Made by a program: the position numbers and the translations under genes
NCBI RefSeq assembly: GCF_006717095.1
Contig: NZ_VFQE01000001.1
Location: 2,170,001-2,234,000, forward strand
Length of the DNA: 64,000 nt
Direction of reading: 5' to 3'
Source of the DNA: Blastococcus colisei
Lineage (GTDB): Bacteria; Actinomycetota; Actinomycetes; Mycobacteriales; Geodermatophilaceae
Shown here: positions 1 through 64,000 of the stretch, in pieces
How positions within the stretch are numbered: the first letter of the stretch is position 1
Layout of the letters: each line of letters begins with the position of its first letter
The notes under the pieces: generated by a model
What the model was told of the DNA's origin: nothing
Databases searched by the model: none
Seen by the model: the letters and a program-made list of their open reading frames with translations, nothing else

Positions 1-18
1 GGCGGTGCCGAGGATGGC

Positions 19-51
19 GCGGGGAGGACCGGCTGCTCAGGTCCTCCCCGC
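19..51 (-). terminator. hairpin after amidohydrolase gene
   Basis: A perfect 12-bp stem with a 9-nt loop lies 10 nt past the stop codon of the leftward amidohydrolase gene. It is GC-rich with no clear T-run, as is common for actinobacterial terminators. Confidence 0.6.
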
Positions 52-61
52 ACCGGCTCCC

Positions 62-1543
62 TCAACGGCCGAGCACGCGCTCCTCGCCGCCGGCGCGCTT
101 GGACTCGTCCTTGTAGTCGGTGTACTGGTAGGGGTTGTCCAGGATGGCCGCCTCGGCGTCCGGCATGTCGGGGAACATGCCCTGTTGCCAGACTTCCTCG
201 CCGCACGCGCCCTTGAGGTACTCGATCGTCGACTCGATCTCCCGGCGCACCGGGGCGAGGTCCATGCCGACCAGCTTGTGGGCGTACTTCACGACCCGGC
301 CGTCGACGAGGACGGTGTGCACGTCCCCGCGCTGGGCCTGGAAGGCCACGTGCCCGAACGGGTTGAGCAGTGGGAACGACACGGGTGAGTCGTCGTTCTT
401 GATCAGGACGACGTCGGCCTTCTTGCCCGGCTCCAGGCTGCCGATGTCGGGGCGGCCGATGGCGTGCGCCCCACCCTTCGTCGCCCACTCGACCACGTGC
501 TGGGCGCGCAGCCGGAGGTGGGTGATGGTCTCGCCCTTCAGGTGCGCGGTCAGGTGCTCCGACATCCGGTCGGCGTTCAGCGTCGACCGCATCGCGGAGA
601 ACATGTCCCCGCTCCACCAGACGCTGGTGTCCATGGACAGCGACACCGGGATCCCGTACTGCAGGACCTGCTCGGTGGGGGCGTGCCCCTGCCCGGCGCT
701 GCACTCGGACTCGGTCGACACCGAGATCGAGCCGCCGGTGGCCGCGATGCGCTGGTAGCTGTCCCGGGTGAGGGTCGAGGCGTGGACGTACACCGTCTCC
801 GGGGTCATGAACCCGTGCTCGTGCATCAACCGGATGCCGTCGTCGTTGGTCGCGCCCCACACGCCGGCGTGCGTGGTCACCGGGATGCCGAGGTCGCGCG
901 CCACCTCGAAGGCCGCCTTCTCCGGGAACGCCGGGTCGCCGGTGACGTCGAACGCGATCTGGACGCCCATCTTGTCGTCGCCCGCGTCGCGCAGTCGCTC
1001 CAGGAGCGCGCGGACGGCGGGGTCGGCGGTCCACTCCCAGGGGCCGGCCTGGATGTTGCCGTAGGCCATGACGAACCGTCCGGGCACCGAGCGCAGGGCG
1101 TCGAGCGCAGCCTCGCCGTGGTCGACGGTCTGCAGGTTGTGCGACCAGTCGACGGTGGTCGTGACCCCGGCGTCCAGCGATTCGATGGCCGCGAGCCGGT
1201 TGCCGGCCGCGATGTCCTCGGGGCGGAACTTCTTGCCGTGCTCGAGGTAGTACCAGACGAAGTACTGGGTCAGGGTCCAGTCGGCGCCGTAGCCGCGCAT
1301 CGCCGTCTGCCACATGTGCCGGTGGGTGTCGATCATCCCGGGCATGACGATGCCGCCGCGCGCGTCGATCTCCTGCGTGCCCTCGGGCACTTCCAGGCCG
1401 GGCCCCACCCCGGCGATGCGGTCGTCGACCACCAGGACGTCGGCGTCGGTCAGGACCGTCCCCGCCTCGTCCATGGTGAGCACCGTGCCGCCGCGCAGGA
1501 CCACCGGTCGGCCGGCCTCGGGAGCGGGCTCGGAATGGGTCAT
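62..1543 (-). CDS. amidohydrolase family protein (aminohydrolase-like)
   Basis: This 493-residue cytosolic metal-dependent hydrolase belongs to the atrazine chlorohydrolase / cytosine deaminase branch of the amidohydrolase superfamily. Visible metal-site motifs are THRH (His74, His76), a His in TTHAG, a His in VYVHAS and an Asp in SMDT. The C-terminal LEPGKKADVVLI segment is the usual beta-sandwich return. The ATG is preceded by a strong GAGGAGA site, and the longer in-frame extension upstream has no ribosome site. It diverges from the CoA-transferase operon, so the two may share control. The substrate cannot be read from the sequence; an aromatic or heterocyclic amine or halide is only a family-level guess. 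Confidence 0.85.
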   Translation of the reverse strand: MTHSEPAPEAGRPVVLRGGTVLTMDEAGTVLTDADVLVVDDRIAGVGPGLEVPEGTQEIDARGGIVMPGMIDTHRHMWQTAMRGYGADWTLTQYFVWYYLEHGKKFRPEDIAAGNRLAAIESLDAGVTTTVDWSHNLQTVDHGEAALDALRSVPGRFVMAYGNIQAGPWEWTADPAVRALLERLRDAGDDKMGVQIAFDVTGDPAFPEKAAFEVARDLGIPVTTHAGVWGATNDDGIRLMHEHGFMTPETVYVHASTLTRDSYQRIAATGGSISVSTESECSAGQGHAPTEQVLQYGIPVSLSMDTSVWWSGDMFSAMRSTLNADRMSEHLTAHLKGETITHLRLRAQHVVEWATKGGAHAIGRPDIGSLEPGKKADVVLIKNDDSPVSFPLLNPFGHVAFQAQRGDVHTVLVDGRVVKYAHKLVGMDLAPVRREIESTIEYLKGACGEEVWQQGMFPDMPDAEAAILDNPYQYTDYKDESKRAGGEERVLGR

Positions 1544-1575
1544 CGTCTCCTCCTCGGACGTCGTCGTCACGCATC

Positions 1576-1744
1576 CGGACGAATGTCCGCAGAGCGGCGA
1601 ACGGCTGCGATGCAGGTCACCTTCATGGTGTGGGAGCGGCCTGTCAAGAGCGGATGGCTGTCGCGTCCGCCTGATGGAACAGCTGGTTGACAGGGTGCAC
1701 GGGCGGTGCCGAGACTGCCTCGGAGAGGGACGGACAACCGTCCG
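1576..1744. promoter_or_regulatory. two CGGAC-N4-GTCCG inverted repeats in a divergent promoter region
   Basis: CGGAC-GAAT-GTCCG lies at 1576-1589 and CGGAC-AACC-GTCCG at 1731-1744, both inside the 231-bp gap between the divergent amidohydrolase and CoA-transferase genes. Paired identical half-sites with the same 4-nt spacer look like operators for a dimeric regulator. No regulator gene is adjacent, so its identity is unknown. Confidence 0.4.
1687..1716 (+). promoter_or_regulatory. candidate promoter of the CoA-transferase operon
   Basis: TTGACA at 1687-1692 is followed after 18 nt by GAGACT at 1711-1716, giving a leader of roughly 50 nt before the ATG at 1775. The second CGGAC inverted repeat sits just downstream of the expected transcription start, a position suited to repression. 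Confidence 0.4.
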
Positions 1745-1774
1745 CTTGGCTGCTGCGAAGGGGAACGCGACACG

Positions 1775-2971
1775 ATGACTCCAGGACCGGCCCTCCCGGG
1801 GACAGCCACGGGCCGTGGGCCGCTGGCCGGCATCCTCGTCGCCGACTTCTCCCGCATCCTCGCCGGGCCCTACAGCACCATGCTGCTGGCCGATCTCGGT
1901 GCCGAGGTGGTGAAGGTGGAGGGCCCGGCGGGCGACGACACCCGGACCTGGCAGCCGCCGGTCCGAGAGGGTGTCGCCACCTACTACCTCGGCGTGAACC
2001 GGAACAAGAGATCGGTCGCCCTCGATCTCAAGGACCCGGCCGACGCGGCGCTCGCCCAGGAGCTCGCCCGGCGGGCCGACGTCGTCGTCGAGAACTTCAA
2101 GCCCGGCGGCCTGGGCCGCTTCGGTCTGGACTACGACAGCGTGGCGGCGGGAAACCCGGGCATCGTCTACGCCTCGATCAGCGGCTTCGGCAGCGGACCG
2201 GGCGGGGCCGCGCTGCCCGGGTACGACCTCATCGTGCAGGCGATCTCGGGCTTCATGAGCCTGACCGGTGATCCCGACGGTGAGCCCTACCGGGCAGGCG
2301 TCGCCCTCTTCGACGTCATGGCCGGCCTGCACGCCACCATCGGCATCCTGTCCGCCCTCAACCACCGGCACGAGACCGGCGCCGGCCAGCACGTCGAGGT
2401 CAACCTGCTGAGCTCGGCGCTCTCCGGCCTGGTGAACCAGACCAGCGCCTACGTCGCCGGCGGCGTGGTGCCCTTCCGGATGGGCAACAGCCACCCGAGC
2501 CTGTTCCCGTACGAGCCGCTGCCGTGCGCCGACGGCGAGCTGATCATCACCGCCGGCAACGACGGGCAGTTCCGCCGGCTGTGCGGGGTGCTGGGGCTGC
2601 CCGAGCTGGTGGACGACCCGAGGTTCCGCCGCAACGAGGACCGGACGGCCAACCGCGACGAGCTGCGCCCGCTGCTGGTCGAGCGGCTGCGCACCCGGTC
2701 GAAGATGGACTGGTTCCGCGACATCATCGGTGCCGGGGTGCCGTGCGGACCGATCAACACCATCGAGCAGGGCGTCGCCTTCGCCGAGGAGATCGGCCTG
2801 GACCCCGTCGTCATGGCCGGGGAGGGGGCTGCGGCGGTGCCCTCGATCCGCAACCCGATCACCTTCTCGGCGTCCACCCCCGACTACCGGCTGCCGCCGC
2901 CCACCCTGGACGAGCACGGCACGGAGATCCGATGCTGGCTGAGCACCACGGCGGAGGAGGAACGTCCGTGA
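1775..2971 (+). CDS. CaiB/BaiF family III CoA-transferase
   Basis: The 398-residue protein shows the family III CoA-transferase fold: an N-terminal ADFSRILAGPYSTMLLADLGAE segment's core near residues 23-44, VVKVEGP, the NRNKRSVALDLK block, and a candidate catalytic Asp near residue 180 in ALFDVMAG. Family members move CoA between carboxylic acids. The ATG at 1775 follows GAAGGGG; an upstream in-frame ATG would add 23 atypical residues. The stop codon overlaps the GTG of the next gene (GTGA), so the two are translationally coupled. With a citryl-CoA lyase-like partner it probably activates a dicarboxylic or hydroxy acid for cleavage, but the acid is unknown. Confidence 0.88.
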   Translation: MTPGPALPGTATGRGPLAGILVADFSRILAGPYSTMLLADLGAEVVKVEGPAGDDTRTWQPPVREGVATYYLGVNRNKRSVALDLKDPADAALAQELARRADVVVENFKPGGLGRFGLDYDSVAAGNPGIVYASISGFGSGPGGAALPGYDLIVQAISGFMSLTGDPDGEPYRAGVALFDVMAGLHATIGILSALNHRHETGAGQHVEVNLLSSALSGLVNQTSAYVAGGVVPFRMGNSHPSLFPYEPLPCADGELIITAGNDGQFRRLCGVLGLPELVDDPRFRRNEDRTANRDELRPLLVERLRTRSKMDWFRDIIGAGVPCGPINTIEQGVAFAEEIGLDPVVMAGEGAAAVPSIRNPITFSASTPDYRLPPPTLDEHGTEIRCWLSTTAEEERP

Positions 2972-3804
2972 GCGACCAACCGGTGTACCCGACCGCGCTC
3001 GGTGCGGCCAGCCTCGAGACGATCACCCTGCTCGGCAGCGACCTCGCCCGCGACGTCATGGGCAGCGTCGGCTTCGGCGAGCTGTCGTTCTGGCTGGCCA
3101 CCCAGCGCCGCCCGACGCGAGGGGAGACCCGGGTCTTCGAGGCGGTCCTCGCGGCGCTGGCCGACCACGGCTTCACCCCGACGGCGATCGTCACCCGGTT
3201 GACCTACCTCTCGGCGCCGGACTCGATCCAGGGTGCACTCGCGGCGGGCCTGCTCGGCGGTGGATCCCGGTTCCTGGGCGTGACCGAGGACTGCGGCCGG
3301 TTCCTGCACGACGTGCTCACCCGCGTCGAGGGCGGGCTGCCCACGGACGACGCCGGCTGGGACGCGCTCGCCCTGGAGACGGTGACCGCGCAGCGCGCCG
3401 CGGGCCGCTTCGTCCCCGGCCTGGGCCACCACGTGCACAAGCAGGGCGACCCGCGCACGCCGCGGCTGATCGAGATCGCGACCGAGGAGGGGTTGGTCGG
3501 CCCGCACCTGTCGCTGTTCACCGCCATCGGGCGCGCGCACGAGCAGGTGCTCGGCAAGCGGCTGCCGCTCAACGGCGCCGGCGTCTGCGGTGCCGCCCTG
3601 GCCGACCTGGGGCTGCCGCTGGAGCTGCTCCGCGGGTTCGCGCTGCTCGCCCGCACGGCCGGCCTGATCGGACAGCTGGCGGAGGAACTGCGTTCCCCGG
3701 TGGCCAACGACGTGTTCCTGTCGGTGGACCTGAACAACCGTCCGGTCGCGCCCGACCCGTTCGTCCCCGCGCCGCTGCCGGCGGTCGGCGACGGAAGCGC
3801 CTGA
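2968..3804 (+). CDS. citryl-CoA lyase / short citrate synthase-like protein
   Basis: This 278-residue protein is a truncated citrate-synthase-fold enzyme, shorter than true citrate synthase (about 370-430). The active-site region GLGHHVHKQGDPR (residues 151-163) carries the conserved His and Arg. Such short homologues are generally annotated as citryl-CoA lyases, cleaving a citryl-CoA-type thioester to acetyl-CoA and an oxoacid; that reaction is inferred from family only. The GTG start overlaps the previous stop by 4 bp, which argues that the CoA-transferase supplies its thioester substrate. An alternative is a synthase working in the opposite direction. Confidence 0.72.
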   Translation: MSDQPVYPTALGAASLETITLLGSDLARDVMGSVGFGELSFWLATQRRPTRGETRVFEAVLAALADHGFTPTAIVTRLTYLSAPDSIQGALAAGLLGGGSRFLGVTEDCGRFLHDVLTRVEGGLPTDDAGWDALALETVTAQRAAGRFVPGLGHHVHKQGDPRTPRLIEIATEEGLVGPHLSLFTAIGRAHEQVLGKRLPLNGAGVCGAALADLGLPLELLRGFALLARTAGLIGQLAEELRSPVANDVFLSVDLNNRPVAPDPFVPAPLPAVGDGSA

Positions 3805-3814
3805 GGACGCCGAC

Positions 3815-4786
3815 GTGCGCGCTGCTGTCCTGTCCACACCGGGGGACGCCCCCGCTTGCGCCGAGCACCCCGATCCCGCCCCGGCCGGCGGTCGCAGCGT
3901 CGTCCGCGTGACGGCGGCGCCGATCGTGCCGCTGGACCAGCTCGCCGCCTCCGGGACCTCGTACTTCGGCCGTCCCGCCGTCCCCTACGTGCCCGGGGTG
4001 CAGGGGGTCGGGGTGGTCGAGGAGTCCGCGGCACTGCCGGCCGGCACCCGCGTCTGGTTCGCGACCAGCGCCGGGATGGCGCCCGGTGACGGTGGCCTCG
4101 CCGAGCGGTGCTCGGTGGCCGACGCCGACCTGGTGGCGGTGGACGCCGACGTCCCGGACGTGCACCTGGCCGCGCTGGGCCTGTCCGCGGTGGCCGCCTG
4201 GAGGGTGCTGACCGCCCGCGCCCGGCTGCGGTCCGGCGAGACGGTGCTGGTCCTCGGCGCGGGCGGGGCCGTCGGTCAGGCCGCGATCGGCGCCGCCCGC
4301 GTGCTCGGCGCAGGCCGGGTGGTCGCCGTGTGCCGGTCGGCGGATTCCCAGCAGCGTGCCCGCGAGCTGGGCGCCGACGCGGTCGTGCCGCTGCAGGGGA
4401 ACGCCGACGCGCTCACCGGCCGGCTCGCCGACGCGTGCGGCGGCCGGGCGGACGTCGTCGTCGACCCGGTGTTCGGGGTCGCCGCCACCGCGGCCTCCCG
4501 GGTGCTGGCCGACGGCGGGCGGCTGGTGAACCTGGGCGGCGCGTCGGGCGACGTCGCGGAGTTCTCCTCGGCCGTGCTGCGCAGCCGAACGGCTGCGCTC
4601 CTCGGCTACACGAACAACGCCCTCACCCCCGCGGAGCGGGCCGAGGCGCTGACGGCGGTGAGCCGCCACGCCGCCGACGGCCGCATCGCCGTGGCGCACG
4701 AGGTGCTGCCGCTCGCCGAGGTGTCCGGAGCCTGGACCCGCCAGGCCGCGGGGCAGGCCACCGCCCGCCTGGTCCTGACACCCTGA
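3815..4786 (+). CDS. zinc-independent quinone oxidoreductase / MDR-family dehydrogenase
   Basis: A 323-residue medium-chain dehydrogenase/reductase. The N-terminal GroES-like part includes VPYVPGVQGVGVV, and the Rossmann part has VLGAGGAVGQAAIGAARVLGA's core (GxGxxG) for NADPH. The catalytic and structural zinc cysteines of alcohol dehydrogenases are absent, so it fits the quinone oxidoreductase branch. The GTG start lies 10 nt after the preceding stop, so it belongs to the same transcript. In this cluster it may reduce a quinone or enone intermediate, for example maleylacetate-like compounds, but that is inference. Confidence 0.75.
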   Translation: MRAAVLSTPGDAPACAEHPDPAPAGGRSVVRVTAAPIVPLDQLAASGTSYFGRPAVPYVPGVQGVGVVEESAALPAGTRVWFATSAGMAPGDGGLAERCSVADADLVAVDADVPDVHLAALGLSAVAAWRVLTARARLRSGETVLVLGAGGAVGQAAIGAARVLGAGRVVAVCRSADSQQRARELGADAVVPLQGNADALTGRLADACGGRADVVVDPVFGVAATAASRVLADGGRLVNLGGASGDVAEFSSAVLRSRTAALLGYTNNALTPAERAEALTAVSRHAADGRIAVAHEVLPLAEVSGAWTRQAAGQATARLVLTP

Positions 4787-4798
4787 CCCGACCGCTCC

Positions 4799-4820
4799 GC
4801 GGCCGGCGCCTGCCGGCCGC
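4799..4820. terminator. intra-cluster hairpin
   Basis: A perfect 9-bp GCGGCCGGC stem with a 4-nt loop sits in the 55-nt gap between the quinone reductase and dioxygenase genes. It could act as a partial terminator or mRNA stabiliser that sets the expression ratio in the operon. Confidence 0.35.
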
Positions 4821-4841
4821 ACCACACCGCAGGAGGAAGCC

Positions 4842-5705
4842 GTGCAGCTGGTCACCGAGGACAACATCACCGACCTGGCGGTGGAGCGCTGGGCCACGGC
4901 GAAGGACCCGCGCCTGGCGGAGCTGATGACGGCGCTGGTCCGTCACCTGCACGACTTCGCGCGGGAGGTCCGGCTCACCGAGGCGGAGTGGATGGCGGCG
5001 GTGCAGTGGCTGACCGCCACCGGCACGATCAGCAACGAGAAGCGGGAGGAGTTCATCCTCGCCTCCGACGTCCTCGGCCTCTCCATGCTCGTCGTCCAGA
5101 TGAACCACCGGCTGGATCCGGCGGCCACCCCGGCGACCGTGCTGGGCCCGTTCCACATCGAGGGCTCCCCGGAACTGGGCTTCGGCCAGGACATGTCGCA
5201 GGGTCTGGCCGGCGTGCCGCTCTACGTGCACGGCATCGTTCGCGACCTGGCCGGGGCGCCGGTGGCCGGGGCGGTGCTCGACGTCTGGCAGGCCGACGAC
5301 GAGGGCGTCTACGAGGCCCAGCTGGGCGAGGTCGACGAGGCGCGGCTGCGCGCCAAGTACGCGGCCCGCGAGGACGGCAGCTACTGCGTCCGCACGCTCG
5401 CGCCGAAGGGCTACACGATCCCGATGGACGGTCCGGTCGGCGACCTCATCGCGCGCACGGAGATCAGCCACTTCCGCCCGGCGCACATCCACTTCCTGAT
5501 CGCCGAGCCCGGCTTCGAGCCGTTGATCACCCACCTGTTCCAGGAGGGCGCGGAGTACCTCGACAGCGACGTCGTCTTCGGGACCAAGCAGGAGCTCGTG
5601 GTCCGCTTCGACGAGCGCGAGCCGGGACCCACGCCCGACGGCGGCACCTCCGAGGTCCCGTGGCTCGAGGCGCGCTACGACTTCGTCCTGCAACCGCGGG
5701 GCTGA
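4842..5705 (+). CDS. intradiol ring-cleavage dioxygenase, hydroxyquinol 1,2-dioxygenase type
   Basis: This 287-residue Fe(III) enzyme has the helical catechol-dioxygenase N-terminal dimerisation domain (about residues 10-95) and a C-terminal beta-sandwich catalytic domain. The four iron ligands are all present: Tyr157, Tyr191, His215 and His217 (RPAHIHF). Their spacing closely matches known hydroxyquinol 1,2-dioxygenases, which cleave 1,2,4-trihydroxybenzene to maleylacetate. A catechol or chlorocatechol substrate cannot be excluded. GTG start 4842 follows AGGAGG. No maleylacetate reductase of the usual iron-ADH type is adjacent. Confidence 0.87.
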   Translation: MQLVTEDNITDLAVERWATAKDPRLAELMTALVRHLHDFAREVRLTEAEWMAAVQWLTATGTISNEKREEFILASDVLGLSMLVVQMNHRLDPAATPATVLGPFHIEGSPELGFGQDMSQGLAGVPLYVHGIVRDLAGAPVAGAVLDVWQADDEGVYEAQLGEVDEARLRAKYAAREDGSYCVRTLAPKGYTIPMDGPVGDLIARTEISHFRPAHIHFLIAEPGFEPLITHLFQEGAEYLDSDVVFGTKQELVVRFDEREPGPTPDGGTSEVPWLEARYDFVLQPRG

Positions 5706-5715
5706 TCCGCGGCCG

Positions 5716-5768
5716 GCACCGATGAGTTCTGCCTGGGCCGACGGTCGTCCCGGCAGAACCGTCGGTGC
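5716..5768 (+). terminator. terminator of the dioxygenase operon
   Basis: GCACCGA...GTTCTGCC pairs with GGCAGAAC...TCGGTGC to form a long stem with one bulge and a loop of about 17 nt, starting 11 nt after the dioxygenase stop codon. Confidence 0.55.
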
Positions 5769-5785
5769 GAGGGAGAGGTCGGGCC

Positions 5786-6073
5786 ATGACGTCGAAGCAG
5801 GGACCGCTGGACGCCGAGTTCACCGCAGCACTGGTGCAGAGCCCGGCGCGAGGCGGCTGGACCTACGTCCAGATGCCGGGGTCGGCCGAGTACTTCGGCA
5901 CCCGCGGCCTGGTCAAGGTGCGCGGCCGGGTCGACGGGCACCCGTTCGAGAGCTCCTTCATGGCGCTGGGCGACGGCACGCACAAGCTGCCGCTGAAGGC
6001 CGACGTCCGGATGGCGATCGGGAAGCGCGCCGGCGACGTCGTCACCGTCCACCTGGACGAGCGGCTGGGCTGA
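5786..6073 (+). CDS. DUF1905 domain protein
   Basis: A 95-residue beta-barrel-type small protein matching DUF1905: an N-terminal FTAAL strand, GWTYVQMPG, a [22 protein letters not shown] segment's core, [14 protein letters not shown] and [10 protein letters not shown]. The domain is widespread in actinobacteria with no established activity. ATG 5786 has a GGGAGAGG site 9 nt upstream; the longer start would add only MRGRGRA. It stands alone after a terminator and is convergent with a small membrane protein gene. Confidence 0.8.
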
Positions 6074-6096
6074 GCCGCCCACGCCGGTGAGACCGA

Positions 6097-6300
6097 CTAC
6101 CGCGACCGCTGCTGTCGGCGCGCGACGGCGACGAGGATGCCGAGGACCACGACCAGCGGCACCCAGGACGGCACCCCGAACGGCCCCAGGAACAGCCCGA
6201 CGACGAACAACAGCAGCTGGAAGCCGACGATGAAGGCGACCAGCAGCACCACCCAGAAGAGGACGGGCCGTTCCATCTGCATGCGGCGCAAGTAGTCCAT
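6097..6300 (-). CDS. small membrane protein
   Basis: A 67-residue protein with two predicted transmembrane helices (about residues 12-35 and 40-58) and a basic C-terminal tail (ARRQQRSR), so both ends probably face the cytoplasm. ATG 6300 is preceded by AGGAGGGG, which decides this start over a longer Cys-rich extension. Function unknown. The roughly 240 bp upstream, towards the RNase J gene, shows no convincing ORF. Confidence 0.65.
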   Translation of the reverse strand: MDYLRRMQMERPVLFWVVLLVAFIVGFQLLLFVVGLFLGPFGVPSWVPLVVVLGILVAVARRQQRSR

Positions 6301-6541
6301 CGCCCCTCCTGGGTCGCGTGATCGGCACCGCCACTCGACGCGGCCGGGCCATCGGCAGTATCGGCAGCGCGGGAGCGCATCTGAAGGCGGCCGTGCAGTC
6401 GACAACGCCCGCTGCGGTGACCGCGTTCCCGCCAGGTCGCACCGGATCGCCGCCCTCGGCTCCGGGGCGCCGTCCCCACGGTGCAGCGTGAGGACGGCGA
6501 CCCGACCGGAAGGACGGCGGCGTCGGTGGTGACGACGCCGG

Positions 6542-8227
<1,686 letters not shown>

Positions 8228-8293
8228 GCGGTGAACGTTACGGCGCTCCACCGGCGGCCCGGCGACATGGGCAGCCGGGGCCGGAAAAGCAGA

Positions 8294-8328
8294 ACGGGGG
8301 CCACGGCGCGATGCGCCGTGACCCCCGT
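8294..8328 (-). terminator. terminator downstream of the cold-shock gene
   Basis: A 16-bp stem (ACGGGGGCCACGGCGC and its near-complement, one mismatch) with a short loop is followed on the minus strand by TTCTGCTTTTCC. It lies 10 nt after the cold-shock stop codon and separates that gene from rnj. Confidence 0.75.
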
Positions 8329-8337
8329 CCCGGTGGA

Positions 8338-8541
8338 TCAGATGGGGCGAACGTTCTCCGCCTGGGGGCCCTTCTGGCCCTGCGTGACGTCGAACTCGAC
8401 CTGCTGGCCCTCGTCGAGCGACTTGTAGCCGTCCGAGACGATGGCGGAGTAGTGGCAGAAGACGTCGGCGCCGCCGCCGTCCTGGGCGATGAACCCGAAG
8501 CCCTTCTCCGCGTTGAACCACTTCACAGTGCCCTGAGCCAT
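8338..8541 (-). CDS. cold-shock domain protein (CspA family)
   Basis: A 67-residue single OB-fold RNA chaperone. It carries both RNA-binding motifs, KGFGFI and DVFCHYSAI (usually VFVHFSAI), after an [17 protein letters not shown]-terminus core. Cold-shock proteins melt mRNA secondary structure. Here VFVH reads VFCH, as in a common actinobacterial subgroup. The gene has its own terminator and an upstream noncoding stretch that probably contains a long leader. Confidence 0.95.
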
Positions 8542-8886
8542 GCTGTTCTCATTCCGTGCTGGGGGTGTCGAGAACCGGCAGATTGCTGGTCCCCGGGTCG
8601 CTGCACCACCGGCAGGACCGAGAGGAACGTCAGGCAGAAGACGACTGCGGACGTTCAAGAACGAAGCAGAGGCACGACAGCGACCAGGGGGGATCCTACG
8701 CTGTCCGCGGCTCTCGTGGGGACGGCGGGCCCGACCAGCTCGTCCACCGGCAGGTGGCTCACCCGTCGGAGGGGCGCGCCTGGGGCCGGGACACGGTGTG
8801 GGGAGCTGCGTACGGGGCGCCTCCGTGCCATCGTGCTGCGGAGAGCTGGGTGCCGGGCCCGCTCCACCGGGCTCCGGAAGGGCTGC
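8542..8886. other. 345-bp noncoding gap: csp leader and divergent promoters
   Basis: No credible gene is seen on either strand. The left part is expected to hold the 5' leader of the leftward cold-shock gene, which in this family is often long and structured. The right part should hold the promoter for the rightward methyltransferase gene; a TACGCT hexamer at 8696-8701 is a possible -10 element. Confidence 0.4.
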
Positions 8887-9462
8887 ATGAACCAGCAACT
8901 GGCCGATCGACTCCGCTTCCTCCGCGCGTTCGCCGCCAACCCCCGCCAGGTCGGGGCGATCCTGCCGACCTCTCGGCTCGCCGTGCGCGACATGCTCGAC
9001 ATGGGGGACGTCCCCGGGGCGAAGCTCGTCGTGGAACTCGGAGCCGGGACCGGCTCGCAGACCGGCGAGATCCTGGCCCGCATGAGCCCGGACGCGCGCC
9101 TGGTCGCCCTCGAGATCGATCCGCGCCTGGCCGAGGTGCTGCGGAAACGGTTCGCCGACCCGCGCCTGGAGGTCGTGTGCGACTCCGCGGAGCACCTTCC
9201 GGACCACCTGGGGGAGGAGCGGGCCGACGTGCTGGTGTGCGCCCTGCCCTTCACCTCGCTCGAGCCCGGTCTGCGCCGTCGCATCCTCGAGTCGCTGCCC
9301 GGTGCGCTCGGTCCCGACGGCGTCGCGCTGGTCATCCAGTACTCACCGCTCATCCAGTCGGAGCTGCGCCGGCTGTTCGCGTCGGTGCGGCGTCGCATCT
9401 CGCCGCTGAACGTGCCCCCGGCCTTCCTCTTCGCCTGCCGCCTGCGCCCCGACGGCGACTGA
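8887..9462 (+). CDS. class I SAM-dependent methyltransferase, phospholipid N-methyltransferase-like
   Basis: A 191-residue Rossmann methyltransferase. Motif I is [12 protein letters not shown], the acidic end of beta-2 is [11 protein letters not shown], and the motif IV region is [13 protein letters not shown]. The N-terminus [19 protein letters not shown] resembles phosphatidylethanolamine N-methyltransferases and KsgA-like rRNA dimethylases that begin with an FxxNP-type segment. ATG 8887 follows GGAAGG. The protein would be cytosolic or peripheral on the membrane; the substrate is not determined. Confidence 0.75.
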
Positions 9463-9487
9463 CCCTCCGCCGGTCGCCGCCCGGTGA

Positions 9488-9536
9488 TGTGCACCGATGC
9501 GCAGTTCCGGGCGCCGGATCTGCGCATCGGCGCACA
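9488..9536. terminator. bidirectional terminator between convergent genes
   Basis: A 17-bp stem with one mismatch (TGTGCACCGATGCGCAG pairing with its near-complement) and a 15-nt loop lies 25 nt after the rightward methyltransferase stop and just before the end of the leftward methyltransferase remnant. Confidence 0.7.
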
Positions 9537-9561
9537 CCGCCGGCTGCGCTGCGCCGTCCGC

Positions 9562-10147
9562 CTAGGCCGGCGCCGGGCCGGTGCCCTGGAGGAAGGGCGC
9601 CCACAGCCGGTCGGCGTCCGGGAAGACCGTCTGGACGACGATCACGTCTTCCGCCTGGAGTCGGGCCGCCGGGTCGAGGCCTGCCGCCGCGGACCAGAAC
9701 CGGCTGATCAGCTGCATCCCGATCCCGCCGGCGTAGTCCCACACGTATGCGGCGACGACCCCACCGCTGCGGCAGATGCGCCGCATCTCGGCGAGCGCCG
9801 CGGTGCGCTGAGCGACGAAGTCGAGCATCAGCCCGGCGACGACGGCGTCGGCCCAGCCGTCGGCGACCGGCAGCGCCCGGGCGTCGCCCACCGCGAAGGA
9901 CGCCCGCGGATCGGGGACGGTGCGCGCGGCGTGCGACACGAAGGGCAGGGAGGGGTCGAGACCGACGACGGCCGACGGCGCGGTCAGGCTCTCCGATCTC
10001 GTCGGTCAGCGCGCCGGTGCCGCAGCCGACGTCCACCCACCGGGCGCCGACGGACGCCTCGAGCCAGGTCAGGAACCGGCTCGCGACGAGCCGGCTCCAC
10101 CGGCCCACGTAGGCCTCGTAGCTCTCGCCGCTGGACCAGACGTCCAC
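9562..10147 (-). pseudogene. frameshifted class I methyltransferase remnant
   Basis: The first part reads VDVWSSGESYEAYVGRWSRL... through the SAM motif WVDVGCGTGALTDEI. The reading frame then shifts near plus-strand 9992-9996, where one base more (or two fewer) than a codon multiple is present. The rest of the enzyme, with VVGLDPSLPFV, VGDARALPV and AAYVWDYAGG, continues in another frame. The total of 586 nt is not a multiple of three. The C-terminal third also looks shortened compared with typical YDAYVGRWS-type methyltransferases, ending right after a GPAPA motif that usually continues for about 20 residues. A sequencing error could explain the shift but not the shortening. Confidence 0.7.
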
Positions 10148-10210
10148 GGTCGGACGCTGGCGGCCGGGCGCGCGCCTGTTACCGCTCGTGCGCGCGCCGG
10201 CCGGGGTGGA

Positions 10211-10354
10211 TCAGCGACGGGTGGAGAGTGCGGCGATCTCGTGCGCGGACTCCACGGTGGGGGCCGACGCGCACGCGCGGGCGATGGCGCGCTCCTCGCG
10301 CAGGTGGCGCCGGGTGGCGCGGCGGCTGGCGAAGGTGGTGTGCAGGCGGGACAT
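10211..10354 (-). CDS. small basic protein of unknown function
   Basis: A 47-residue Arg/Ala-rich ORF (starting MSRLHTTFASRRATRRHLRE) predicted to be mostly helical. The ATG has a GAGAGG site 8 nt upstream, and the stop lies 60 nt before the broken methyltransferase. Similar very small basic ORFs are common in actinobacteria, without known function. It sits 17 nt downstream of the GNAT gene in the same direction, so they are probably cotranscribed. Confidence 0.5.
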   Translation of the reverse strand: MSRLHTTFASRRATRRHLREERAIARACASAPTVESAHEIAALSTRR

Positions 10355-10371
10355 GGCGGAACCTCTCGTTC

Positions 10372-10902
10372 TCAGTGGGATGCGGTCGTGAGCAGGGAGT
10401 CGGGGCGAGGAGCGGCGGATACCGGCGCGGGGTCCAGCGGGCTGGTGACGGACAGCACGTCGACGTCGGCCGTGACGATCGAGCCGGGGAGGAGTCGTCG
10501 GACCAGCCCCAGGACCGGCCGGTTGTCGGGCTGGACCGTCGCGGTGAACGTGCGGACGCCGCGGCGGGCGGCCAGGTCGGTGAGCGAGGCGAGCAACTGC
10601 CGGCCCACCCCGGCGCCCTGCCAGGCGTCCTCGACCAGGACGGCGACCTCGGCCGTTGCCGGAGCGCCGGGCGGGCGGTCGTAGCGGGCGACCCCGACCA
10701 CCTCGCCGCCGACCACGGCGACGACGGCCTCGCGCAGGTCGTGGTCGACGGTCACCAGCCGGCGGACGGTCTCCTCGGGGAGCCGGTGCACCGGGGCGTG
10801 GAAGCGGCGGTAGACGGTCTCGGGGGAGAGGCGCGGCCACAGCCGGCAGAAGAGCGCCGCGTCGTCGGGCCGCACCGGCCTCGTCGTCACCGTGATGTCC
10901 AT
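10372..10902 (-). CDS. GNAT family N-acetyltransferase
   Basis: A 176-residue GNAT protein. The acetyl-CoA site is visible in AEVAVLVEDAWQGAGVGRQLLASL (beta-4 then the Q/RxxGxG/A loop), preceded by VVGVARYD and followed by FTATVQPDNRPVLGL. ATG 10902 has a strong AGGAGG site; the longer GTG/ATG upstream adds MRTQEAG. It diverges from an HxlR regulator with two inverted repeats between them, so the regulator probably controls both. The acceptor is unknown. Confidence 0.82.
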   Translation of the reverse strand: MDITVTTRPVRPDDAALFCRLWPRLSPETVYRRFHAPVHRLPEETVRRLVTVDHDLREAVVAVVGGEVVGVARYDRPPGAPATAEVAVLVEDAWQGAGVGRQLLASLTDLAARRGVRTFTATVQPDNRPVLGLVRRLLPGSIVTADVDVLSVTSPLDPAPVSAAPRPDSLLTTASH

Positions 10903-10915
10903 CCCGGCCTCCTGG

Positions 10916-10964
10916 GTTCGCAAGACGAACTGTGCTCCGCCTTTCGCGGTTCGTCAAGTGAACC
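10916..10964. promoter_or_regulatory. two inverted repeats between the GNAT and HxlR genes
   Basis: GTTCG-CAAGA-CGAAC (10916-10930) is a perfect 5-5-5 inverted repeat, and GGTTC-N7-GAACC lies at 10948-10964. Both are in the 83-bp divergent gap, and the second overlaps the expected -35 region of the HxlR gene. They are candidate operators for HxlR autoregulation. Confidence 0.5.
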
Positions 10965-10973
10965 CAGCCCGGT

Positions 10974-10979
10974 TAGACT
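10974..10979 (+). promoter_or_regulatory. -10 element of a leaderless HxlR transcript
   Basis: TAGACT ends 6 nt before the GTG start at 10986. This is the typical actinobacterial spacing for transcription beginning at the start codon, and no ribosome site is present. Confidence 0.55.
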
Positions 10980-10985
10980 GCTGGT

Positions 10986-11453
10986 GTGAGCGACGCCTCG
11001 TTGGACCGGTCCCGATGCTCGGTGGCCGGCACCCTGGCCGTGGTCGGGGAGAAGTGGAGCCTGCTCGTGCTGCGGGAGGCCTTTCTCGGCGTCCGCCGGT
11101 TCGCCGACTTCCAGCGCAACCTCGGCGCCCCCAAGGCCGTGCTGACCGACCGGCTGGCCACCCTGGTGGAGCAGGGCGTGCTGCGGCGGGTGCCCTACCA
11201 GGCCGACGGCGAGCGGCAGCGCCACGAGTACCGGCTGACGGCCAGGGGGATCGACCTCTATCCGACCCTGGTGGCCCTCATGCAATGGGGCGACAAGTAC
11301 CTGGCCGACGACGGCGTCGCGCCGCTGCAGCTGGAGCACCGGGACTGCGGGGCGCCGGTGCACCTCGGCATCGTCTGCGCGGACGGCCACGAGCTGTCCG
11401 GTGCTCGTGAGGTCCGGGCGATCGCGCGGTCGACCGCCGTCAGCTCAGGGTGA
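10986..11453 (+). CDS. HxlR family transcriptional regulator
   Basis: A 155-residue winged-helix protein of the HxlR type. It has the diagnostic N-terminal Cys (SRCSVAGTLAVVGEKWSLLVLRE core), an FADFQRNLGAPKAVLTDRL recognition region's core, and a C-terminal half with Cys residues (HRDCGAPV, GIVCADG) that could sense redox or electrophiles. The GTG start is leaderless. Its stop codon TGA coincides with the first three bases of the MITE-like element that follows. Confidence 0.88.
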   Translation: MSDASLDRSRCSVAGTLAVVGEKWSLLVLREAFLGVRRFADFQRNLGAPKAVLTDRLATLVEQGVLRRVPYQADGERQRHEYRLTARGIDLYPTLVALMQWGDKYLADDGVAPLQLEHRDCGAPVHLGIVCADGHELSGAREVRAIARSTAVSSG

Positions 11454-11769
11454 GTTCGGCAGCAGGGTGACCTCGGGGTGGGAAATGCCCCTCGAGTCCC
11501 GCGGATCCCGGTCGCGTTGGAGTCTCGCGGTGTTCTCCACGCTCGTGCGGTCCCGCGCCCCTTCGGGGGTGCTCGTGAAGAGCAGGTCGAGCCGCTCCAG
11601 CGGACGTTGAGCCATGTCAGGGTGCGGCTCAACGTCCGCTGGAGCGGCTCAACATGCATGCCAACAGGGCGCTGCGGGACTCGGCACGGTGATCTCGGCC
11701 CCGGAAGCGGCGGCATGTCATGACGGGCGGGGACCCTCCCACCCGGAAGTCACCTTGCTGCCGTACTCA
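11451..11769. mobile_element. MITE-like element, 319 bp, with terminal inverted repeats and 8-bp target duplication
   Basis: The first 32 bp (11451-11482) and the last 32 bp (11738-11769) are inverted copies of each other, 28 of 32 matching. The tips are TGAG...CTCA. GCTCAGGG directly flanks the element on both sides (11443-11450 and 11770-11777), as an 8-bp target-site duplication would. The interior encodes no transposase, contains a 25-bp perfect hairpin and shows no plausible gene on either strand. It is inserted exactly where the convergent HxlR and murD2 genes end: its first three bases supply the HxlR stop and its last three supply the murD2 stop. The parent transposase is not in the window. 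Confidence 0.72.
11589..11650. repeat. 25-bp perfect inverted repeat inside the element
   Basis: The arms at 11589-11613 and 11626-11650 are exact reverse complements separated by a 12-nt loop. The arms begin GAGCCGCTCCAGCGGACG. In RNA this would be a very strong hairpin able to terminate transcription from both flanking convergent genes. Confidence 0.85.
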
Positions 11770-13065
11770 GCTCAGGGTGAGGGACTCCACCGTGCGCACG
11801 AAGTCGGCGGCCCGCTCCTCGTAGTTGCGGTACCGGCCGAAGCTCGGCGCGGCGGGGGATAGCAGCACCACGCCGTCCGGACGCGCCCACTCGAAGCCGG
11901 CCCGCACTCCTTCCGGCAGGTCCGCCACCTCGCGGACCTCGACGTCCGGTGCGCCGGTGCGCAGCGCCGCGGCGATCCGCGGTCCGCTGTCGGGCAGGCA
12001 GATCGCCAGCAGGCCGGCCCGGCCGGTGAGGCCGTCCGCCAGCGGCGCGTAGTCGATGCCGCGGTCGTGGCCCCCGACGAGCAGGGCGACCCGCCGCCCG
12101 CGGAAGGCGTCCACGGCGGCGAGGGTGGGCAGGACGTTGGTCGAGAGGCTGTCGTCCACGAACTCCACGCCGTCCACCCGGCCGACCGGGCGCAGCCGGC
12201 TGCCGAGACCCGCGAAGTCGCGCGCCGCGGCCGCGATCCGCGCGTCGTCGTCGGCGCCCGGCACGCCGAGCGCGACCAGGCCGGCGCGGGCGACCAGTGC
12301 GTTGCGCACGTTGTGCTCGCCGAGCAGGCCCAGGCCCGTGGTCCAGCCCGGGTCGTCGCCGGCGGAGATCCACTGCACGGTCGGGCCCAGCAGGTCGGCG
12401 TGCTCGCGGAGCAGCGGGCTGTCGCCGTCGGCGACCACCTGCCGCACCCCGGGGCGCCGGCACAGCGAGAGCTTGTCGCCGAAGTAGTTCTGGATGCCTC
12501 CGTGCCAGTCCAGGTGGTCCTGGCTCAGCGAGGTCACCGCGACGACGGCGGGGCCGAGCGCCACGTCGGTGGCCTGGTAGCTGGACGTCTCCACCACCCA
12601 CCAGTCGACGTCCTGCGGCGCCTCGGGATCCCACGGCGCGGTGCCGAAGTTGCCGCCCAGCAGCACCCGCTGGCCCAGCCCCGTGGCGAGGTGGCCGGCG
12701 ATGGCGGTGGTGGTGCTCTTCCCCTTGGTCCCGGTGATGCAGAGGACCCGGTCGCGGTCGGCCTCGGCCAGCCACAGCCCCAGCCCGCCGACCACGGGCG
12801 TCCCGCCCTCCTCCAGCGCCTGGAGGTCCTCCCGCAGCCGGGAGATGCCCGGCGACTTCACGACGACGTCGCAGCCGGCGAGAGCCTCGAGCCCGCCGGC
12901 CTCGGTACCGACGACGTCGTCCCCGGCGGGTGCGTCGTCGACCATGACCTGGGGAGCGACGCCGAGCGCGGCCAGCTTGCGCAGGTTCGCGCGGCCCTCG
13001 ACCCCGAGCCCCCAGACGCCGACCCTGCGGTCGCGCAGGTCAGACCAGGAGATCGTCGGCGGCAT
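11767..13065 (-). CDS. murD2: UDP-N-acetylmuramoyl-L-alanine--L-glutamate ligase (MurD2)
   Basis: A 432-residue Mur ligase. The N-terminal Rossmann segment has VGVWGLGVEGRANLRKL, the ATP loop is TGTKGKST (residues 111-118), and the central and C-terminal ligase domains carry WWVVETSSYQ, SLSQDHLDWHGG, LLGEHNVRNALVA and LSPAAPSFGRYRNYEERA. It resembles MurD, but its partner is MurL, encoded immediately upstream with a 26-bp overlap. In Xanthomonas, MurD2 attaches L-glutamate to UDP-MurNAc-L-Ala and MurL then epimerises that residue to D-glutamate. The L-Glu specificity here is inferred from this pairing. Confidence 0.85.
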   Translation of the reverse strand: MPPTISWSDLRDRRVGVWGLGVEGRANLRKLAALGVAPQVMVDDAPAGDDVVGTEAGGLEALAGCDVVVKSPGISRLREDLQALEEGGTPVVGGLGLWLAEADRDRVLCITGTKGKSTTTAIAGHLATGLGQRVLLGGNFGTAPWDPEAPQDVDWWVVETSSYQATDVALGPAVVAVTSLSQDHLDWHGGIQNYFGDKLSLCRRPGVRQVVADGDSPLLREHADLLGPTVQWISAGDDPGWTTGLGLLGEHNVRNALVARAGLVALGVPGADDDARIAAAARDFAGLGSRLRPVGRVDGVEFVDDSLSTNVLPTLAAVDAFRGRRVALLVGGHDRGIDYAPLADGLTGRAGLLAICLPDSGPRIAAALRTGAPDVEVREVADLPEGVRAGFEWARPDGVVLLSPAAPSFGRYRNYEERAADFVRTVESLTLS

Positions 13066-14359
13066 ACGGGGCTTCGATGAAGTGCTCGCCCATCGGGGCG
13101 AAGTACCGGTTCGTCGGGCCGGGCGCGGCCGGCTGCTCCGCGCGCAGCTGCGCGAGGACGGGGTTGCCGGCGCGGTCGGGCCGGGCGGCGGCCAGTTCTA
13201 GGGCCACGCGGCACTCCCCGACGTCGCCGACGCACTCGAACGGCTTGGTGGCGGCGGTGTCGCCGAGCAGCCCGCGGAAGCGGGGGAGCATCTCGGTGCG
13301 GTCCAGCGGCTCGCGGCCGCCGAAGACGGCGCGCAGCTGCTCGGCGGGCAGGAACGGCGCCAGGATCAGGTCGATGAACGCGCACTTGTCGCACTCGCCG
13401 CACCAGGCCGAGGCGCGCTTGGCCGGGTCGACGTGGAAGGCGCGGTTGCAGCTGCGGAAGACCGGGTGGTACTCGGGGAGCCCGGCGAACCGCTCGGCGA
13501 CCCACAGCTCCGAGTAGGGCCGAAGGGCGGAGAAGTAGCGGAATCCGGGCAGCACGGAGTCCAGCAGCCCGCGGAAGGCCGCCTCGAAGTCCAGGGACTT
13601 CGAGTACTGGTGGTTGATGCCGCGGCCGTCCACCTCGATCGTCGGCGCCGACGCGGACCACTCGTTGCTCATGATCACCGCGCTGCGGTAGTCGAGCACG
13701 GCGGCGACCACGGCGATCGCCGAGAGCACCCCGGTGACCGGCACGTGCCCGTTGAGGAAGCCGAGTTCCCGGCTCCGCAGCACCTGCGGGTCGAGCGTGC
13801 GACTCGCACGGACGATGGGCAGCCCGGTGACGGCCGCGGCGTCCTCGATCGGGTCGAAGCGGCCCACGATGAACAGGCTGCTGTCGGGGAACTGCTGCCT
13901 GGTCTCTTCCACGACGACGACGGAGTCGATGCCGCCGCCGAAGGGGATCAGCGGCCGCTCCTCGGGCAGCCGCCACGGCACCGGCTCGGCCAGGTCGGTG
14001 CGGCCACCGACGATCTGCAGGTCGTCGATCGGGAGGTCGTTGACGTAGCTGAACTCGCCGAGGCCCTGGAGATAGAACTCGCGCAGGAAGGCGATTTCGT
14101 CCTTCGTGACGGGGGTGTCGCCGAGGTCGATCACCGGCGGCGCGGCGGTCTTGTAGTAGGAGATGCCGCTCAGCAGGAAGAGGATGCGGGCCGCGGCGGC
14201 GACGCCCGGTGAGTCCCAGTCGAGCTCGGCGGGCAGCTGGACGACCTCCTGGAAGGACCGGCCGTCGAGGGAGTACCGCGAGGTGATCTCGCCGGTGGCG
14301 GGGGAGATGTCCACGCCCTCGTAGGTGAACGTCCCGCCACGGCGGTCATCGCGCTTCAT
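13040..14359 (-). CDS. murL: UDP-N-acetyl-muramoyl-L-alanyl-L-glutamate epimerase (MurL)
   Basis: A 439-residue protein with an ATP-pyrophosphatase-like loop PFGGGIDSVVV (GGGIDS at residues 141-146) and a downstream CxxC pair (AWCGECDKCAF). Other conserved blocks are MSNEWSASAP, FRYFSALRPYSELWVAERFA's core and FRSCNRAFHVDP. The family inverts the terminal L-glutamate of UDP-MurNAc-L-Ala-L-Glu in an ATP-dependent reaction, so it makes a D-Glu-containing peptidoglycan precursor without glutamate racemase. ATG 14359 begins the conserved region. It is the first gene of the pair and overlaps murD2 by 26 bp, so both are expected together. Confidence 0.87.
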   Translation of the reverse strand: MKRDDRRGGTFTYEGVDISPATGEITSRYSLDGRSFQEVVQLPAELDWDSPGVAAAARILFLLSGISYYKTAAPPVIDLGDTPVTKDEIAFLREFYLQGLGEFSYVNDLPIDDLQIVGGRTDLAEPVPWRLPEERPLIPFGGGIDSVVVVEETRQQFPDSSLFIVGRFDPIEDAAAVTGLPIVRASRTLDPQVLRSRELGFLNGHVPVTGVLSAIAVVAAVLDYRSAVIMSNEWSASAPTIEVDGRGINHQYSKSLDFEAAFRGLLDSVLPGFRYFSALRPYSELWVAERFAGLPEYHPVFRSCNRAFHVDPAKRASAWCGECDKCAFIDLILAPFLPAEQLRAVFGGREPLDRTEMLPRFRGLLGDTAATKPFECVGDVGECRVALELAAARPDRAGNPVLAQLRAEQPAAPGPTNRYFAPMGEHFIEAPYAADDLLV

Positions 14360-14420
14360 CGCCGTCGAGCCTACCCGCCGGCCGCCATCGCTCCGGCGCT
14401 CCGAGCCGACGCGGTGCACG

Positions 14421-14867
14421 TCACGGCCGCCCCTGGCGGGCGCGGTAGCGAGCGGCCCGGCGGGCGGAGGCCGCGCGCCGGCGTTCGCTCTCCCGGGCCT
14501 CGCGTTCCTGTGCCGCCCGGTTCCGCGCGGCCGTGGCCGTGCCGGCGGGGTAGCCGGCGCGCTTCACCCGGTTCTCGGTCGTCTCGGGCATGTAGGCCAG
14601 GGAGAAGAAGAGCCCGAGGAGGACGCCGCCGAGCGCCGCCATCCCACGGATCCAGAACTCGCCCGGGACGAGCACCAGCACCAGCGCGATCGGCAGGGCC
14701 AGCTGGGCCATCGAGCGCGCGACGTGGCGCAGAGCCCAGGTGCGGGTCGTCGTGTCGTGCAGGACCCAGGGGCTGAAGCGGGCAGGAAGTGCTCCACCCA
14801 TGGCGTACCAGAACCACCGGAGCGGACCGGGACGCACGACTTGCTGCGCCGGGGCCGAGGTGGCCAT
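14421..14867 (-). CDS. DUF5313 membrane protein
   Basis: A 148-residue protein with the DUF5313 signature RPGPLRWFWYAMGGALP's core, WVLHDTTTRTWALRH, two transmembrane helices (about residues 54-71 and 76-93) and a long Arg/Ala/Glu-rich cytoplasmic tail (about 105-148) likely to be helical. Function unknown; the family is limited to actinobacteria. The ATG shares one base with the stop codon of the MarR gene (TGATG), indicating translational coupling. Confidence 0.75.
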   Translation of the reverse strand: MATSAPAQQVVRPGPLRWFWYAMGGALPARFSPWVLHDTTTRTWALRHVARSMAQLALPIALVLVLVPGEFWIRGMAALGGVLLGLFFSLAYMPETTENRVKRAGYPAGTATAARNRAAQEREARESERRRAASARRAARYRARQGRP

Positions 14868-15346
14868 CAGCTCGCCGTCCGGGAGACGGCGGGCTGCTCC
14901 AGCGACCGTTGCGAGGCGGCGATGACCCGGGTGAGCGCGCCGTGCAGGGCGGTCAGCTCGCCGACGTCCATGCCCAGGCGGTCGACGATGCCGGCCGGGA
15001 TGCGCTCGGCCTGGTCGCGCAGGGCCCGGCCGGCGTCGGTGAGGGCGATGGCCAGCGAGCGCTCGTCGCGCGGATCCCGGTCACGGCGCACGAGGCCGCC
15101 GGTCTCCAGCCGCTTGACCAGCGGGGACAGCGTGCCGGGATCGAGCTGCAGCAGGCCGCTGAGCCGCTTGACCGACAGCGGGCCGTGCTGCCAGAGCGCC
15201 AGCATGACCAGGTACTGGGGATGGGTGAGGCCCATCGGCTCGAGGAACGGCCGGTAGACGGCGACCACGTTGCGCGCGGCGACCGAGAGCGCGTAGCAGA
15301 CCTGGTGCTCGAGGGCGAGGGGATCGGGGAGTGGCTGGGGCGGCAC
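14867..15346 (-). CDS. MarR family regulator, OhrR-like
   Basis: A 159-residue winged-helix regulator. The N-terminal helix carries a Cys in HQVCYALSVAARN at the position of the peroxide-sensing Cys of OhrR. The recognition region includes LDPGTLSPLVKRLE and the wing DRDPRDERSL. OhrR proteins repress an organic hydroperoxide reductase and are inactivated by Cys oxidation. No ohr gene is adjacent; the only downstream partner is DUF5313. The GTG start lies just after a TAGCCT -10 element, suggesting leaderless transcription. Confidence 0.82.
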   Translation of the reverse strand: MPPQPLPDPLALEHQVCYALSVAARNVVAVYRPFLEPMGLTHPQYLVMLALWQHGPLSVKRLSGLLQLDPGTLSPLVKRLETGGLVRRDRDPRDERSLAIALTDAGRALRDQAERIPAGIVDRLGMDVGELTALHGALTRVIAASQRSLEQPAVSRTAS

Positions 15347-15357
15347 ACGGTTAGGCT

Positions 15358-15370
15358 ACCAATCATTGGT
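15358..15370. promoter_or_regulatory. ACCAAT-C-ATTGGT palindrome upstream of the MarR gene
   Basis: A perfect 6-1-6 palindrome 12 bp upstream of the MarR GTG, directly behind the TAGCCT -10 hexamer on the minus strand. Its position inside the promoter suits autorepression. Confidence 0.55.
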
Positions 15371-15416
15371 GCCCCAACGGTTGTGCGGTCCACCACGCCG
15401 GAGGGGCGAGGCTCCG

Positions 15417-15887
15417 TCAACGGCCGAGCTGCGTCCGGAGAGCCGCGACGACCATGCGGTGGTCCTCCACCTGGGGAAGGCCGGACACGACGACGACGCC
15501 GATCGGACCGACGTCGCGCACGAGGATCGGGAAGGCACCGCCGTGGGCCGCGTAGCGGGCAGGGTCCAGGCCGAACTCCGCCTCGAACGTGGTCCCGCGC
15601 TCGATGCTGGCCTGTCGCACGTAGAGGCTGCTGTGTCCGAAGCGGGTCACGACGCGGGTCTTGCGCCGGATCCAGGAGTCGTTGTCCGGCGTCGCGCCGG
15701 CCAGGGCCGCGTGGAAGAGCTGGTGCCGGTTGCGGGTGAGGTCGACGGCGATGGGCAGTTCCTTCTCGCGCCCGCCGGCGACCAGGGCGGATCCGAGCTC
15801 CCAGGCGTCGTCCGCGGTGAACCGGGTGAACTGGAGGTCCTCCTCCTCGGCGGCGAGCTCGGCCAGGGACGGTGCGGCGTCGGTCAT
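15417..15887 (-). CDS. UPF0303 / heme-degrading-domain protein
   Basis: A 156-residue GlcG/HbpS-like fold protein. Characteristic blocks are FTADDAWELGSALV, LPIAVDLTRNRHQLFHAAL, DNDSWIRRKTRVV, HSSLYV, and GGAFPILVRDVGPIGVVVVSGL's core ending in QVEDHRMVVAAL. Database naming as heme-degrading rests on fold similarity; the enzymatic activity of this family is not established. It has its own promoter region facing the GGDEF gene and is not clearly in an operon. Confidence 0.75.
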   Translation of the reverse strand: MTDAAPSLAELAAEEEDLQFTRFTADDAWELGSALVAGGREKELPIAVDLTRNRHQLFHAALAGATPDNDSWIRRKTRVVTRFGHSSLYVRQASIERGTTFEAEFGLDPARYAAHGGAFPILVRDVGPIGVVVVSGLPQVEDHRMVVAALRTQLGR

Positions 15888-16093
15888 GCCGCCTTCCTAC
15901 CGCCCCACGGGTGGCGGCTGTACCGGCAGTGCGGACGCTCGTCCGCGCGGCCCGCAGCTGACCGCCGCCTGGCCGCGAGCCGCTCGCGTCGGCACGTGCC
16001 CTCCGATACCGCACCGTCCAGGAACCAGTAGTCTCCGCTCGCTCGAACGGTCCGCTCGCTGCGGAGCGGGCGGCGGAGAGGAGTGGCGGGCTG

Positions 16094-17584
16094 GTGCACG
16101 CACGGTCGCGCGCGTTCCTCTGCCTCCTCGTCCTGCTCGCGACGGCCACTCTCGGCATCGGCGTGTGGCGCGCGCTCCCGGCGATGCAGGCTGCCGCGTC
16201 GGACGTCGCGGTGGTCACCGCCGCCGTCGCCCTCCTGCTGTTCTCACCGGTGACCGTCGGCCGTCGCGCCCGCGCGGCCTACATGACCTTCGGCGAGACG
16301 GCCGGGGTGCTCGCCTTCGCCGTCCTCCCGCCGGCTGCCGCGGCGCTGGCCTGCAGCGCGGCGGCCCTCGGCCTGGTCCTCACCCTGCGCACCAGTGCGA
16401 CGAACCGGCTGTTCAACGCCGCCTCGTCCGTCACGGCGGCCGCCGCGGGTGGGCTGACCGCCGCGGCGCTGCAGGCCAGCGGAACCGGCGTGCTGACCGC
16501 CGCAGCCGTGGCCGCGCTCGTGTTCGGTGCGGTGAGCCACGTCCTCGTCGTGACATTCCTGAGCATCGAGCGGGGTCGGCTCGTCCCGAACTTCGGCGCG
16601 GGGCTCCGTCAGCTCGCTGCCGTGGAGACGGCCGGCACGGTGCTGGGCCTCGCGGTCGCGCCGCTGCTGATGCCGAACCCGACCGAGGGGTGGCGGCTCC
16701 TGCCGCTGCTGCTCGTGCTGGCCGTGCTCAGCAGGCGACAGGCGCAGCTGGCCGCCGAGCGCGATCTCCTCGACGACCTGGCAGTGGCCACGCAGGACAT
16801 GCATCTCTCCCTCCGCCACGACGAGGTGGTCGATGCCCTGCACGCCCATGCCGCACGGCTGCTGCCGCGCAGCGGGGTCACGATCCGGGGGGAGCCCCCG
16901 GGTCCGGATCAGGTGGGGGTGCCGGTCGGCGACGGAGCGTCGTGGCTCGTCGCCCGGAGCGGGGTCGCGCAGGTCGGCGTCCCGACCGAGGAGCGCGTCC
17001 TCTCGGGTCTGGCCACCGCGGCCCGTCACGCGCTGGAGAACGCCCGGTTGCACCGGCGGGTCGAGGAGCAGGCACGGACCGACGCCCTGACCGGCCTGCC
17101 CAACCGCGGTGCCCTGGTGCTCCATCTCGACCGGGAACTCGCGCGGGCCGGCCGGCACGGCGGCCACGTCGGTCTGGTCTTCCTCGACCTCGACGGGTTC
17201 AAGGCCGTCAACGACGAGCAGGGCCACGAGGCGGGCGACGCCCTGCTGGTCGAACTCGCCGGGCACCTCCGGACGGCCACGCGGACCGAGGATTTCGTCG
17301 CCCGGCTCGCGGGTGATGAGTTCTGCATCGTCCTGACCGGCGTGTCCGGCCAACCGGAGTGCGTGCGCGTGGCCGAGGAACTGCGCGCCGCCGTGGAGCA
17401 GGGCATGGGCACTGCCGGCGTCGGAGTCAGCATGGGGGTGGCACTCGGCCCCGAGGACGGCGCGGACCCGGCCGCCCTGCTGCACGCGGCCGACCTCCGC
17501 ATGTACGCCGACAAGGCGGTGCGCTCCCGCCGACGCACCGGGCCGCGGTCCTCCCGGACGGAGACGGACTCCCTGCGCGGCTGA
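16094..17584 (+). CDS. membrane-bound diguanylate cyclase (GGDEF)
   Basis: A 496-residue protein. Residues 1-215 hold about seven transmembrane helices, 220-325 a degenerate GAF-like linker, and 326-490 a GGDEF domain with DALTGLPNRGAL, DLDGFKAVNDEQGHEAGD and the signature RLAGDEF (AGDEF at 406-410). AGDEF variants are often active. The inhibitory I-site RTED (397-400) is present at the right 5-residue spacing, so product inhibition by cyclic di-GMP is expected. It should make c-di-GMP from two GTP in response to a membrane signal. No EAL domain or effector is nearby. Confidence 0.9.
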   Translation: MHARSRAFLCLLVLLATATLGIGVWRALPAMQAAASDVAVVTAAVALLLFSPVTVGRRARAAYMTFGETAGVLAFAVLPPAAAALACSAAALGLVLTLRTSATNRLFNAASSVTAAAAGGLTAAALQASGTGVLTAAAVAALVFGAVSHVLVVTFLSIERGRLVPNFGAGLRQLAAVETAGTVLGLAVAPLLMPNPTEGWRLLPLLLVLAVLSRRQAQLAAERDLLDDLAVATQDMHLSLRHDEVVDALHAHAARLLPRSGVTIRGEPPGPDQVGVPVGDGASWLVARSGVAQVGVPTEERVLSGLATAARHALENARLHRRVEEQARTDALTGLPNRGALVLHLDRELARAGRHGGHVGLVFLDLDGFKAVNDEQGHEAGDALLVELAGHLRTATRTEDFVARLAGDEFCIVLTGVSGQPECVRVAEELRAAVEQGMGTAGVGVSMGVALGPEDGADPAALLHAADLRMYADKAVRSRRRTGPRSSRTETDSLRG

Positions 17585-17685
17585 CGCGCTCGCACGGGGA
17601 CCGGCGTATCTCCGTCGGCTTCCGCGTCTCTTCTTCCCGACGGCCGCGCGACGGGTGCGGCCTCCCGGAACGAGAGGAGATGACC

Positions 17686-18222
17686 ATGGTCGGGACGCCG
17701 CAGTCGACGGCCCTGATGGAGCGGACGGCGGAGGTGTCGCCGACCGGAGCCGAACCCGCCGTCCCGGCGCCGCGCCTGCCCGGAGCCGCCCTGGTGGACC
17801 GTGCCGTGGAGGTGAACCAGCGCATCGCGCCGACGTTGCTGCGGCTGGCCCTCGCGGTCGTGTTCGTGTGGTTCGGCGCCCTGAAGCTCGTCGGCTCGAG
17901 CCCGGTGTACGACCTGATCGCGCAGACGCTGCCCTTCATCGACGCCGACCTCAGCGTGCCGGCGCTCGGCGTCGTCGAGATCGTCCTCGGGCTGGCGCTG
18001 GCAGCCGGTGTGCTGCCCCGCATCACCCTGCTCGTGCTCTGCGGGCACCTGGCCGGCACGTTCCTCACGTTCGTGACGGCGTCGGAGCTCATGTGGACGT
18101 CCAACCCGCTGGAGCTCACCGCCGACGGCGAGTTCGTGGTGAAGAACCTGGTGCTGATCACCGCGGCACTGGTCCTGATCGGCTGGTACAGCCGGCGGGC
18201 CGAGGAGCGACGCGCCGCCTGA
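17686..18222 (+). CDS. DoxX / DUF417-like membrane protein
   Basis: A 178-residue protein with four transmembrane helices after an approximately 45-residue cytoplasmic N-terminus. LLRLALAVVFVWFGALKLVG and EIVLGLALAAGVLPR are the typical DoxX/YkgB segments. AGGAG lies 6 nt before ATG 17686; ATG 17680 is too close to that site. Function unknown; family members have been linked to respiratory or redox roles. The gene is closed off by a very strong terminator. Confidence 0.7.
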   Translation: MVGTPQSTALMERTAEVSPTGAEPAVPAPRLPGAALVDRAVEVNQRIAPTLLRLALAVVFVWFGALKLVGSSPVYDLIAQTLPFIDADLSVPALGVVEIVLGLALAAGVLPRITLLVLCGHLAGTFLTFVTASELMWTSNPLELTADGEFVVKNLVLITAALVLIGWYSRRAEERRAA

Positions 18223-18230
18223 GCTGCCCT

Positions 18231-18277
18231 CGCGCCAGAAGGCACCCGTCCGCCGCGGACGGGTGCCTTCTGGCGCG
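18231..18277. terminator. very strong bidirectional hairpin
   Basis: The two 23-nt arms (18231-18253 and 18255-18277) are exact reverse complements around a single base, so a stem of about 21 bp with a small loop can form. It starts 8 nt after the DoxX-like stop codon. No T-run follows. Confidence 0.8.
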
Positions 18278-18302
18278 ACCGCGCGTCATGCGGTGTCGGA
18301 CG

Positions 18303-18317
18303 TAACGATCGTCGTTA
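18303..18317. promoter_or_regulatory. TAACGA-TCG-TCGTTA operator candidate
   Basis: A perfect 6-3-6 inverted repeat directly upstream of the DUF2975 gene, overlapping its likely -10 region. The XRE-type regulator encoded next is the obvious candidate to bind it. Confidence 0.5.
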
Positions 18318-18328
18318 TGGTCCGGCGC

Positions 18329-18952
18329 ATGCAGACGACGGTGAAGCCCCTGCTCGGACCCCGCGCGGCGGGCGCCTATGCCGTCCTGCTGCTCCTGGTC
18401 GCAGCCGGAGCCGCCCTCCTCGCGGCCGGCGTGCTGTTCACCGGGGTGACGCGGGACGCGGCCGACGTGACGGTGTACCTGAGCAACAGCGTGCGGCTGG
18501 ACCTGGACGACCGACTGGACCTGCCCGAGGGAGCGGCCCTGCTCGGGAACCTGCTACCGGTCCAGCTCCACGTCCCCGATCTGCCCCTGGACGTGCGGCT
18601 GCTCGCGCAGTCGGGCGACGCCCTGCTGCTCCTCTCGATCGCGGTCGGTGCGCTGGCACTGGCCCAGGTCCTGCGGACCGTCCGGGCGGGACGGCCGTTC
18701 GCGAGGCGCAACGCCACGTGGCTCGCGGTCGTCGCCGGTGCCGTCGTCGTGGGCGGCTGCATCCCGCCGGTGCTGCGCAACGTGGGCGCCCAGGCGGCCC
18801 TGGGCCACCTGGAGGTGCGCGGGGACCCGCCCTTCGTGACCTGGTCGTCGTTCACCTGGACACCCCTGCTGCTCGGGATCGTGGTCCTGGGCATCGCGGA
18901 GGCGTTCCGGCGAGGGGCGGCGATGGCCGACGACGTCGACGGGCTCGTGTGA
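18329..18952 (+). CDS. DUF2975 membrane protein
   Basis: A 207-residue protein with four transmembrane helices (about residues 13-38, 97-118, 132-155 and 178-196) and an extracytoplasmic loop between the first two. Arrangement and the downstream partner match the DUF2975 family (YoaS type), which is nearly always encoded with a small XRE/YozG regulator. ATG 18329 was chosen; ATG 18317 would add MVRR and lies within the operator. Function unknown. The stop overlaps the next GTG by 4 bp. Confidence 0.72.
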
Positions 18953-19194
18953 CCGGCGGCTCCACCGACACCGACCCTGCCGGCCATCGCATCGTCTGCC
19001 GCATGGACGTGCTGCTGGCCGAGCGCGGGATGACGCTGGCCGAGCTCGCCGACCGCGCCGGGGTGTCGGTGGTGAACCTGTCGGTGCTGAAGAACAACCG
19101 CGCCCGGGCCGTCCGCTTCTCCACGCTGACCGCCGTGTGCGACGCCCTCGACTGCCGTCCCGGCGACCTCCTGGACGTCGCCCCGCGCGGCTGA
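18949..19194 (+). CDS. small XRE-family regulator (YozG-like)
   Basis: An 81-residue protein that is almost only an HTH domain: [42 protein letters not shown]'s core and [11 protein letters not shown] at the C-terminus. The GTGA overlap with the DUF2975 gene supports the GTG at 18949, although an internal ATG at 19003 starts the domain proper. It probably regulates its own two-gene operon through the upstream inverted repeat. Confidence 0.8.
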
Positions 19195-19304
19195 CCCGAT
19201 CCCCGCGACGGCGCGCAGAAAGTCACTGGCGACCGATGACTTCCGAGCGCACCCTGCGTCTGACAGGGGACAGCAGTTCTGCGGGGGACGAGGTGAGGAG
19301 CCCG

Positions 19305-20285
19305 ATGACGACCCACGCACCGCTCGCGATCGAGGCCACGGGGCTGGCGAAGTCGTTCGGCGACACGCACGCCGTCGCCGGGGTCGACCTGGCCGTCCCC
19401 GAGGGGGCCATCTACGGGGTCCTGGGGCCCAACGGGGCGGGGAAGACGACGGTCATCCGCATGCTGGCCACGCTCATCCCGCCGGACGCCGGAACCGCCC
19501 GGGTGCTGGGGCACGACATCGGCACCGAGGGCGACGCCGTCCGCGGCCTGGTCAGCCTGACCGGGCAGCTGGCGTCGGTGGACGAGGAGCTGACCGGCCG
19601 GGAGAACCTGATCCTGCTCGGCCGGCTGCTCGGGCTGTCCCGCGCCGCGTCCCGCGCCCGCGCGGACGAACTGCTCGACGCGTTCGGCATCGCCGAGGCG
19701 GCCGGCCGGCTGGTGAAGCACTACTCCGGCGGGATGCGCCGGCGGCTGGACATCGCCGCCAGCATCGTCGTCACGCCGCGGCTGATGTTCCTCGACGAGC
19801 CGACCACCGGCCTGGACCCGCGCTCGCGTGGGCAGGTCTGGGAGATCGCCCGGGCACTCCAGGCGGGCGGGACGACGATCCTGCTCTGCACCCAGTACCT
19901 GGAGGAGGCCGACCAGCTGGCCGACGGGATCGCCGTGATCGACCGCGGCCGGGTGATCGCCGAGGGCACGCCGGGGCAGCTCAAGGCGTCGGTGGGCGCC
20001 GGCGGGCTGCACGTGCGGCTGCTGGAGGCCGACCGTCGTCCCGAGGCCGCCGGCATCCTCGAGCGCGCCGTCGGCGCCGTCGTCCTCGAGCCCGACCCGG
20101 CCGCCCTGTCGGTGTCCTGCTCGGACGCGGCCAGGGCCGCGGACGGCGTGGCCGCGCTGGCCCACGCCGGGCTCGGCATCGCGGAGTTCTCCCTCGGCCA
20201 GCCCAGCCTGGACGAGGTCTTCCTGGCGCTCACCGGTCACCTGGCCGAGGAGCACGACCCGACGCTCGAGGAGCAGCCGTCATGA
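19305..20285 (+). CDS. ABC transporter ATP-binding protein, DrrA type
   Basis: A 326-residue ABC ATPase. Walker A is GPNGAGKTT, the Q-loop lies in [19 protein letters not shown]'s core, the signature is YSGGMRRR, Walker B is [13 protein letters not shown], and the switch His seen in many ABC proteins is replaced by Gln in CTQYLEEAD, as is usual in the DrrA group. The C-terminal 80 residues match the daunorubicin-resistance extension. With the permease encoded next it forms an exporter for a drug or lipid-like molecule. ATG 19305 follows GAGGAG. Confidence 0.92.
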
Positions 20286-21118
20286 GCAGCGCCACCTCGG
20301 TGACCGACGGCGCCGACACCGCCGCCGTCCGCAAGGCCATCGCGACCACCGCCCGCCCGCCGCGGCCCGGGGCCCTGTCGACGGCGCTGACGTTCGGCTG
20401 GCGCGGCATGCTCAAGGTCAAGCACGTGCCCGAGCAGCTGGTCGACGTCACGATCACGCCGGTCATGTTCCTGCTGATGTTCACGTACCTGTTCGGTGGG
20501 GCGATCGCCGGCTCCACCAGTGCGTACCTGGACTACACGCTGCCGGGGCTGCTGGTCATGTCGGTGCTGTTCACGACGGTGTATTCCGGCATCTCGCTGA
20601 ACACCGACCTGACGAAGGGCGTCGTGGACCGGTTCCGGTCGCTGCCGATCTGGCGCCCGGCCCCGCTGCTCGGAGCACTGCTCGGGGACAGCGTCCGGTA
20701 CGTCGTCGCCGGCACGGTGATCATCGTGGTGGGCGTCGCGCTCGGGTACCGCCCGGACGCCGGGTTCGCCGGCGCGGTCGCGGCCCTGGCGCTCGTGGTG
20801 GTGTTCTCGTTCGGGCTGTCGTGGGTCTTCTCGGTGCTCGGCCTGCTGCTGCGGTCGCCGAACGCGGTGATGAACACCGGCTTCATGGCGATCTTCCCGC
20901 TGACCTTCCTGTCCAACGTCTTCGTCGACCCGGCGACCCTGCCCGGGCCGCTGCAGGCCTTCGTCGAGGTCAACCCGATCTCGATCCTGGCGACGGCGTG
21001 CCGTTCGCTGATGGACGGCACCCCGGACGGCGAGGCGATCGTGATCTCCCTGGCCGTCGCCGCCGCGCTGGCCGCGATCTTCCTGCCGATCACGACCCGG
21101 CTCTACCGGAGTCGATGA
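20282..21118 (+). CDS. ABC-2 type transporter permease, DrrB type
   Basis: A 278-residue membrane protein with six predicted helices and the ABC-2 layout: [20 protein letters not shown]'s core, an [12 protein letters not shown] second segment, the [16 protein letters not shown] coupling region, and [11 protein letters not shown] near the C-terminus. ATG overlaps the ATPase stop (ATGA), as in drrAB-type operons. It should dimerise and export a hydrophobic substrate using the adjacent ATPase. Confidence 0.92.
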
Positions 21119-21122
21119 GGGA

Positions 21123-21503
21123 TCAGGCCCGCGGCAGGGGAGTCGACGCGTAGGCGAGCAGCTGCCACTCGCCGGTGTCCCTCGTCCACACCGCGAGGGC
21201 GAGGACGTCGAGCGTCTTCGGCGTGCCCTCGACGAGCAGGTCGGCGTTCATGCGGCCGACGACGACGGCGGTGTCACCGAGGACGTCGACCCGCTCCACC
21301 GGGTGGTCCAGGCGCGAGTAGTCGTAGTAACCGTTCCCGATCTTGGCCAGGTACTCGGCCTTGGTGTCGCGGACGCCGCTGGAGTGCGCGTAGCTGAGCC
21401 GGTCGTGGAACAACCGCTCGAGCGCCGGCAGGTCCGGGCCCAGCAGGGCCTCGTAGCGGCGGTCCTCCGCGGCCAGCACCTCGGCGACGACGTCATCGGT
21501 CAT
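21123..21503 (-). CDS. SnoaL/DUF4440-like nuclear transport factor 2 fold protein
   Basis: A 126-residue NTF2-like cone-fold protein: an N-terminal helix with AEDRRYEALLGPDLPALERLF's core, LSYAHSSG, TKAEYLAKI, VVVGRMNADL and LAVWTRDTGEWQLLAYASTPL's core. Members act as isomerases, cyclases or binding proteins; no specific role can be assigned. ATG 21503 is preferred; a GTG 9 nt upstream is possible. It converges with the ABC permease gene with only 4 nt between the stops. Confidence 0.7.
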   Translation of the reverse strand: MTDDVVAEVLAAEDRRYEALLGPDLPALERLFHDRLSYAHSSGVRDTKAEYLAKIGNGYYDYSRLDHPVERVDVLGDTAVVVGRMNADLLVEGTPKTLDVLALAVWTRDTGEWQLLAYASTPLPRA

Positions 21504-21528
21504 GGTGGGCACGCTAGTCGGGCCGGGC

Positions 21529-21918
21529 CTAGGGCTTGACCGCCAGCACGGGACGGTCGGCGTCGAGCAGTATCCGCTGGGCGCTGCTGCCCATGAGGAG
21601 CTTGCCGACCGGCGACCGCCTCCGCAGGCCGATCACGATGACGGAGGCGTCGACCTGCCGGGCCACGCGGAGGATCTCGTCAGCCGCCTCGCCGGAGTGC
21701 GTGGTCCGCCGGAGCTCCAGCGCGACGCCGTCGGCCTCGGCCCGCTCGGACATCCGGCGGACGGCGTCGTCGGGTGCGGCGTCGACGCTGACCGGTGCAC
21801 CGCCGCGGGGGGAGTTGAGGACGACCAGCGGTTCGCTGCGACGCCGGGCCTCCTGCAGGGCCGCGGAGAAGGCGGCGTCGCCCTCCGGCGTGGGGACGTA
21901 GCCGACCAGGACGGTCAT
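21529..21918 (-). CDS. universal stress protein (UspA family)
   Basis: A 129-residue single-domain Usp. The C-terminal ATP-binding motif is visible as GLRRRSPVGKLLMGSSAQRIL's core (G-2x-G-9x-G-S/T pattern), with VLVGYVPTPEG at the N-terminus. The ATG overlaps the stop codon of tctA by 4 bp, so it is translated as the last gene of the tctCBA operon. That suggests ATP- or stress-linked modulation of carboxylate uptake, an inference from context only. Confidence 0.85.
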   Translation of the reverse strand: MTVLVGYVPTPEGDAAFSAALQEARRRSEPLVVLNSPRGGAPVSVDAAPDDAVRRMSERAEADGVALELRRTTHSGEAADEILRVARQVDASVIVIGLRRRSPVGKLLMGSSAQRILLDADRPVLAVKP

Positions 21919-23432
21919 ACCAGCTCCTTGGTGTCGCTCCGGTGCTCGGCCTGACGCCGGCGGGGAAGGGCGGACCGGATCATCGGCAGGAACGCGACCA
22001 GCAGGAAGATCACCAGCAGCGTGCCCGAGATCGGTCGGGCGAAGAACTCGAAGGCATCGCCGTCGAAGATCAGCAGCGACCGGCGCAGCGAGTCCTCGAG
22101 CAGGGTGCCGAGGACGAAGGCCAGCAGCAGCGGTCCCGGGTCGAAGCCGACCTTCTTCATCAGGTAGCCGAGCAGGCCGAAGACGATGACCAGGATGATG
22201 TCGAACACGCTGTTGTTGACGGTGTAGACGCCGATCAGCGTGATCAGGACCGTGATCGGGGCGAGGATCGCCGGCCGGACCCGCAGGATCTTCACGAAGA
22301 GGCCGACCAGCGGGATGCTCATGATCAGCAACAGGATGTTGCCGACGTACATCGAGTTGACGACGCCCCAGAAGAGCTCCGGCTCATCGGTGACCAGCCG
22401 CGGGCCCGGCGGGACGCCCTGGATGAGCAGCGCGCCGAAGATGACGGCCATGGTGGCGTTGGCCGGGATGCCGAGCGTGAGCAGCGGGATGAACGACGAC
22501 GTCGCCGCGGCGTTGTTCGCCGTCTCCGGGCCGGCCACGCCTTCGACCGCGCCCTTGCCGAACCGCTCCGGCGTCTTCGACCGCTTCTTCTCCACCGCGT
22601 AGGCGGCCAGCGAGGACAGGGTCGCCCCACCACCGGGCAGGATCCCGAGGACGAAGCCGAGCACCGAGCCGCGGCCGATCGCACCAGAGGAGCGACGCAG
22701 GTCCGTGCGGGAGGGCCAGACGTTGGCCACCTTCGCCGGCGCCTGGGCGGAGGTGTGCCGCTCCTCGAGGTTGTAGAGGATCTCCCCGAGGCCGAACAGA
22801 CCCATCGCGATCGGCACGAAGTCCAGGCCGTCGGCCAGGTTCAGGCTGCCGAAGGTGAACCGTTCACCGCCGGTGAAGGCGTCCCGGCCGACGGTGGCGA
22901 GCAGCAGGCCGATGCAGGCGGCGACGACCGCCTTGAGCCGGCTGCCGCTGCTGACGGTCGCCACCAGGAGGATGCCGAGGAGGGCCAGCGCGGTGTACTC
23001 CGGCGGCCCGAAGTCGAGGGCGAAACCTGCGACGACGGGGGCGAGGAACGACAGCGCGACGATCGAGATCGTGCCGCCGACGAACGAGCCGATCGCCGCG
23101 ATGCCCAGCGCGGTGCCGGCCTTGCCCTGGCGGGCCAGGGCGTGGCCGTCGAACACCGTGACCACCGACGACGCCTCGCCGGGCAGCTTGAGCAGGACCG
23201 AGGTGATCGTGCCGCCGTACTGGGCGCCGTAGAAGATCCCGGCCAGCATGATGATCGAGGTCACCGGCTCGAGGCCGATGGTGATCGGCAGCAGGATCGC
23301 GATGGTGGCGGCGGGCCCGAGGCCCGGCAGTACGCCGACCAGCATGCCGACGACGACGCCGATCAGGCAGTAGAGCAGGTTGGTGGGTTCCAGGACGACG
23401 GAGAAGCCGGCGAGCACCGGGGCGAGGTCCAC
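21915..23432 (-). CDS. tctA: tripartite tricarboxylate transporter large permease (TctA)
   Basis: A 505-residue membrane protein with about 12 helices. The TctA signatures are GVLPGLGPAATIAILLPIT's core (N-terminal repeat) and GILPGGGATLSSLAAY in the second half, plus GVAGPETANNAAATSSFIPLL's core. It forms the transport channel with TctB, supplied with substrate by the TctC binding protein. GTG start 23432 lies 12 nt after the tctB stop. The neighbouring catabolic operon suggests hexarates as the substrate. Confidence 0.93.
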   Translation of the reverse strand: MDLAPVLAGFSVVLEPTNLLYCLIGVVVGMLVGVLPGLGPAATIAILLPITIGLEPVTSIIMLAGIFYGAQYGGTITSVLLKLPGEASSVVTVFDGHALARQGKAGTALGIAAIGSFVGGTISIVALSFLAPVVAGFALDFGPPEYTALALLGILLVATVSSGSRLKAVVAACIGLLLATVGRDAFTGGERFTFGSLNLADGLDFVPIAMGLFGLGEILYNLEERHTSAQAPAKVANVWPSRTDLRRSSGAIGRGSVLGFVLGILPGGGATLSSLAAYAVEKKRSKTPERFGKGAVEGVAGPETANNAAATSSFIPLLTLGIPANATMAVIFGALLIQGVPPGPRLVTDEPELFWGVVNSMYVGNILLLIMSIPLVGLFVKILRVRPAILAPITVLITLIGVYTVNNSVFDIILVIVFGLLGYLMKKVGFDPGPLLLAFVLGTLLEDSLRRSLLIFDGDAFEFFARPISGTLLVIFLLVAFLPMIRSALPRRRQAEHRSDTKELV

Positions 23433-23444
23433 TCGGACGCTCCT

Positions 23445-24080
23445 TCAGAACAGGTGCGGGATGGGGACCGAGAGGGCCGCCACGAAGATGAGGTAGAACG
23501 CGACCACCACGCCGAGGCTGACGACGACCGACGTGCGCCAGCCCTCGCCGCCCAGGAAGCGCAGCCAGACGAAGGCGAGCAGGGCGGCGGGGATCTCGAA
23601 GCCGATGACCCCGATGACGGCGACGAAGACCACCATCGTCGCCAGGCCGGCCAGGACCAGCCAGGAGGAGCGGGAGAAGCGCTCGGCGTCGGAGGTGCCG
23701 CGGGCGGTGGCCGCCAGCGCGAGGCCCAGGACCACGATCAGGATGCTCAGGATCGTCGGCCAGGTGCCCGAGCCGGGGTTGCCGGCGCTCCCGGCGCCGA
23801 GCGAGAGCGAGCCGACCAGGGCGGCAGCCCCGAGCGCCACGACCAGGGTGGCCACGACCAGATTCGTGGCCGTGCCCGCCGGCGGCGGGCGGTGCTCTGC
23901 GTCGTGCTCGAACTGGTGGACCGCGTCCTCGAGGTCGTGCAGCGTCGAGGGCGTGCGGTCGCCGTCCGTTCCCGAGCCGGCAGGGGACGCGGCTCCGGCG
24001 TCCCCCTGGGGGGAGGCCCCGGCGGCCGTGCGGCCGCCGGGGCTCCCCGGGGTGTGAGCCCCGTCGTGCGCAGAACTCAC
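23445..24080 (-). CDS. tctB: tripartite tricarboxylate transporter small subunit (TctB)
   Basis: A 211-residue membrane protein with four helices from about residue 70 on, including SGTWPTILSILIVVLGL, typical of TctB. The first 65 residues are an unusually long, Gly/Ala/Pro/Asp-rich, probably disordered cytoplasmic extension. GTG 24080 overlaps the tctC stop (GTGA); a longer ORF start upstream lies inside tctC and is not supported. Confidence 0.85.
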   Translation of the reverse strand: MSSAHDGAHTPGSPGGRTAAGASPQGDAGAASPAGSGTDGDRTPSTLHDLEDAVHQFEHDAEHRPPPAGTATNLVVATLVVALGAAALVGSLSLGAGSAGNPGSGTWPTILSILIVVLGLALAATARGTSDAERFSRSSWLVLAGLATMVVFVAVIGVIGFEIPAALLAFVWLRFLGGEGWRTSVVVSLGVVVAFYLIFVAALSVPIPHLF

Positions 24081-25093
24081 TGCTCTCCACCGAGGTCGAT
24101 GCCGTACTCCTCGACCACGGAGCGGTACTCCTCGAGGTTGTTGGTCCACCGCTCCCGGATCTCCTCGCCGTCGAGCTCGTTCGGGGTGAGCAGGTTGTCC
24201 TCGTTGAACTGCTGGTACGCCTCGTCCTCGAACGCCGCCTGGAAGCCCTCGCGCAGGGTCTGCAGGACGTCGTCCGGCGTGCCCTGGGGAGCGAAGACCG
24301 CGCGGGACTGCTGGACCGGCACGTCGTAGCCGGCCTCGACCGCGGTCGGGGTGTCGGGGAGGTAGCTCGGACGCTCCTCAGCGAAGGTCACGATCGGGGT
24401 GAGCTCGCCGGCCTCGATCTGCTCGATGGCCTCACCGAGCTGGATGGAGCCGACGTCCACCTGGCCACCCAGGACGGCGGTCAGCGTGGGCGAGCCGCCG
24501 TCGAAGGGGACGGCGGTGGCGTCGATGTCGGCCTGGGCGAAGAGCAGCTCCTGGGAGAGCTGGCTGCCGGTGCCCACACCGGTCGTGCCGAAAGTGATCG
24601 GACGGCCGGCGGCGGCGAGGTCCTCGACCGTCGTGAAGCCGGAGTTCGGTGAGGTGACGAGGACGTAGTCGTCGAGCGAGAGGCCGGTGACGATCTCGAA
24701 GTCGGCGATGTCGGGCGCCTCGCCCTCGCCCACCGCCAGCGGGGTGATGTAGGCCAGGCTGCCGTTGTAGACCATCAGCGTGTGGCCGTCGGCCTCCTCG
24801 CCGGCCAGTTCCTGGGCGGCCAGCGCGCCGTTGGCGCCGGGCTTGTTCTCGACGGTGACGGCGACACCCAGCTCGTCGGACAGGCCTTCGGCCGCCGCGC
24901 GGGCGATCAGGTCGGTGCTGCCACCGGGGTCCTGTCCCACGAAGATGGTGATCGGGTCGCCGCCGGGGAACTCCTCGCCCTCGGCCTCCGAGCCGCCGCC
25001 GCCGACGTTGCCGCCACAGGCGGCGAGGGAGAGGGCCAGAGCGAGTCCGGCACCGGTCGTCGCCCAGCGGCGCGCACGGTGGTTGGTGGTCAT
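24077..25093 (-). CDS. tctC: tripartite tricarboxylate transporter substrate-binding lipoprotein (TctC/Bug)
   Basis: A 338-residue extracytoplasmic binding protein. The signal peptide ends in a lipobox LAAC-GGN at about residue 25, followed by a Gly/Glu/Ser linker. Bug-family blocks are ITIFVGQDPGGSTDLIAR's core, VENKPGANGALAAQ, YNGSLAYITPLA, GTTGVGTGSQLSQELL's core and VPFDGGSPTLTAVLGG's core. ATG 25093 follows AGAGGAGAT. It is the first gene of tctCBA-usp and diverges from a LysR regulator. Its promoter shares a 14-bp block with the kdgD promoter, linking it to aldarate use. Confidence 0.92.
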   Translation of the reverse strand: MTTNHRARRWATTGAGLALALSLAACGGNVGGGGSEAEGEEFPGGDPITIFVGQDPGGSTDLIARAAAEGLSDELGVAVTVENKPGANGALAAQELAGEEADGHTLMVYNGSLAYITPLAVGEGEAPDIADFEIVTGLSLDDYVLVTSPNSGFTTVEDLAAAGRPITFGTTGVGTGSQLSQELLFAQADIDATAVPFDGGSPTLTAVLGGQVDVGSIQLGEAIEQIEAGELTPIVTFAEERPSYLPDTPTAVEAGYDVPVQQSRAVFAPQGTPDDVLQTLREGFQAAFEDEAYQQFNEDNLLTPNELDGEEIRERWTNNLEEYRSVVEEYGIDLGGEQ

Positions 25094-25166
25094 GTCGATC
25101 TCCTCTACGAGCAGCTCTTCAGCTGGTGTGGGGCTGTGAGTGGCGTCACTCAGCCCGGACCAGCGG

Positions 25167-25199
25167 AGCGTATGGAGCCCAGATCATGCCTGTCCAAGA
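25167..25199 (-). promoter_or_regulatory. tctC promoter with the TCTTGGACAGGCAT block
   Basis: On the minus strand TCTTGGACAGGCAT (25199-25186) provides a TTGGAC -35-like hexamer, followed after 19 nt by TACGCT (25172-25167). The same 14-mer and the same 19-nt spacing to TACGGT occur before kdgD. The site lies between tctC and the divergent LysR gene. Confidence 0.6.
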
Positions 25200-25230
25200 C
25201 CAGTGAAGCATTGATTGATACCTTGGCGGC

Positions 25231-26124
25231 ATGGCCTTCACGTTGGAGCAACTCCGCGGTTTCCTGGCCGTCGCCGAGGAGCTCCACTTCGGACGGGCGG
25301 CCGAGCGGCTGAAGATGACGCAGCCACCGCTCAGCCGCCAGATCCAGAAGCTCGAGCGGGTGGTCGGGGCGCAGCTGCTGGAGCGGGACAACCGGCGGGT
25401 GGCGCTGACCGCGGCCGGCGAGGTGTTCCTGGGCGAGGCCCGCAGGCTCCTCTCCCTCGCCGACACCGCGCCCGAGCTCGCCCGCCGGGTGTCGTCGGGA
25501 TCGCACGGGGTGGTGCGGATCGGGTTCACCGCCGCCTCCACCTACGGCACGCTGGGCCGGCTGCTCAACGAGGTGGCCCGCGGACTGCCCCACATCGGCC
25601 TCGACCTGCGCGAGATGGTCACCCGGGAGCAGATCGCTGCGCTGCTCAACGAGGAGGTCGACCTCGGGCTGGCTCGTCCGCCCTTCGACGCCGAGACCTT
25701 CGGTTCCCGCCTCCTGCACCGCGAGGCGCTGCTGGTCGCCGTCCCTACCGGGCACCGGCTGCTGGAGCTGGGCCGCGACGTGGTCGCGGACGACCTGGCG
25801 GCGGAGCCGGTGGTCATGCACTCACCCACCGAGGCGCGCTACTTCTACGACCTGGTCGTGAGCATGGTGCCCACGGCCTCCGGCAATGCCGTCCACACGG
25901 TCAGTCAGGTCCTCACCATGCTGTGGCTCGTCGCCGCGGGACGTGGCATCGCCTTCGTGCCGGCCTCGGCGGCGCGGCTGCCCATCGACGGTGTCGCGTT
26001 CGTCCGCCTCGAGACGCCGGTACCCGACCCCGTGGAGCTGCACCTGCTCTGGGCGAGAGGCTCCCGCAACCCGGCGTTGCGGCGGGTCCTCGAACTCCTC
26101 GAGCGGAGCGAGGAGACCTTCTGA
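25231..26124 (+). CDS. LysR family regulator of the aldarate genes
   Basis: A 297-residue LysR-type protein. The N-terminal HTH is AEELHFGRAAERLKMTQPPLSRQ's core, and the effector domain starts near residue 90 (VVRIGFTAASTYGTL). It sits between the tctCBA and kdgD operons, divergent from the first, and is the natural candidate to control both through the shared 14-bp block, with a hexarate or pathway intermediate as inducer. That effector is an inference. ATG 25231 has no strong ribosome site. Confidence 0.88.
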   Translation: MAFTLEQLRGFLAVAEELHFGRAAERLKMTQPPLSRQIQKLERVVGAQLLERDNRRVALTAAGEVFLGEARRLLSLADTAPELARRVSSGSHGVVRIGFTAASTYGTLGRLLNEVARGLPHIGLDLREMVTREQIAALLNEEVDLGLARPPFDAETFGSRLLHREALLVAVPTGHRLLELGRDVVADDLAAEPVVMHSPTEARYFYDLVVSMVPTASGNAVHTVSQVLTMLWLVAAGRGIAFVPASAARLPIDGVAFVRLETPVPDPVELHLLWARGSRNPALRRVLELLERSEETF

Positions 26125-26266
26125 CGCGTCCCGGCCACTCGACCTCGCGGTGTGGTGCTCGTCTGCGCGGTAGACCACGGGGACGGCGTCCACGCGGCGA
26201 GGGCGAGTGCTGCGCGACCGGCGGCCCGGCGCCATACCCGCGAGGCATCGCTCGATGCGAAACAAC

Positions 26267-26299
26267 TCTTGGACAGGCATCGTCGAGTCTTCCTACGGT
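26267..26299 (+). promoter_or_regulatory. kdgD operon promoter with the TCTTGGACAGGCAT block
   Basis: TCTTGGACAGGCAT (26267-26280) includes a TTGGAC -35-like hexamer, followed after 19 nt by TACGGT (26294-26299). Identical in block and spacing to the tctC promoter. The leader to the preferred start at 26380 is about 75 nt. Confidence 0.6.
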
Positions 26300-26379
26300 G
26301 ACGCCGACCACCGCTCGTGCCCACCGACGCCTCGCCGTCGGACACCCGCGGACCCGTCGGACCCCGAGGACCTGATCCC

Positions 26380-27294
26380 GTGACGCTGTTGCCCCCCGAC
26401 GCTCTCGCCGACCGTCTGAAGTCCGGCCTGCTCTCCTTCCCGGTGACCCACTTCGACGCCGATCTCCGCGTCGACGAGGCGCGCTACCGGGAGCACCTGG
26501 CCTGGCAGTCGAGCTTCGACGTCGCCGGCCTCTTCGCGGCCGGGGGGACGGGGGAGGGCTTCTCGCTCACCTCGGCGGAGATCGACCGCGTGCTGCGCAT
26601 CGCCGTGGACGAGGCAGGGGGCCGCGTGCCGGTCCTGGCCCCGGCGACCGGGAGCACCGCGCAGGCGGTCGCCCAGGCGCAGGCGGCCCAGGAGGCCGGC
26701 GCCTCGGGCCTGCTGCTCTTCCCGCCCTACCTGACCGAGGCCAGCCAGGCCGGGCTCGTCGAGCACATCGGTGCGGTGTGCCGGGCGACCGACCTCGGGG
26801 TCATCGTCTACAGCCGCGCCAACGCCGTGCTCACCGACAGCACCGTCGCCGAGGTGGCCGACCGCAACCCCACCCTGATCGGGCTCAAGGACGGCGTCGG
26901 CGACATCGAGCAGATGACGCGCACCTACGCCAAGGTCGGGGACCGCCTCATCTACGTCGGCGGCCTGCCCACGGCCGAGACCTTCGCGCTGCCGCTCCTC
27001 CAGCTGGGGGTGAGCACCTACTCCTCGGCGCTGTACAACTTCCTGCCCGAGTTCGCGCTGCGCTTCTACGCCGCGGTGCGCGCCCAGGACAGGGTCAAGG
27101 TCTACTCGATGCTCAACGACTTCGTGATCCCCTACATCGACATCCGCGACCGGACGAAGGGCTACGCGGTGTCGATCGTCAAGGCGGGGCTGACGGCGGT
27201 CGGCCGGGACGGTGGGCGGGTCCGCCCCCCGCTGACCGACCTCACGGAGGCCGAGCTCGCCGAGCTCACCGCCCTGGTGAACAAGGTCTCCTGA
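26380..27294 (+). CDS. kdgD: 5-dehydro-4-deoxyglucarate dehydratase
   Basis: A 304-residue DapA-superfamily barrel enzyme. It dehydrates and decarboxylates 5-dehydro-4-deoxyglucarate to 2,5-dioxovalerate (2-oxoglutarate semialdehyde). The Schiff-base Lys is Lys170 in [10 protein letters not shown], and the conserved [11 protein letters not shown] carboxylate-binding loop is present. GTG 26380 has a GAGGA site; an upstream GTG at 26317 would add 21 Pro/Arg-rich residues not seen in the family. It heads the aldarate operon. Confidence 0.93.
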
Positions 27295-27340
27295 CGGCCA
27301 CCTCCTGACCAGCGACGCGACCACCCACCTGGAGGACCGC

Positions 27341-28672
27341 ATGACCGGCCGGACGCCGACCGTCGCCACCGTCGAGGTGGTCCCCGTCGCGGGGCACGAC
27401 AGCATGCTGCTGAACCTCAGCGGCGCGCACGGCCCCTTCTTCACCCGCAACATCGCGATCGTCACCGACTCCGACGGCCGCACCGGCCTCGGCGAGGTAC
27501 CCGGCGGCGAGGCGATCCGCCGCACCATCGAGGACGCCGGCGCGCTCCTCGTGGGGCAGTCGATCGCGGCCTACGGGCGCGTGCTGCGCGACGTCTCCGC
27601 CACGTTCGCCGACCGGGACGCCGGCGGCCGGGGCCTGCAGACCTTCGACCTGCGGACGACGATCCACGCGGTGACCGCGCTGGAGTCGGCGCTGCTCGAC
27701 CTGCTCGGCCAGCACCTCGGCGTCCCCGTGGCCGAGCTGCTCGGCGAGGGCCAGCAGCGTGACACCGTCCCGATGCTCGGCTACCTCTTCTACGTCGGGG
27801 ACCGGACGGCGACCGATCTGCCCTACCTGGCCGAGGCCGACCCCGCCGACGACTGGGAGCGGCTGCGCCGCGAGCAGGCGATGACCCCCGAGGCCGTCGT
27901 CGCCCTGGCCGAGGCGGCCCAGGCGCGCTACGGCTTCTCCGACTTCAAGCTCAAGGGCGGCGTGCTGCCCGGGGAGCAGGAGGTCGCGGCGGTGCGTGCC
28001 CTGGCCGAGCGGTTCCCCGACGCCCGCATCACGCTGGACCCCAACGGGGGCTGGCTGCTCGCCGAGGCGATCGAGCTCTGCCGCGACCTCGGCGACGTCC
28101 TCGCCTACGCGGAGGACCCGGTCGGACCCGAGGCCGGCTTCTCCGGGCGCGAGACCATGGCGGAGTTCCGCCGGGCGACCGGGTTGCCGACCGCGACCAA
28201 CATGATCGCCACCGACTGGCGGCAGATGGCGCACGCCGTCCGGTCGAACGCCGTCGACATCCCGCTCGCCGACCCGCACTTCTGGACGATGCGCGGCTCC
28301 GTCCGGGTGGCCCAGCTGTGCGCCGACTTCGGCCTGACCTGGGGCTCGCACTCGAACAACCACTTCGACATCTCCCTGGCGATGTTCACCCAGGTCGGCG
28401 CCGCCGCGCCGGGCGACATCACGGCTCTGGACACGCACTGGATCTGGCAGGACGGGCAGCCGCTCACGCGCTCCCCGCTGCAGATCGAGGACGGCGCGAT
28501 CGCCGTGCCGGCCGCACCGGGACTGGGGGTCGAGCTGGACCGGGACGCGGTCGACGCCGCGCACGCGCTGTACCTGGAGCACGGGCTCGGTGCCCGGGAC
28601 GACGCCGTGGCGATGCAGTACCTGCTGCCCGGCTGGCAGTTCGACCCGAAACGCCCCTGCCTCGTCCGCTGA
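27341..28672 (+). CDS. gudD: glucarate dehydratase
   Basis: A 443-residue enolase-superfamily enzyme. Visible family blocks are [24 protein letters not shown]'s core, [22 protein letters not shown]'s core, the catalytic KLKGG ([10 protein letters not shown]), the metal-binding [21 protein letters not shown] and the catalytic His in [15 protein letters not shown]. Length matches GudD. It converts D-glucarate (and often L-idarate) to 5-dehydro-4-deoxyglucarate, the substrate of KdgD encoded just before. Confidence 0.95.
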
Positions 28673-28701
28673 CCTGTCCTGCTGCAACCCTGGAGACCGT
28701 T

Positions 28702-29868
28702 GTGACCGCCACCCAGATCCTCCGCACGGACAGCCCCGCCGTTCTCGACCGCATCGCGTCGGTGACGCTGTCCTCGGTCGTGCTGCCGCTGTCGAACCCG
28801 ATCAGCGACGCCAAGGTCCTGACCGGGCGGCAGCGGGCCATGACGGAGGTGGTCTTCCTCTTCGCCGAGATCCGCACCGAGGGCGGACACGAGGGCGTCG
28901 GCTTCGGCTACTCCAAGCGCGCCGGCGGGCCGGCCCAGTTCGCCCACGCCCGGGAGATCGCCGCCGACCTGATCGGCGAGGACCCCAGCGACATCGGCCG
29001 GCTCTGGACCAAGCTGGTCTGGGCCGGGGCGTCGGTCGGCCGCAGCGGTGCCTCGACCCAGGCCATCGCGGCCATGGACATCGCCCTGTGGGACCTCAAG
29101 GCCAAGCGGGCCGGCCTGCCGCTGGCCAAGCTGCTGGGGGCGCACCGCGACTCGGTGCCCTGCTACAACACCTCCGGCGGCTTCCTGCACGAGTCGATCG
29201 AGCAGGTGCTCGACAACGCCACGCGGACCATCGCCGAGGGCATCGGCGGCATCAAGATCAAGGTGGGCCAGCCCGACTGGGCCGAGGACCTGCGCCGGGT
29301 GCGGGCGGTGCGCGAGCACATCGGCGACCGGATGCCGCTCATGGTCGATGCCAACCAGCAGTGGGACCGGCCCACCGCCATGCGGGTGAGCCGGGCGCTG
29401 GAGGAGTTCGACCTGGTGTGGATCGAGGAGCCGCTGGACGCCTACGACGCCGAGGGGCACGCCCAGCTCGCCCGGTCGCTGGACACCGCGATCGCGACGG
29501 GGGAGATGCTCACCAGCGTGCCCGAGCACTACGAGCTCATCCGGCACGGCTCGGTGGACATCATCCAGCCCGACGCCCCGCGGATCGGTGGCATCACCCA
29601 GTTCCTGAAGCTCGCCGCACTCGCCGAGCACAGCAACCTGCAGATGGCGCCGCACTTCGCGATGGAGATCCACCTGCACCTCGCCGCGGCGTACCCGCAC
29701 GGCACGTGGGTGGAGCACTTCGACTGGCTCTACCCCCTGTTCGACGAGCGGCTCGAGATCCGCGACGGCCGGATGCACCTGTCCGACCGGCTCGGCCTCG
29801 GGTTCACGCTGACCGAGCAGGCCCGCGCGTGGACGGTCGACACCGTCACCGTCGACGCACCGCGCTGA
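28702..29868 (+). CDS. galactarate / L-talarate dehydratase (enolase superfamily)
   Basis: A 388-residue mandelate-racemase-type enzyme. Catalytic features: a KxK motif GIKIKVGQ (Lys185, Lys187), metal ligands starting with DANQQW (Asp216), WIEEPLDA, and a C-terminal His in MAPHFAMEIHLHLA. This set fits the TalrD/GalrD group, giving 5-dehydro-4-deoxyglucarate from galactarate or talarate. The GTG start 28702 is 29 nt after gudD. It gives the pathway a second entry point for the galacto-configured acid. Confidence 0.85.
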   Translation: MTATQILRTDSPAVLDRIASVTLSSVVLPLSNPISDAKVLTGRQRAMTEVVFLFAEIRTEGGHEGVGFGYSKRAGGPAQFAHAREIAADLIGEDPSDIGRLWTKLVWAGASVGRSGASTQAIAAMDIALWDLKAKRAGLPLAKLLGAHRDSVPCYNTSGGFLHESIEQVLDNATRTIAEGIGGIKIKVGQPDWAEDLRRVRAVREHIGDRMPLMVDANQQWDRPTAMRVSRALEEFDLVWIEEPLDAYDAEGHAQLARSLDTAIATGEMLTSVPEHYELIRHGSVDIIQPDAPRIGGITQFLKLAALAEHSNLQMAPHFAMEIHLHLAAAYPHGTWVEHFDWLYPLFDERLEIRDGRMHLSDRLGLGFTLTEQARAWTVDTVTVDAPR

Positions 29869-29912
29869 TCGCCCCGCTGCCGACGACCTGGAAGACCTGG
29901 AGGAACACCCGC

Positions 29913-31445
29913 ATGGCCCCATCCACCGACCACGGAATCCTCAGCATCGATCCGCGCACGGGAGAGACGGTCGAGGTCGTCGCGCAGGAGACCACCTCAG
30001 CGGAGGTGGACCGCCTGTGCGCGGCCGCCCTCGCCGCGGCGCCGGCGCTCGACGCCCTGGGACGCACCGGCCGGGCCGCCCTGCTGGGCGCGCTCGCCGA
30101 CGCGCTGGAGGCCCGCCGGGACGACGTGGTCGCGATCGCCGACCGGGAGACCGGTCTCGGCACGACGCGGCTGAACGGTGAGCTGACCCGCACCTGCTAC
30201 CAGCTGCGGCTGTTCGGCGAGGTGCTGCACGAAGGCAGCTACCTCGAGGCGGCCATCGACCCCGCCGGGAACACCCCGATGGGGCCGCGCCCCGACCTGC
30301 GCCGCATGCTCGTCCCGATCGGCCCGGTCGCGGTGTTCGGGGCGAGCAACTTCCCCCTGGCCTTCTCCGTGCCCGGCGGCGACACCGCCTCGGCGCTGGC
30401 CGCCGGCTCCCCGGTGATCGTCAAGGCGCACGGGTCGCACCCGGCGACCTCGCAGCTCTGCTTCGAGATCCTGGCCGAGGCCGCACGGGCCGCCGGCGCT
30501 CCGGAGGGGACGCTGGGCATCGTGCACGGCCTGCAGGCCGGCGCCGACCTCGTCGCGCACCCGGCCGTCCGCGCCGTCGGCTTCACCGGGTCGGTGAACG
30601 GCGGCAAGGCGCTGCTGGAGATCATCGAGCGACGGCCCGACCCGGTGCCGTTCTACGGCGAGCTGAGCAGCCTCAACCCGGTCGTCGTCACGCCGCAGGC
30701 GGCCGCCGAGCGCGGTGCGCAGCTGGGCCGGGAGCTGGTCGGGTCCTTCACGCTGGGGGCGGGGCAGTTCTGCACCAAGCCCGGGCTGGCGTTCGTCCCG
30801 AGCGGGACCGACGGCGACGCCGTCCTCGCGGCGATGGCCGACGCCGTCCGGGAGACCGCCGCGCCGACGCTGCTCAACGAGGGCATCGCCGGCTCCTACG
30901 CACGCATCTCCTCCTCCCTCGCCGACCTGCCCGGCGTCTCGACGGTCGCGCACGGGGGCGAGCCGCAGGGACCGGGGTTCCAGGCGACGCCGTTGCTGCT
31001 CACCACCGACGCCGCCGACCTGCCGCACGAGGTCACCGAGGAGTGCTTCGGCCCGGTGGCCGTCGTCGCCCGGTACGACGGGGACAAGGCGCTGTTCGCC
31101 GCGCTCGAGTCCATGCCGTCGTCCCTCACCGCGACGGTCCTGCGCGGCGACGGCGAGACCGAGCTGCCGCTGGCGGTCTCCCGGGAACTGCGCACCCGCG
31201 CCGGCCGGCTGGTCTACGACGCCTACCCGACCGGTGTCGCGGTCTCGTGGGCCCAGCACCACGGCGGACCGTGGCCCTCGACCAACTCCCAGCACACGTC
31301 GGTCGGGACCACCGCCATCCGCCGGTTCCTGCGTCCGGTGACCTGGCAGGGCGCGCCGCAGGAGGTGCTGCCCGAGGAGCTGACCGACGGCTACCAGGGC
31401 ATCCCGCGGCGGATCGACGGGAAGCTGCAGCTGCCCCGTGACTGA
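29913..31445 (+). CDS. 2,5-dioxovalerate (2-oxoglutarate semialdehyde) dehydrogenase
   Basis: A 510-residue aldehyde dehydrogenase of the KGSADH type. Features: the VPIGPVAVFGASNFPLAFS N-terminal block's core, VKAHGSHPATS, FTGSVNGGKAL for NADP binding, PFYGELSSLNPVVV with the catalytic Glu, and nucleophile Cys287 in GAGQFCTKPG. It oxidises the KdgD product to 2-oxoglutarate, completing conversion of hexarates to a TCA intermediate. ATG 29913 follows GGAGG. The end overlaps the next gene by 8 bp. Confidence 0.93.
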   Translation: MAPSTDHGILSIDPRTGETVEVVAQETTSAEVDRLCAAALAAAPALDALGRTGRAALLGALADALEARRDDVVAIADRETGLGTTRLNGELTRTCYQLRLFGEVLHEGSYLEAAIDPAGNTPMGPRPDLRRMLVPIGPVAVFGASNFPLAFSVPGGDTASALAAGSPVIVKAHGSHPATSQLCFEILAEAARAAGAPEGTLGIVHGLQAGADLVAHPAVRAVGFTGSVNGGKALLEIIERRPDPVPFYGELSSLNPVVVTPQAAAERGAQLGRELVGSFTLGAGQFCTKPGLAFVPSGTDGDAVLAAMADAVRETAAPTLLNEGIAGSYARISSSLADLPGVSTVAHGGEPQGPGFQATPLLLTTDAADLPHEVTEECFGPVAVVARYDGDKALFAALESMPSSLTATVLRGDGETELPLAVSRELRTRAGRLVYDAYPTGVAVSWAQHHGGPWPSTNSQHTSVGTTAIRRFLRPVTWQGAPQEVLPEELTDGYQGIPRRIDGKLQLPRD

Positions 31446-32301
31446 ACGGGTCGCGCTGGTCGGCTCCGAACGGGGGCTGCGGGTCGATCCCGACCTGCCG
31501 CTGGCGGTGGCCGCGCTCGGGGACGCCGGATACGAGGTCGACCTCGTCCGGTGGGACGACGCCGACGTCGACTGGTCCGGTTTCGACCTCGCCGTCGTCC
31601 GGTCGTGCTGGGACTACGCCTGGCGACGGGCGGAGTTCCTGTCCTGGGCGGAGTCGGTCCCGCGGCTGCGCAACGGCGGAGCGCTGCTGCGCTGGAACAC
31701 CGACAAGACCTACCTGCGCGACCTGGAGCGGGCCGGGCTCCCGGTCGTGCCGACGGTGTGGAACCCGGTGCATCCCGACGACCTGCCCGCTGCGGGGGAG
31801 TGGGTGGTGAAACCGTCGGTGTCCGCCGGCTCCCGGGACACCGCACGGTGGAGCGATGCGTCGGCGGCGCTGGACCACGCGGCGCAGCTGACCGCGGCCG
31901 GGCGGACGGCGATGCTCCAGCCGTACGTCACCAGCGTGGACGACGAGGGTGAGACCGCGATGCTCTACCTCGGCGGCCACTTCTCCCACGCCGTCCGCAA
32001 GGGGGCGCTGCTCGTACCGGGGGAGGGCGTCCGGCACGACCGGGAGAGCCGAGGCGACCTGAGCCGCGTGCAGTCGACGGCGGCGCAGCGGGACGTCGCC
32101 GACGCCGTGTTCGCCGCCATCGGTGATCTCGTCGGCGGAGCGCCGGTGCCGCTGTACGCGCGGATCGACCTGGTGCACGACCAGGCCGGTCACCCCGTGG
32201 TCCTGGAGCTCGAGCTGACCGAGCCGAGCCTGTTCCTGCCGCAGGCGCCCGAGGCCGCCGCGGCGCTGGCCCGTGCGGTGGAGGCGGAACTCCAGCAGTG
32301 A
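31438..32301 (+). CDS. ATP-grasp domain protein (DcsG-like)
   Basis: A 287-residue ATP-grasp protein resembling the RimK / cycloserine-synthesis DcsG group: VRWDDADVDWSGFDLAVVRSCWDYAWRR's core at the N-terminus, RWNTDKTYLRDL, EWVVKPSVSAGSRDTAR's core for ATP, and ELELTEPSLFL for the Mg2+ site. ATP-grasp enzymes join a carboxylate to an amine, thiol or hydroxylamine-type nucleophile. Its start overlaps the dehydrogenase gene and its stop overlaps the AEC gene, so it is firmly in the aldarate operon, but no ligation step is known in that pathway. Substrate unknown. Confidence 0.8.
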   Translation: MTERVALVGSERGLRVDPDLPLAVAALGDAGYEVDLVRWDDADVDWSGFDLAVVRSCWDYAWRRAEFLSWAESVPRLRNGGALLRWNTDKTYLRDLERAGLPVVPTVWNPVHPDDLPAAGEWVVKPSVSAGSRDTARWSDASAALDHAAQLTAAGRTAMLQPYVTSVDDEGETAMLYLGGHFSHAVRKGALLVPGEGVRHDRESRGDLSRVQSTAAQRDVADAVFAAIGDLVGGAPVPLYARIDLVHDQAGHPVVLELELTEPSLFLPQAPEAAAALARAVEAELQQ

Positions 32302-33227
32302 GCGGAGTGCTGGGCGGCTTCGCCGCCCTGGCCGCGGTGATCGCCGTCGGCTGGGCGGTGGGCCGGACCGGCATCCTCGGCCGGGACGCGCCGGGCATCC
32401 TGTCCCGGCTGTCGTTCTTCGTGGCCACCCCGGCGCTGCTCTTCCTCACCCTGGGCCGGGCCGACACCGCCACGGTCGCGTCGCTGGCGCTGATCGCCAC
32501 GGCGGGCAGCGCGGTCGGAACCGCGCTGCTGTACGTGGGCCTGGCCTGGTGGCGGTGGCGGCTGCCGGCCGCGCAGCTCACCACGGGCGCGCTGTCGTCG
32601 TCCTACGTCAACGCCGGCAACCTCGGTATCCCGGTGGCGGTGTACATCGTGGGGAACGCCTCCTACGTGGCTCCCGTCCTCCTCTTCCAGGTGCTCGTCA
32701 TGGCGCCCGTCGGGCTCGGGGTGCTCGCTGCCTCCCGGGCAGGCGTGGCGGCGACGCCGACCTGGCGGCAGCTGCTGGTGCAGCCGCTGCGGACGCCGGT
32801 GGTCATCGGGTGCGCGCTCGGCCTGCTCCTGGCGGCCAGCGGGCTGGACCTCCCGGCGATGCTCCTGGAGCCGGTCGAGCTGATCGCGGCGCTGGCCGTG
32901 CCCGCCGCGCTGCTGGCCTACGGGATGAGCCTGCACGGCGCACCCCGCCCGGCGGCCGGCGCGCTGGCCGGACAGGTCTGGCTGGCCGTGGTCCTCAAGA
33001 ACCTGGCGATGCCGGCCCTCGCCTACGCCCTCGGCCGGTGGGTCGCCGACCTCGACGGTCTCGCGCTGCTCGCGGTCACGGTCACCTCGGCGCTGCCCAC
33101 CGCCCAGAACGTGTTCGTCTACGCCTCGGCCTACGGCCGGGGCGCCCTGCTGGCCCGCGACGTGATCCTGCTCAGCACCGTGCTGTCGGTTCCCGTCCTC
33201 GTCGGCATCGCTGTGCTGCTGGCATGA
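32298..33227 (+). CDS. AEC family permease (auxin efflux carrier type)
   Basis: A 309-residue membrane protein with about ten helices in two repeats. Family marks include SSSYVNAGNLGIPVAVYIVG's core and LKNLAMPALAYALGRW in the second half, ending in TSALPTAQNVFVYASAYG's core. Bacterial AEC proteins often move dicarboxylates such as malate. GTG overlaps the ATP-grasp stop (GTGA), and the stop overlaps ATG 33224 of mqo, so the genes are coupled. Malate or aldarate transport is plausible from context. Confidence 0.87.
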   Translation: MSGVLGGFAALAAVIAVGWAVGRTGILGRDAPGILSRLSFFVATPALLFLTLGRADTATVASLALIATAGSAVGTALLYVGLAWWRWRLPAAQLTTGALSSSYVNAGNLGIPVAVYIVGNASYVAPVLLFQVLVMAPVGLGVLAASRAGVAATPTWRQLLVQPLRTPVVIGCALGLLLAASGLDLPAMLLEPVELIAALAVPAALLAYGMSLHGAPRPAAGALAGQVWLAVVLKNLAMPALAYALGRWVADLDGLALLAVTVTSALPTAQNVFVYASAYGRGALLARDVILLSTVLSVPVLVGIAVLLA

Positions 33228-33238
33228 AGGGAGCCACC

Positions 33239-34741
33239 GTGGAGATCGAGGAGTTCGACGCCGTCCTCGTCGGAGGCGGCGTGATGAGCGCGACGCTCGC
33301 GACGCTGCTCGGCGAGCTCGAGCCGGGCTGGCGGATCGCCGTCGTCGAGCGACTGGACGAGGCGGGGCTGGAGAGCTCGGGCGCGTGGAACAACGCGGGC
33401 ACCGGCCATGCCGGGCTCTGCGAGTTCAACTACACGCCCCGCCGGGCCGACGGATCGGTCGACGTCTCGCGGGCGGTGGAGATCGGCGCGCAGTTCGCCG
33501 CCTCGCAGGTCTTCTGGGCGCACCTGGTCTCGACCGGCCGGATCGGGCCGCCGCAGGACTTCATCCGTCCGGTCCCGCACCTCGGCTTCGGCCGCGGGCC
33601 GGACGGCGTGGCGCACCTGCGGGCCCGGTGGGAGGCGTTGCGCGGGCATCCGCTCTTCGCCGACACCGAGTTCAGCGACGACCGTGCGGTGCTCGCGACC
33701 TGGCTGCCGCTGATGTTCGGTGACCGGCCCGACGACGGCCCCGTCGCCGTCACCCGTTCACGCCAGGGAACCGACGTCGACTTCGGCGTGCTCACCCGGC
33801 AGCTGCTCGCCGCGGTGCGCTCCCGCGGTGGCGACGTCCGGCTGGGGCACGAGGTGACCGCCCTCGACCGGGTCGACGGCGCCTGGTCCGTCGGCGTCCG
33901 GGAGCAAGCGACCGGGGTGGAGCACCGGCTGCGGACGCCCTACGTCTTCGTCGGCGCGGGCGGCGGGACGCTGCCGCTGCTGCAGAAGGCCCGGGTCCCG
34001 GAGGTGCGCCGGTACGGCGCCTTCCCGATCAGCGGCCGGTTCCTCCGCACGGCGAACCCCGACCTGGTGGCCGCGCACCGCGGCAAGGTCTACGGGCACG
34101 CCGCGCCGGGGGCGCCGAGCATCTCGGTCCCGCACCTGGACCACCGCACGGTCGACGGCCGGGAGTACCTCCTGTTCGGCCCGTTCGCGGCGTTCTCCCC
34201 GCGGTTCCTCCGCACCGGACGGCGCACCGACCTGCTCCGGGCGGTGCGGCCGGGCAACCTGCCGGTCCTCGCGGCGTCCGCCCGGGACAACCGCTCCCTC
34301 ATGGCCTACCTGGTCCGGCAGATCGCCCAGACTCCCCGCGGCCGGCTCGACGCGCTGCGGACGTTCGTCCCGCACCTGCAGGCGGACGACTGGGAGCTGG
34401 TTCCCGCCGGGCAGCGGGTGCAGGTGCTGAAGATGTCGGGCGGTCGGGGCGCGATGGTCGGCTTCGGCACGGAGGTGGTCACCTCGGCCGGCGGATCGCT
34501 CGCCGCCCTGCTCGGGGCATCGCCCGGCGCGTCCACGGCGGCCGCGACGATGGTCGACGTGCTCGCGGCCGGCTTTCCCGACCGGATGGCCCAGTGGGCG
34601 CCGAGGCTGGAGGAGATCGCGCCGTCGGCGGCCCGAGCTGAGCGCCCGGACCCGGCCGAGCTCCTGGCCCGTGCGCGTGCGGCCCGCCGGGTCCTGGGGC
34701 TCGACGGGGCGACCGGCGACCGACGGGAGGATCCCGCATGA
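33239..34741 (+). CDS. mqo: malate:quinone oxidoreductase
   Basis: A 500-residue FAD-dependent peripheral membrane enzyme oxidising malate to oxaloacetate with quinone reduction. The FAD motif is VLVGGGVMSATLA, followed by SSGAWNNAGTGHAGLCEFNY's core, SRQGTDVDFG, FVGAGGGTLPLLQ, FPISGRFLR, LFGPFAAFSPRFL and KMSGGRGAMVGFGTEVV's core. GTG 33239 has AAGGGAG 6 nt upstream and is preferred; ATG 33224, which overlaps the AEC stop (ATGA), would add five residues. Its place at the end of the aldarate operon suits disposal of 2-oxoglutarate through the TCA cycle. Confidence 0.92.
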   Translation: MEIEEFDAVLVGGGVMSATLATLLGELEPGWRIAVVERLDEAGLESSGAWNNAGTGHAGLCEFNYTPRRADGSVDVSRAVEIGAQFAASQVFWAHLVSTGRIGPPQDFIRPVPHLGFGRGPDGVAHLRARWEALRGHPLFADTEFSDDRAVLATWLPLMFGDRPDDGPVAVTRSRQGTDVDFGVLTRQLLAAVRSRGGDVRLGHEVTALDRVDGAWSVGVREQATGVEHRLRTPYVFVGAGGGTLPLLQKARVPEVRRYGAFPISGRFLRTANPDLVAAHRGKVYGHAAPGAPSISVPHLDHRTVDGREYLLFGPFAAFSPRFLRTGRRTDLLRAVRPGNLPVLAASARDNRSLMAYLVRQIAQTPRGRLDALRTFVPHLQADDWELVPAGQRVQVLKMSGGRGAMVGFGTEVVTSAGGSLAALLGASPGASTAAATMVDVLAAGFPDRMAQWAPRLEEIAPSAARAERPDPAELLARARAARRVLGLDGATGDRREDPA

Positions 34742-36159
34742 CGCCCCCCGGACTCACCGGTCGCCTCCGCGAGGCGGTGGGGGACGCCGGCCTCGTCACC
34801 GATCCGGGCCAGCTGGGCGGCTACCTGAGCGACTGGCGCAACGCCTGGTCCGGCGCCGCCGCGGCCGTCGTCCGACCCGGCAGCACCGACGAGGTCGCCG
34901 CGGTCGTGCGTGCCTGCGGCGAGGAGGGGATCGCGGTCGTCCCCCAGGGTGGGAACACGGGCCTGTGCGGTGGGGCGGTGCCGGACGCGTCCGGCCGGCA
35001 GGTGGTCCTCTCGCTGGACCGCATGCGGCGGGTGCGGGCCGTCGACCCGGTGAACCAGACGATCACGGTGGAGGCCGGCGTCGTCCTGCAGGCGGTGCAG
35101 GAGGCGGCCGCGGCCGAGGGCTGCCTGTTCCCGCTCTCCCTGGGATCCGAGGGCAGCTGCACCATCGGCGGCAACCTGTCGACCAATGCCGGCGGCACCG
35201 GGGTGCTCCGCTACGGCACCATGCGCGACCTCACGCTCGGGCTCGAGGTGGTCCTGCCCGACGGCCGGATCTGGAACGGCCTGCGCGGGCTGCGGAAGGA
35301 CAACACCGGCTACGACCTCAAGCACCTGTTCATCGGGGCCGAGGGCACGCTGGGGGTGGTCACCGCCGCGGTGCTGAAGCTGTTCCCCGCCGTCCGGAGC
35401 CGGGCGACGGCGTGGGTGGCCCTGGGCTCCGCCCAGGCCGCGGTCGACCTCTTCGGCATCGTGCGGGCGCTCTGCGGCGACCGGCTGACCGGGTTCGAGA
35501 TCATGTCGCGGCAGAGCGTCGACTTCGTGCTCCGGCACGGCTCCGGCGCGCGCGACCTCTTCGGCGCCGTCCACCCCTGGTACGTGCTCGTGGAGCTGAG
35601 CGACACCCTGCCCGACGCCGGACTCGACGGACTGCTCGAGGCCGCGCTGGCCCAGGCGTTCGAGCGGGACGTGGCCGCGGACGCGGTCGTGGCGGCCGGC
35701 TCGGCGCAGGTCGCCGCGCTGTGGGGGCTGCGGGAGGGGATCTCGGAGGCACAGAACTTCGAGGGACCGAGCCTGAAGCACGACGTGACGGTGCCGGTCA
35801 GCAGCATCCCGGGCTTCGTCGAGCGCACCGACCGGGCACTCCGGGCGGCCGTGCCGGGAATCCGGATCGTCACCTACGGGCACATCGGCGACGGCAACCT
35901 GCACTACAACCTGAGCAGGCCGGTGGACTCCGACGACGACGCCTTCCGCGGGCGGGCCGACGAGCTGAGCCGCATCGTCTACGACTCGACCAGCAGCTTC
36001 GACGGGAGCATCAGCGCCGAGCACGGGCTGGGGCAGGCCAAGCGCGACGTCATCGCCGACTACAAGGACGGCTACGAGCTCGAGCTGATGCGGAGCATCA
36101 AGGAGCTCTTCGACCCGCGAAACCTGATGAACCCGGGCAAGGTGCTTCCCGCGCGGTAG
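34738..36159 (+). CDS. FAD-linked 2-hydroxyacid dehydrogenase (D-2-hydroxyglutarate / D-lactate dehydrogenase-like)
   Basis: A 473-residue flavoprotein of the PCMH/VAO family. The FAD domain shows VVPQGGNTGLCGGAVP, LGSEGSCTIGGNLSTNAGG's core and RKDNTGYDLKHLFIGAEGTLG's core. The C-terminal cap has VTYGHIGDGNLHYN and SAEHGLGQAKR. These fit the D-2-hydroxyglutarate dehydrogenase / GlcD subgroup. ATGA overlap with mqo. Oxidation of D-2-hydroxyglutarate to 2-oxoglutarate would suit the operon, but lactate or glycolate are equally possible. The stop codon lies in a 22-bp tandem duplication. Confidence 0.85.
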   Translation: MTPPGLTGRLREAVGDAGLVTDPGQLGGYLSDWRNAWSGAAAAVVRPGSTDEVAAVVRACGEEGIAVVPQGGNTGLCGGAVPDASGRQVVLSLDRMRRVRAVDPVNQTITVEAGVVLQAVQEAAAAEGCLFPLSLGSEGSCTIGGNLSTNAGGTGVLRYGTMRDLTLGLEVVLPDGRIWNGLRGLRKDNTGYDLKHLFIGAEGTLGVVTAAVLKLFPAVRSRATAWVALGSAQAAVDLFGIVRALCGDRLTGFEIMSRQSVDFVLRHGSGARDLFGAVHPWYVLVELSDTLPDAGLDGLLEAALAQAFERDVAADAVVAAGSAQVAALWGLREGISEAQNFEGPSLKHDVTVPVSSIPGFVERTDRALRAAVPGIRIVTYGHIGDGNLHYNLSRPVDSDDDAFRGRADELSRIVYDSTSSFDGSISAEHGLGQAKRDVIADYKDGYELELMRSIKELFDPRNLMNPGKVLPAR

Positions 36160-36185
36160 CGCCGTGCTTCCCGCGCGGTAGCGCC
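36142..36185. repeat. 22-bp perfect tandem duplication spanning a stop codon
   Basis: GTGCTTCCCGCGCGGTAGC(GCC) occurs twice in a row, at 36142-36163 and 36164-36185. Each copy contains the last codons and TAG stop of the FAD dehydrogenase, so the second copy is a silent echo of the gene end. It looks like a recent slippage or unequal exchange event. Confidence 0.9.
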
Positions 36186-36408
36186 GCGGGGACATCACCG
36201 GGCTGTCACGGCGATCCGCCGGTCCGCACGCGCACGGATTCGGCGCGTGACGGAGCGCCGTCCGGACGCCTGCGCTGGGTGGCCGGTACCCGGCTCCCTG
36301 GCACGGGGCAGCCGTCGCGAGAACGCTTCTGCGGTGCCGAGCAGTCCTGCCGGCGGAGGGGGAGCGGAGGCACGCTGGGCGTCCGCGTCCCGGTAACGAG
36401 GGGGAACA

Positions 36409-37740
36409 GTGATCGATCCGCGCTTCTCGGCAGTGTCAGGGTTTCCCGTCGACGGCTGCGTCGGGGCGGTGTTCCAGCCGGAGACGACCGGCCGCCAGAT
36501 CGTCGTCTTCGCCGACGGGGACGACGACTCGGGCGTCGACTGGGGTCGCGTAGGCATCTCCGAGGTCGCGGACTCGCGCGACTTCGCGTCGGGGGGCCTG
36601 CCGTCGGAGACCGTCCACGACGCGCAGGCCACGGTCTTCGGCCGGCTCGGGATGGCCGTCGTCTCCGCCGACCCCACCCAGGTGTCCATGCTGCAGTCCG
36701 CGGAGGCCCCCGGCCGCCGGGTCCTGTCGGTGTCGCCGGAGCTGGTGCACCACGTCCTGCAGGACGTGCTCGAGTACACCCGCGCCTACCGCGACGGTGT
36801 CGACGACCTGGCCGAGCGGGTGCTGCGGGCACACGAGGGGAACGGCCATCCCGCACCCACCGCGGGGTCGCTCGCCGCGCCCCTGTTCGCGGACACCCCG
36901 CAGGCGACCTGGGGGATCCAGGCGGTCCAGGCCGACTCCTCGCCCTGCTCCGGCCGGGGGATCGGGGTCGCCGTGCTCGACACGGGTTTCGACCTCGAGC
37001 ACCCGGACTTCGCCGGCCGTAGCGTGACGGCCCAGTCATTCGTGCCGGGGGAGCAGGCGCAGGACGGCCACGGGCACGGCACGCACTGCATCGGGAGCTC
37101 CTGCGGCCCCCGGTCGCCGTCGACCGGGCCCCGGTACGGCGTCGCCTACGAGGCCGACATCTTCGTCGGCAAGGTGCTGAGCGACGCCGGGAGCGGCACC
37201 GACGGGGGGATCCTCGCGGGCATCGACTGGGCCGTGACCAACGGCTGCCCGGTCATCTCGATGTCGCTCGGCGCCGATGTGATGCAGGAGCACCCGCCGT
37301 ACTCGGTCGCCGGTGCGCGGGCGCTGGAGCAGGGGTCGCTGATCATCGCCGCCGCGGGCAACAACGCCGACCGGCGGATCGGCCGGTGGGGCTTCGTCGG
37401 CGCTCCCGCCAACAGCCCGGAGATCATGGCCGTCGGGGCGCTGGACCAGCAGCTGGACATGGCCTACTTCTCGGCCCGCAGCCTGCCGGCCCGCGGCGGA
37501 CAGGTCGACATCGCCGGGCCCGGCTGGCAGGTGTACTCGTCGTGGCCGATGCCGATGCGCTACCGGGCGATCAGCGGCACCAGCATGGCGACCCCGCACG
37601 TGGCCGGCGTCGCGGCGCTCTGGGCGGAGGCGACGGGGCGCCGTGGGCGGGAACTCTGGGCGACGCTGTGCCAGGAGAGCCAACGGTTGATGCAGCCCTC
37701 GGTGGACGCCGGCAGCGGGCTGTGCGTGGCCCCGCAGTGA
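36409..37740 (+). CDS. S8 family serine peptidase (subtilisin-like), no signal peptide
   Basis: A 443-residue protein whose C-terminal 280 residues form a subtilase. The catalytic triad is Asp191 (VLDTGFD), His226 (GHGHGTH) and Ser392 (GTSMATPH); the oxyanion Asn is in AAAGNN. The first 160 residues are not a recognisable I9 prodomain, and no signal peptide or membrane anchor is seen, so it is probably cytosolic. GTG 36409 follows GAGGGGGA. A separate small I9-like protein is encoded immediately downstream and may act as its inhibitor or folding helper. Confidence 0.88.
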   Translation: MIDPRFSAVSGFPVDGCVGAVFQPETTGRQIVVFADGDDDSGVDWGRVGISEVADSRDFASGGLPSETVHDAQATVFGRLGMAVVSADPTQVSMLQSAEAPGRRVLSVSPELVHHVLQDVLEYTRAYRDGVDDLAERVLRAHEGNGHPAPTAGSLAAPLFADTPQATWGIQAVQADSSPCSGRGIGVAVLDTGFDLEHPDFAGRSVTAQSFVPGEQAQDGHGHGTHCIGSSCGPRSPSTGPRYGVAYEADIFVGKVLSDAGSGTDGGILAGIDWAVTNGCPVISMSLGADVMQEHPPYSVAGARALEQGSLIIAAAGNNADRRIGRWGFVGAPANSPEIMAVGALDQQLDMAYFSARSLPARGGQVDIAGPGWQVYSSWPMPMRYRAISGTSMATPHVAGVAALWAEATGRRGRELWATLCQESQRLMQPSVDAGSGLCVAPQ

Positions 37741-37768
37741 GGCGCGGAACCGGCGTAGGTTGCGCCCC

Positions 37769-38002
37769 ATGACGCACGTCAGCGTGACCGTGGGGGACGA
37801 CCACCGGAACAGCCTGGACGGCGTCGTCGAGAGCCTGCGCGCCTCCGGGCTGGAGGTCGAGCAGGTGCTCGGCACGCTGGGGATCGTCACCGGGTCGGCA
37901 CCCGACGACGCCCTCGACGCCCTGCGCGGTGTCGAGGGCGTCGCCTCCGTCGATGCCCAGCTCGCCCACCGACTGCCGCCGCCGGACGCCCCGGTCCAGT
38001 AG
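37769..38002 (+). CDS. stand-alone I9-inhibitor/propeptide-like small protein
   Basis: A 77-residue protein with an alpha-beta pattern like subtilisin propeptides: a VSVTVGD strand, a helix DGVVESLRASGLEVEQ, then TLGIVTGSAP, LDALRGVEGVASVDAQ. The ending GVASVDAQLAHRLPP resembles the propeptide end that enters the protease cleft. Relatives are sometimes misnamed ketohydroxyglutarate aldolase. A TAGGTT -10 lies 7 nt before the ATG, so it has its own leaderless promoter just after the S8 peptidase gene. Regulation of that peptidase in trans is inferred. Confidence 0.6.
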   Translation: MTHVSVTVGDDHRNSLDGVVESLRASGLEVEQVLGTLGIVTGSAPDDALDALRGVEGVASVDAQLAHRLPPPDAPVQ

Positions 38003-38036
38003 CGGGAGCGAGGCCAGGCCCGGACCCGCCGCTCCG

Positions 38037-38360
38037 CTACCGCGATCGGCGTCGTCGGAGGAGGAGCAGGCACCACACCACGCCCGCCAGCAGGAGTGCT
38101 CCGGTCGTCCAGCCGGCGATCTCGGCCGCGGCGGCGGCGGACGTCCCGAAGGCGGCGTCGACCATCCCTCCGATCCACCGCCACAACCCGTGTCCCACGA
38201 CGTAGCCGAGCAGGACGACGAGCATCGCCGGCACGCCGAGGACGAGGAGGAAGACGTTCGTGCTTCGCGCGCCACGAGGCCGGCGGATGCAGGGCGTCGG
38301 CCGGGCGCCTCCGCGACACCGCGGTGGACGCCAGTTGCAGAACTCGGCGGGCTCGCACAT
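38037..38360 (-). CDS. small two-helix membrane protein
   Basis: The frame encodes two clear transmembrane helices (FLLVLGVPAMLVVLLGYVVG and TTGALLLAGVVWCLLLL) and ends in RRRRSR. The first 33 residues up to ATG 38360 are Cys/Arg/Pro-rich and unlike a normal N-terminus, so the true start is uncertain; no better ATG, GTG or ribosome site is visible nearer the first helix. Function unknown. Confidence 0.45.
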   Translation of the reverse strand: MCEPAEFCNWRPPRCRGGARPTPCIRRPRGARSTNVFLLVLGVPAMLVVLLGYVVGHGLWRWIGGMVDAAFGTSAAAAAEIAGWTTGALLLAGVVWCLLLLRRRRSR

Positions 38361-38531
38361 GATGTCCCCGGGCGGGGCCCCGGGGAGACCAGGGTTGCGC
38401 TCCGCCCGCCAACGTCACGACATGCTCGACCCGGCGCCGGTTCGGGCCCCCTCTCGTGGGGCACTACCGGACCGACCGGCCCCGGCGTGGCCGTGAAGCC
38501 CCCGCGCCGGGGCCGTGCTGCGTCCTCCGGG

Positions 38532-40400
<1,869 letters not shown>

Positions 40401-40401
<1 letters not shown>

Positions 40402-40426
40402 GTGCGTTTATGGCCATAAACGCACT
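40401..40426. repeat. 26-bp perfect palindrome containing GTTTATGGCCATAAAC
   Basis: Starts on the last base of the hpd stop codon and is a perfect 26-bp palindrome with outer AGTGC/GCACT arms. The same 16-bp core recurs at 50176-50191 and, with one change, at 40458-40475. It could be a transcription-factor site or an RNA hairpin between cotranscribed genes. Confidence 0.85.
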
Positions 40427-40456
40427 TACGAGGGGACGGGCCGACCGGTCCTTGCG

Positions 40457-40476
40457 GCGTTTATGGCCATGAACGC
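40457..40476. repeat. second palindrome copy before hmgA, one mismatch
   Basis: GCGTTTATGGCCATGAACGC differs by one base from a perfect palindrome. It lies 25 nt upstream of the hmgA GTG, close enough to overlap a promoter. With the copy at 40401 it forms a pair with centres 53 bp apart, about five helical turns, which would suit cooperative binding. Confidence 0.8.
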
Positions 40477-40500
40477 TCTCCGTGGGAGAGGGAGGGTCTG

Positions 40501-41706
40501 GTGGCGTTCTACCGGCAGGTGGGCGAGGTCCCACCGAAGCGGCACACCCAGTTCCGGCGTCCCGACGGCGGGCTGTACGCCGAGGAGCTGATGGGGGAGG
40601 AGGGCTTCTCCGCCGACTCTGCGCTGCTCTACCACCGCGGGATCCCGTCCTCGCTGGTCGACGCCCGGCCGTGGGACCTGCCCGACCAGACGACGACGCC
40701 GAACACCCCGCTGCTGCCGCGGCATCTGAAGCTGCACGACCTCTTCCCCGGCGAGGAGCACAAAGCGGTGGACGCCGTCACAGGGCGGCGGCTGGTGCTG
40801 GGCAACGCCGACGTCCGCATCTCCTACGCCGTCAGCAGCCTGCCCAGCCCGCTGTACCGCAACGCCACCGGCGACGAGTGCGTCTACGTCGAGCGCGGGA
40901 CGGCGCGGGTGGAGACGGTGTTCGGCGCGCTCGACGTGGGCCAGGGCGACTACGTGGTGATTCCGCGGGCGACGACGCACCGCTGGCTGCCCATCGGTGA
41001 CGAGCCCCTGCGCACCTACGCGATCGAGGCGAACAGCCACATCACCCCGCCCAAGCGCTACCTGAGCCGGTACGGGCAGTTCCTCGAGCACGCGCCGTAC
41101 TGCGAGCGCGATCTGCGCGGGCCGGCCGAGCCGATGCTGGCCGAGGGGACGGACGTGGAGATCTACGTCAAGCACCGCGGCGACGGGCCGGGCGGGCTGG
41201 CCGGCACCGTCCACGTGACACCGGAGCACCCCTTCGACGTCGTCGGCTGGGACGGCTGCCTCTACCCGTACGCGTTCGACGTCGCCGACTTCGAGCCGAT
41301 CACCGGCCGGGTGCACCAGCCGCCGCCGGTGCACCAGGTCTTCGAGGGGCAGAACTTCGTGATCTGCAACTTCGTGCCGCGCAAGGTCGACTACCACCCG
41401 CTCGCGGTGCCGGTGCCCTACTACCACTCGAACGTCGACTCCGATGAGGTCATGTTCTACGTCGACGGCGACTACGAGGCGCGCAAGGGCTCGGGCATCG
41501 GCAAGGGCTCGATCAGCCTGCACCCCGGCGGGCACAGCCACGGTCCGCAGCCGGGCGCGGTGGAGCGGTCGCTGGGCGCGGAGGCCTTCGACGAGCTCGC
41601 CATCATGGTCGACACCTTCCGCCCGCTCGCCCTCGGCGAGGCCGGCACGGCGGTGGACGACGGCCGGTACGCCTGGTCGTGGTCGGGCCGCGGACCGTCC
41701 GCGTGA
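40501..41706 (+). CDS. hmgA: homogentisate 1,2-dioxygenase
   Basis: A 401-residue cupin-type Fe(II) enzyme opening the ring of homogentisate to maleylacetoacetate. Conserved blocks: GDECVYVERGTARVETVFG's core, YVVIPRATTHRW, PVHQVFEGQNFVICNFVPR's core, PYYHSNVDSDEVMFYVDGD's core (metal-site His and Glu) and SLHPGGHSHGPQPG. GTG 40501 follows GGGAGAGGGAGG. The stop overlaps GTG 41703 of a degraded fumarylacetoacetase gene (GTGA), showing that the original operon was hpd-hmgA-fah. Confidence 0.95.
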   Translation: MAFYRQVGEVPPKRHTQFRRPDGGLYAEELMGEEGFSADSALLYHRGIPSSLVDARPWDLPDQTTTPNTPLLPRHLKLHDLFPGEEHKAVDAVTGRRLVLGNADVRISYAVSSLPSPLYRNATGDECVYVERGTARVETVFGALDVGQGDYVVIPRATTHRWLPIGDEPLRTYAIEANSHITPPKRYLSRYGQFLEHAPYCERDLRGPAEPMLAEGTDVEIYVKHRGDGPGGLAGTVHVTPEHPFDVVGWDGCLYPYAFDVADFEPITGRVHQPPPVHQVFEGQNFVICNFVPRKVDYHPLAVPVPYYHSNVDSDEVMFYVDGDYEARKGSGIGKGSISLHPGGHSHGPQPGAVERSLGAEAFDELAIMVDTFRPLALGEAGTAVDDGRYAWSWSGRGPSA

Positions 41707-41969
41707 GCCGGCTGGACCTGCCGCCCGACGACGAGTTCGGGATCGACAACCTGCCCTACGGCACCCTCTCGACGTCGGACACCCACCGGCGGACCGGGGT
41801 GCGGATCGTTCCTGGAACGGCGCAGAGCCGCTGTGGCTCGCCGACGGCTCCACCCGGGCCTTCCTCGAGGACGGCGACGTGGTCACGATCTCGGCGTCGG
41901 CACCGGGCCCGGGGGGGACGCCGGATCGGGTTCGGCGAGGTCACCGGCGCGGTGCCGCCCGCGCGCTGA
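41703..41969 (+). pseudogene. collapsed fumarylacetoacetase gene (fah remnant)
   Basis: The start encodes a normal fumarylacetoacetase N-terminus (SRLDLPPDDEFGIDNLPYG, then TGVRI). It jumps directly to the C-terminal part, WNGAEPLWLADGSTRAFLEDG's core, which is in a different frame. The last stretch IGFGEVTGAVPPAR returns to the first frame and ends at the expected stop. Only about 90 of roughly 400 residues remain, so some 300 residues were lost and two frame changes exist. The catalytic metal site is gone. A functional fah must be elsewhere if the pathway runs to fumarate and acetoacetate. Confidence 0.8.
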
Positions 41970-42044
41970 TCCCGGGCGCTCACCGTCCTGCCGGACGCGC
42001 CGTGGCGGCGTACCGTCCGGGCAACCGCTGTCCGGGGGACGCCG

Positions 42045-45000
42045 ATGGTTCTGCTCCGCGGGATCCAGTCCGCGCGCCGCGCCGCGGGGACGGCCGCCCG
42101 GCTGGCCGTCGCCGGCACGGCGCTCGCCGCTGCGCCCGCCGTCATGACCGCCGGCCTGCTCGCCGAGCCCGCCCGGGCGGCCACCCGGCTGGCGCGCGCC
42201 ACCGTCGACACCACGGCCGCCGTCGCCGAGCTCTCCCTCTCCGTCGCCAAGAAGACAGCCGTCACGGGCACGCGGACGGTCGGCACGCTCGTCACCGGCG
42301 CCGACCCGTTCCCGGGTGGGCACCTGCGCAGCCTCGCGGATGTCGCCCGCGGGATGCTCGAGCCGCCCCTGGCCCGCCACACCCGCCGCGTCTACGCCGA
42401 CCACGGGCACGCCGCCGTCGAGTTCTGCGCGCCCTCGGCCGAGGAGCAGCCGGAGGTTCGGCGGGCGCTGCGCCGCCACCTCGAGCGGCTGGAGGGCGTG
42501 GAGTGGGCCACGGTCAACGACGTCGTCGGCCGGGTGCTGGTCGGGTTCGACGACCGGCGGGTGTCGGTGGAGGACGTCGTCGGGGTCGTCACCGCCATCG
42601 AGCAGGCGCGGGGCGCCCGGACGGTGTTCCCGCAGCGCGAGGACCACCCGGCCGATCTCGAACCCCTGCTCGCCGCCATGATCGACGCCGCGATCGACAC
42701 CGCCGCCGTGGGCGTCGCCGTCGCCGCACGGGTGCTGCCGGTCCCCGCGATGAGCCGCCACATCACCCTGGCGATCGCGCTGCTGGACTCCCAGCAGTGG
42801 CTCAAGTCGCGCATCGAGGCGCGGATCGGGCCGGTCGGCACCGACCTGGTGTTCACCGGGGTGAGTGCGCTCCTGCACGCGCTCACCCAGAGCCCGACCG
42901 TTCCGGCGATCAACGCGGCCGCCGCCGTGCAGCAGGCGCTGGAGATCCGCGCCCGGCGGCAGGTGTGGCGCAGGCGTGAAGGGGAGCTGTGCGGGCCCGA
43001 ACCGGAGGAGGACCCCGCCGAGCCGATCGAGCCGCCGGGGGAGCGACCCGGCCCGTTGCCGCGCGGACCCGTCGAGTCCTACCGCGCCCGGCTCGCCCCG
43101 ACGGCGCTCGGCGGCGCGCTCGGGCTGCTGCCCCTGACCCGCCGTCCCGGCCGCTCCGCGGACCTGCTCAAGGCGCTGACCCCCAAGGCGGCCGTCCTCG
43201 GCCGGGAGTCGTTCGCCGCCTCGGCCGATCTGCTGATGTGCCGCCGCGGCATCCTGCCCATGGACGGTTCGGCCTACCGCCGGCTGGACCGGATCGACAC
43301 CGTGGTCGTCGACGCGGACGCGCTGTGCACGGGGCCACCGGTCGTCATCGACGCGAGCGCCGACGCCGACGGCTGGGACCCCGCGGCGGTCTGGACCGCG
43401 GCCACCCGCCTGCTGGGCGACGAGAGAGCCGCGGAGGCGGAGGCGCCGGGCGGGGACGGCGCGGCCGGCCGGCTGCGGCTGGGGCCGGTGCGCGAATCGT
43501 CCGAAGCGCCCGGTGGGCAGGTGCGGACCCTGCTCCGGGGCCGGCGCCGGGTCGGGCAGGTGGTCGTCGCCGCCGAGCTCGACCCGTACGCCGAGGCGCT
43601 GGTCACCGCCGTCGTCGACGCAGGACACCGGCTCGTGCTGACCGCGCACGTCGGCACCCGGGAGATCACCGGAGCGGCCGACGAGGTACCGCCCGTCGAC
43701 GAGGCCCTGGTGGACACCGTGCGCCGGCTGCAGACAGAGGAACACGGCGTGCTCGTCGTCTCCGCCGCCGACGGCCCGGCTCTGCTGGCCGCCGACGTCG
43801 GCGTGGCCCCGGTTTGGGAGGGCCGTTCCCCGGCCTGGGGCGCCGACCTGGTCACCCCGGCCGGCCTCGTGGACGCCTGCCGGATCGTCGCCGCGACCGT
43901 GGTCGCCCGTGCGGTCAGCCGGCGCTCGGTCACCACCGCGCTCACCGGCAACGTCCTCGGCGCCCTGCTCGCCGCCGTCGGCAGCGCCCGGTACGGCCAG
44001 CGCAAGGCCACCACGCCGGGCAAGACGGCGACGGCGTTCACGATGCTCGACGGCGCGTGGGCGGCGGTGCGGCTGGCCCGCCGTCCCGAGCCGCCGCCGT
44101 CGGTGCACACGCCGTGGCATGCCCTGGACCCCGACGACGTGCTCCGCCGGCTCGAGGACCTGCCCGCCGAGGAGGCCCCGCCGCGACGCGGGCTGGCGGT
44201 CCCGGTCCGGGCGGTGACGGCGCTGCCCGTCGTCCGGGGTCCGGTCCGGTTCGCCCGCACGGTCGCGGCCGAGCTGTCCGATCCGCTCACGCCCATCCTG
44301 GGCACCGGGGCGGCGGCGACCGCGGTGCTCGGCGAGTCCACCGACGCGGTCCTGGTCGGCAGCGTGACCGTCGGCAACGCGCTGATCAGCGGGGTCCAGC
44401 GGCTGCGGGCCGAGACCGCTCTGGAGTCGCTGCTGCTCGAGCAGGACGTCACCGTCCACCGCGAGACCGACGGCGGGCGCGAGGACGTGCCGGGGACCGC
44501 ACTGCGGATCGGCGACGTGCTGCAGGTGGAGGCGGGTGACGTGCTCGCCGCCGACGCCCGCGTGCTGGAGGTCGCCGACCTGGAGGTGGACGAGTCGAAC
44601 CTGACCGGTGAGTCCCTGCCGGTCTGCAAGACGGTGGAGGCCACGCCCGGAGCCGAGGTGGCCGACCGCACCTGCATGCTCTTCGACGGGACGACGGTGG
44701 TGGCCGGCCGGGGCCGCGCCGTCGTCGTCGCCGTCGGGTCGGCGACGCAGGCCGGCCGGGCGGCGCGGGCCGCGGGCGGTGCGGCGCCTCCGGCCGGGGT
44801 GCAGGCGCGGCTGGGGGAACTGACCCGTGCCGTGCTGCCCCTGACCCTCGCCGGCGGCGGCGTCGTCACCGCGCTGGGCGTGCTCTGGGGACGTCCGCTG
44901 CGCGAGGCCGTCGGATCGGGGCTCGCGATCGCGGTGGCCGCCGTGCCGGAGGGGCTGCCGCTGGTGGCCACCGTGGCGCAGCAGGCCGCCGCCCGGCGGC

Positions 45001-46625
45001 TGTCGAAGCGCGGTGCCGTCGTGCGCAGCGCCCGGGTGCTCGAGGCGCTGGGGCGGGTGGACACCGTCTGCTTCGACAAGACCGGGACGCTGACGGAGAA
45101 CCGGCTGAGCGTCGTCCGGCTGCTGCCGTTGGACGACGGGCAGGACGAGGAGGACGTCCTCCGCCTCGCCGCCGCGGCGGTCGCCGAGGGTGACGAGCAG
45201 GCGCACGAGACCGATCGCGCCGTCGCCGAGGCCGCCACCGAGCGGGACGTCGCCGCGGACGGCGAGCCGGACGCCTGCCTGCCCTTCGCCGCCGACCGCG
45301 GCTTCTCCGCGGTGCTCCGGGACGGGCGGCTGGTGGTGAAGGGCGCGCCCGAGGTGGTGCTGCGCCGGTGCGGCGGCGCCGAGGGCGTCCAGGACCGGGT
45401 CCAGGAGCTCGCGGCCGACGGGCTGCGCGTCCTGGCGGTCGCCGACCGCGCCGTGGAGGGCCGGCCGGACGAGCTCGACGAGGCGGCGCAGGACCTCACC
45501 CTGCGCGGCCTGGTCGGTCTCGCCGACACCCTGCGGAGCTCGTCCGTGGCTGCTGTCGAGCAGCTCCGCGCCGCGGGGGTCCGCGTGCTGGTCGCGACCG
45601 GTGACCACCCGGAGACCGCCGGCGCCATCGCCGCCCAGGCCGGCGTCCCCGACGCCGACCGGGTGGTGACCGGCGCGCAACTGGCCCGGGCGTCGGACAC
45701 CGAACGCGCCGAGCTGGTGCGGACCGCCGCCGTCTTCGCCCGCCTCTCACCCGAGCAGAAGGTGACCCTGGTGGCCGCGTTGCGCCGGGCGGGAGCGACC
45801 CTCGCGATGACGGGGGACGGCGTCAACGACGCCGCCGCCATCCGGCTGGCCGACGTCGGCGTGGGGGTCTCCGGCGCCGAGTCACCGGCGGCGCGCACGG
45901 CCGCGGACGTCGTCCTGACCGACCAGGACCTCACCCGGCTGGTCGACGCGATCGCCGAGGGCCGGGCGATGTGGGGGCGGGTGCGGGACGCGGTCTCAGT
46001 CCTCGTCGGCGGGAACGCCGGTGAGGTCGCCTTCACCGTGCTGGGCACGGTGTTCGGCGGCCGGGCGCCGCTCGGCACCCGGCAGCTCCTGCTGGTCAAC
46101 CTGCTCACCGACATGTTCCCGGCGCTCGCGGTCGCGGTGGCGACCCCGCGGGCGGCCGCCGTCGAGGAGTCCGAGGAGGGCCCGCTGGCCGGGCACCCGC
46201 TCGCGCCGGTGCTGCGGGCGGGGCCGCAGCGGAACTTCACCGACACGGTCCGGCGCATGGTCCTCGTCCGGGGCGCCGCGACGACCGTGGGGGCGACCGG
46301 GGCGTGGGCGACCGGCCGGCTCACCGGCCCGTTCGGGCGGGCGAGCACGATGGGCCTGGCCGCGCTGATCACGACCCAGCTCGGTCAGACGGCGTGGTCC
46401 GGCCGCAGGAGCCCGCTGGTGCTCGCGACCGCCGCCGGCTCGCTGGCCGTGCTGTTCGCCGTCGTCCAGACGCCGGGGCTGAGCCGGTTCTTCGGCTGCA
46501 CGCCGCTGGACCCGCTGTCCTGGCTGGTCGTCCTCGGCTGGGCGGCCGTCGGCACCGTGACCGCGGAGGTCGGTCCCGCCCTGGTCGACCGGCTGCGCCC
46601 TGCACCGGCGCAGTCCCCGGCGTGA
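42045..46625 (+). CDS. giant cation-transporting P-type ATPase (CtpI-like)
   Basis: A 1526-residue P-type ATPase, about twice the usual size. The N-terminal 700 residues include a degenerate HMA-like region (about 125-190), hydrophobic stretches and a decayed ATPase-like half. The C-terminal half has the full catalytic set: TGES (854-857), AVPEGLPLV in the membrane, phosphorylation Asp1011 in FDKTGTLTEN, KGAPEVVLRR, TGDHPET and MTGDGVND. The layout resembles mycobacterial CtpI, whose ion is not firmly known. ATG 42045 follows GGGGGACGCC. A long antisense frame runs through the gene but is a shadow of GC-rich codons. Confidence 0.9.
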   Translation: MVLLRGIQSARRAAGTAARLAVAGTALAAAPAVMTAGLLAEPARAATRLARATVDTTAAVAELSLSVAKKTAVTGTRTVGTLVTGADPFPGGHLRSLADVARGMLEPPLARHTRRVYADHGHAAVEFCAPSAEEQPEVRRALRRHLERLEGVEWATVNDVVGRVLVGFDDRRVSVEDVVGVVTAIEQARGARTVFPQREDHPADLEPLLAAMIDAAIDTAAVGVAVAARVLPVPAMSRHITLAIALLDSQQWLKSRIEARIGPVGTDLVFTGVSALLHALTQSPTVPAINAAAAVQQALEIRARRQVWRRREGELCGPEPEEDPAEPIEPPGERPGPLPRGPVESYRARLAPTALGGALGLLPLTRRPGRSADLLKALTPKAAVLGRESFAASADLLMCRRGILPMDGSAYRRLDRIDTVVVDADALCTGPPVVIDASADADGWDPAAVWTAATRLLGDERAAEAEAPGGDGAAGRLRLGPVRESSEAPGGQVRTLLRGRRRVGQVVVAAELDPYAEALVTAVVDAGHRLVLTAHVGTREITGAADEVPPVDEALVDTVRRLQTEEHGVLVVSAADGPALLAADVGVAPVWEGRSPAWGADLVTPAGLVDACRIVAATVVARAVSRRSVTTALTGNVLGALLAAVGSARYGQRKATTPGKTATAFTMLDGAWAAVRLARRPEPPPSVHTPWHALDPDDVLRRLEDLPAEEAPPRRGLAVPVRAVTALPVVRGPVRFARTVAAELSDPLTPILGTGAAATAVLGESTDAVLVGSVTVGNALISGVQRLRAETALESLLLEQDVTVHRETDGGREDVPGTALRIGDVLQVEAGDVLAADARVLEVADLEVDESNLTGESLPVCKTVEATPGAEVADRTCMLFDGTTVVAGRGRAVVVAVGSATQAGRAARAAGGAAPPAGVQARLGELTRAVLPLTLAGGGVVTALGVLWGRPLREAVGSGLAIAVAAVPEGLPLVATVAQQAAARRLSKRGAVVRSARVLEALGRVDTVCFDKTGTLTENRLSVVRLLPLDDGQDEEDVLRLAAAAVAEGDEQAHETDRAVAEAATERDVAADGEPDACLPFAADRGFSAVLRDGRLVVKGAPEVVLRRCGGAEGVQDRVQELAADGLRVLAVADRAVEGRPDELDEAAQDLTLRGLVGLADTLRSSSVAAVEQLRAAGVRVLVATGDHPETAGAIAAQAGVPDADRVVTGAQLARASDTERAELVRTAAVFARLSPEQKVTLVAALRRAGATLAMTGDGVNDAAAIRLADVGVGVSGAESPAARTAADVVLTDQDLTRLVDAIAEGRAMWGRVRDAVSVLVGGNAGEVAFTVLGTVFGGRAPLGTRQLLLVNLLTDMFPALAVAVATPRAAAVEESEEGPLAGHPLAPVLRAGPQRNFTDTVRRMVLVRGAATTVGATGAWATGRLTGPFGRASTMGLAALITTQLGQTAWSGRRSPLVLATAAGSLAVLFAVVQTPGLSRFFGCTPLDPLSWLVVLGWAAVGTVTAEVGPALVDRLRPAPAQSPA

Positions 46626-46787
46626 GCGCTGCCCGTCGGCGCCCCCACCACTGGTTCTCTGCACCCGCTACCCCGGCACGGGGTCCGACCGGGTGCCACG
46701 TGCCGCCGACGACGGCCTCTCGGCAGGCTGCGTGCGCGGACGCGCCATCCTCGTCCCCTGACGACACCTTCCGGAAAGGAACCGACC

Positions 46788-47120
46788 TTGATCTTCATCA
46801 CCGCCAAGTTCCGGGTGCTGCCCGAGGACGCCGAGTCCTGGCCGCAGATCAGCAGGTCCTTCACCGAGGCGACCCGCGCCGAGCCGGGCTGCCTGTGGTT
46901 CGACTGGTCGCGCAACCTGGAGGACCCGAACGAGTACGTCCTGGTCGAGGCGTTCCGGGACGACGACGCCGCTCGCGCACACGTCACGTCCGATCACTTC
47001 TACGCCGCGCAGCAGGACCTGCCACCCCATCTGCAGGAGACACCGCGGATCGTGAACTTCGCGCTGCCGCAGGACGACTGGTCCGAGCTCGGCGAGCTGG
47101 CGGTCGACCGGGCCGGCTGA
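46788..47120 (+). CDS. antibiotic biosynthesis monooxygenase (ABM) domain protein
   Basis: A 110-residue ferredoxin-like ABM protein: FITAKFRVLPEDAESW, EPGCLWFDWSRNLEDPNEYVLVEAFRD's core and HVTSDHFYAAQQDL. Proteins of this fold act as cofactor-free monooxygenases on quinol-like compounds or as YgiN-type quinone enzymes. The start is a TTG with GAAAGGA 7 nt upstream; no ATG or GTG fits the fold start. A single small gene between the ATPase and the lipid kinase. Confidence 0.82.
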   Translation: MIFITAKFRVLPEDAESWPQISRSFTEATRAEPGCLWFDWSRNLEDPNEYVLVEAFRDDDAARAHVTSDHFYAAQQDLPPHLQETPRIVNFALPQDDWSELGELAVDRAG

Positions 47121-47144
47121 TCCCCGCCGGGTGAGGATGTCGCG

Positions 47145-48059
47145 GTGGGGCGACGACTACTGGTCCTGGTGAACCGCGCGGCGGGCACCACCGACGACGA
47201 CTCGGTCGAGGCGGCCGTGGCCGCGCTCGGCCGCGGTGCCGAGGTGACCGTCGCCGCGACCGCGGATCTGGCCGAGCTCCGGACGGCGGTGTCGGGTCTC
47301 GGCGACCGCCGTCCGGTCGTCATCGGCGGAGACGGCTCCGTCCACGCCGCTGTGCAGGCCCTCGACCGCGCGGGCGTCCTGCATCCCAGCGTGCCCGTCG
47401 GCGTCATACCGCGCGGCACCGGCAACGACCTGGCGGGGACGCTGGGCCTCCCTCCGGACCCGGTCGAGGCGGTAGCGGCGGTGCTGGACGGGACGCCGCG
47501 CCCGCTGGATCTCGTCCGCGACGACGCCGGCGGCCTCGTGGTCAACGCCGTCCACGTCGGCGTGGGCGCCCTCGCGGCTGCCGAGGCGCTCCGCTTCAAG
47601 GAGCGCCTCGGCACCGTGGCGTTCCCGCTGGGCGCCGCGATCGCCGGCACAACGGCCTCCGGCTGGGCCCTCCGGGTGGAGGTGGACGGACGGGTCCCGG
47701 TCCACTCCGGCGAGGGCTGGGCGGCCGACGGGAGCAACGACGTCCTCATGCTCGCCGTCTGCACCGGACGGACGATCGGCGGTGGTGCGCCCCTGGCACC
47801 CGACGCCCTCGTCGACGACGGGCTGGCCGAGGTGGTGATCAGCACCGCCACGGGCCCGGTGGCTCGCGCCGCGTTCGCCGCAGCCCTGGTGACCGGGCGG
47901 CACGTCGACCGTCCCGACGTCCTGGTCACGCGCGGCCGGGAGGTGACGTTCTCGGGTCCTCCCGTCGACCTCAACGCCGACGGGGACATCGAGCAGGACG
48001 TCGGATCCCGGACGTGGCGGGTGGAGCGACACGCCTGGTCGGTGCTCGTCCCGACCTGA
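47145..48059 (+). CDS. diacylglycerol / lipid kinase family protein
   Basis: A 304-residue DAGK-catalytic-domain protein. The nucleotide motif is VVIGGDGSVHAAVQAL, followed by VPVGVIPRGTGNDLAGTLGLP's core and a C-terminal beta-sandwich half with PDALVDDGLAEVVI and NADGDIEQD. Such enzymes phosphorylate diacylglycerol or related lipids in membrane turnover. GTG 47145 is 24 nt after the ABM gene, so the two may be cotranscribed. Confidence 0.9.
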   Translation: MGRRLLVLVNRAAGTTDDDSVEAAVAALGRGAEVTVAATADLAELRTAVSGLGDRRPVVIGGDGSVHAAVQALDRAGVLHPSVPVGVIPRGTGNDLAGTLGLPPDPVEAVAAVLDGTPRPLDLVRDDAGGLVVNAVHVGVGALAAAEALRFKERLGTVAFPLGAAIAGTTASGWALRVEVDGRVPVHSGEGWAADGSNDVLMLAVCTGRTIGGGAPLAPDALVDDGLAEVVISTATGPVARAAFAAALVTGRHVDRPDVLVTRGREVTFSGPPVDLNADGDIEQDVGSRTWRVERHAWSVLVPT

Positions 48060-48077
48060 CCTGCCCCCGCCGCGCGT

Positions 48078-48701
48078 TCAGCCGACGAGGACGACGACCA
48101 GCGTGCGCGGGCCGTGCACGCCCTCCACCCGCTGCAGCTCGATGTCGCTGGTCGCCGACGGGCCGCTGATCATCGTCAGCGGGGCGAGCGGGTCCAGCCG
48201 GGCCAGGCCTTCCGGCACTCCTCCCACCACCTGATCGGCGGTCACGACGCAGAGGAGGCAGTCGGGCAGCAGGGACAGCGCGCGGCGGCCGGAGAGCGGG
48301 CTGCCGTCGAGCACCAGGGTGCCGGTCTCGGCGATCGCGACGGAGACGCCGGTGACCGTGGCGGAGTGGTCCGCGAGCGCGACCGCCGGGCGGCCGTCGT
48401 CCTCGACCGCGCCGTCGGGCCGCCAGTCCGACGGCACCCCGGGCGCGACGACCACGCGGGTCGGATCGTGCTCGCCGAGCGCCGTCCGCAGGGCGGCGAC
48501 GACCGTGGCCGCGACGTCGGACGGCGCGCAGCGGAGGACGGTGGCCTTGTAGTCCTCGAGGCGGTCGGTCAGGACGTCGAGCAGCTGGGCGGGGGAGCGG
48601 TCGTCGGTGAGCCGGTAGTCGCGCCGGACGTCCGGCGGCGCGGCACGGTCGGGGCCGAGTGCCGTCCGGATCCGGCCGAGGATCTCGTCGCGCGCGGTCA
48701 T
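48078..48701 (-). CDS. lutC: lactate utilization protein C (LutC/YkgG)
   Basis: A 207-residue LUD-domain protein: TARDEILGRIRTALG at the N-terminus, the VSVAIAETGTLVLDGSP core, SLLPDCLLCVV and ISGPSATSDIELQRVEGVHGPR's core. LutC works with LutA and LutB to oxidise L-lactate to pyruvate. The ATG overlaps the lutB stop (ATGA). It converges with the lipid kinase gene 18 nt away. Confidence 0.93.
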   Translation of the reverse strand: MTARDEILGRIRTALGPDRAAPPDVRRDYRLTDDRSPAQLLDVLTDRLEDYKATVLRCAPSDVAATVVAALRTALGEHDPTRVVVAPGVPSDWRPDGAVEDDGRPAVALADHSATVTGVSVAIAETGTLVLDGSPLSGRRALSLLPDCLLCVVTADQVVGGVPEGLARLDPLAPLTMISGPSATSDIELQRVEGVHGPRTLVVVLVG

Positions 48702-50158
48702 CCGCGGTGCTCCCGGGCCCAGGCCTGCGTGAAGGTCTCCCGCGGCGGCGTCGGCAGGTCGCGGGTGCGGGTCCACGTCGAGGCCGGAGGTGGCAGGACG
48801 GCGGGCAGCGTCGGCCTGCCGCGGGCCAGGAACCGACCCAGGCCGGCGGCGCGCTGGGCCAGCCGCCAGAGCCGCGGGCTCGACATCGCCTTCGACAGTG
48901 CACGGAACGCGGCGGCCTCCGGGGTGGTCCGGGTCTGTGCCTCGACGTGCTCGGCGCGCAGGTGCACGAGGATCGAGGGGATGTCGATGGCCACCGGGCA
49001 GACGTCGTAGCAGGCGCCGCACAGCGACGAGGCGTACGGCAGCGAGGCGTTGTCCTCGATCCCGGTCAGCTGCGGGGACAGGACGGCGCCGATCGGGCCG
49101 GGGTAGACCGAGCCGTAGGCGTGCCCGCCGGCGCGTTCGTAGACGGGGCAGACGTTGAGGCAGGCCGAGCAGCGGATGCAGTGCAGCGCCTCGCGCCCCA
49201 CCTCGTCGGCGAGCACCGCCGTCCGCCCGTTGTCCAGCAGCACCAGGTGGAACTCCTGCGGCCCGTCGCCGGGCGTCACCCCGGTCCACAGCGAGGTGTA
49301 GGGGTTCATCCGCTCGCCGGTGGAGGAGCGGGGGAGCAGCTGCAGGAACACCTCGAGGTCGCGCCAGGTCGGCACCACCTTCTCGATGCCCATCACGGTG
49401 ATCAGCGTCTGCGGCAGGGTCAGGCACATCCGGCCGTTGCCCTCGCTCTCGACGACGGCGAGCGTCCCGGTCCCGGCGACGGCGAAGTTCGCCCCGCTGA
49501 TCGCCACCCGCGCCCGCAGGAACCGCTCGCGCAGGTGTGCCCGCGCGGCCATGGCCAGCCGGCGCGGGTCGTCGGTCAGCGACGGGTCGACCCCGGGCAT
49601 GGTGCGCAGGAAGATCTCGCGGATCTCGGCCCGGTTCTTGTGGATCGCCGGCACGAGGATGTGCGACGGCATGTCGTTCCCGAGCTGGACGATCAGCTCG
49701 GCCAGGTCGGTCTCGTGGGCGGCGATGCCGGCCGACTCGAGGGCCTCGTTCAGCCCGATCTCCTGGGTGGCCATCGACTTGACCTTGACGACCTCGTCGG
49801 TGCCGGTCGCCTGCACGAGCCGGGTGACGATCGCGTTGGCCTCGTCGGCGTCGCGGGCCCAGTGCACCGTGCCGCCCCGGGCGGTGACCTGCTCCTCGAG
49901 CGCGACGAGGTGCTCGTCGAGCCGCGCCATGGTGGCCGCCTTGATGGCCCGGCCCGCCTCCCGGAGCTCCGCCCAGTCGGGCACCTCGCCGACGACGGCG
50001 GCGCGCTTGCCCCGGATCGTCGCGGTCGCGTGGCCGAGGTTGGCCCGCAGCTGGCCGTCGCGCAGCGAGTCGCGGGCAGCGTCGGGGAACGACCGGTCAC
50101 CGCGCAGGTGCCCAACGCCCGGGGGAGCGGTGGGAATGCCCAGGAACACGGCGCTCAC
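48698..50158 (-). CDS. lutB: lactate utilization iron-sulfur protein B (LutB)
   Basis: A 486-residue protein with an N-terminal LUD domain (KVKSMATQEIGLNEALE, ISGANFAVAGTGTLAVVESEGN's core) and two 4Fe-4S binding clusters, CIRCSACLNVCPVY and CGACYDVCPVAIDI. The C-terminal tail after the clusters is basic and Pro-rich. It passes electrons from lactate oxidation with LutA and LutC. GTG 50158 lies 37 nt after lutA, and that gap holds a palindrome. Confidence 0.94.
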   Translation of the reverse strand: MSAVFLGIPTAPPGVGHLRGDRSFPDAARDSLRDGQLRANLGHATATIRGKRAAVVGEVPDWAELREAGRAIKAATMARLDEHLVALEEQVTARGGTVHWARDADEANAIVTRLVQATGTDEVVKVKSMATQEIGLNEALESAGIAAHETDLAELIVQLGNDMPSHILVPAIHKNRAEIREIFLRTMPGVDPSLTDDPRRLAMAARAHLRERFLRARVAISGANFAVAGTGTLAVVESEGNGRMCLTLPQTLITVMGIEKVVPTWRDLEVFLQLLPRSSTGERMNPYTSLWTGVTPGDGPQEFHLVLLDNGRTAVLADEVGREALHCIRCSACLNVCPVYERAGGHAYGSVYPGPIGAVLSPQLTGIEDNASLPYASSLCGACYDVCPVAIDIPSILVHLRAEHVEAQTRTTPEAAAFRALSKAMSSPRLWRLAQRAAGLGRFLARGRPTLPAVLPPPASTWTRTRDLPTPPRETFTQAWAREHRG

Positions 50159-50174
50159 CGCCGTCCCCCAGGTG

Positions 50175-50192
50175 CGTTTATGGCCATAAACG
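50175..50192. repeat. third copy of the GTTTATGGCCATAAAC palindrome
   Basis: An 18-bp perfect palindrome CGTTTATGGCCATAAACG within the 37-nt lutA-lutB gap. It shares its core with the two copies around the hpd-hmgA junction about 10 kb away. Inside an operon it is more easily explained as an RNA element or a spreading repeat than as a promoter operator. Confidence 0.85.
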
Positions 50193-50195
50193 TCG

Positions 50196-50969
50196 TCATC
50201 GGGGGACCGCCGGGGTGGTCGACTGCTGCGGGGTGACCGCCTCCTCGGTGGAGGCCAGGATCTCGGCGAGGTGCACCGTCCGCGTCCCGGAGCGCAGCCG
50301 GGACAGGCCGCCGCCGATGTGCATCAGGCAGGAGGCGTCGCCTGCGGTGCAGACCTCGGCATGCGTCGAGAGCACGTTGGCCATCTTGTCGGTGAGCATC
50401 GCCGTCGACGTCTCGGCGTTCTTGACCGCGAACGTCCCGCCGAAGCCGCAGCACTGGTCGGCCGCCGGCAGCTCGACCAGGTCGAGGCCCCGGACGGCCC
50501 GCAGCAGCCGGAGCGGGCGGTCGCCGACCTTCAGCATGCGCAGCGAGTGGCAGGTCGGGTGGTAGGTGACGCGGTGCGGGTAGTAGGCGCCGACGTCGGT
50601 GATGCCGAGGACGTCGACCAGGAACTGGGACAGCTCGTACGTCCGCTCCGCCAGCGCCGCGGCCTCGTCGGCGAGGTCGTGCTCGCCCGCCCGCCGCGCG
50701 ACGGCCGCCTGCTGGTGGTGGATGGAGGCCACGCACGATCCGGACGGCGCGACGATCGCCTCCGCCCCGTTGAATGCGCGCACATGGTTGGCGACGATCG
50801 GCACGGCCTCGCGCCGGTAGCCGGTGTTGATGTGCATCTGGCCGCAGCAGCTCTGGCCCGGCGGGACGACGACCTCGTGACCCAGCCGCTCCAGCAGCAC
50901 CGCGGTCGCCCGCGCCACCTGCGGCACCATCGTGTCCACCAGGCAGGTGGCGAACAGTGCGACCCTCAT
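50196..50969 (-). CDS. lutA: lactate utilization protein A (LutA), CCG-domain
   Basis: A 257-residue (Fe-S)-binding oxidoreductase subunit with two CCG domains: SCCGQMHINTGY near residue 40 and DQCCGFGGTFAVKN near residue 170, plus FATCLVDTM and YHPTCHSLRML. The cysteine-rich CCG motifs bind an Fe-S cluster like that in heterodisulfide reductase. ATG 50969 overlaps the stop of a 28-codon ORF upstream (ATGA). It is the first enzyme gene of lutABC. Confidence 0.93.
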   Translation of the reverse strand: MRVALFATCLVDTMVPQVARATAVLLERLGHEVVVPPGQSCCGQMHINTGYRREAVPIVANHVRAFNGAEAIVAPSGSCVASIHHQQAAVARRAGEHDLADEAAALAERTYELSQFLVDVLGITDVGAYYPHRVTYHPTCHSLRMLKVGDRPLRLLRAVRGLDLVELPAADQCCGFGGTFAVKNAETSTAMLTDKMANVLSTHAEVCTAGDASCLMHIGGGLSRLRSGTRTVHLAEILASTEEAVTPQQSTTPAVPR

Positions 50970-51052
50970 GACGCGGCGTCCGCGTTCGCTCCCAGGATGC
51001 GGTCGCGGGTGGACGTCCCCACGGCGTCGGGCCGGTCGACGACGTCGCTCAC
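50966..51052 (-). CDS. 28-residue ORF coupled to lutA
   Basis: A GTG at 51052 with an excellent GGAGGGA site opens a 28-residue ORF (MSDVVDRPDAVGTSTRDRIL and 8 more) that ends in an ATGA overlap with lutA. It could be a leader peptide, a remnant of a longer gene, or a way to load ribosomes onto lutA. It resembles no domain I recognise. Longer in-frame starts upstream lack a ribosome site. Confidence 0.35.
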   Translation of the reverse strand: MSDVVDRPDAVGTSTRDRILGANADAAS

Positions 51053-51313
51053 CGTCCCTCCGACACTCCCGCCCGCAGGGCCACGTCCCCGATGCTGGGG
51101 TTCAGTGTCGCCTCCTGAGGCTGGATGCGGCTCGAGGAACCCGTTCCGCGCGACCGTCGCGGCGGCACGCCGTGGCGTTGACACTCCTACCAGTTCCCTG
51201 CGGTCAGCGCCAGGACACCTGGGACGCTCCATGCTCCCTGGGAGCGACGGTCCGGTCGGCGTACCCGGACTGCCGGCGGTGGCCGCCCGGGCGCCGTCCG
51301 CCCGATGAGCTGT

Positions 51314-51335
51314 GTCGACATGTCGACATGTCGAC
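51314..51335. promoter_or_regulatory. 22-bp palindrome of three GTCGAC units upstream of the lut operon
   Basis: Three GTCGAC hexamers spaced exactly 8 bp apart, joined by AT, form one perfect 22-bp palindrome. It lies about 260 bp upstream of the small ORF before lutA, in a gene-free stretch (51053-51355) where I see nothing else. It is a candidate operator for an oligomeric regulator. Confidence 0.5.
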
Positions 51336-51355
51336 GGGGGACGGCCGTCCGTCGA

Positions 51356-51802
51356 TCAGGCGATGACCGGGCGTCCGGCCGGCGGGGCCTCGAGAAGGAG
51401 CAGGGGGATGCGCCGCGTGGTGCGTCGCTGGTACTCCACGTAGGACGGGAACACCGTGCAGGCGAGCGACCACCACCTGCTCCGCTCCGCGCCCGTGACC
51501 TCGCGGGCCACCAGGTCGAGCGCCAGGTCGCCGTCGCGCAGCGAGACCTCCGGGTGGGCCAGCGCGTTGGCGTACCAGTGGGGGTGGCGGTCGCCCCCGC
51601 GCGTCGAGGCGACGGCGACGTAGACCCCGGCGTGCTGCACGCGCATGAGCGGGGTCTTGCGGATCAGTCCGCTCCGCGCGCCCACCGTGGTGAGCAGGAC
51701 GACGGAGCGCCCCCGCAGCCCCGCCCCCATGCGCTCGAGGTGCTCCACCTCCTCGCGGACCCACGGCACCGTGCTCGGTCCGTAGTCGCCGGAGGGTGGC
51801 AT
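51356..51802 (-). CDS. Ddn-like deazaflavin (F420)-dependent nitroreductase family protein
   Basis: A 148-residue split-barrel protein: VVLLTTVGARSGLIRKTPLMRV's core, YVAVASTRGGDRHPHWYANALAHPEV's core, and AREVTGAERSRWW. These are the conserved blocks of the mycobacterial Ddn/Rv1558 group, which uses reduced F420 on quinones or nitro compounds. ATG 51802 begins MPPSGDYGPS; a longer start is less likely. F420 use itself is inferred from the family. Confidence 0.85.
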   Translation of the reverse strand: MPPSGDYGPSTVPWVREEVEHLERMGAGLRGRSVVLLTTVGARSGLIRKTPLMRVQHAGVYVAVASTRGGDRHPHWYANALAHPEVSLRDGDLALDLVAREVTGAERSRWWSLACTVFPSYVEYQRRTTRRIPLLLLEAPPAGRPVIA

Positions 51803-51850
51803 GCCCCCCAGTGTGCGGCCCGAGCGCACACCACCCGCCGGCGGACCCGG

Positions 51851-52255
51851 TCAGAGGGAGGCGATCAGCTCGCGGCAGGCCTGCTCGCAGTTCCGGCACG
51901 CCTCCGCGCAGACCCGGCAGTGCTCGTGCATCGACGCGTGGCTCTCGCACTCGTCCCCGCACGCCTTGCAGGCCGCCGCGCAGGCCTCGAGCACCGCCCG
52001 GGTCAGGTTCGCGTCGTAGCCGGTGTGGCGGGACAGCACGCGACCGGTGGCGTCGCAGACGTCGGCACAGTCGAGGTTGGTGCGGATGCACTTCCGGAGG
52101 TCGGCGACCGTCTCCTCGCTGAGGCAGGCGTCCGCGCACGCGGTGCACGCCTGGGCGCACTCGATGCACGCCTCGATGCAGGCCACGAGCTTCTGCCGGT
52201 CGATCCCGCCGAGATCCTGCGGGTACGTCTCGAGCATCCGGGCTGCGACGGTCAT
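51851..52255 (-). CDS. four-helix-bundle copper storage protein (Csp3-like)
   Basis: A 134-residue helical protein with 18 Cys residues in CxxxC/CxxC helical patterns (CIEACIECAQACTACADAC, CAAACKACGDEC, CRVCAEACRNCEQAC), the same number as Methylosinus Csp3. Csp proteins pack many Cu(I) ions inside a tetrameric bundle. No signal peptide is present, so it is cytosolic as in Csp3. ATG 52255 follows AGGAGGT. No copper exporter or CsoR regulator is adjacent. Confidence 0.88.
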   Translation of the reverse strand: MTVAARMLETYPQDLGGIDRQKLVACIEACIECAQACTACADACLSEETVADLRKCIRTNLDCADVCDATGRVLSRHTGYDANLTRAVLEACAAACKACGDECESHASMHEHCRVCAEACRNCEQACRELIASL

Positions 52256-52471
52256 GGGACCTCCTGTGTCCCCGGTGCGGAACGGCACCCGTGCCGTCCC
52301 GGTGGGCACCGGTTCCGTGCCCCCTACCCGTCGGGCCCCGGAAGCCACCGTCGTCATCGGACCGTCATGGAGCGGCGGAACACACGCGTGTCGGGCCTGG
52401 CGGCGCGGGGCAGGGACGCACGGGCACACGATGCGGATCGGCGACGACGGGGGCGAGAGGAGCTGGAGTGC

Positions 52472-53719
52472 GTGATCGACGTCCTTCTGCTGGCGGCCGG
52501 TGCGCTGGGCCTGGTGGTGGCGGCGCTGTCGGAGCGGTTGCGCCGGTTGCCGCTCTCGGAGCCGGTCATGGCGCTGGTCGCCGGCGTCCTGCTGGGGCCG
52601 GCCGTCACCGGAGTGCTGGACCTGCGCCCGGTGACCGAGGACCCCACCTGGTTGCACTCGGCCACGCGGGCCCTGCTGGCCATCTCGGTCATGTCCGTCG
52701 CCCTGCGGTACCCGTTCGGCGCGGCGCGCTCCCGGCTGCGGCCGGTCCTCCTCCTGCTGGCGGTCGCGATGCCGGTCATGGCGCTGGTGACGGCGGGACT
52801 GGCGGCCCTGACCCTCGGCGTCGGCCTGGGGGCGGCGGCGCTGCTGGGCGCTGCGCTGTGCCCGACCGACCCGGTGCTGGCGTCCAGCGTGGTCACCGGC
52901 GGGCCGGCCGAGCAGGACCTGCCGGAGCGGGACCGCCAGATCCTGTCGCTGGAGTCGGGCGCCAACGACGGGCTGGCCCTCCCGCTGGTGCTGGTGGCGG
53001 TCGCGCTCGCCGGCTCGGAGGCGATGGGCGCGGCGGTGCTCGAGTCGCTCTGGCAGGTGCTGGGCGCGGTCGCGGTCGGGGTGGCCGCCGGCTGGCTGGG
53101 GGGTCGGGCGCTGCGGGCGGGGGAGGAGCACGGCTCCACCGACGCCGGACCTCGTCTGCTGTTCACCGCGGTGCTCGCCCTGGCCGTGCTGGGGCTGTCC
53201 GGGCTGATCCACGTCGACGGCATCCTCGCCGTCTTCGTCTGCGGCCTGGCGTTCAACCTCGTCAGCACGGGCTCGGACCGCACCGACGACGCCCCGATCG
53301 ACGAGGCGGTCAACCGCTTCCTCGTCCTGCCGCTGTTCGTGGCGCTCGGCGCGGTGCTGCCGTGGGCGGCCTGGGCGGACCTCGGCTGGCGAGGCCCGGC
53401 GCTGGTCGTCGCCGTCCTGCTGCTCCGGCGGCTGCCGATCGTGTGGCTGCTCCGCAGGCCCCTGCACCTGGGCCGGCCGGATGCCCTCTTCCTCGGCTGG
53501 TTCGGCCCGATCGGGGTGTCCGCGGTCTTCTACCTCGTGCTGGAGGCCGAGCGCCTCCGGATCGACCCCGTCGTCCTCGCCGCCGGCACCCTGGTCGTGG
53601 CGGCCAGCACGGTGGTGCACGGCGTCACCTCATCGCCCGGGCGGAAGCTGTACAGCCGGATCACGTCGTCCGACGCGGCGGGCAGCGATGCTGCCGAGCC
53701 GGGCCTGACCGGTAGCTGA
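52472..53719 (+). CDS. cation:proton antiporter (CPA1/Nha-type)
   Basis: A 415-residue membrane protein with about 12 helices. Family features are LSERLRRLPLSEPVMALVAGVLLGP's core, GAALCPTDPVLASSVV with the conserved Asp, LSLESGANDGLALPLVLV's core with ESGxNDG, and FLGWFGPIGVSAVFYL. It should exchange Na+ or K+ for H+. GTG 52472 has GGAG 5 nt upstream. The C-terminal 30 residues are cytosolic and Ser/Ala-rich. The DUF421 gene starts 13 nt downstream. Confidence 0.9.
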   Translation: MIDVLLLAAGALGLVVAALSERLRRLPLSEPVMALVAGVLLGPAVTGVLDLRPVTEDPTWLHSATRALLAISVMSVALRYPFGAARSRLRPVLLLLAVAMPVMALVTAGLAALTLGVGLGAAALLGAALCPTDPVLASSVVTGGPAEQDLPERDRQILSLESGANDGLALPLVLVAVALAGSEAMGAAVLESLWQVLGAVAVGVAAGWLGGRALRAGEEHGSTDAGPRLLFTAVLALAVLGLSGLIHVDGILAVFVCGLAFNLVSTGSDRTDDAPIDEAVNRFLVLPLFVALGAVLPWAAWADLGWRGPALVVAVLLLRRLPIVWLLRRPLHLGRPDALFLGWFGPIGVSAVFYLVLEAERLRIDPVVLAAGTLVVAASTVVHGVTSSPGRKLYSRITSSDAAGSDAAEPGLTGS

Positions 53720-53732
53720 GAGGAGACGATCC

Positions 53733-54248
53733 ATGTGGTTCGACTCGTGGTCCGACCTGGCGCGTGTCCTGATCATCGGGACCACCGCATATCTGACCCT
53801 CGTGCTGGTCCTCCGGCTGTCGGGCAAGCGGACGCTGGCGAAGCTCAACGCCTTCGACCTCGTCGTCACGGTCGCGTTCGGTTCCACCCTGGCGACGATC
53901 TTCCTCAGCAGTGACGTCTCCTGGTCCGAGGGCGCCGTCGCGCTCGCCCTGCTCGCGCTCCTGCAGTTCGTCGTGGCCTGGCTGGCCGTGCGGATCCCCC
54001 CGCTGCGCAACCTGGTGACCGCGCGACCGACGTTGCTCCTCCGGGACGGCACGGCCATCCCCGGCGCGCTGCGCGAGCAGCGCGTCACGCTGGACGAGAT
54101 CCGGCAGGCCGTGCGCTCGTCGGGCTCCGGAGACCTCTCCTCGGTCGGCGCCGTGGTGCTGGAGAGCGACGGCTCGCTCAGCGTCATCTCCAGCAGCAAG
54201 CTCGGCAGCGGCTCGAGTCTGTCCGGGGTCCGGGGCTACGACGGCTGA
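53733..54248 (+). CDS. DUF421 (YetF-like) membrane protein
   Basis: A 171-residue protein with three N-terminal helices and a cytoplasmic domain. Marks include LVLVLRLSGKRTLAKLNAFDLVVTVAFGS's core, the DUF421 signature, and the C-terminal TLDEIRQAVRSSG and GAVVLESDGSLSVI. Function is unknown; homologues are linked to spore germination or stress. It follows the antiporter in an operon with GAGAGGAG before the ATG. Confidence 0.87.
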   Translation: MWFDSWSDLARVLIIGTTAYLTLVLVLRLSGKRTLAKLNAFDLVVTVAFGSTLATIFLSSDVSWSEGAVALALLALLQFVVAWLAVRIPPLRNLVTARPTLLLRDGTAIPGALREQRVTLDEIRQAVRSSGSGDLSSVGAVVLESDGSLSVISSSKLGSGSSLSGVRGYDG

Positions 54249-54265
54249 CCGCCAGGCCGGGGGGT

Positions 54266-54535
54266 TCAGCCCACGACGATGTTCCAGGGCCGGATCGTCC
54301 ATCCGGTCACCAGCCCCTGGACGACGTAGGGATCGCGGGCGACGAAGTCCTCGACGACCTCGCGGGACGCGGTCCACACCAGCACGGCCCGGTCGTAGGG
54401 GTCGGGCAGGGCGCCGGCGAGCAGCAGGTCCCCGCGCTCGTGGGCGGTCCGGGCCAGCCCCAGGTGTTCCTCGCGCAGCGCCGCCCGGCGCTCCAGGTAG
54501 TCGTCGGCCAGTGTGTACTCGAGCAGCAGGTGCAT
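54266..54535 (-). CDS. YciI-like protein
   Basis: An 89-residue dimeric ferredoxin-like fold protein: MHLLLEYTLADDYLERRAAL, HLGLARTAHERGDLLLAGALPDP's core with the His-Asp pair typical of YciI, and VEDFVARDPYVVQGLVTGWTI's core. An upstream ATG at 54583 overlaps the stop of the LuxR-family gene (ATGA) and would add 16 atypical residues; coupling from there is possible. Catalytic role unknown. Confidence 0.78.
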   Translation of the reverse strand: MHLLLEYTLADDYLERRAALREEHLGLARTAHERGDLLLAGALPDPYDRAVLVWTASREVVEDFVARDPYVVQGLVTGWTIRPWNIVVG

Positions 54536-54579
54536 GCCGCCATTCTCGTGGTTCCCGGTCGGTTCCATGTCACCGGTGT

Positions 54580-57321
54580 TCATGACTGCCGTCCCGGAGG
54601 GCCGGCGAGACGGGCGGCCAGTTCGGCCCGTGAGGACAGGCCGAGCTTGAGGTAGACGTGCCGCAGGTGGTACTCCACCGTCTTCGGGCTCAGGAACAGG
54701 GCCGCCGCGGCCTCCCGCGTCGTGCGGCCCGACGCCAGGAGCGTGGCGATCTGGAGCTCCTGCGGGGTCAGTTCCTCCCGCGCGCTGCTCTCGCGGCGTC
54801 GCGCGGTCTCCCCGGTCGCGCGCAGCTCCGCGGCCGCCCGATCGGCCCAGGGGGCCGCGCCCAGGTGGTCGAACGAGGCGACGGCGTCGCGTAGCTGGAC
54901 CCGGGCGTCGATGCGGCGGCGGGCCCGGCGCAGGCGGGCTCCGTACGCCAGTCGGGTCCGCGCCAGTTCGAAGGGGTCCAGCGTCCGCCCGTGATGGTCG
55001 AGCGCCACCGCGAAGTGCTGATCGACCTCCGGCTCCTCGCACGTCAGGCCCAAGGATCGGGCGGCGCGGGCCATCGCCCACGGCTGCCCCTTCTCCGCGG
55101 CACGGGCGGCGTACGCCCGTGCCTGGACTCGCGCCACGTCGTGCCGCCCGAGGTGCACCAGCGCCTCGGCCATCTCGGGTGCGGGGGACAGGTCGACGTC
55201 GTCGACGCCCAGCCGGGCGAGCAGCGCCTCCAGCCGCTCGAAGTCGGCGAGCGCGGCCTCGGGGCGGCCGAGGCCGAGTTCGAGGTCGCCCAGGGCGGCG
55301 AGCGACCAGATCTGGAACAGCGCCAGGTGCCGCGGCCGGCTGATCTCCGCGGCCTCCGCCGCGTGCTCCCGGCACACCGCCTCGCGCCCCTGCCGGGCCT
55401 CCAGCCACGCCAGTCCCGCCAGGCAGGCAGCGAGGTCCGACGTCGAGCCGGTCTCGCGCGCCAGCTGGGCGCCTTCGGTGTAGTTGACCTCGGCGGAGTC
55501 CCAGCTCGCCTGGGTGGCCTGGTCCCGGGCGATCTGGAACAGCAGCAACGGCAGGGTGCCGAGGTCGCTGCGCGCCCGAAGGTCCGTCACGACGATGTCG
55601 ACCAGTTGTCGCCCGGTGCCGCTCTCGCGGAGGAAGAGCACGCCGAGGACCACGTAGGGTGCGACCCGCGGCGCGCGGAGCAGCGGCCCGGTGGGATCCA
55701 CCGACCGCAGGGCGCGGCGGATCCGTTCCGGTCCGCCGTGGCCGGTCAGCACAGCGGCGATCCCGCGGGCCACGTCGGCGACCCACCGCGCGGGCTCGGC
55801 GGTCGTCCGGGGCATCAGCGCGTCGATGCGGGCCGCGGCCTCGGCCACCCCCGCGGTGTCGGCCAGGTAGAAGCAGGCCTGGATCGCGTCGGCCAGCAGC
55901 AGGACGGCGGTGTCCGGGGCCGTGTCGGCGCGCTCCGCCGCGGCGGCCATCAGCTCGTCACGGGCTTCCTCGACCGAGCCGGTCCGCGCCGCGACTGTGC
56001 CGCGCAGCCCCGCCGTCCTGGCCCGCAGGTCCGGCGGTTGCGGCAGCCCGGCGGCCCGCGCCAGCAGCGCGACCGCCTGGTCACCCGCCCCGGCCCGCCA
56101 GGCAGACTCCGCGGCCGAGACCAGCCGTCGGCCGGCGTCCTCGGGCTCCGGGCTCAACCCGGCGGCGCGCTCGAAGGCGGTCGACGCGACGGCGTGCGCT
56201 CCCCGGATCCTGGCGCGCACCGCGGCCTCGTCGAGCAGCCGGGCGGTGTCGGCATCCGGCCCGAGGGCCGCCTCGCTCAGGTGCCAGGCCCGCCGGTCGG
56301 CGTCCTCCTCGGGGAGCGCCGCGGCGATCGCGGAGTGGACCCTCCGCCGGGTCGCCGGCGGAGCCTCGGACCAGATCGCCGACCGGACGAGGTTGTGGCG
56401 GAAGGTGACCGCCCCGCCGGCCACGGCGAGCAGGTCGACGGTCTCGGCGTCCTCCAGGGCGGCCACGTCCACCTGCAGCAGTCCGCACGCGCGGGCGACC
56501 AGCGCCAGGTCGCTCCCTCCGGCCGCCGCCACGAGGAGGGCGGTGTGCGCCGCCGGCGACAGACGGTCGGCCCGCCGGGCGAACACCCGGGCCAGGCGGG
56601 CGGGGACCGGCACGGGCGCCTCCGGCGGCAGCGCGTCGAGGAGATCGGTCTCGTCGGCGAGCTCGAGCAGCGCCAGGGGGTTGCCGCCGGTGGCCTCGTG
56701 CAACCGCGTCACGGCCGCCGGACCCAGCCGCCGGCGCGCCGACTCGACCAGCTGCCCCGAGGCGGCCGGGGAGAGCCCGTCGACGTGGAGGAGCGGGAGA
56801 CCGGCCTCGGTCACGGGGGAGGGGACGCCCTCCCGCACCGCCGCGAGCAGGACGACGGGATCGGCGGTCAGCCGCCGCGCGGCGAAGACCAGGGCCTGGG
56901 CGGACGGTCGGTCCAGCAGGTGCGCGTCGTCGACCAGCAGTGCCACCGGCTGGTCCTCGGCGAACCGGCTGAGCAGGCTCAGGGTGGCCGCGCCGATGGC
57001 GAACCGGTCGCCACCCGGGCTCTTCCGCAGGGCCAGGGCCGAGGCCAGGGCGTCGGCCTGGGGTGGAGGGATCCGGTCGAGGTGGACCAGGGCGGGACGC
57101 AACAGCTGCAGCAACGCCCCGAACGGAACCTCGGCCTCCGACTCCGTGCCGGTCGCCCGCAGCTGCCGCATGCCCGTCGCAGCGGCTGCGGCGTCCTCCA
57201 GCAGCGTGCTCTTGCCGATGCCGGCCTCGCCCACCAGCACCAGCACCGCGCTCTGACCGATCCGGGCAGCCGACAGCAGCCCGTCGATCAGGCGCCTCTC
57301 GTGGTCGCGGCCGACCAGCAT
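54580..57321 (-). CDS. LuxR family ATP-binding regulator (LAL type)
   Basis: A 913-residue regulator of the MalT/LAL class. The N-terminal STAND ATPase has Walker A GEAGIGKST (31-39) and Walker B VALLVDDAH (127-135). A TPR-like helical middle (about 350-800) follows, and a C-terminal LuxR HTH (ELTPQELQIATLLASGRTT... KTVEYHLRHVYLKLGLSSRAEL's core). It diverges from a methyltransferase and hydrolase-glycosyltransferase pair by about 106 bp and is the likely activator of that cluster, as LALs often are in secondary metabolism. Confidence 0.9.
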   Translation of the reverse strand: MLVGRDHERRLIDGLLSAARIGQSAVLVLVGEAGIGKSTLLEDAAAAATGMRQLRATGTESEAEVPFGALLQLLRPALVHLDRIPPPQADALASALALRKSPGGDRFAIGAATLSLLSRFAEDQPVALLVDDAHLLDRPSAQALVFAARRLTADPVVLLAAVREGVPSPVTEAGLPLLHVDGLSPAASGQLVESARRRLGPAAVTRLHEATGGNPLALLELADETDLLDALPPEAPVPVPARLARVFARRADRLSPAAHTALLVAAAGGSDLALVARACGLLQVDVAALEDAETVDLLAVAGGAVTFRHNLVRSAIWSEAPPATRRRVHSAIAAALPEEDADRRAWHLSEAALGPDADTARLLDEAAVRARIRGAHAVASTAFERAAGLSPEPEDAGRRLVSAAESAWRAGAGDQAVALLARAAGLPQPPDLRARTAGLRGTVAARTGSVEEARDELMAAAAERADTAPDTAVLLLADAIQACFYLADTAGVAEAAARIDALMPRTTAEPARWVADVARGIAAVLTGHGGPERIRRALRSVDPTGPLLRAPRVAPYVVLGVLFLRESGTGRQLVDIVVTDLRARSDLGTLPLLLFQIARDQATQASWDSAEVNYTEGAQLARETGSTSDLAACLAGLAWLEARQGREAVCREHAAEAAEISRPRHLALFQIWSLAALGDLELGLGRPEAALADFERLEALLARLGVDDVDLSPAPEMAEALVHLGRHDVARVQARAYAARAAEKGQPWAMARAARSLGLTCEEPEVDQHFAVALDHHGRTLDPFELARTRLAYGARLRRARRRIDARVQLRDAVASFDHLGAAPWADRAAAELRATGETARRRESSAREELTPQELQIATLLASGRTTREAAAALFLSPKTVEYHLRHVYLKLGLSSRAELAARLAGPPGRQS

Positions 57322-57427
57322 CCGACGAGTCTAGGGAGCCGCCAGGGGGGGGTGCCCTGATGCGACGACGCGGCCGGTCTCGCCAGGCTCGGAGACACCC
57401 GAACGACCCGTCCTCCGAGGAGCTGTC

Positions 57428-58540
57428 ATGACCACCACCGCACTGCCCACGACCACTGCGCCGGCCCCGCGCCCCATCGACCCCGAGAAGCTCATGGGCT
57501 TCGTCTTCCGCGCCGTCGACGAGGTCGGCGCGTCGCTGAACACCGCGCTCGTCGTGATGGGTGACGCGCTCGGCTACTACCGCTCGATGGCCGACGGCAC
57601 CCCCGTCACGCCGTCGGAGCTCGCCGAGCGAACCGGCACCGACGAGCACTACGCCCGGGAGTGGCTGGCGGCGCAGGCGGCGGGCTCCTACGTCGAGTAC
57701 GACCCGGCCACGCGTACCTACACGCTGCCGGCCGAGCACGCCGCCGCCCTCACCGACGAGCGCAGCCCCGCCTACCTGCCCGGTTTCTTCCAGATCGCGC
57801 ACGGCACCGTCCGCGACGCCGCGGCGGTGATCGAGGTCGCGCGCACCGGCGACGGCGTCGGCTGGCACGCGCACAACGGCGACGTCCACGTGGGTTGCGA
57901 GCGGTTCTTCCGCACGATGTACAACGCCCACCTGATCGGGGAGTGGCTCCCGGCGCTGGACGGCGTCGTCGAGAAGCTGGAGCGCGGTGCGACGGTCGCC
58001 GACGTCGGCTGCGGTCACGGCGCGTCGACCGTCCTCATGGCCCAGCACTTCCCGCAGTCGACGTTCGTCGGTTCCGACTACCACGCGGCCTCCATCGAGA
58101 CCGCGCGGGCGCGGGCGGAGACGGCCGGGGTCAGCGACCGGGTCCGGTTCGAGGTTGCACCGGCGACGGGGTACTCCGGCAGTGACGGCGGGCAGGGCTT
58201 CGACCTCGTGACGATGTTCGACTGCCTGCACGACATGGGCGACCCGGTCGGAGCGGCCCGCCACGTCCGGGAGACGCTGGCCGCTGACGGGACCTGGATG
58301 ATCGTCGAGCCGATGGCGGGCGACCGGGTGGAGGACAACCTCAACCCGATCGGCCGCGCCTACTACGGGTTCTCCACGCTGCTCTGCACGCCGGCGTCGC
58401 TCGCTCAGGACGTCGGGCTGGCCCTGGGGACGCAGGCCGGCCCGGCGCGGATCCGCGACGTCGCCACCGCGGCGGGTTTCGCCCGTTTCCGCCCGGCGAC
58501 GAACACCCCGTTCAACAACGTGCTCGAGGTCCGGCCGTGA
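57428..58540 (+). CDS. class I SAM-dependent methyltransferase with winged-helix N-domain
   Basis: A 370-residue protein. Residues 20-120 form the winged-helix dimerisation region common in O-methyltransferases (VTPSELAERTGTDEHYAREWLA's core). The SAM domain has VADVGCGHGASTVLMAQ, FVGSDYHAASIE and FDLVTMFDCLHDMGDPVGAA's core. GTG of the next gene overlaps its stop, so the two are coupled. Substrate is unknown; a small hydroxylated product or glycolipid precursor is possible. Confidence 0.86.
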   Translation: MTTTALPTTTAPAPRPIDPEKLMGFVFRAVDEVGASLNTALVVMGDALGYYRSMADGTPVTPSELAERTGTDEHYAREWLAAQAAGSYVEYDPATRTYTLPAEHAAALTDERSPAYLPGFFQIAHGTVRDAAAVIEVARTGDGVGWHAHNGDVHVGCERFFRTMYNAHLIGEWLPALDGVVEKLERGATVADVGCGHGASTVLMAQHFPQSTFVGSDYHAASIETARARAETAGVSDRVRFEVAPATGYSGSDGGQGFDLVTMFDCLHDMGDPVGAARHVRETLAADGTWMIVEPMAGDRVEDNLNPIGRAYYGFSTLLCTPASLAQDVGLALGTQAGPARIRDVATAAGFARFRPATNTPFNNVLEVRP

Positions 58541-60720
58541 CGGCGGAGCCTCACTCGGGGCCGCTCCAGGAGCAGACTCGGCGCGTGCGGCACACACCGA
58601 GCCGGGCACGGGATCCCGACGTCGACGACGTCGTCGAGCGGGACGGCGTCCGGCTGGCCTACGAGGTCTTCGGCGACGGACACCGTCCGACCGTGCTGCT
58701 GATGCCGTCGTGGTCGATCGTGAACTCCCGGCACTGGAAGGCCCAGGTCGGTCACCTGGCGCGGCGCTATCGGGTGGTCACCTTCGACGGTCGGGGCAGC
58801 GGCCGCTCCGACCGGCCGGTGGGGGCGGCCGCCTACACCGACGAGATGTACGCCGAGGACGCCGTGGCCGTCCTGGATGCGACCGGCACGGAGCAGGCAG
58901 TCCTCGTGGGGCTCTCGTGCGGGGCGACGTGGGCGGTCCACGTCGCCGCCACGTACCCGGAGCGGGTGCTGGGGCTGTTCGCCATCGCGCCGTCCTGCGG
59001 GTTCGCGCTGCCCTCGGGCAAGCGGCCGACGCACGCGTGGGACGCCAGGCTGGACTCCTACGAGGGCTGGGCCCGCTACAACCGGCACTTCTGGCTGGAA
59101 GGCGACTACGACGCCTTCCTGGCCTTCTTCTTCCGCGAGATGTACGTCGAGCCGCACTCCTCCAAGCAGATCGAGGACGGCCTGGGCTGGGGCCGCGAGG
59201 TGACGGCAGAGACGCTCGTGGACACCACGGCCGGCCGGATCGGCTGCGACGGCGCGGTCTGCCTGCCGGTGGAGCCGCTCTGCCGCCGGGTGCGGTGTCC
59301 CGTGACGGTGGTGCACGGCACCGACGACCACGTCCGCCCGCACGCCATCGGGGAGCAGCTGGCCCGGTTCACCGGCGGGTCGCTGGTGCTGCTGGAGGGG
59401 AGCGGGCACGGGCCGCACGCCCGCGAGCCGGTCAAGGTGAACCACCTGATCGGCGAGTTCGTCGACCGGGTGTGCCCACGGCAGCAGCGGACGACCTGGA
59501 CGCGAGCTGCCCGCCGCCCGAAGCGGGCGCTGTACCTCTCGTCGCCGATCGGGCTCGGGCACGCCCGCCGCGACGCCGCGATCGCCGCGGAGCTGCGCCT
59601 CCTCCACCCTGATCTGCAGATCGACTGGCTGGCCCAGGACCCGGTCACCCGGGTACTGGCGGAGAGCGGCGAGCGGATCCACCCGGCCTCGGCCTGGCTG
59701 GCCAACGAATCGGGGCACATCGAGCACGAGTCGGGGGAGCACGACCTGAACGCGTTCCAGGCGATCCGGCGGATGGACGAGATCCTGGTGAACAACTTCA
59801 TGGTCTTCGACGATGTCGTCGCCGACGGCGGCTACGACCTGGTCGTCGGGGACGAGGCGTGGGACGTCGACCACTTCCTGCACGAGAACCCGGAGCTCAA
59901 GCGGTTCTCCTTCGCGTGGATGACCGACTTCGTCGGCTGGCTGCCCATGCCCGAGGGCGGAGCGGCCGAGGCGGCGCTGACCGCGGACTACAACGCGGAG
60001 ATGATCGAGCACCGCGCCCGGTTCCGGAGGGTGCGCGACCGCTCGATCTTCGTGGGCCGGCCCGAGGACGTCGTGACGACCAGCTTCGGGCCGGGGCTGC
60101 CCCGGATCCGGGAGTGGACGGAGGACAACTTCGACTTCTCCGGCTACGTCACGGGTTTCGACCCGGCGGCGCTGCCGGGCACCGAGGACCTGCGGCGGGA
60201 CCTCGGCCTCGGCGCCGACGACAGGCTCTGCCTGGTCACCGTGGGCGGCTCCGGTGTCGGGGGCCCGCTCCTCGTGCGAGTCCTGGACGCCGTTCCGCTG
60301 GTACGGCGCATGGTGCCGGAGCTGCGGTTCCTCGTCGTCACCGGCCCCCGGATCGATCCGGCCTCGCTGCCCGTGACGCCAGGCGTGCAGGTGGTCGGCT
60401 TCCTGCCCGACCTGTACCGGCACCTCGCCGCGTGCGATCTGGCGGTGGTCCAGGGCGGTCTGACCACCTGCATGGAGCTGACCGCGCTGCGCAAGCCCTT
60501 CGTGTACGTCCCGCTCCTCCGGCACTTCGAGCAGAACGTCCACGTCCGGGCGCGACTGGACCGCTACGAGGCCGGGCGGTGCCTGGAGTACCCGGCGGCC
60601 GTCGACCCCGGGGCGCTGGCCGAGGCGATCGCCAAGGAGCTCACCCGCGAGATCGCCTACCGACCGGTCGAGACCGACGGCGCGGCGCGGGCGGCAGCCC
60701 TGCTCGCCGAGCTGCTGTGA
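58537..60720 (+). CDS. alpha/beta hydrolase - glycosyltransferase fusion
   Basis: A 727-residue two-domain protein. Residues 30-310 are an alpha/beta hydrolase with nucleophile Ser127 (VGLSCGATW), a likely acid in TVVHGTDDHV and base His in GSGHGPHA. Residues 327-727 are a GT-B glycosyltransferase, starting RALYLSSPIGLGHARRD, with LVTVGGSGVGGPLL and a C-terminal nucleotide-sugar motif QGGLTTCMEL (639-648), where Gln replaces the usual His of HGGxGT. Start GTG 58537 overlaps the methyltransferase stop. Such a fusion could deacylate and glycosylate, or glycosylate then process, a lipid or polyketide. Confidence 0.85.
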   Translation: MTAEPHSGPLQEQTRRVRHTPSRARDPDVDDVVERDGVRLAYEVFGDGHRPTVLLMPSWSIVNSRHWKAQVGHLARRYRVVTFDGRGSGRSDRPVGAAAYTDEMYAEDAVAVLDATGTEQAVLVGLSCGATWAVHVAATYPERVLGLFAIAPSCGFALPSGKRPTHAWDARLDSYEGWARYNRHFWLEGDYDAFLAFFFREMYVEPHSSKQIEDGLGWGREVTAETLVDTTAGRIGCDGAVCLPVEPLCRRVRCPVTVVHGTDDHVRPHAIGEQLARFTGGSLVLLEGSGHGPHAREPVKVNHLIGEFVDRVCPRQQRTTWTRAARRPKRALYLSSPIGLGHARRDAAIAAELRLLHPDLQIDWLAQDPVTRVLAESGERIHPASAWLANESGHIEHESGEHDLNAFQAIRRMDEILVNNFMVFDDVVADGGYDLVVGDEAWDVDHFLHENPELKRFSFAWMTDFVGWLPMPEGGAAEAALTADYNAEMIEHRARFRRVRDRSIFVGRPEDVVTTSFGPGLPRIREWTEDNFDFSGYVTGFDPAALPGTEDLRRDLGLGADDRLCLVTVGGSGVGGPLLVRVLDAVPLVRRMVPELRFLVVTGPRIDPASLPVTPGVQVVGFLPDLYRHLAACDLAVVQGGLTTCMELTALRKPFVYVPLLRHFEQNVHVRARLDRYEAGRCLEYPAAVDPGALAEAIAKELTREIAYRPVETDGAARAAALLAELL

Positions 60721-60747
60721 GGGGAGCCGCCCAGACGCAGTCGGCGC

Positions 60748-61968
60748 TCACCCGGGCGCGGCCGCCCGGGAGCGGAGGGCCCCGCCGAGCAGCAGGGCGC
60801 CGAGCCCGGCCGCGACCACGGTCAGCAGGGCCGCCCGCCGGCTCGTGGCGTCGGCCAGCACCCCGATCAGCGGCGGCGACAGCAGGAAGCCGATGCGCAG
60901 CAGCCAGTTGATCACCGCCAGTCCGGTGCCACGGCGCAGCCGGGGCAGTTCGTCGGCGGCGTGGTAGACGGCGGGGATGAGCGTGGCGACGCCGAGGCCG
61001 GCCAGCGCGAAACCCACCAGCGTGGTCGCGACGGACGGGAGAGCGAGGGCCAGGCCCATGCCGCCCGCGATCACGGCCCCGCCCACCTGCGCCACCCGGC
61101 GCTGACCGAAGCGGTCGACCACCCGGTCACCGGTGAGCCGTCCCACCGTCATGGCCCCCTGCAGCGCGACGAAGCCCAGCCCCGCCGTGGCGGCACCGGC
61201 GGCGAGCTCCGTGCGGAGGTAGAGCGCGCTCCAGGATGCCCCGGCGTCCTCCACGAAGGCGCCGCAGGCGGCGAGGAAGCCGAGCGCGGCCAGCGCGAGG
61301 ACGACGGCCCGCCGGCCGGTCGCCGGGACGACCGCGGGGGTCGCCTCGCCGGTGGGCAGCGGGCCGTCCTCGCGGTCGGCCTCGTCGTCCCCGGGGAGCA
61401 GCGCGCGGAAGGCCAGCAGCGCGAGGGCACCGAACACGAGAGCCGAGGCGCCCAGGTGGACGACGAGCGGGATCCGGAGTCCCGCAGCGAGCGACCCGAG
61501 CAGCCCACCGCTCACCGCACCGATGCTCCAGATGCCGTGGAAGCCGTTGAGGATCGACCGCCGGTAGAGCCGCTGGACCCGTAGACCGTGCGCATTCTGC
61601 GCCACGTCGACCACCGCGTCCAACGCCCCGGCGACGAGGAGCGCCGCCGCCAGCGCCGGCCAGTTCGGCGCGAGGGCGACGACCCACAGCGACAGGCCGA
61701 GGAGCACCAGCCCCCCGGTCGCCACCCGGGCCGACGTGAACCGGCGGATGAGGGCGGCCGAGGAGAGCCCGGCTACGAGCGCCCCGAGCGGGAGTGCCGC
61801 GAGTGCCGCACCGAGGGCGGAGTTGCTCAGCCCGAGCTCGGCCTTGATCTCCGGCAGCCGCGGCACCAGGTTGGCGTAGAAGACGGCGTTGAGGAAGAAG
61901 CAGGCGGCCACCGCGAACCGCGCGTGGCGCAATCGGCGGGTAGGGCGGTGCAGTCGCTGGCCGGTCAC
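60748..61968 (-). CDS. MFS transporter
   Basis: A 406-residue permease with 12 predicted helices in the fucose-permease-like MFS group: ACFFLNAVFYANLVPRLPEIKAELGLS's core, RIGxxG-like LNGFHGIWSIGAVSGGLLGS's core, and a second half starting RRAVVLALAALGFL. Its GTG overlaps the TetR stop (GTGA), so it is coupled and probably the target of that repressor. Substrate unknown; efflux of a small molecule is likely. Confidence 0.87.
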   Translation of the reverse strand: MTGQRLHRPTRRLRHARFAVAACFFLNAVFYANLVPRLPEIKAELGLSNSALGAALAALPLGALVAGLSSAALIRRFTSARVATGGLVLLGLSLWVVALAPNWPALAAALLVAGALDAVVDVAQNAHGLRVQRLYRRSILNGFHGIWSIGAVSGGLLGSLAAGLRIPLVVHLGASALVFGALALLAFRALLPGDDEADREDGPLPTGEATPAVVPATGRRAVVLALAALGFLAACGAFVEDAGASWSALYLRTELAAGAATAGLGFVALQGAMTVGRLTGDRVVDRFGQRRVAQVGGAVIAGGMGLALALPSVATTLVGFALAGLGVATLIPAVYHAADELPRLRRGTGLAVINWLLRIGFLLSPPLIGVLADATSRRAALLTVVAAGLGALLLGGALRSRAAAPG

Positions 61969-62522
61969 CGCGTGAGCCGAGCGAGCGCGTGCCGGATCTG
62001 GTCGCGGTGCATCGGGTCGGTCGAGAGCGCGCTGTGCAGCACCAGCCCCTCCACCAGCGCGTCCAGCTCGCGGGCGGTCACGGGGTCGAAGTGACGCTCG
62101 AGGCTCCGGCGGCTGCGGGCCATCCAATCCTGGGTGACCGCGCGCAGTGCCGGGTTCCGGGCGGCGGCGACGTAGAGCTCGACGGTGAGGACGAGGTCAC
62201 GGGCGGAGCCCAGCAGGTCGCCGGTGAGGTGGTCGGTGAGGTAGTCGAGCACCGCGTCGTGGTTCTCGGCCGCCCGCATCCGCTCGTCGAACCGCGGGGC
62301 GACGGTGTCTACGTGCCGCGTGAAGGCGGCCGTGAGCAGCTCCTCGAGCGTGGCGAAGTGGTACGTGATCGAGCCGAGGGGTACGTCGGCGGCGTGGGCG
62401 ATGGCCCGGTGGGTGGCGCCGGCGACCCCGTGCCGGGCGATGACGTCCAGCGTCGTGTCCACCAGCCGGTCCCGGCGCCCGGGGTCGTGCCTGCGGGCCC
62501 GCCGTGCCGGCGCCTCCGACAC
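61965..62522 (-). CDS. TetR family transcriptional regulator
   Basis: A 185-residue TetR protein. The HTH is RDRLVDTTLDVIARHGVAGATHRAIAHAADVPLGSITYHF's core, with the TYHF at the end of the recognition helix, and a ligand-binding domain of about 120 residues. GTG 62522 gives the usual N-terminus; longer starts run into the acetyltransferase gene. It lies 2 nt after that gene and is coupled to the MFS gene, forming a three-gene operon. Confidence 0.88.
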   Translation of the reverse strand: MSEAPARRARRHDPGRRDRLVDTTLDVIARHGVAGATHRAIAHAADVPLGSITYHFATLEELLTAAFTRHVDTVAPRFDERMRAAENHDAVLDYLTDHLTGDLLGSARDLVLTVELYVAAARNPALRAVTQDWMARSRRSLERHFDPVTARELDALVEGLVLHSALSTDPMHRDQIRHALARLTR

Positions 62523-62524
62523 GG

Positions 62525-63100
62525 TCAGCCCTCGTCGGCCAGTGACCGGACCACGCGCGCGGGGTTGCCGACGGCGACCACGTTGGCGGGCAGGTCGCGG
62601 GTGACCACGGAACCGGCACCCACGACGGTGTTCTCCCCGATGGTGACGCCGGGCAGCACGATGGCGCCGCCGCCCAGCCAGACGTTGTCGCCGATGGTGA
62701 TCGGCTGCGCCGCCTCCCACTTCTGCCGCCGGGGCACCGCTTCGATCGGATGCGTCGGTGTCAGCAGCTGGACGTTGGGCCCGATCTGGACGTCGTCGCC
62801 GATGGTGATCGGGGCGACGTCGAGGGCCACCAGACCGAAGTTGGCGAAGCAGCGGGCGCCGATCCGGATGTGGGCGCCGTAGTCGACGAAGACGGGCGGC
62901 CGGATCTCGGTGCCCTCGCCGACCTCGCCGAGGAGTTCTTCCAGCAGCTGCCGCCGGAGCGGGGCCTGGCGAACCGTGGTGGCGTTGTAGGCGGCCATCA
63001 GGTCCAGGGCCGCCGCGCTCTGCTCGCCGATCTCCGGGTCGTCGGCGATGTACAGGTCACCGGCGAGCATCCGCTCGCGCATGGTCCTTGAGTCGTCCAT
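62525..63100 (-). CDS. maltose/galactoside-type O-acetyltransferase
   Basis: A 191-residue hexapeptide-repeat enzyme of the Maa/LacA/NodL group: MRERMLAGDLYIADDPEI at the N-terminus, a left-handed beta-helix with NFGLVALDVAPITIGDDVQIGPNVQLLTPTHPIE's core (catalytic His), and IGDNVWLGGGAIVLPGVTIGENTVVGAGSVVTRDLP's core. It transfers acetyl from acetyl-CoA to a sugar hydroxyl. First gene of the operon with TetR and MFS. Confidence 0.93.
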   Translation of the reverse strand: MDDSRTMRERMLAGDLYIADDPEIGEQSAAALDLMAAYNATTVRQAPLRRQLLEELLGEVGEGTEIRPPVFVDYGAHIRIGARCFANFGLVALDVAPITIGDDVQIGPNVQLLTPTHPIEAVPRRQKWEAAQPITIGDNVWLGGGAIVLPGVTIGENTVVGAGSVVTRDLPANVVAVGNPARVVRSLADEG

Positions 63101-63170
63101 GGCGTGCAGCGTACGCACCGATAGGAACACTCGTACGCATCGGCGTCCTCGGGTCAGGCATGATTCGGCC

Positions 63171-63611
63171 ATGCCGCGGCTGCTCGTCGTCCACCACACC
63201 CCGTCGCCCAACCTCCAGGCGGTGCTGGAGGCGGTCCGGGAGGGCGTGGCCATGGTCGAGGAGGTCGAGCTCGTCGTGCGGCCGGCACTGTCCGCCGGGG
63301 CCGCCGACCTGCTGGAGGCCGACGGTGTCGTGCTCGGGACGCCGGCCAACATCGGCTACATGTCCGGTGCGCTCAAGCACTTCTTCGACACCGTCTACTA
63401 CCCGTGCCTCGACGCGACGGTCGGCCTGCCCTTCGGGGTCTACGTGCACGGCGGGGACGACACCGCCGGCGCCCTGGCCGCGATCGCGAAGATCACCGGG
63501 GCGCTGCGCTGGAAGCAGGTCGCGGCACCGCTGAGCCTCACCGGCCCGCCCACGGCGGCCGATCTGGAGGCGTGCCGCGAACTCGCGGCCACCGTGGCCG
63601 TCACCCTCTGA
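63171..63611 (+). CDS. NAD(P)H-dependent FMN reductase / flavodoxin-fold protein
   Basis: A 146-residue flavodoxin-like protein: VVHHTPSPNLQAVLEAV at the phosphate-binding loop, VLGTPANIGYMSGALKHFFDTVYYPC's core around the isoalloxazine site, and VYVHGGDDTAGALAAI. The pattern fits WrbA- or NADPH-FMN-reductase-type proteins. ATG 63171 begins the fold. It diverges from the acetyltransferase gene and its end overlaps the convergent partial gene by 11 bp. Confidence 0.85.
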   Translation: MPRLLVVHHTPSPNLQAVLEAVREGVAMVEEVELVVRPALSAGAADLLEADGVVLGTPANIGYMSGALKHFFDTVYYPCLDATVGLPFGVYVHGGDDTAGALAAIAKITGALRWKQVAAPLSLTGPPTAADLEACRELAATVAVTL

Positions 63612-64000
63612 CGATCGACCCTTCCGGGCGGGCGGGCACCCACCGGCCCGCCAGCGCGTCGCTGACCCACTGTTCCCAGCTCTCGATCTCGGCGTCGCTG
63701 ACCGCGGTGGATTCCCGGGACAGGTCGACCACCTGCCGCAGGTAGCCCTCGATGTCGTGGTCGAGCACGCCGCGCGGTGCGCGCCAGGCCACTTCGCGCA
63801 GCAGCCCGGCGATGCGGCGGAGGACGGCCGGCTGTCCGGAGGCGAACTGGATCGGCTCCTCGAGCCCCAGCCGCATGAGACTGGCGACGTCCCACTGGGG
63901 CACGATGAGGCGCAGGACGCCGTCGTCGTCGCGGAAGGCCGACGGCCGCGGTGGCCGCGCCACCAGCTCGACCAGCAGGGCGGAGACGTGGGAGAGCCCG
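63601..64000 (-). CDS. hypothetical protein, 5' end beyond the window
   Basis: The frame is open to the window edge, encoding at least 132 residues, ending in SWEQWVSDALAGRWVPARP. Blocks such as LIVPQWDVASLMRLGLEEPIQFASG's core and RVVDLS-like QVVDLSREST are visible. It seems soluble and mixed alpha/beta. I do not recognise the family. A GTG at 63963 is not needed as a start because the frame continues upstream. Confidence 0.6.
   Translation of the reverse strand, partial: GLSHVSALLVELVARPPRPSAFRDDDGVLRLIVPQWDVASLMRLGLEEPIQFASGQPAVLRRIAGLLREVAWRAPRGVLDHDIEGYLRQVVDLSRESTAVSDAEIESWEQWVSDALAGRWVPARPEGSIVRG

Follow-up and report, generated by a model that had tools for sequence, protein, structure and literature searches.

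A transposase-free element between convergent stop codons of Blastococcus colisei and a candidate two-gene transposon with related ends

Between two convergent genes of Blastococcus colisei lies a 319-bp MITE-like element which probably belongs to a transposon family of the Mutator/IS256 superfamily that targets a defined motif, and which a two-gene element of the same family likely moves in trans. The window is the whole 64-kb stretch of DNA analyzed here. A scan of the window for exact 8-bp direct repeats flanking inverted ends (≥22/32 matching, spacing 100–700 bp) returns one place only, namely, the element at 11451–11769. The element itself is a MITE not seen before, of a kind that is already known. 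What is new lies in its family, parts of which are predicted: a motif target, a site that is recreated, transposase-free cargo and an exonuclease partner.

The window element and its insertion site

The terminal inverted repeats (TIRs) of the element match at 28 of 32 positions and the flanking target duplication GCTCAGGG is perfect (8/8). Since the tips recur in the flanks, the direct match around the element runs to 15 bp. These values reproduce a sequence-only reading of the window, which had proposed a non-autonomous mobile element placed precisely between two stop codons. The features of the locus are as follows.

10986–11453, forward strand: HxlR-type regulator gene (PF01638)
11440–11442, reverse strand: TCA to the left of N8, the pre-insertion murD2 stop as inferred from the empty sites L145, L146 and L147
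11443–11450: left copy of the 8-bp target duplication GCTCAGGG
11451–11769: non-autonomous, MITE-like element of 319 bp, which exceeds its closest sister copy by about 77 bp
11451–11482, forward strand: left TIR, 28/32 against the right end; its TGA is the present HxlR stop
11582–11657: internal palindrome, arms 11582–11613 and 11626–11657, 94% complementary
11738–11769, reverse strand: right TIR; its TCA is the present murD2 stop
11770–11777: right copy of the 8-bp target duplication GCTCAGGG
11778–11780, forward strand: TGA to the right of N8, the pre-insertion HxlR stop as inferred from the same three empty sites
11767–13065, reverse strand: Mur-ligase-like gene, named murD2 in the sequence-only reading (PF08245, PF02875)

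The HxlR and murD2 genes converge on the element. Both C-termini, ..STAVSSG* and ..VESLTLS*, are intact because the element tips provide both stops, the TGA at 11451–11453 for HxlR and the TCA at 11767–11769 for murD2, just as had been proposed. When the flanks are joined with a single repeat copy, TCA-GCTCAGGG-TGA is restored and the genes overlap convergently by 14 bp, an overlap previously put at about that length. The same arrangement occurs naturally in three congeners (L145, L146 and L147), which carry both genes without the insert and show an overlap of exactly 14 bp between the two stops (TCA-CCTCTGGC-TGA, TCA-CCGCGAGC-TGA and TCA-GCTCCCGC-TGA, respectively), thus providing the empty site that had been anticipated in a relative. 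In a fourth congener (L150), about 0.4 kb of other sequence (1092–1499) separates HxlR from murD2. The murD2 gene is present in 6 of the 57 searched genomes, the host genome included.

Four copies of the element are found in total in the host genome (5.16 Mb, four contigs), all at different sites. The three sister copies (242, 240 and 228 bp) are 87–91% identical to the window copy across 190–197 bp, and each has a different duplication (8/8, 8/8 and 7/8, respectively). A search of the host genome with the tip gave 78 matches at ≤3 mismatches versus 10 for the control; at ≤1 mismatch seven matches are left, all of which correspond to ends of the four copies. Inside the 319-bp element there are short ORFs only, none of them called a gene. 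Conserved ends, different 8-bp flanks and the lack of a transposase bear out the proposed mobile, non-autonomous nature of the element.

The palindrome stretch (11577–11662) has a predicted folding energy of −63.1 kcal/mol (z −9.8). A strong palindrome between convergent genes might point to an ordinary conserved spacer or a bidirectional terminator. We consider this practically negligible: the spacer reading is already refuted by the empty site in three congeners, three sister copies lie elsewhere, and the terminator role was rejected since no terminator-like T-run follows the palindrome. Judged by eye, the palindrome has decayed in the sister copies. Similar palindromes that lack the TIRs of the element are found in the host genome (L011, L014, L015, L018, L019, L021 and L022) and in relatives (L023, L024, L026 and L027), and the palindrome may be a separate dispersed repeat borne by the MITE. 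Its Rfam matches, eukaryotic miRNA models scoring far below the gathering thresholds, were dismissed.

Target motif, stop codons and arrays

The target was analyzed at 18 loci with two recognizable ends. Twelve of them have 8/8 duplications and five have 7/8 (L050, L047, L118, L131 and the L141 array at its outer ends); L133, which was positioned manually, has 6/8. L151 stands for the L126 array, and L049 was entered with its first element only. Excluded were L114 (mismatched duplication), L140 (left end only), L127, L046 and L152 (nested arrays, or arrays lacking a recognized outer end) and the single ends L110, L120, L123, L124, L129, L130 and L132. Comparison of the 18 pairs of joined flanks by blastn reveals a single common piece, of 88 bp, in L048 and L049. 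In the reconstructed pre-insertion sites, N8 is preceded by TCA at 15 of the 18 loci and followed by TGA at 13, with both triplets at 11; base by base, the expected letter of either triplet is found at 15 or 16 loci. The target selection hinted at by the window locus is thus seen over these 18 loci. Deviating flanks, CGA in L116, GGA in L117 and TCT in L047, show that the tips are part of the element itself and that 8 bp are duplicated.

A coding-like frame ends at the insertion site in 10/18 loci; the window locus is the only one at which this holds for both directions. Compared with 28 control TCA-N8-TGA sites drawn from the retrieved loci only, stop codons are not significantly more frequent than the motif by itself would give (10/18 versus 9/28, one-sided p=0.10). 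If the L126 array is taken to end one unit earlier, the count is 9/18, with p=0.18 against 9/28 and two-sided p=0.16 against 3/13 controls. Could insertion be random or loosely directed, with selection alone leaving the copies at stop codons? Harmful insertions are certainly filtered by selection, and the stop-codon comparison, being non-significant, is compatible with this explanation. However, 7 of the 8 loci in which no coding-like stop was detected at the site keep TCA or TGA beside N8, three of them both, which stop-preserving selection leaves unexplained. Selection as the sole cause is therefore quite improbable. The data are most simply read as a preference for the motif; stop codons often coincide with it, and selection would remove harmful cases.

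At six loci, elements lie next to each other with the same N8 between and around them.

L151: CCCGGCGA, five copies, the last adjoining a reverse-strand stop
L152: GCTCGTGG, three copies
L153: GCCGGTGC, three copies
L155: GCGCGTGG, two copies
L154: GGTTCTTC, two copies, and one copy of GGTTCTGC
L049, at a host-genome copy of the element: TCGTCCGC, three copies, the last without TCA on its left

Such arrays need no special mechanism, because insertion converts TCA-N8-TGA into two such sites, where a second element would then land. Alternatively, arrays could stem from integration of circles, unequal recombination or tandem duplication. PMC3942029, in the part considered here, reports that related transposons form circular intermediates whose ends are separated by 6–10 bp of flank, and two near-equal 74-bp units in L151 have the look of a tandem duplication. 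Yet array neighbors are different elements, which differ in cargo and TIR subtype, as duplication of a single element would not yield. We consider these routes rather unlikely compared with repeated targeting of the recreated site.

Several TIR subtypes exist, for example, TGAGTACGGCT in L151 and L152. A second tip subtype, TGAGTACGGCTNATGAGGGTGA (L152 11981–13749 and L151 7373–8636), occurs in the same arrays, and with the same N8, as the TGAGTTCGGCAGCA type. In addition, L151 (8645–8801), L049 (1281–1355) and L048 (around 925–1001) contain a roughly 75-bp unit, TGACTCCGGCCGGG..CCCGGGGCCGTCA or variants of it; in L151 and L049 it adjoins elements with the same N8, and it is perhaps a very small third class of elements.

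Non-autonomous relatives and the candidate parent

The tip GAGTTCGGCAGCANNGTGA is found with ≤1 mismatch in 36 of 112 genomes of the host's family, versus 0/112 for the reversed control pattern; part of these matches are single and chance-like. Paired ends and duplications define two kinds of non-autonomous elements, MITEs and gene-carrying elements.

MITEs of 277–279 bp: L047, L119, L122 and L133
MITEs of 359/360 bp: L118 and L121
MITE of 121 bp: L141, 6687–6807
Mycothiol maleylpyruvate isomerase-like cargo: L117, and L128 by DNA identity
RibD_C reductase cargo: L126/L151
Methyltransferase cargo: L151
SMP-30/gluconolactonase-like cargo: L127
Short-chain dehydrogenase and HTH regulator cargo: L115
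NmrA and TetR cargo, both from the scanned ORFs, and a putative cupin-like ORF: L046
Mycothiol-S-transferase and RibD_C cargo: L152
Cargo of two ORFs without a family match: L131

No transposase is found among the scanned ORFs of the cargo elements, which are a subset of all their ORFs. One and the same cargo element occupies L117 in one genome and L128, a different site, in another (88.9% identity over 926 bp); the duplications differ, being CGGCGGCA and GGGGGCGG. A locus with TetR and SnoaL genes between two good TIRs (L114, 204–1747) has unlike 8-bp flanks and is perhaps rearranged. An exact search with the tip across the order gave matches in 23 of 397 genomes, versus 2/397 for the reversed control pattern. 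Six of the additional loci were examined. One of them (L185), in a genome outside the host's family, is a 754-bp element flanked by duplicated GTAACGGG. In L177, L179 and L183, which share their flanking context, the partner end was not found, and in L176 and L186 none lies within 1.5 kb.

Two complete elements of the family, from two related genomes, have two genes each: one encodes a transposase of 665 or 577 aa and its neighbor an exonuclease-like protein. The first (L116) is 4377 bp long, with TIRs matching at 34/34 positions and an 8/8 duplication, GCCCGGGA; the second (L141) is 4583 bp long, with 28/30 and 8/8 (GGTTCTTC), respectively. Both are located after TCA-N8. The first 14 bases of L116 are the same as those of the window element and of its three sister copies, and beyond this tip the TIR of L116 differs from that of the window element. 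L116, which shares this tip, is the candidate parent. The sequence-only reading had regarded the element as not explained by the genes at hand, which holds for the host genome, where the transposase of the two-gene elements was not detected, and is now extended by a candidate from a related genome. The insertion sequence with matching ends that it had looked to is found as far as the tip, and differs from the window element in the rest of the TIR.

Pfam, NCBIfam and PDB gave no match to the L116 transposase, and PHROGs gave one at chance level; the six aligned transposases together gave one chance-level match in Pfam. D357, D436, H462 and E563 are invariant in all six, which we take to be the DDE triad and the histidine of the Mutator group. 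The closest model is IS1249 (NCBIfam NF033544), whose cut-off of 300 bits is not reached: the scores are 37.3 bits for L143 and 14.8 bits for L141, and the model does not match L116, L140, L142 or L134 at all. Profile comparison with IS1249, represented by three proteins taken as members, two of them confirmed, gives a probability of 96.6% over 97 columns, in which D436 and H462 are aligned and the third acidic residue lies outside. By homology, the predicted two-gene transposon probably belongs to the Mutator/IS256 superfamily. For the L134 fragment, a structure predicted from the single sequence reached a mean pLDDT of 37.1 and was not relied upon. The L116 exonuclease matches PF00929, and D67, E69, D156, H208 and D213, invariant in 5/5 exonucleases, presumably form a DEDDh active site.

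The transposase is present in 5 of 108 genomes of the host's family, with the exonuclease adjacent every time, whereas the tip occurs in 36 of 112. A sixth transposase is on a 3.4-kb contig of a Nitriliruptoraceae MAG, where no exonuclease match was found. In an order-wide sample of 249 genomes the transposase is present in two, both of the host's family, and the phage, plasmid and viral-contig collections contain no relative. Both ends were recognized for two of the five two-gene loci and the left end only for L140; ends were looked for in L142 and L143 and none found. The left junction of L140 (4227) and a right junction at L156 (11388), on two unjoined contigs of one genome, have the identical N8 GCCCGCGG and may be the two sides of a single insertion or array. 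A class-wide search, with five candidates per genome scored, gave weak transposase matches in 5 of 394 genomes. L161 and L162 are IS1249 members and were set aside; L163 and L166 are alike by eye. L164 (867–2735) and L165 (439–2509) are distant single-gene insertion sequences; their duplication is 8 bp long, their tips differ, TCA-N8-TGA is lacking, and none of their listed ORFs is an exonuclease gene.

The rarity of the two-gene transposase in the host's family, its absence from the host genome and the existence of several TIR subtypes would also suit a history in which another, unseen transposase moves the MITEs and cargo elements, the likeness of tips going back to an ancient common ancestor. 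We deem this unlikely, because the 14-base tip is identical in L116, the window element and the sister copies, and because L116 and L141 both lie after TCA-N8 with 8-bp duplications.

Proposed mechanism and relation to known systems

The element with its copies and duplications, the empty sites, the target motif, the arrays and the two-gene elements with related ends are observed. For catalysis, mobilization in trans, the role of the exonuclease and the formation of arrays we infer the following course. The predicted transposase would recognize ends of the form TGAG..CTCA and favor the palindromic target TCA-N8-TGA, which the TGA stops of convergent or neighboring genes can form. An 8-bp staggered cut would duplicate N8, and an interrupted frame would retain its last codons and its stop, since the TGA and TCA of the tips abut N8. 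Each insertion would create two new TCA-N8-TGAG sites, which later elements could join with the same N8, giving tandem arrays; circular intermediates may perhaps take part, as reported for a related group. The mover would be the two-gene element (a Mutator-like DDE transposase with a DEDDh exonuclease) or a lost relative acting in trans, and the MITEs and gene-carrying elements would have been moved by it. The full picture, which we put forward tentatively and at slightly less than even confidence, is of a self-renewing landing site: transposase and DEDDh exonuclease would insert elements at TCA-N8-TGA with the stops kept, leading to integron-like arrays of trans-moved cassettes.

Bacterial MITEs and mobile insertion cassettes have inverted ends and a duplication and are free of a transposase, some of them with passenger genes. 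The family described here differs from them by a target motif that regenerates the stops and itself, and by the same-N8 arrays. Integron gene cassettes are compact units that carry genes, have no mobility enzyme and are lined up at a single site. By an analogy drawn from the layout of the elements alone, the stacked transposase-free gene units would work alike; unlike integron cassettes, they are bounded by TIRs, have 8-bp duplications and have a DDE element as the likely mover.

According to the part of PMC3942029 considered here, the p-MULT assemblage of prokaryotic Mutator-like transposons (IS256, ISH6, ISLre2/TnGBS, ISKra4, ISAzba1 and ISMich2) has 8- or 9-bp duplications, inverted repeats of 18–39 bp and a conserved terminal cytosine. 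The two-gene family resembles it in a transposase putatively related to Mutator/IS256 DDE enzymes, in inverted repeats of about 30 bp and 8-bp duplications, and p-MULT also has members with defined sites (PMC3942029); L116 (8/8, 34/34) and L141 (8/8, 28/30) fall within the published ranges of duplication and repeat length. However, the tips here are TGA..TCA and lack the p-MULT terminal cytosine (PMC3942029), so we have not filed the family under the five published p-MULT groups. Further differences are the stop-codon-like target motif and the DEDDh exonuclease partner; a word search of the main text of PMC3942029 did not find 'exonuclease'. The similarity to IS1249 is one of profiles around the second aspartate and the histidine (best score 37.3 bits, L143), whereas the family here has a long N-terminal part with Cys/His pairs and the exonuclease partner. 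Animal KolobokD elements combine a DDD/E transposase and a DEDDh exonuclease proposed to degrade intermediates (PMC9587614, in the part considered here); the likeness, drawn from that description only, is in the pairing, KolobokD being eukaryotic. The titles and abstract openings retrieved from the literature contain nothing on a comparable insertion at overlapping stop codons and no bacterial transposon with DDE and DEDDh enzymes.

If the proposed course is true, a mobile element could spread through a dense GC-rich genome at near-zero cost, because its tips supply the replaced stop codons. The recreated target would then be a simple path to gene-cassette arrays, with no integron needed. Likewise, the bacterial pairing of DDE and DEDDh enzymes would parallel that of animal Kolobok, as described in part in PMC9587614, and would make the role of the exonuclease testable in a tractable system.
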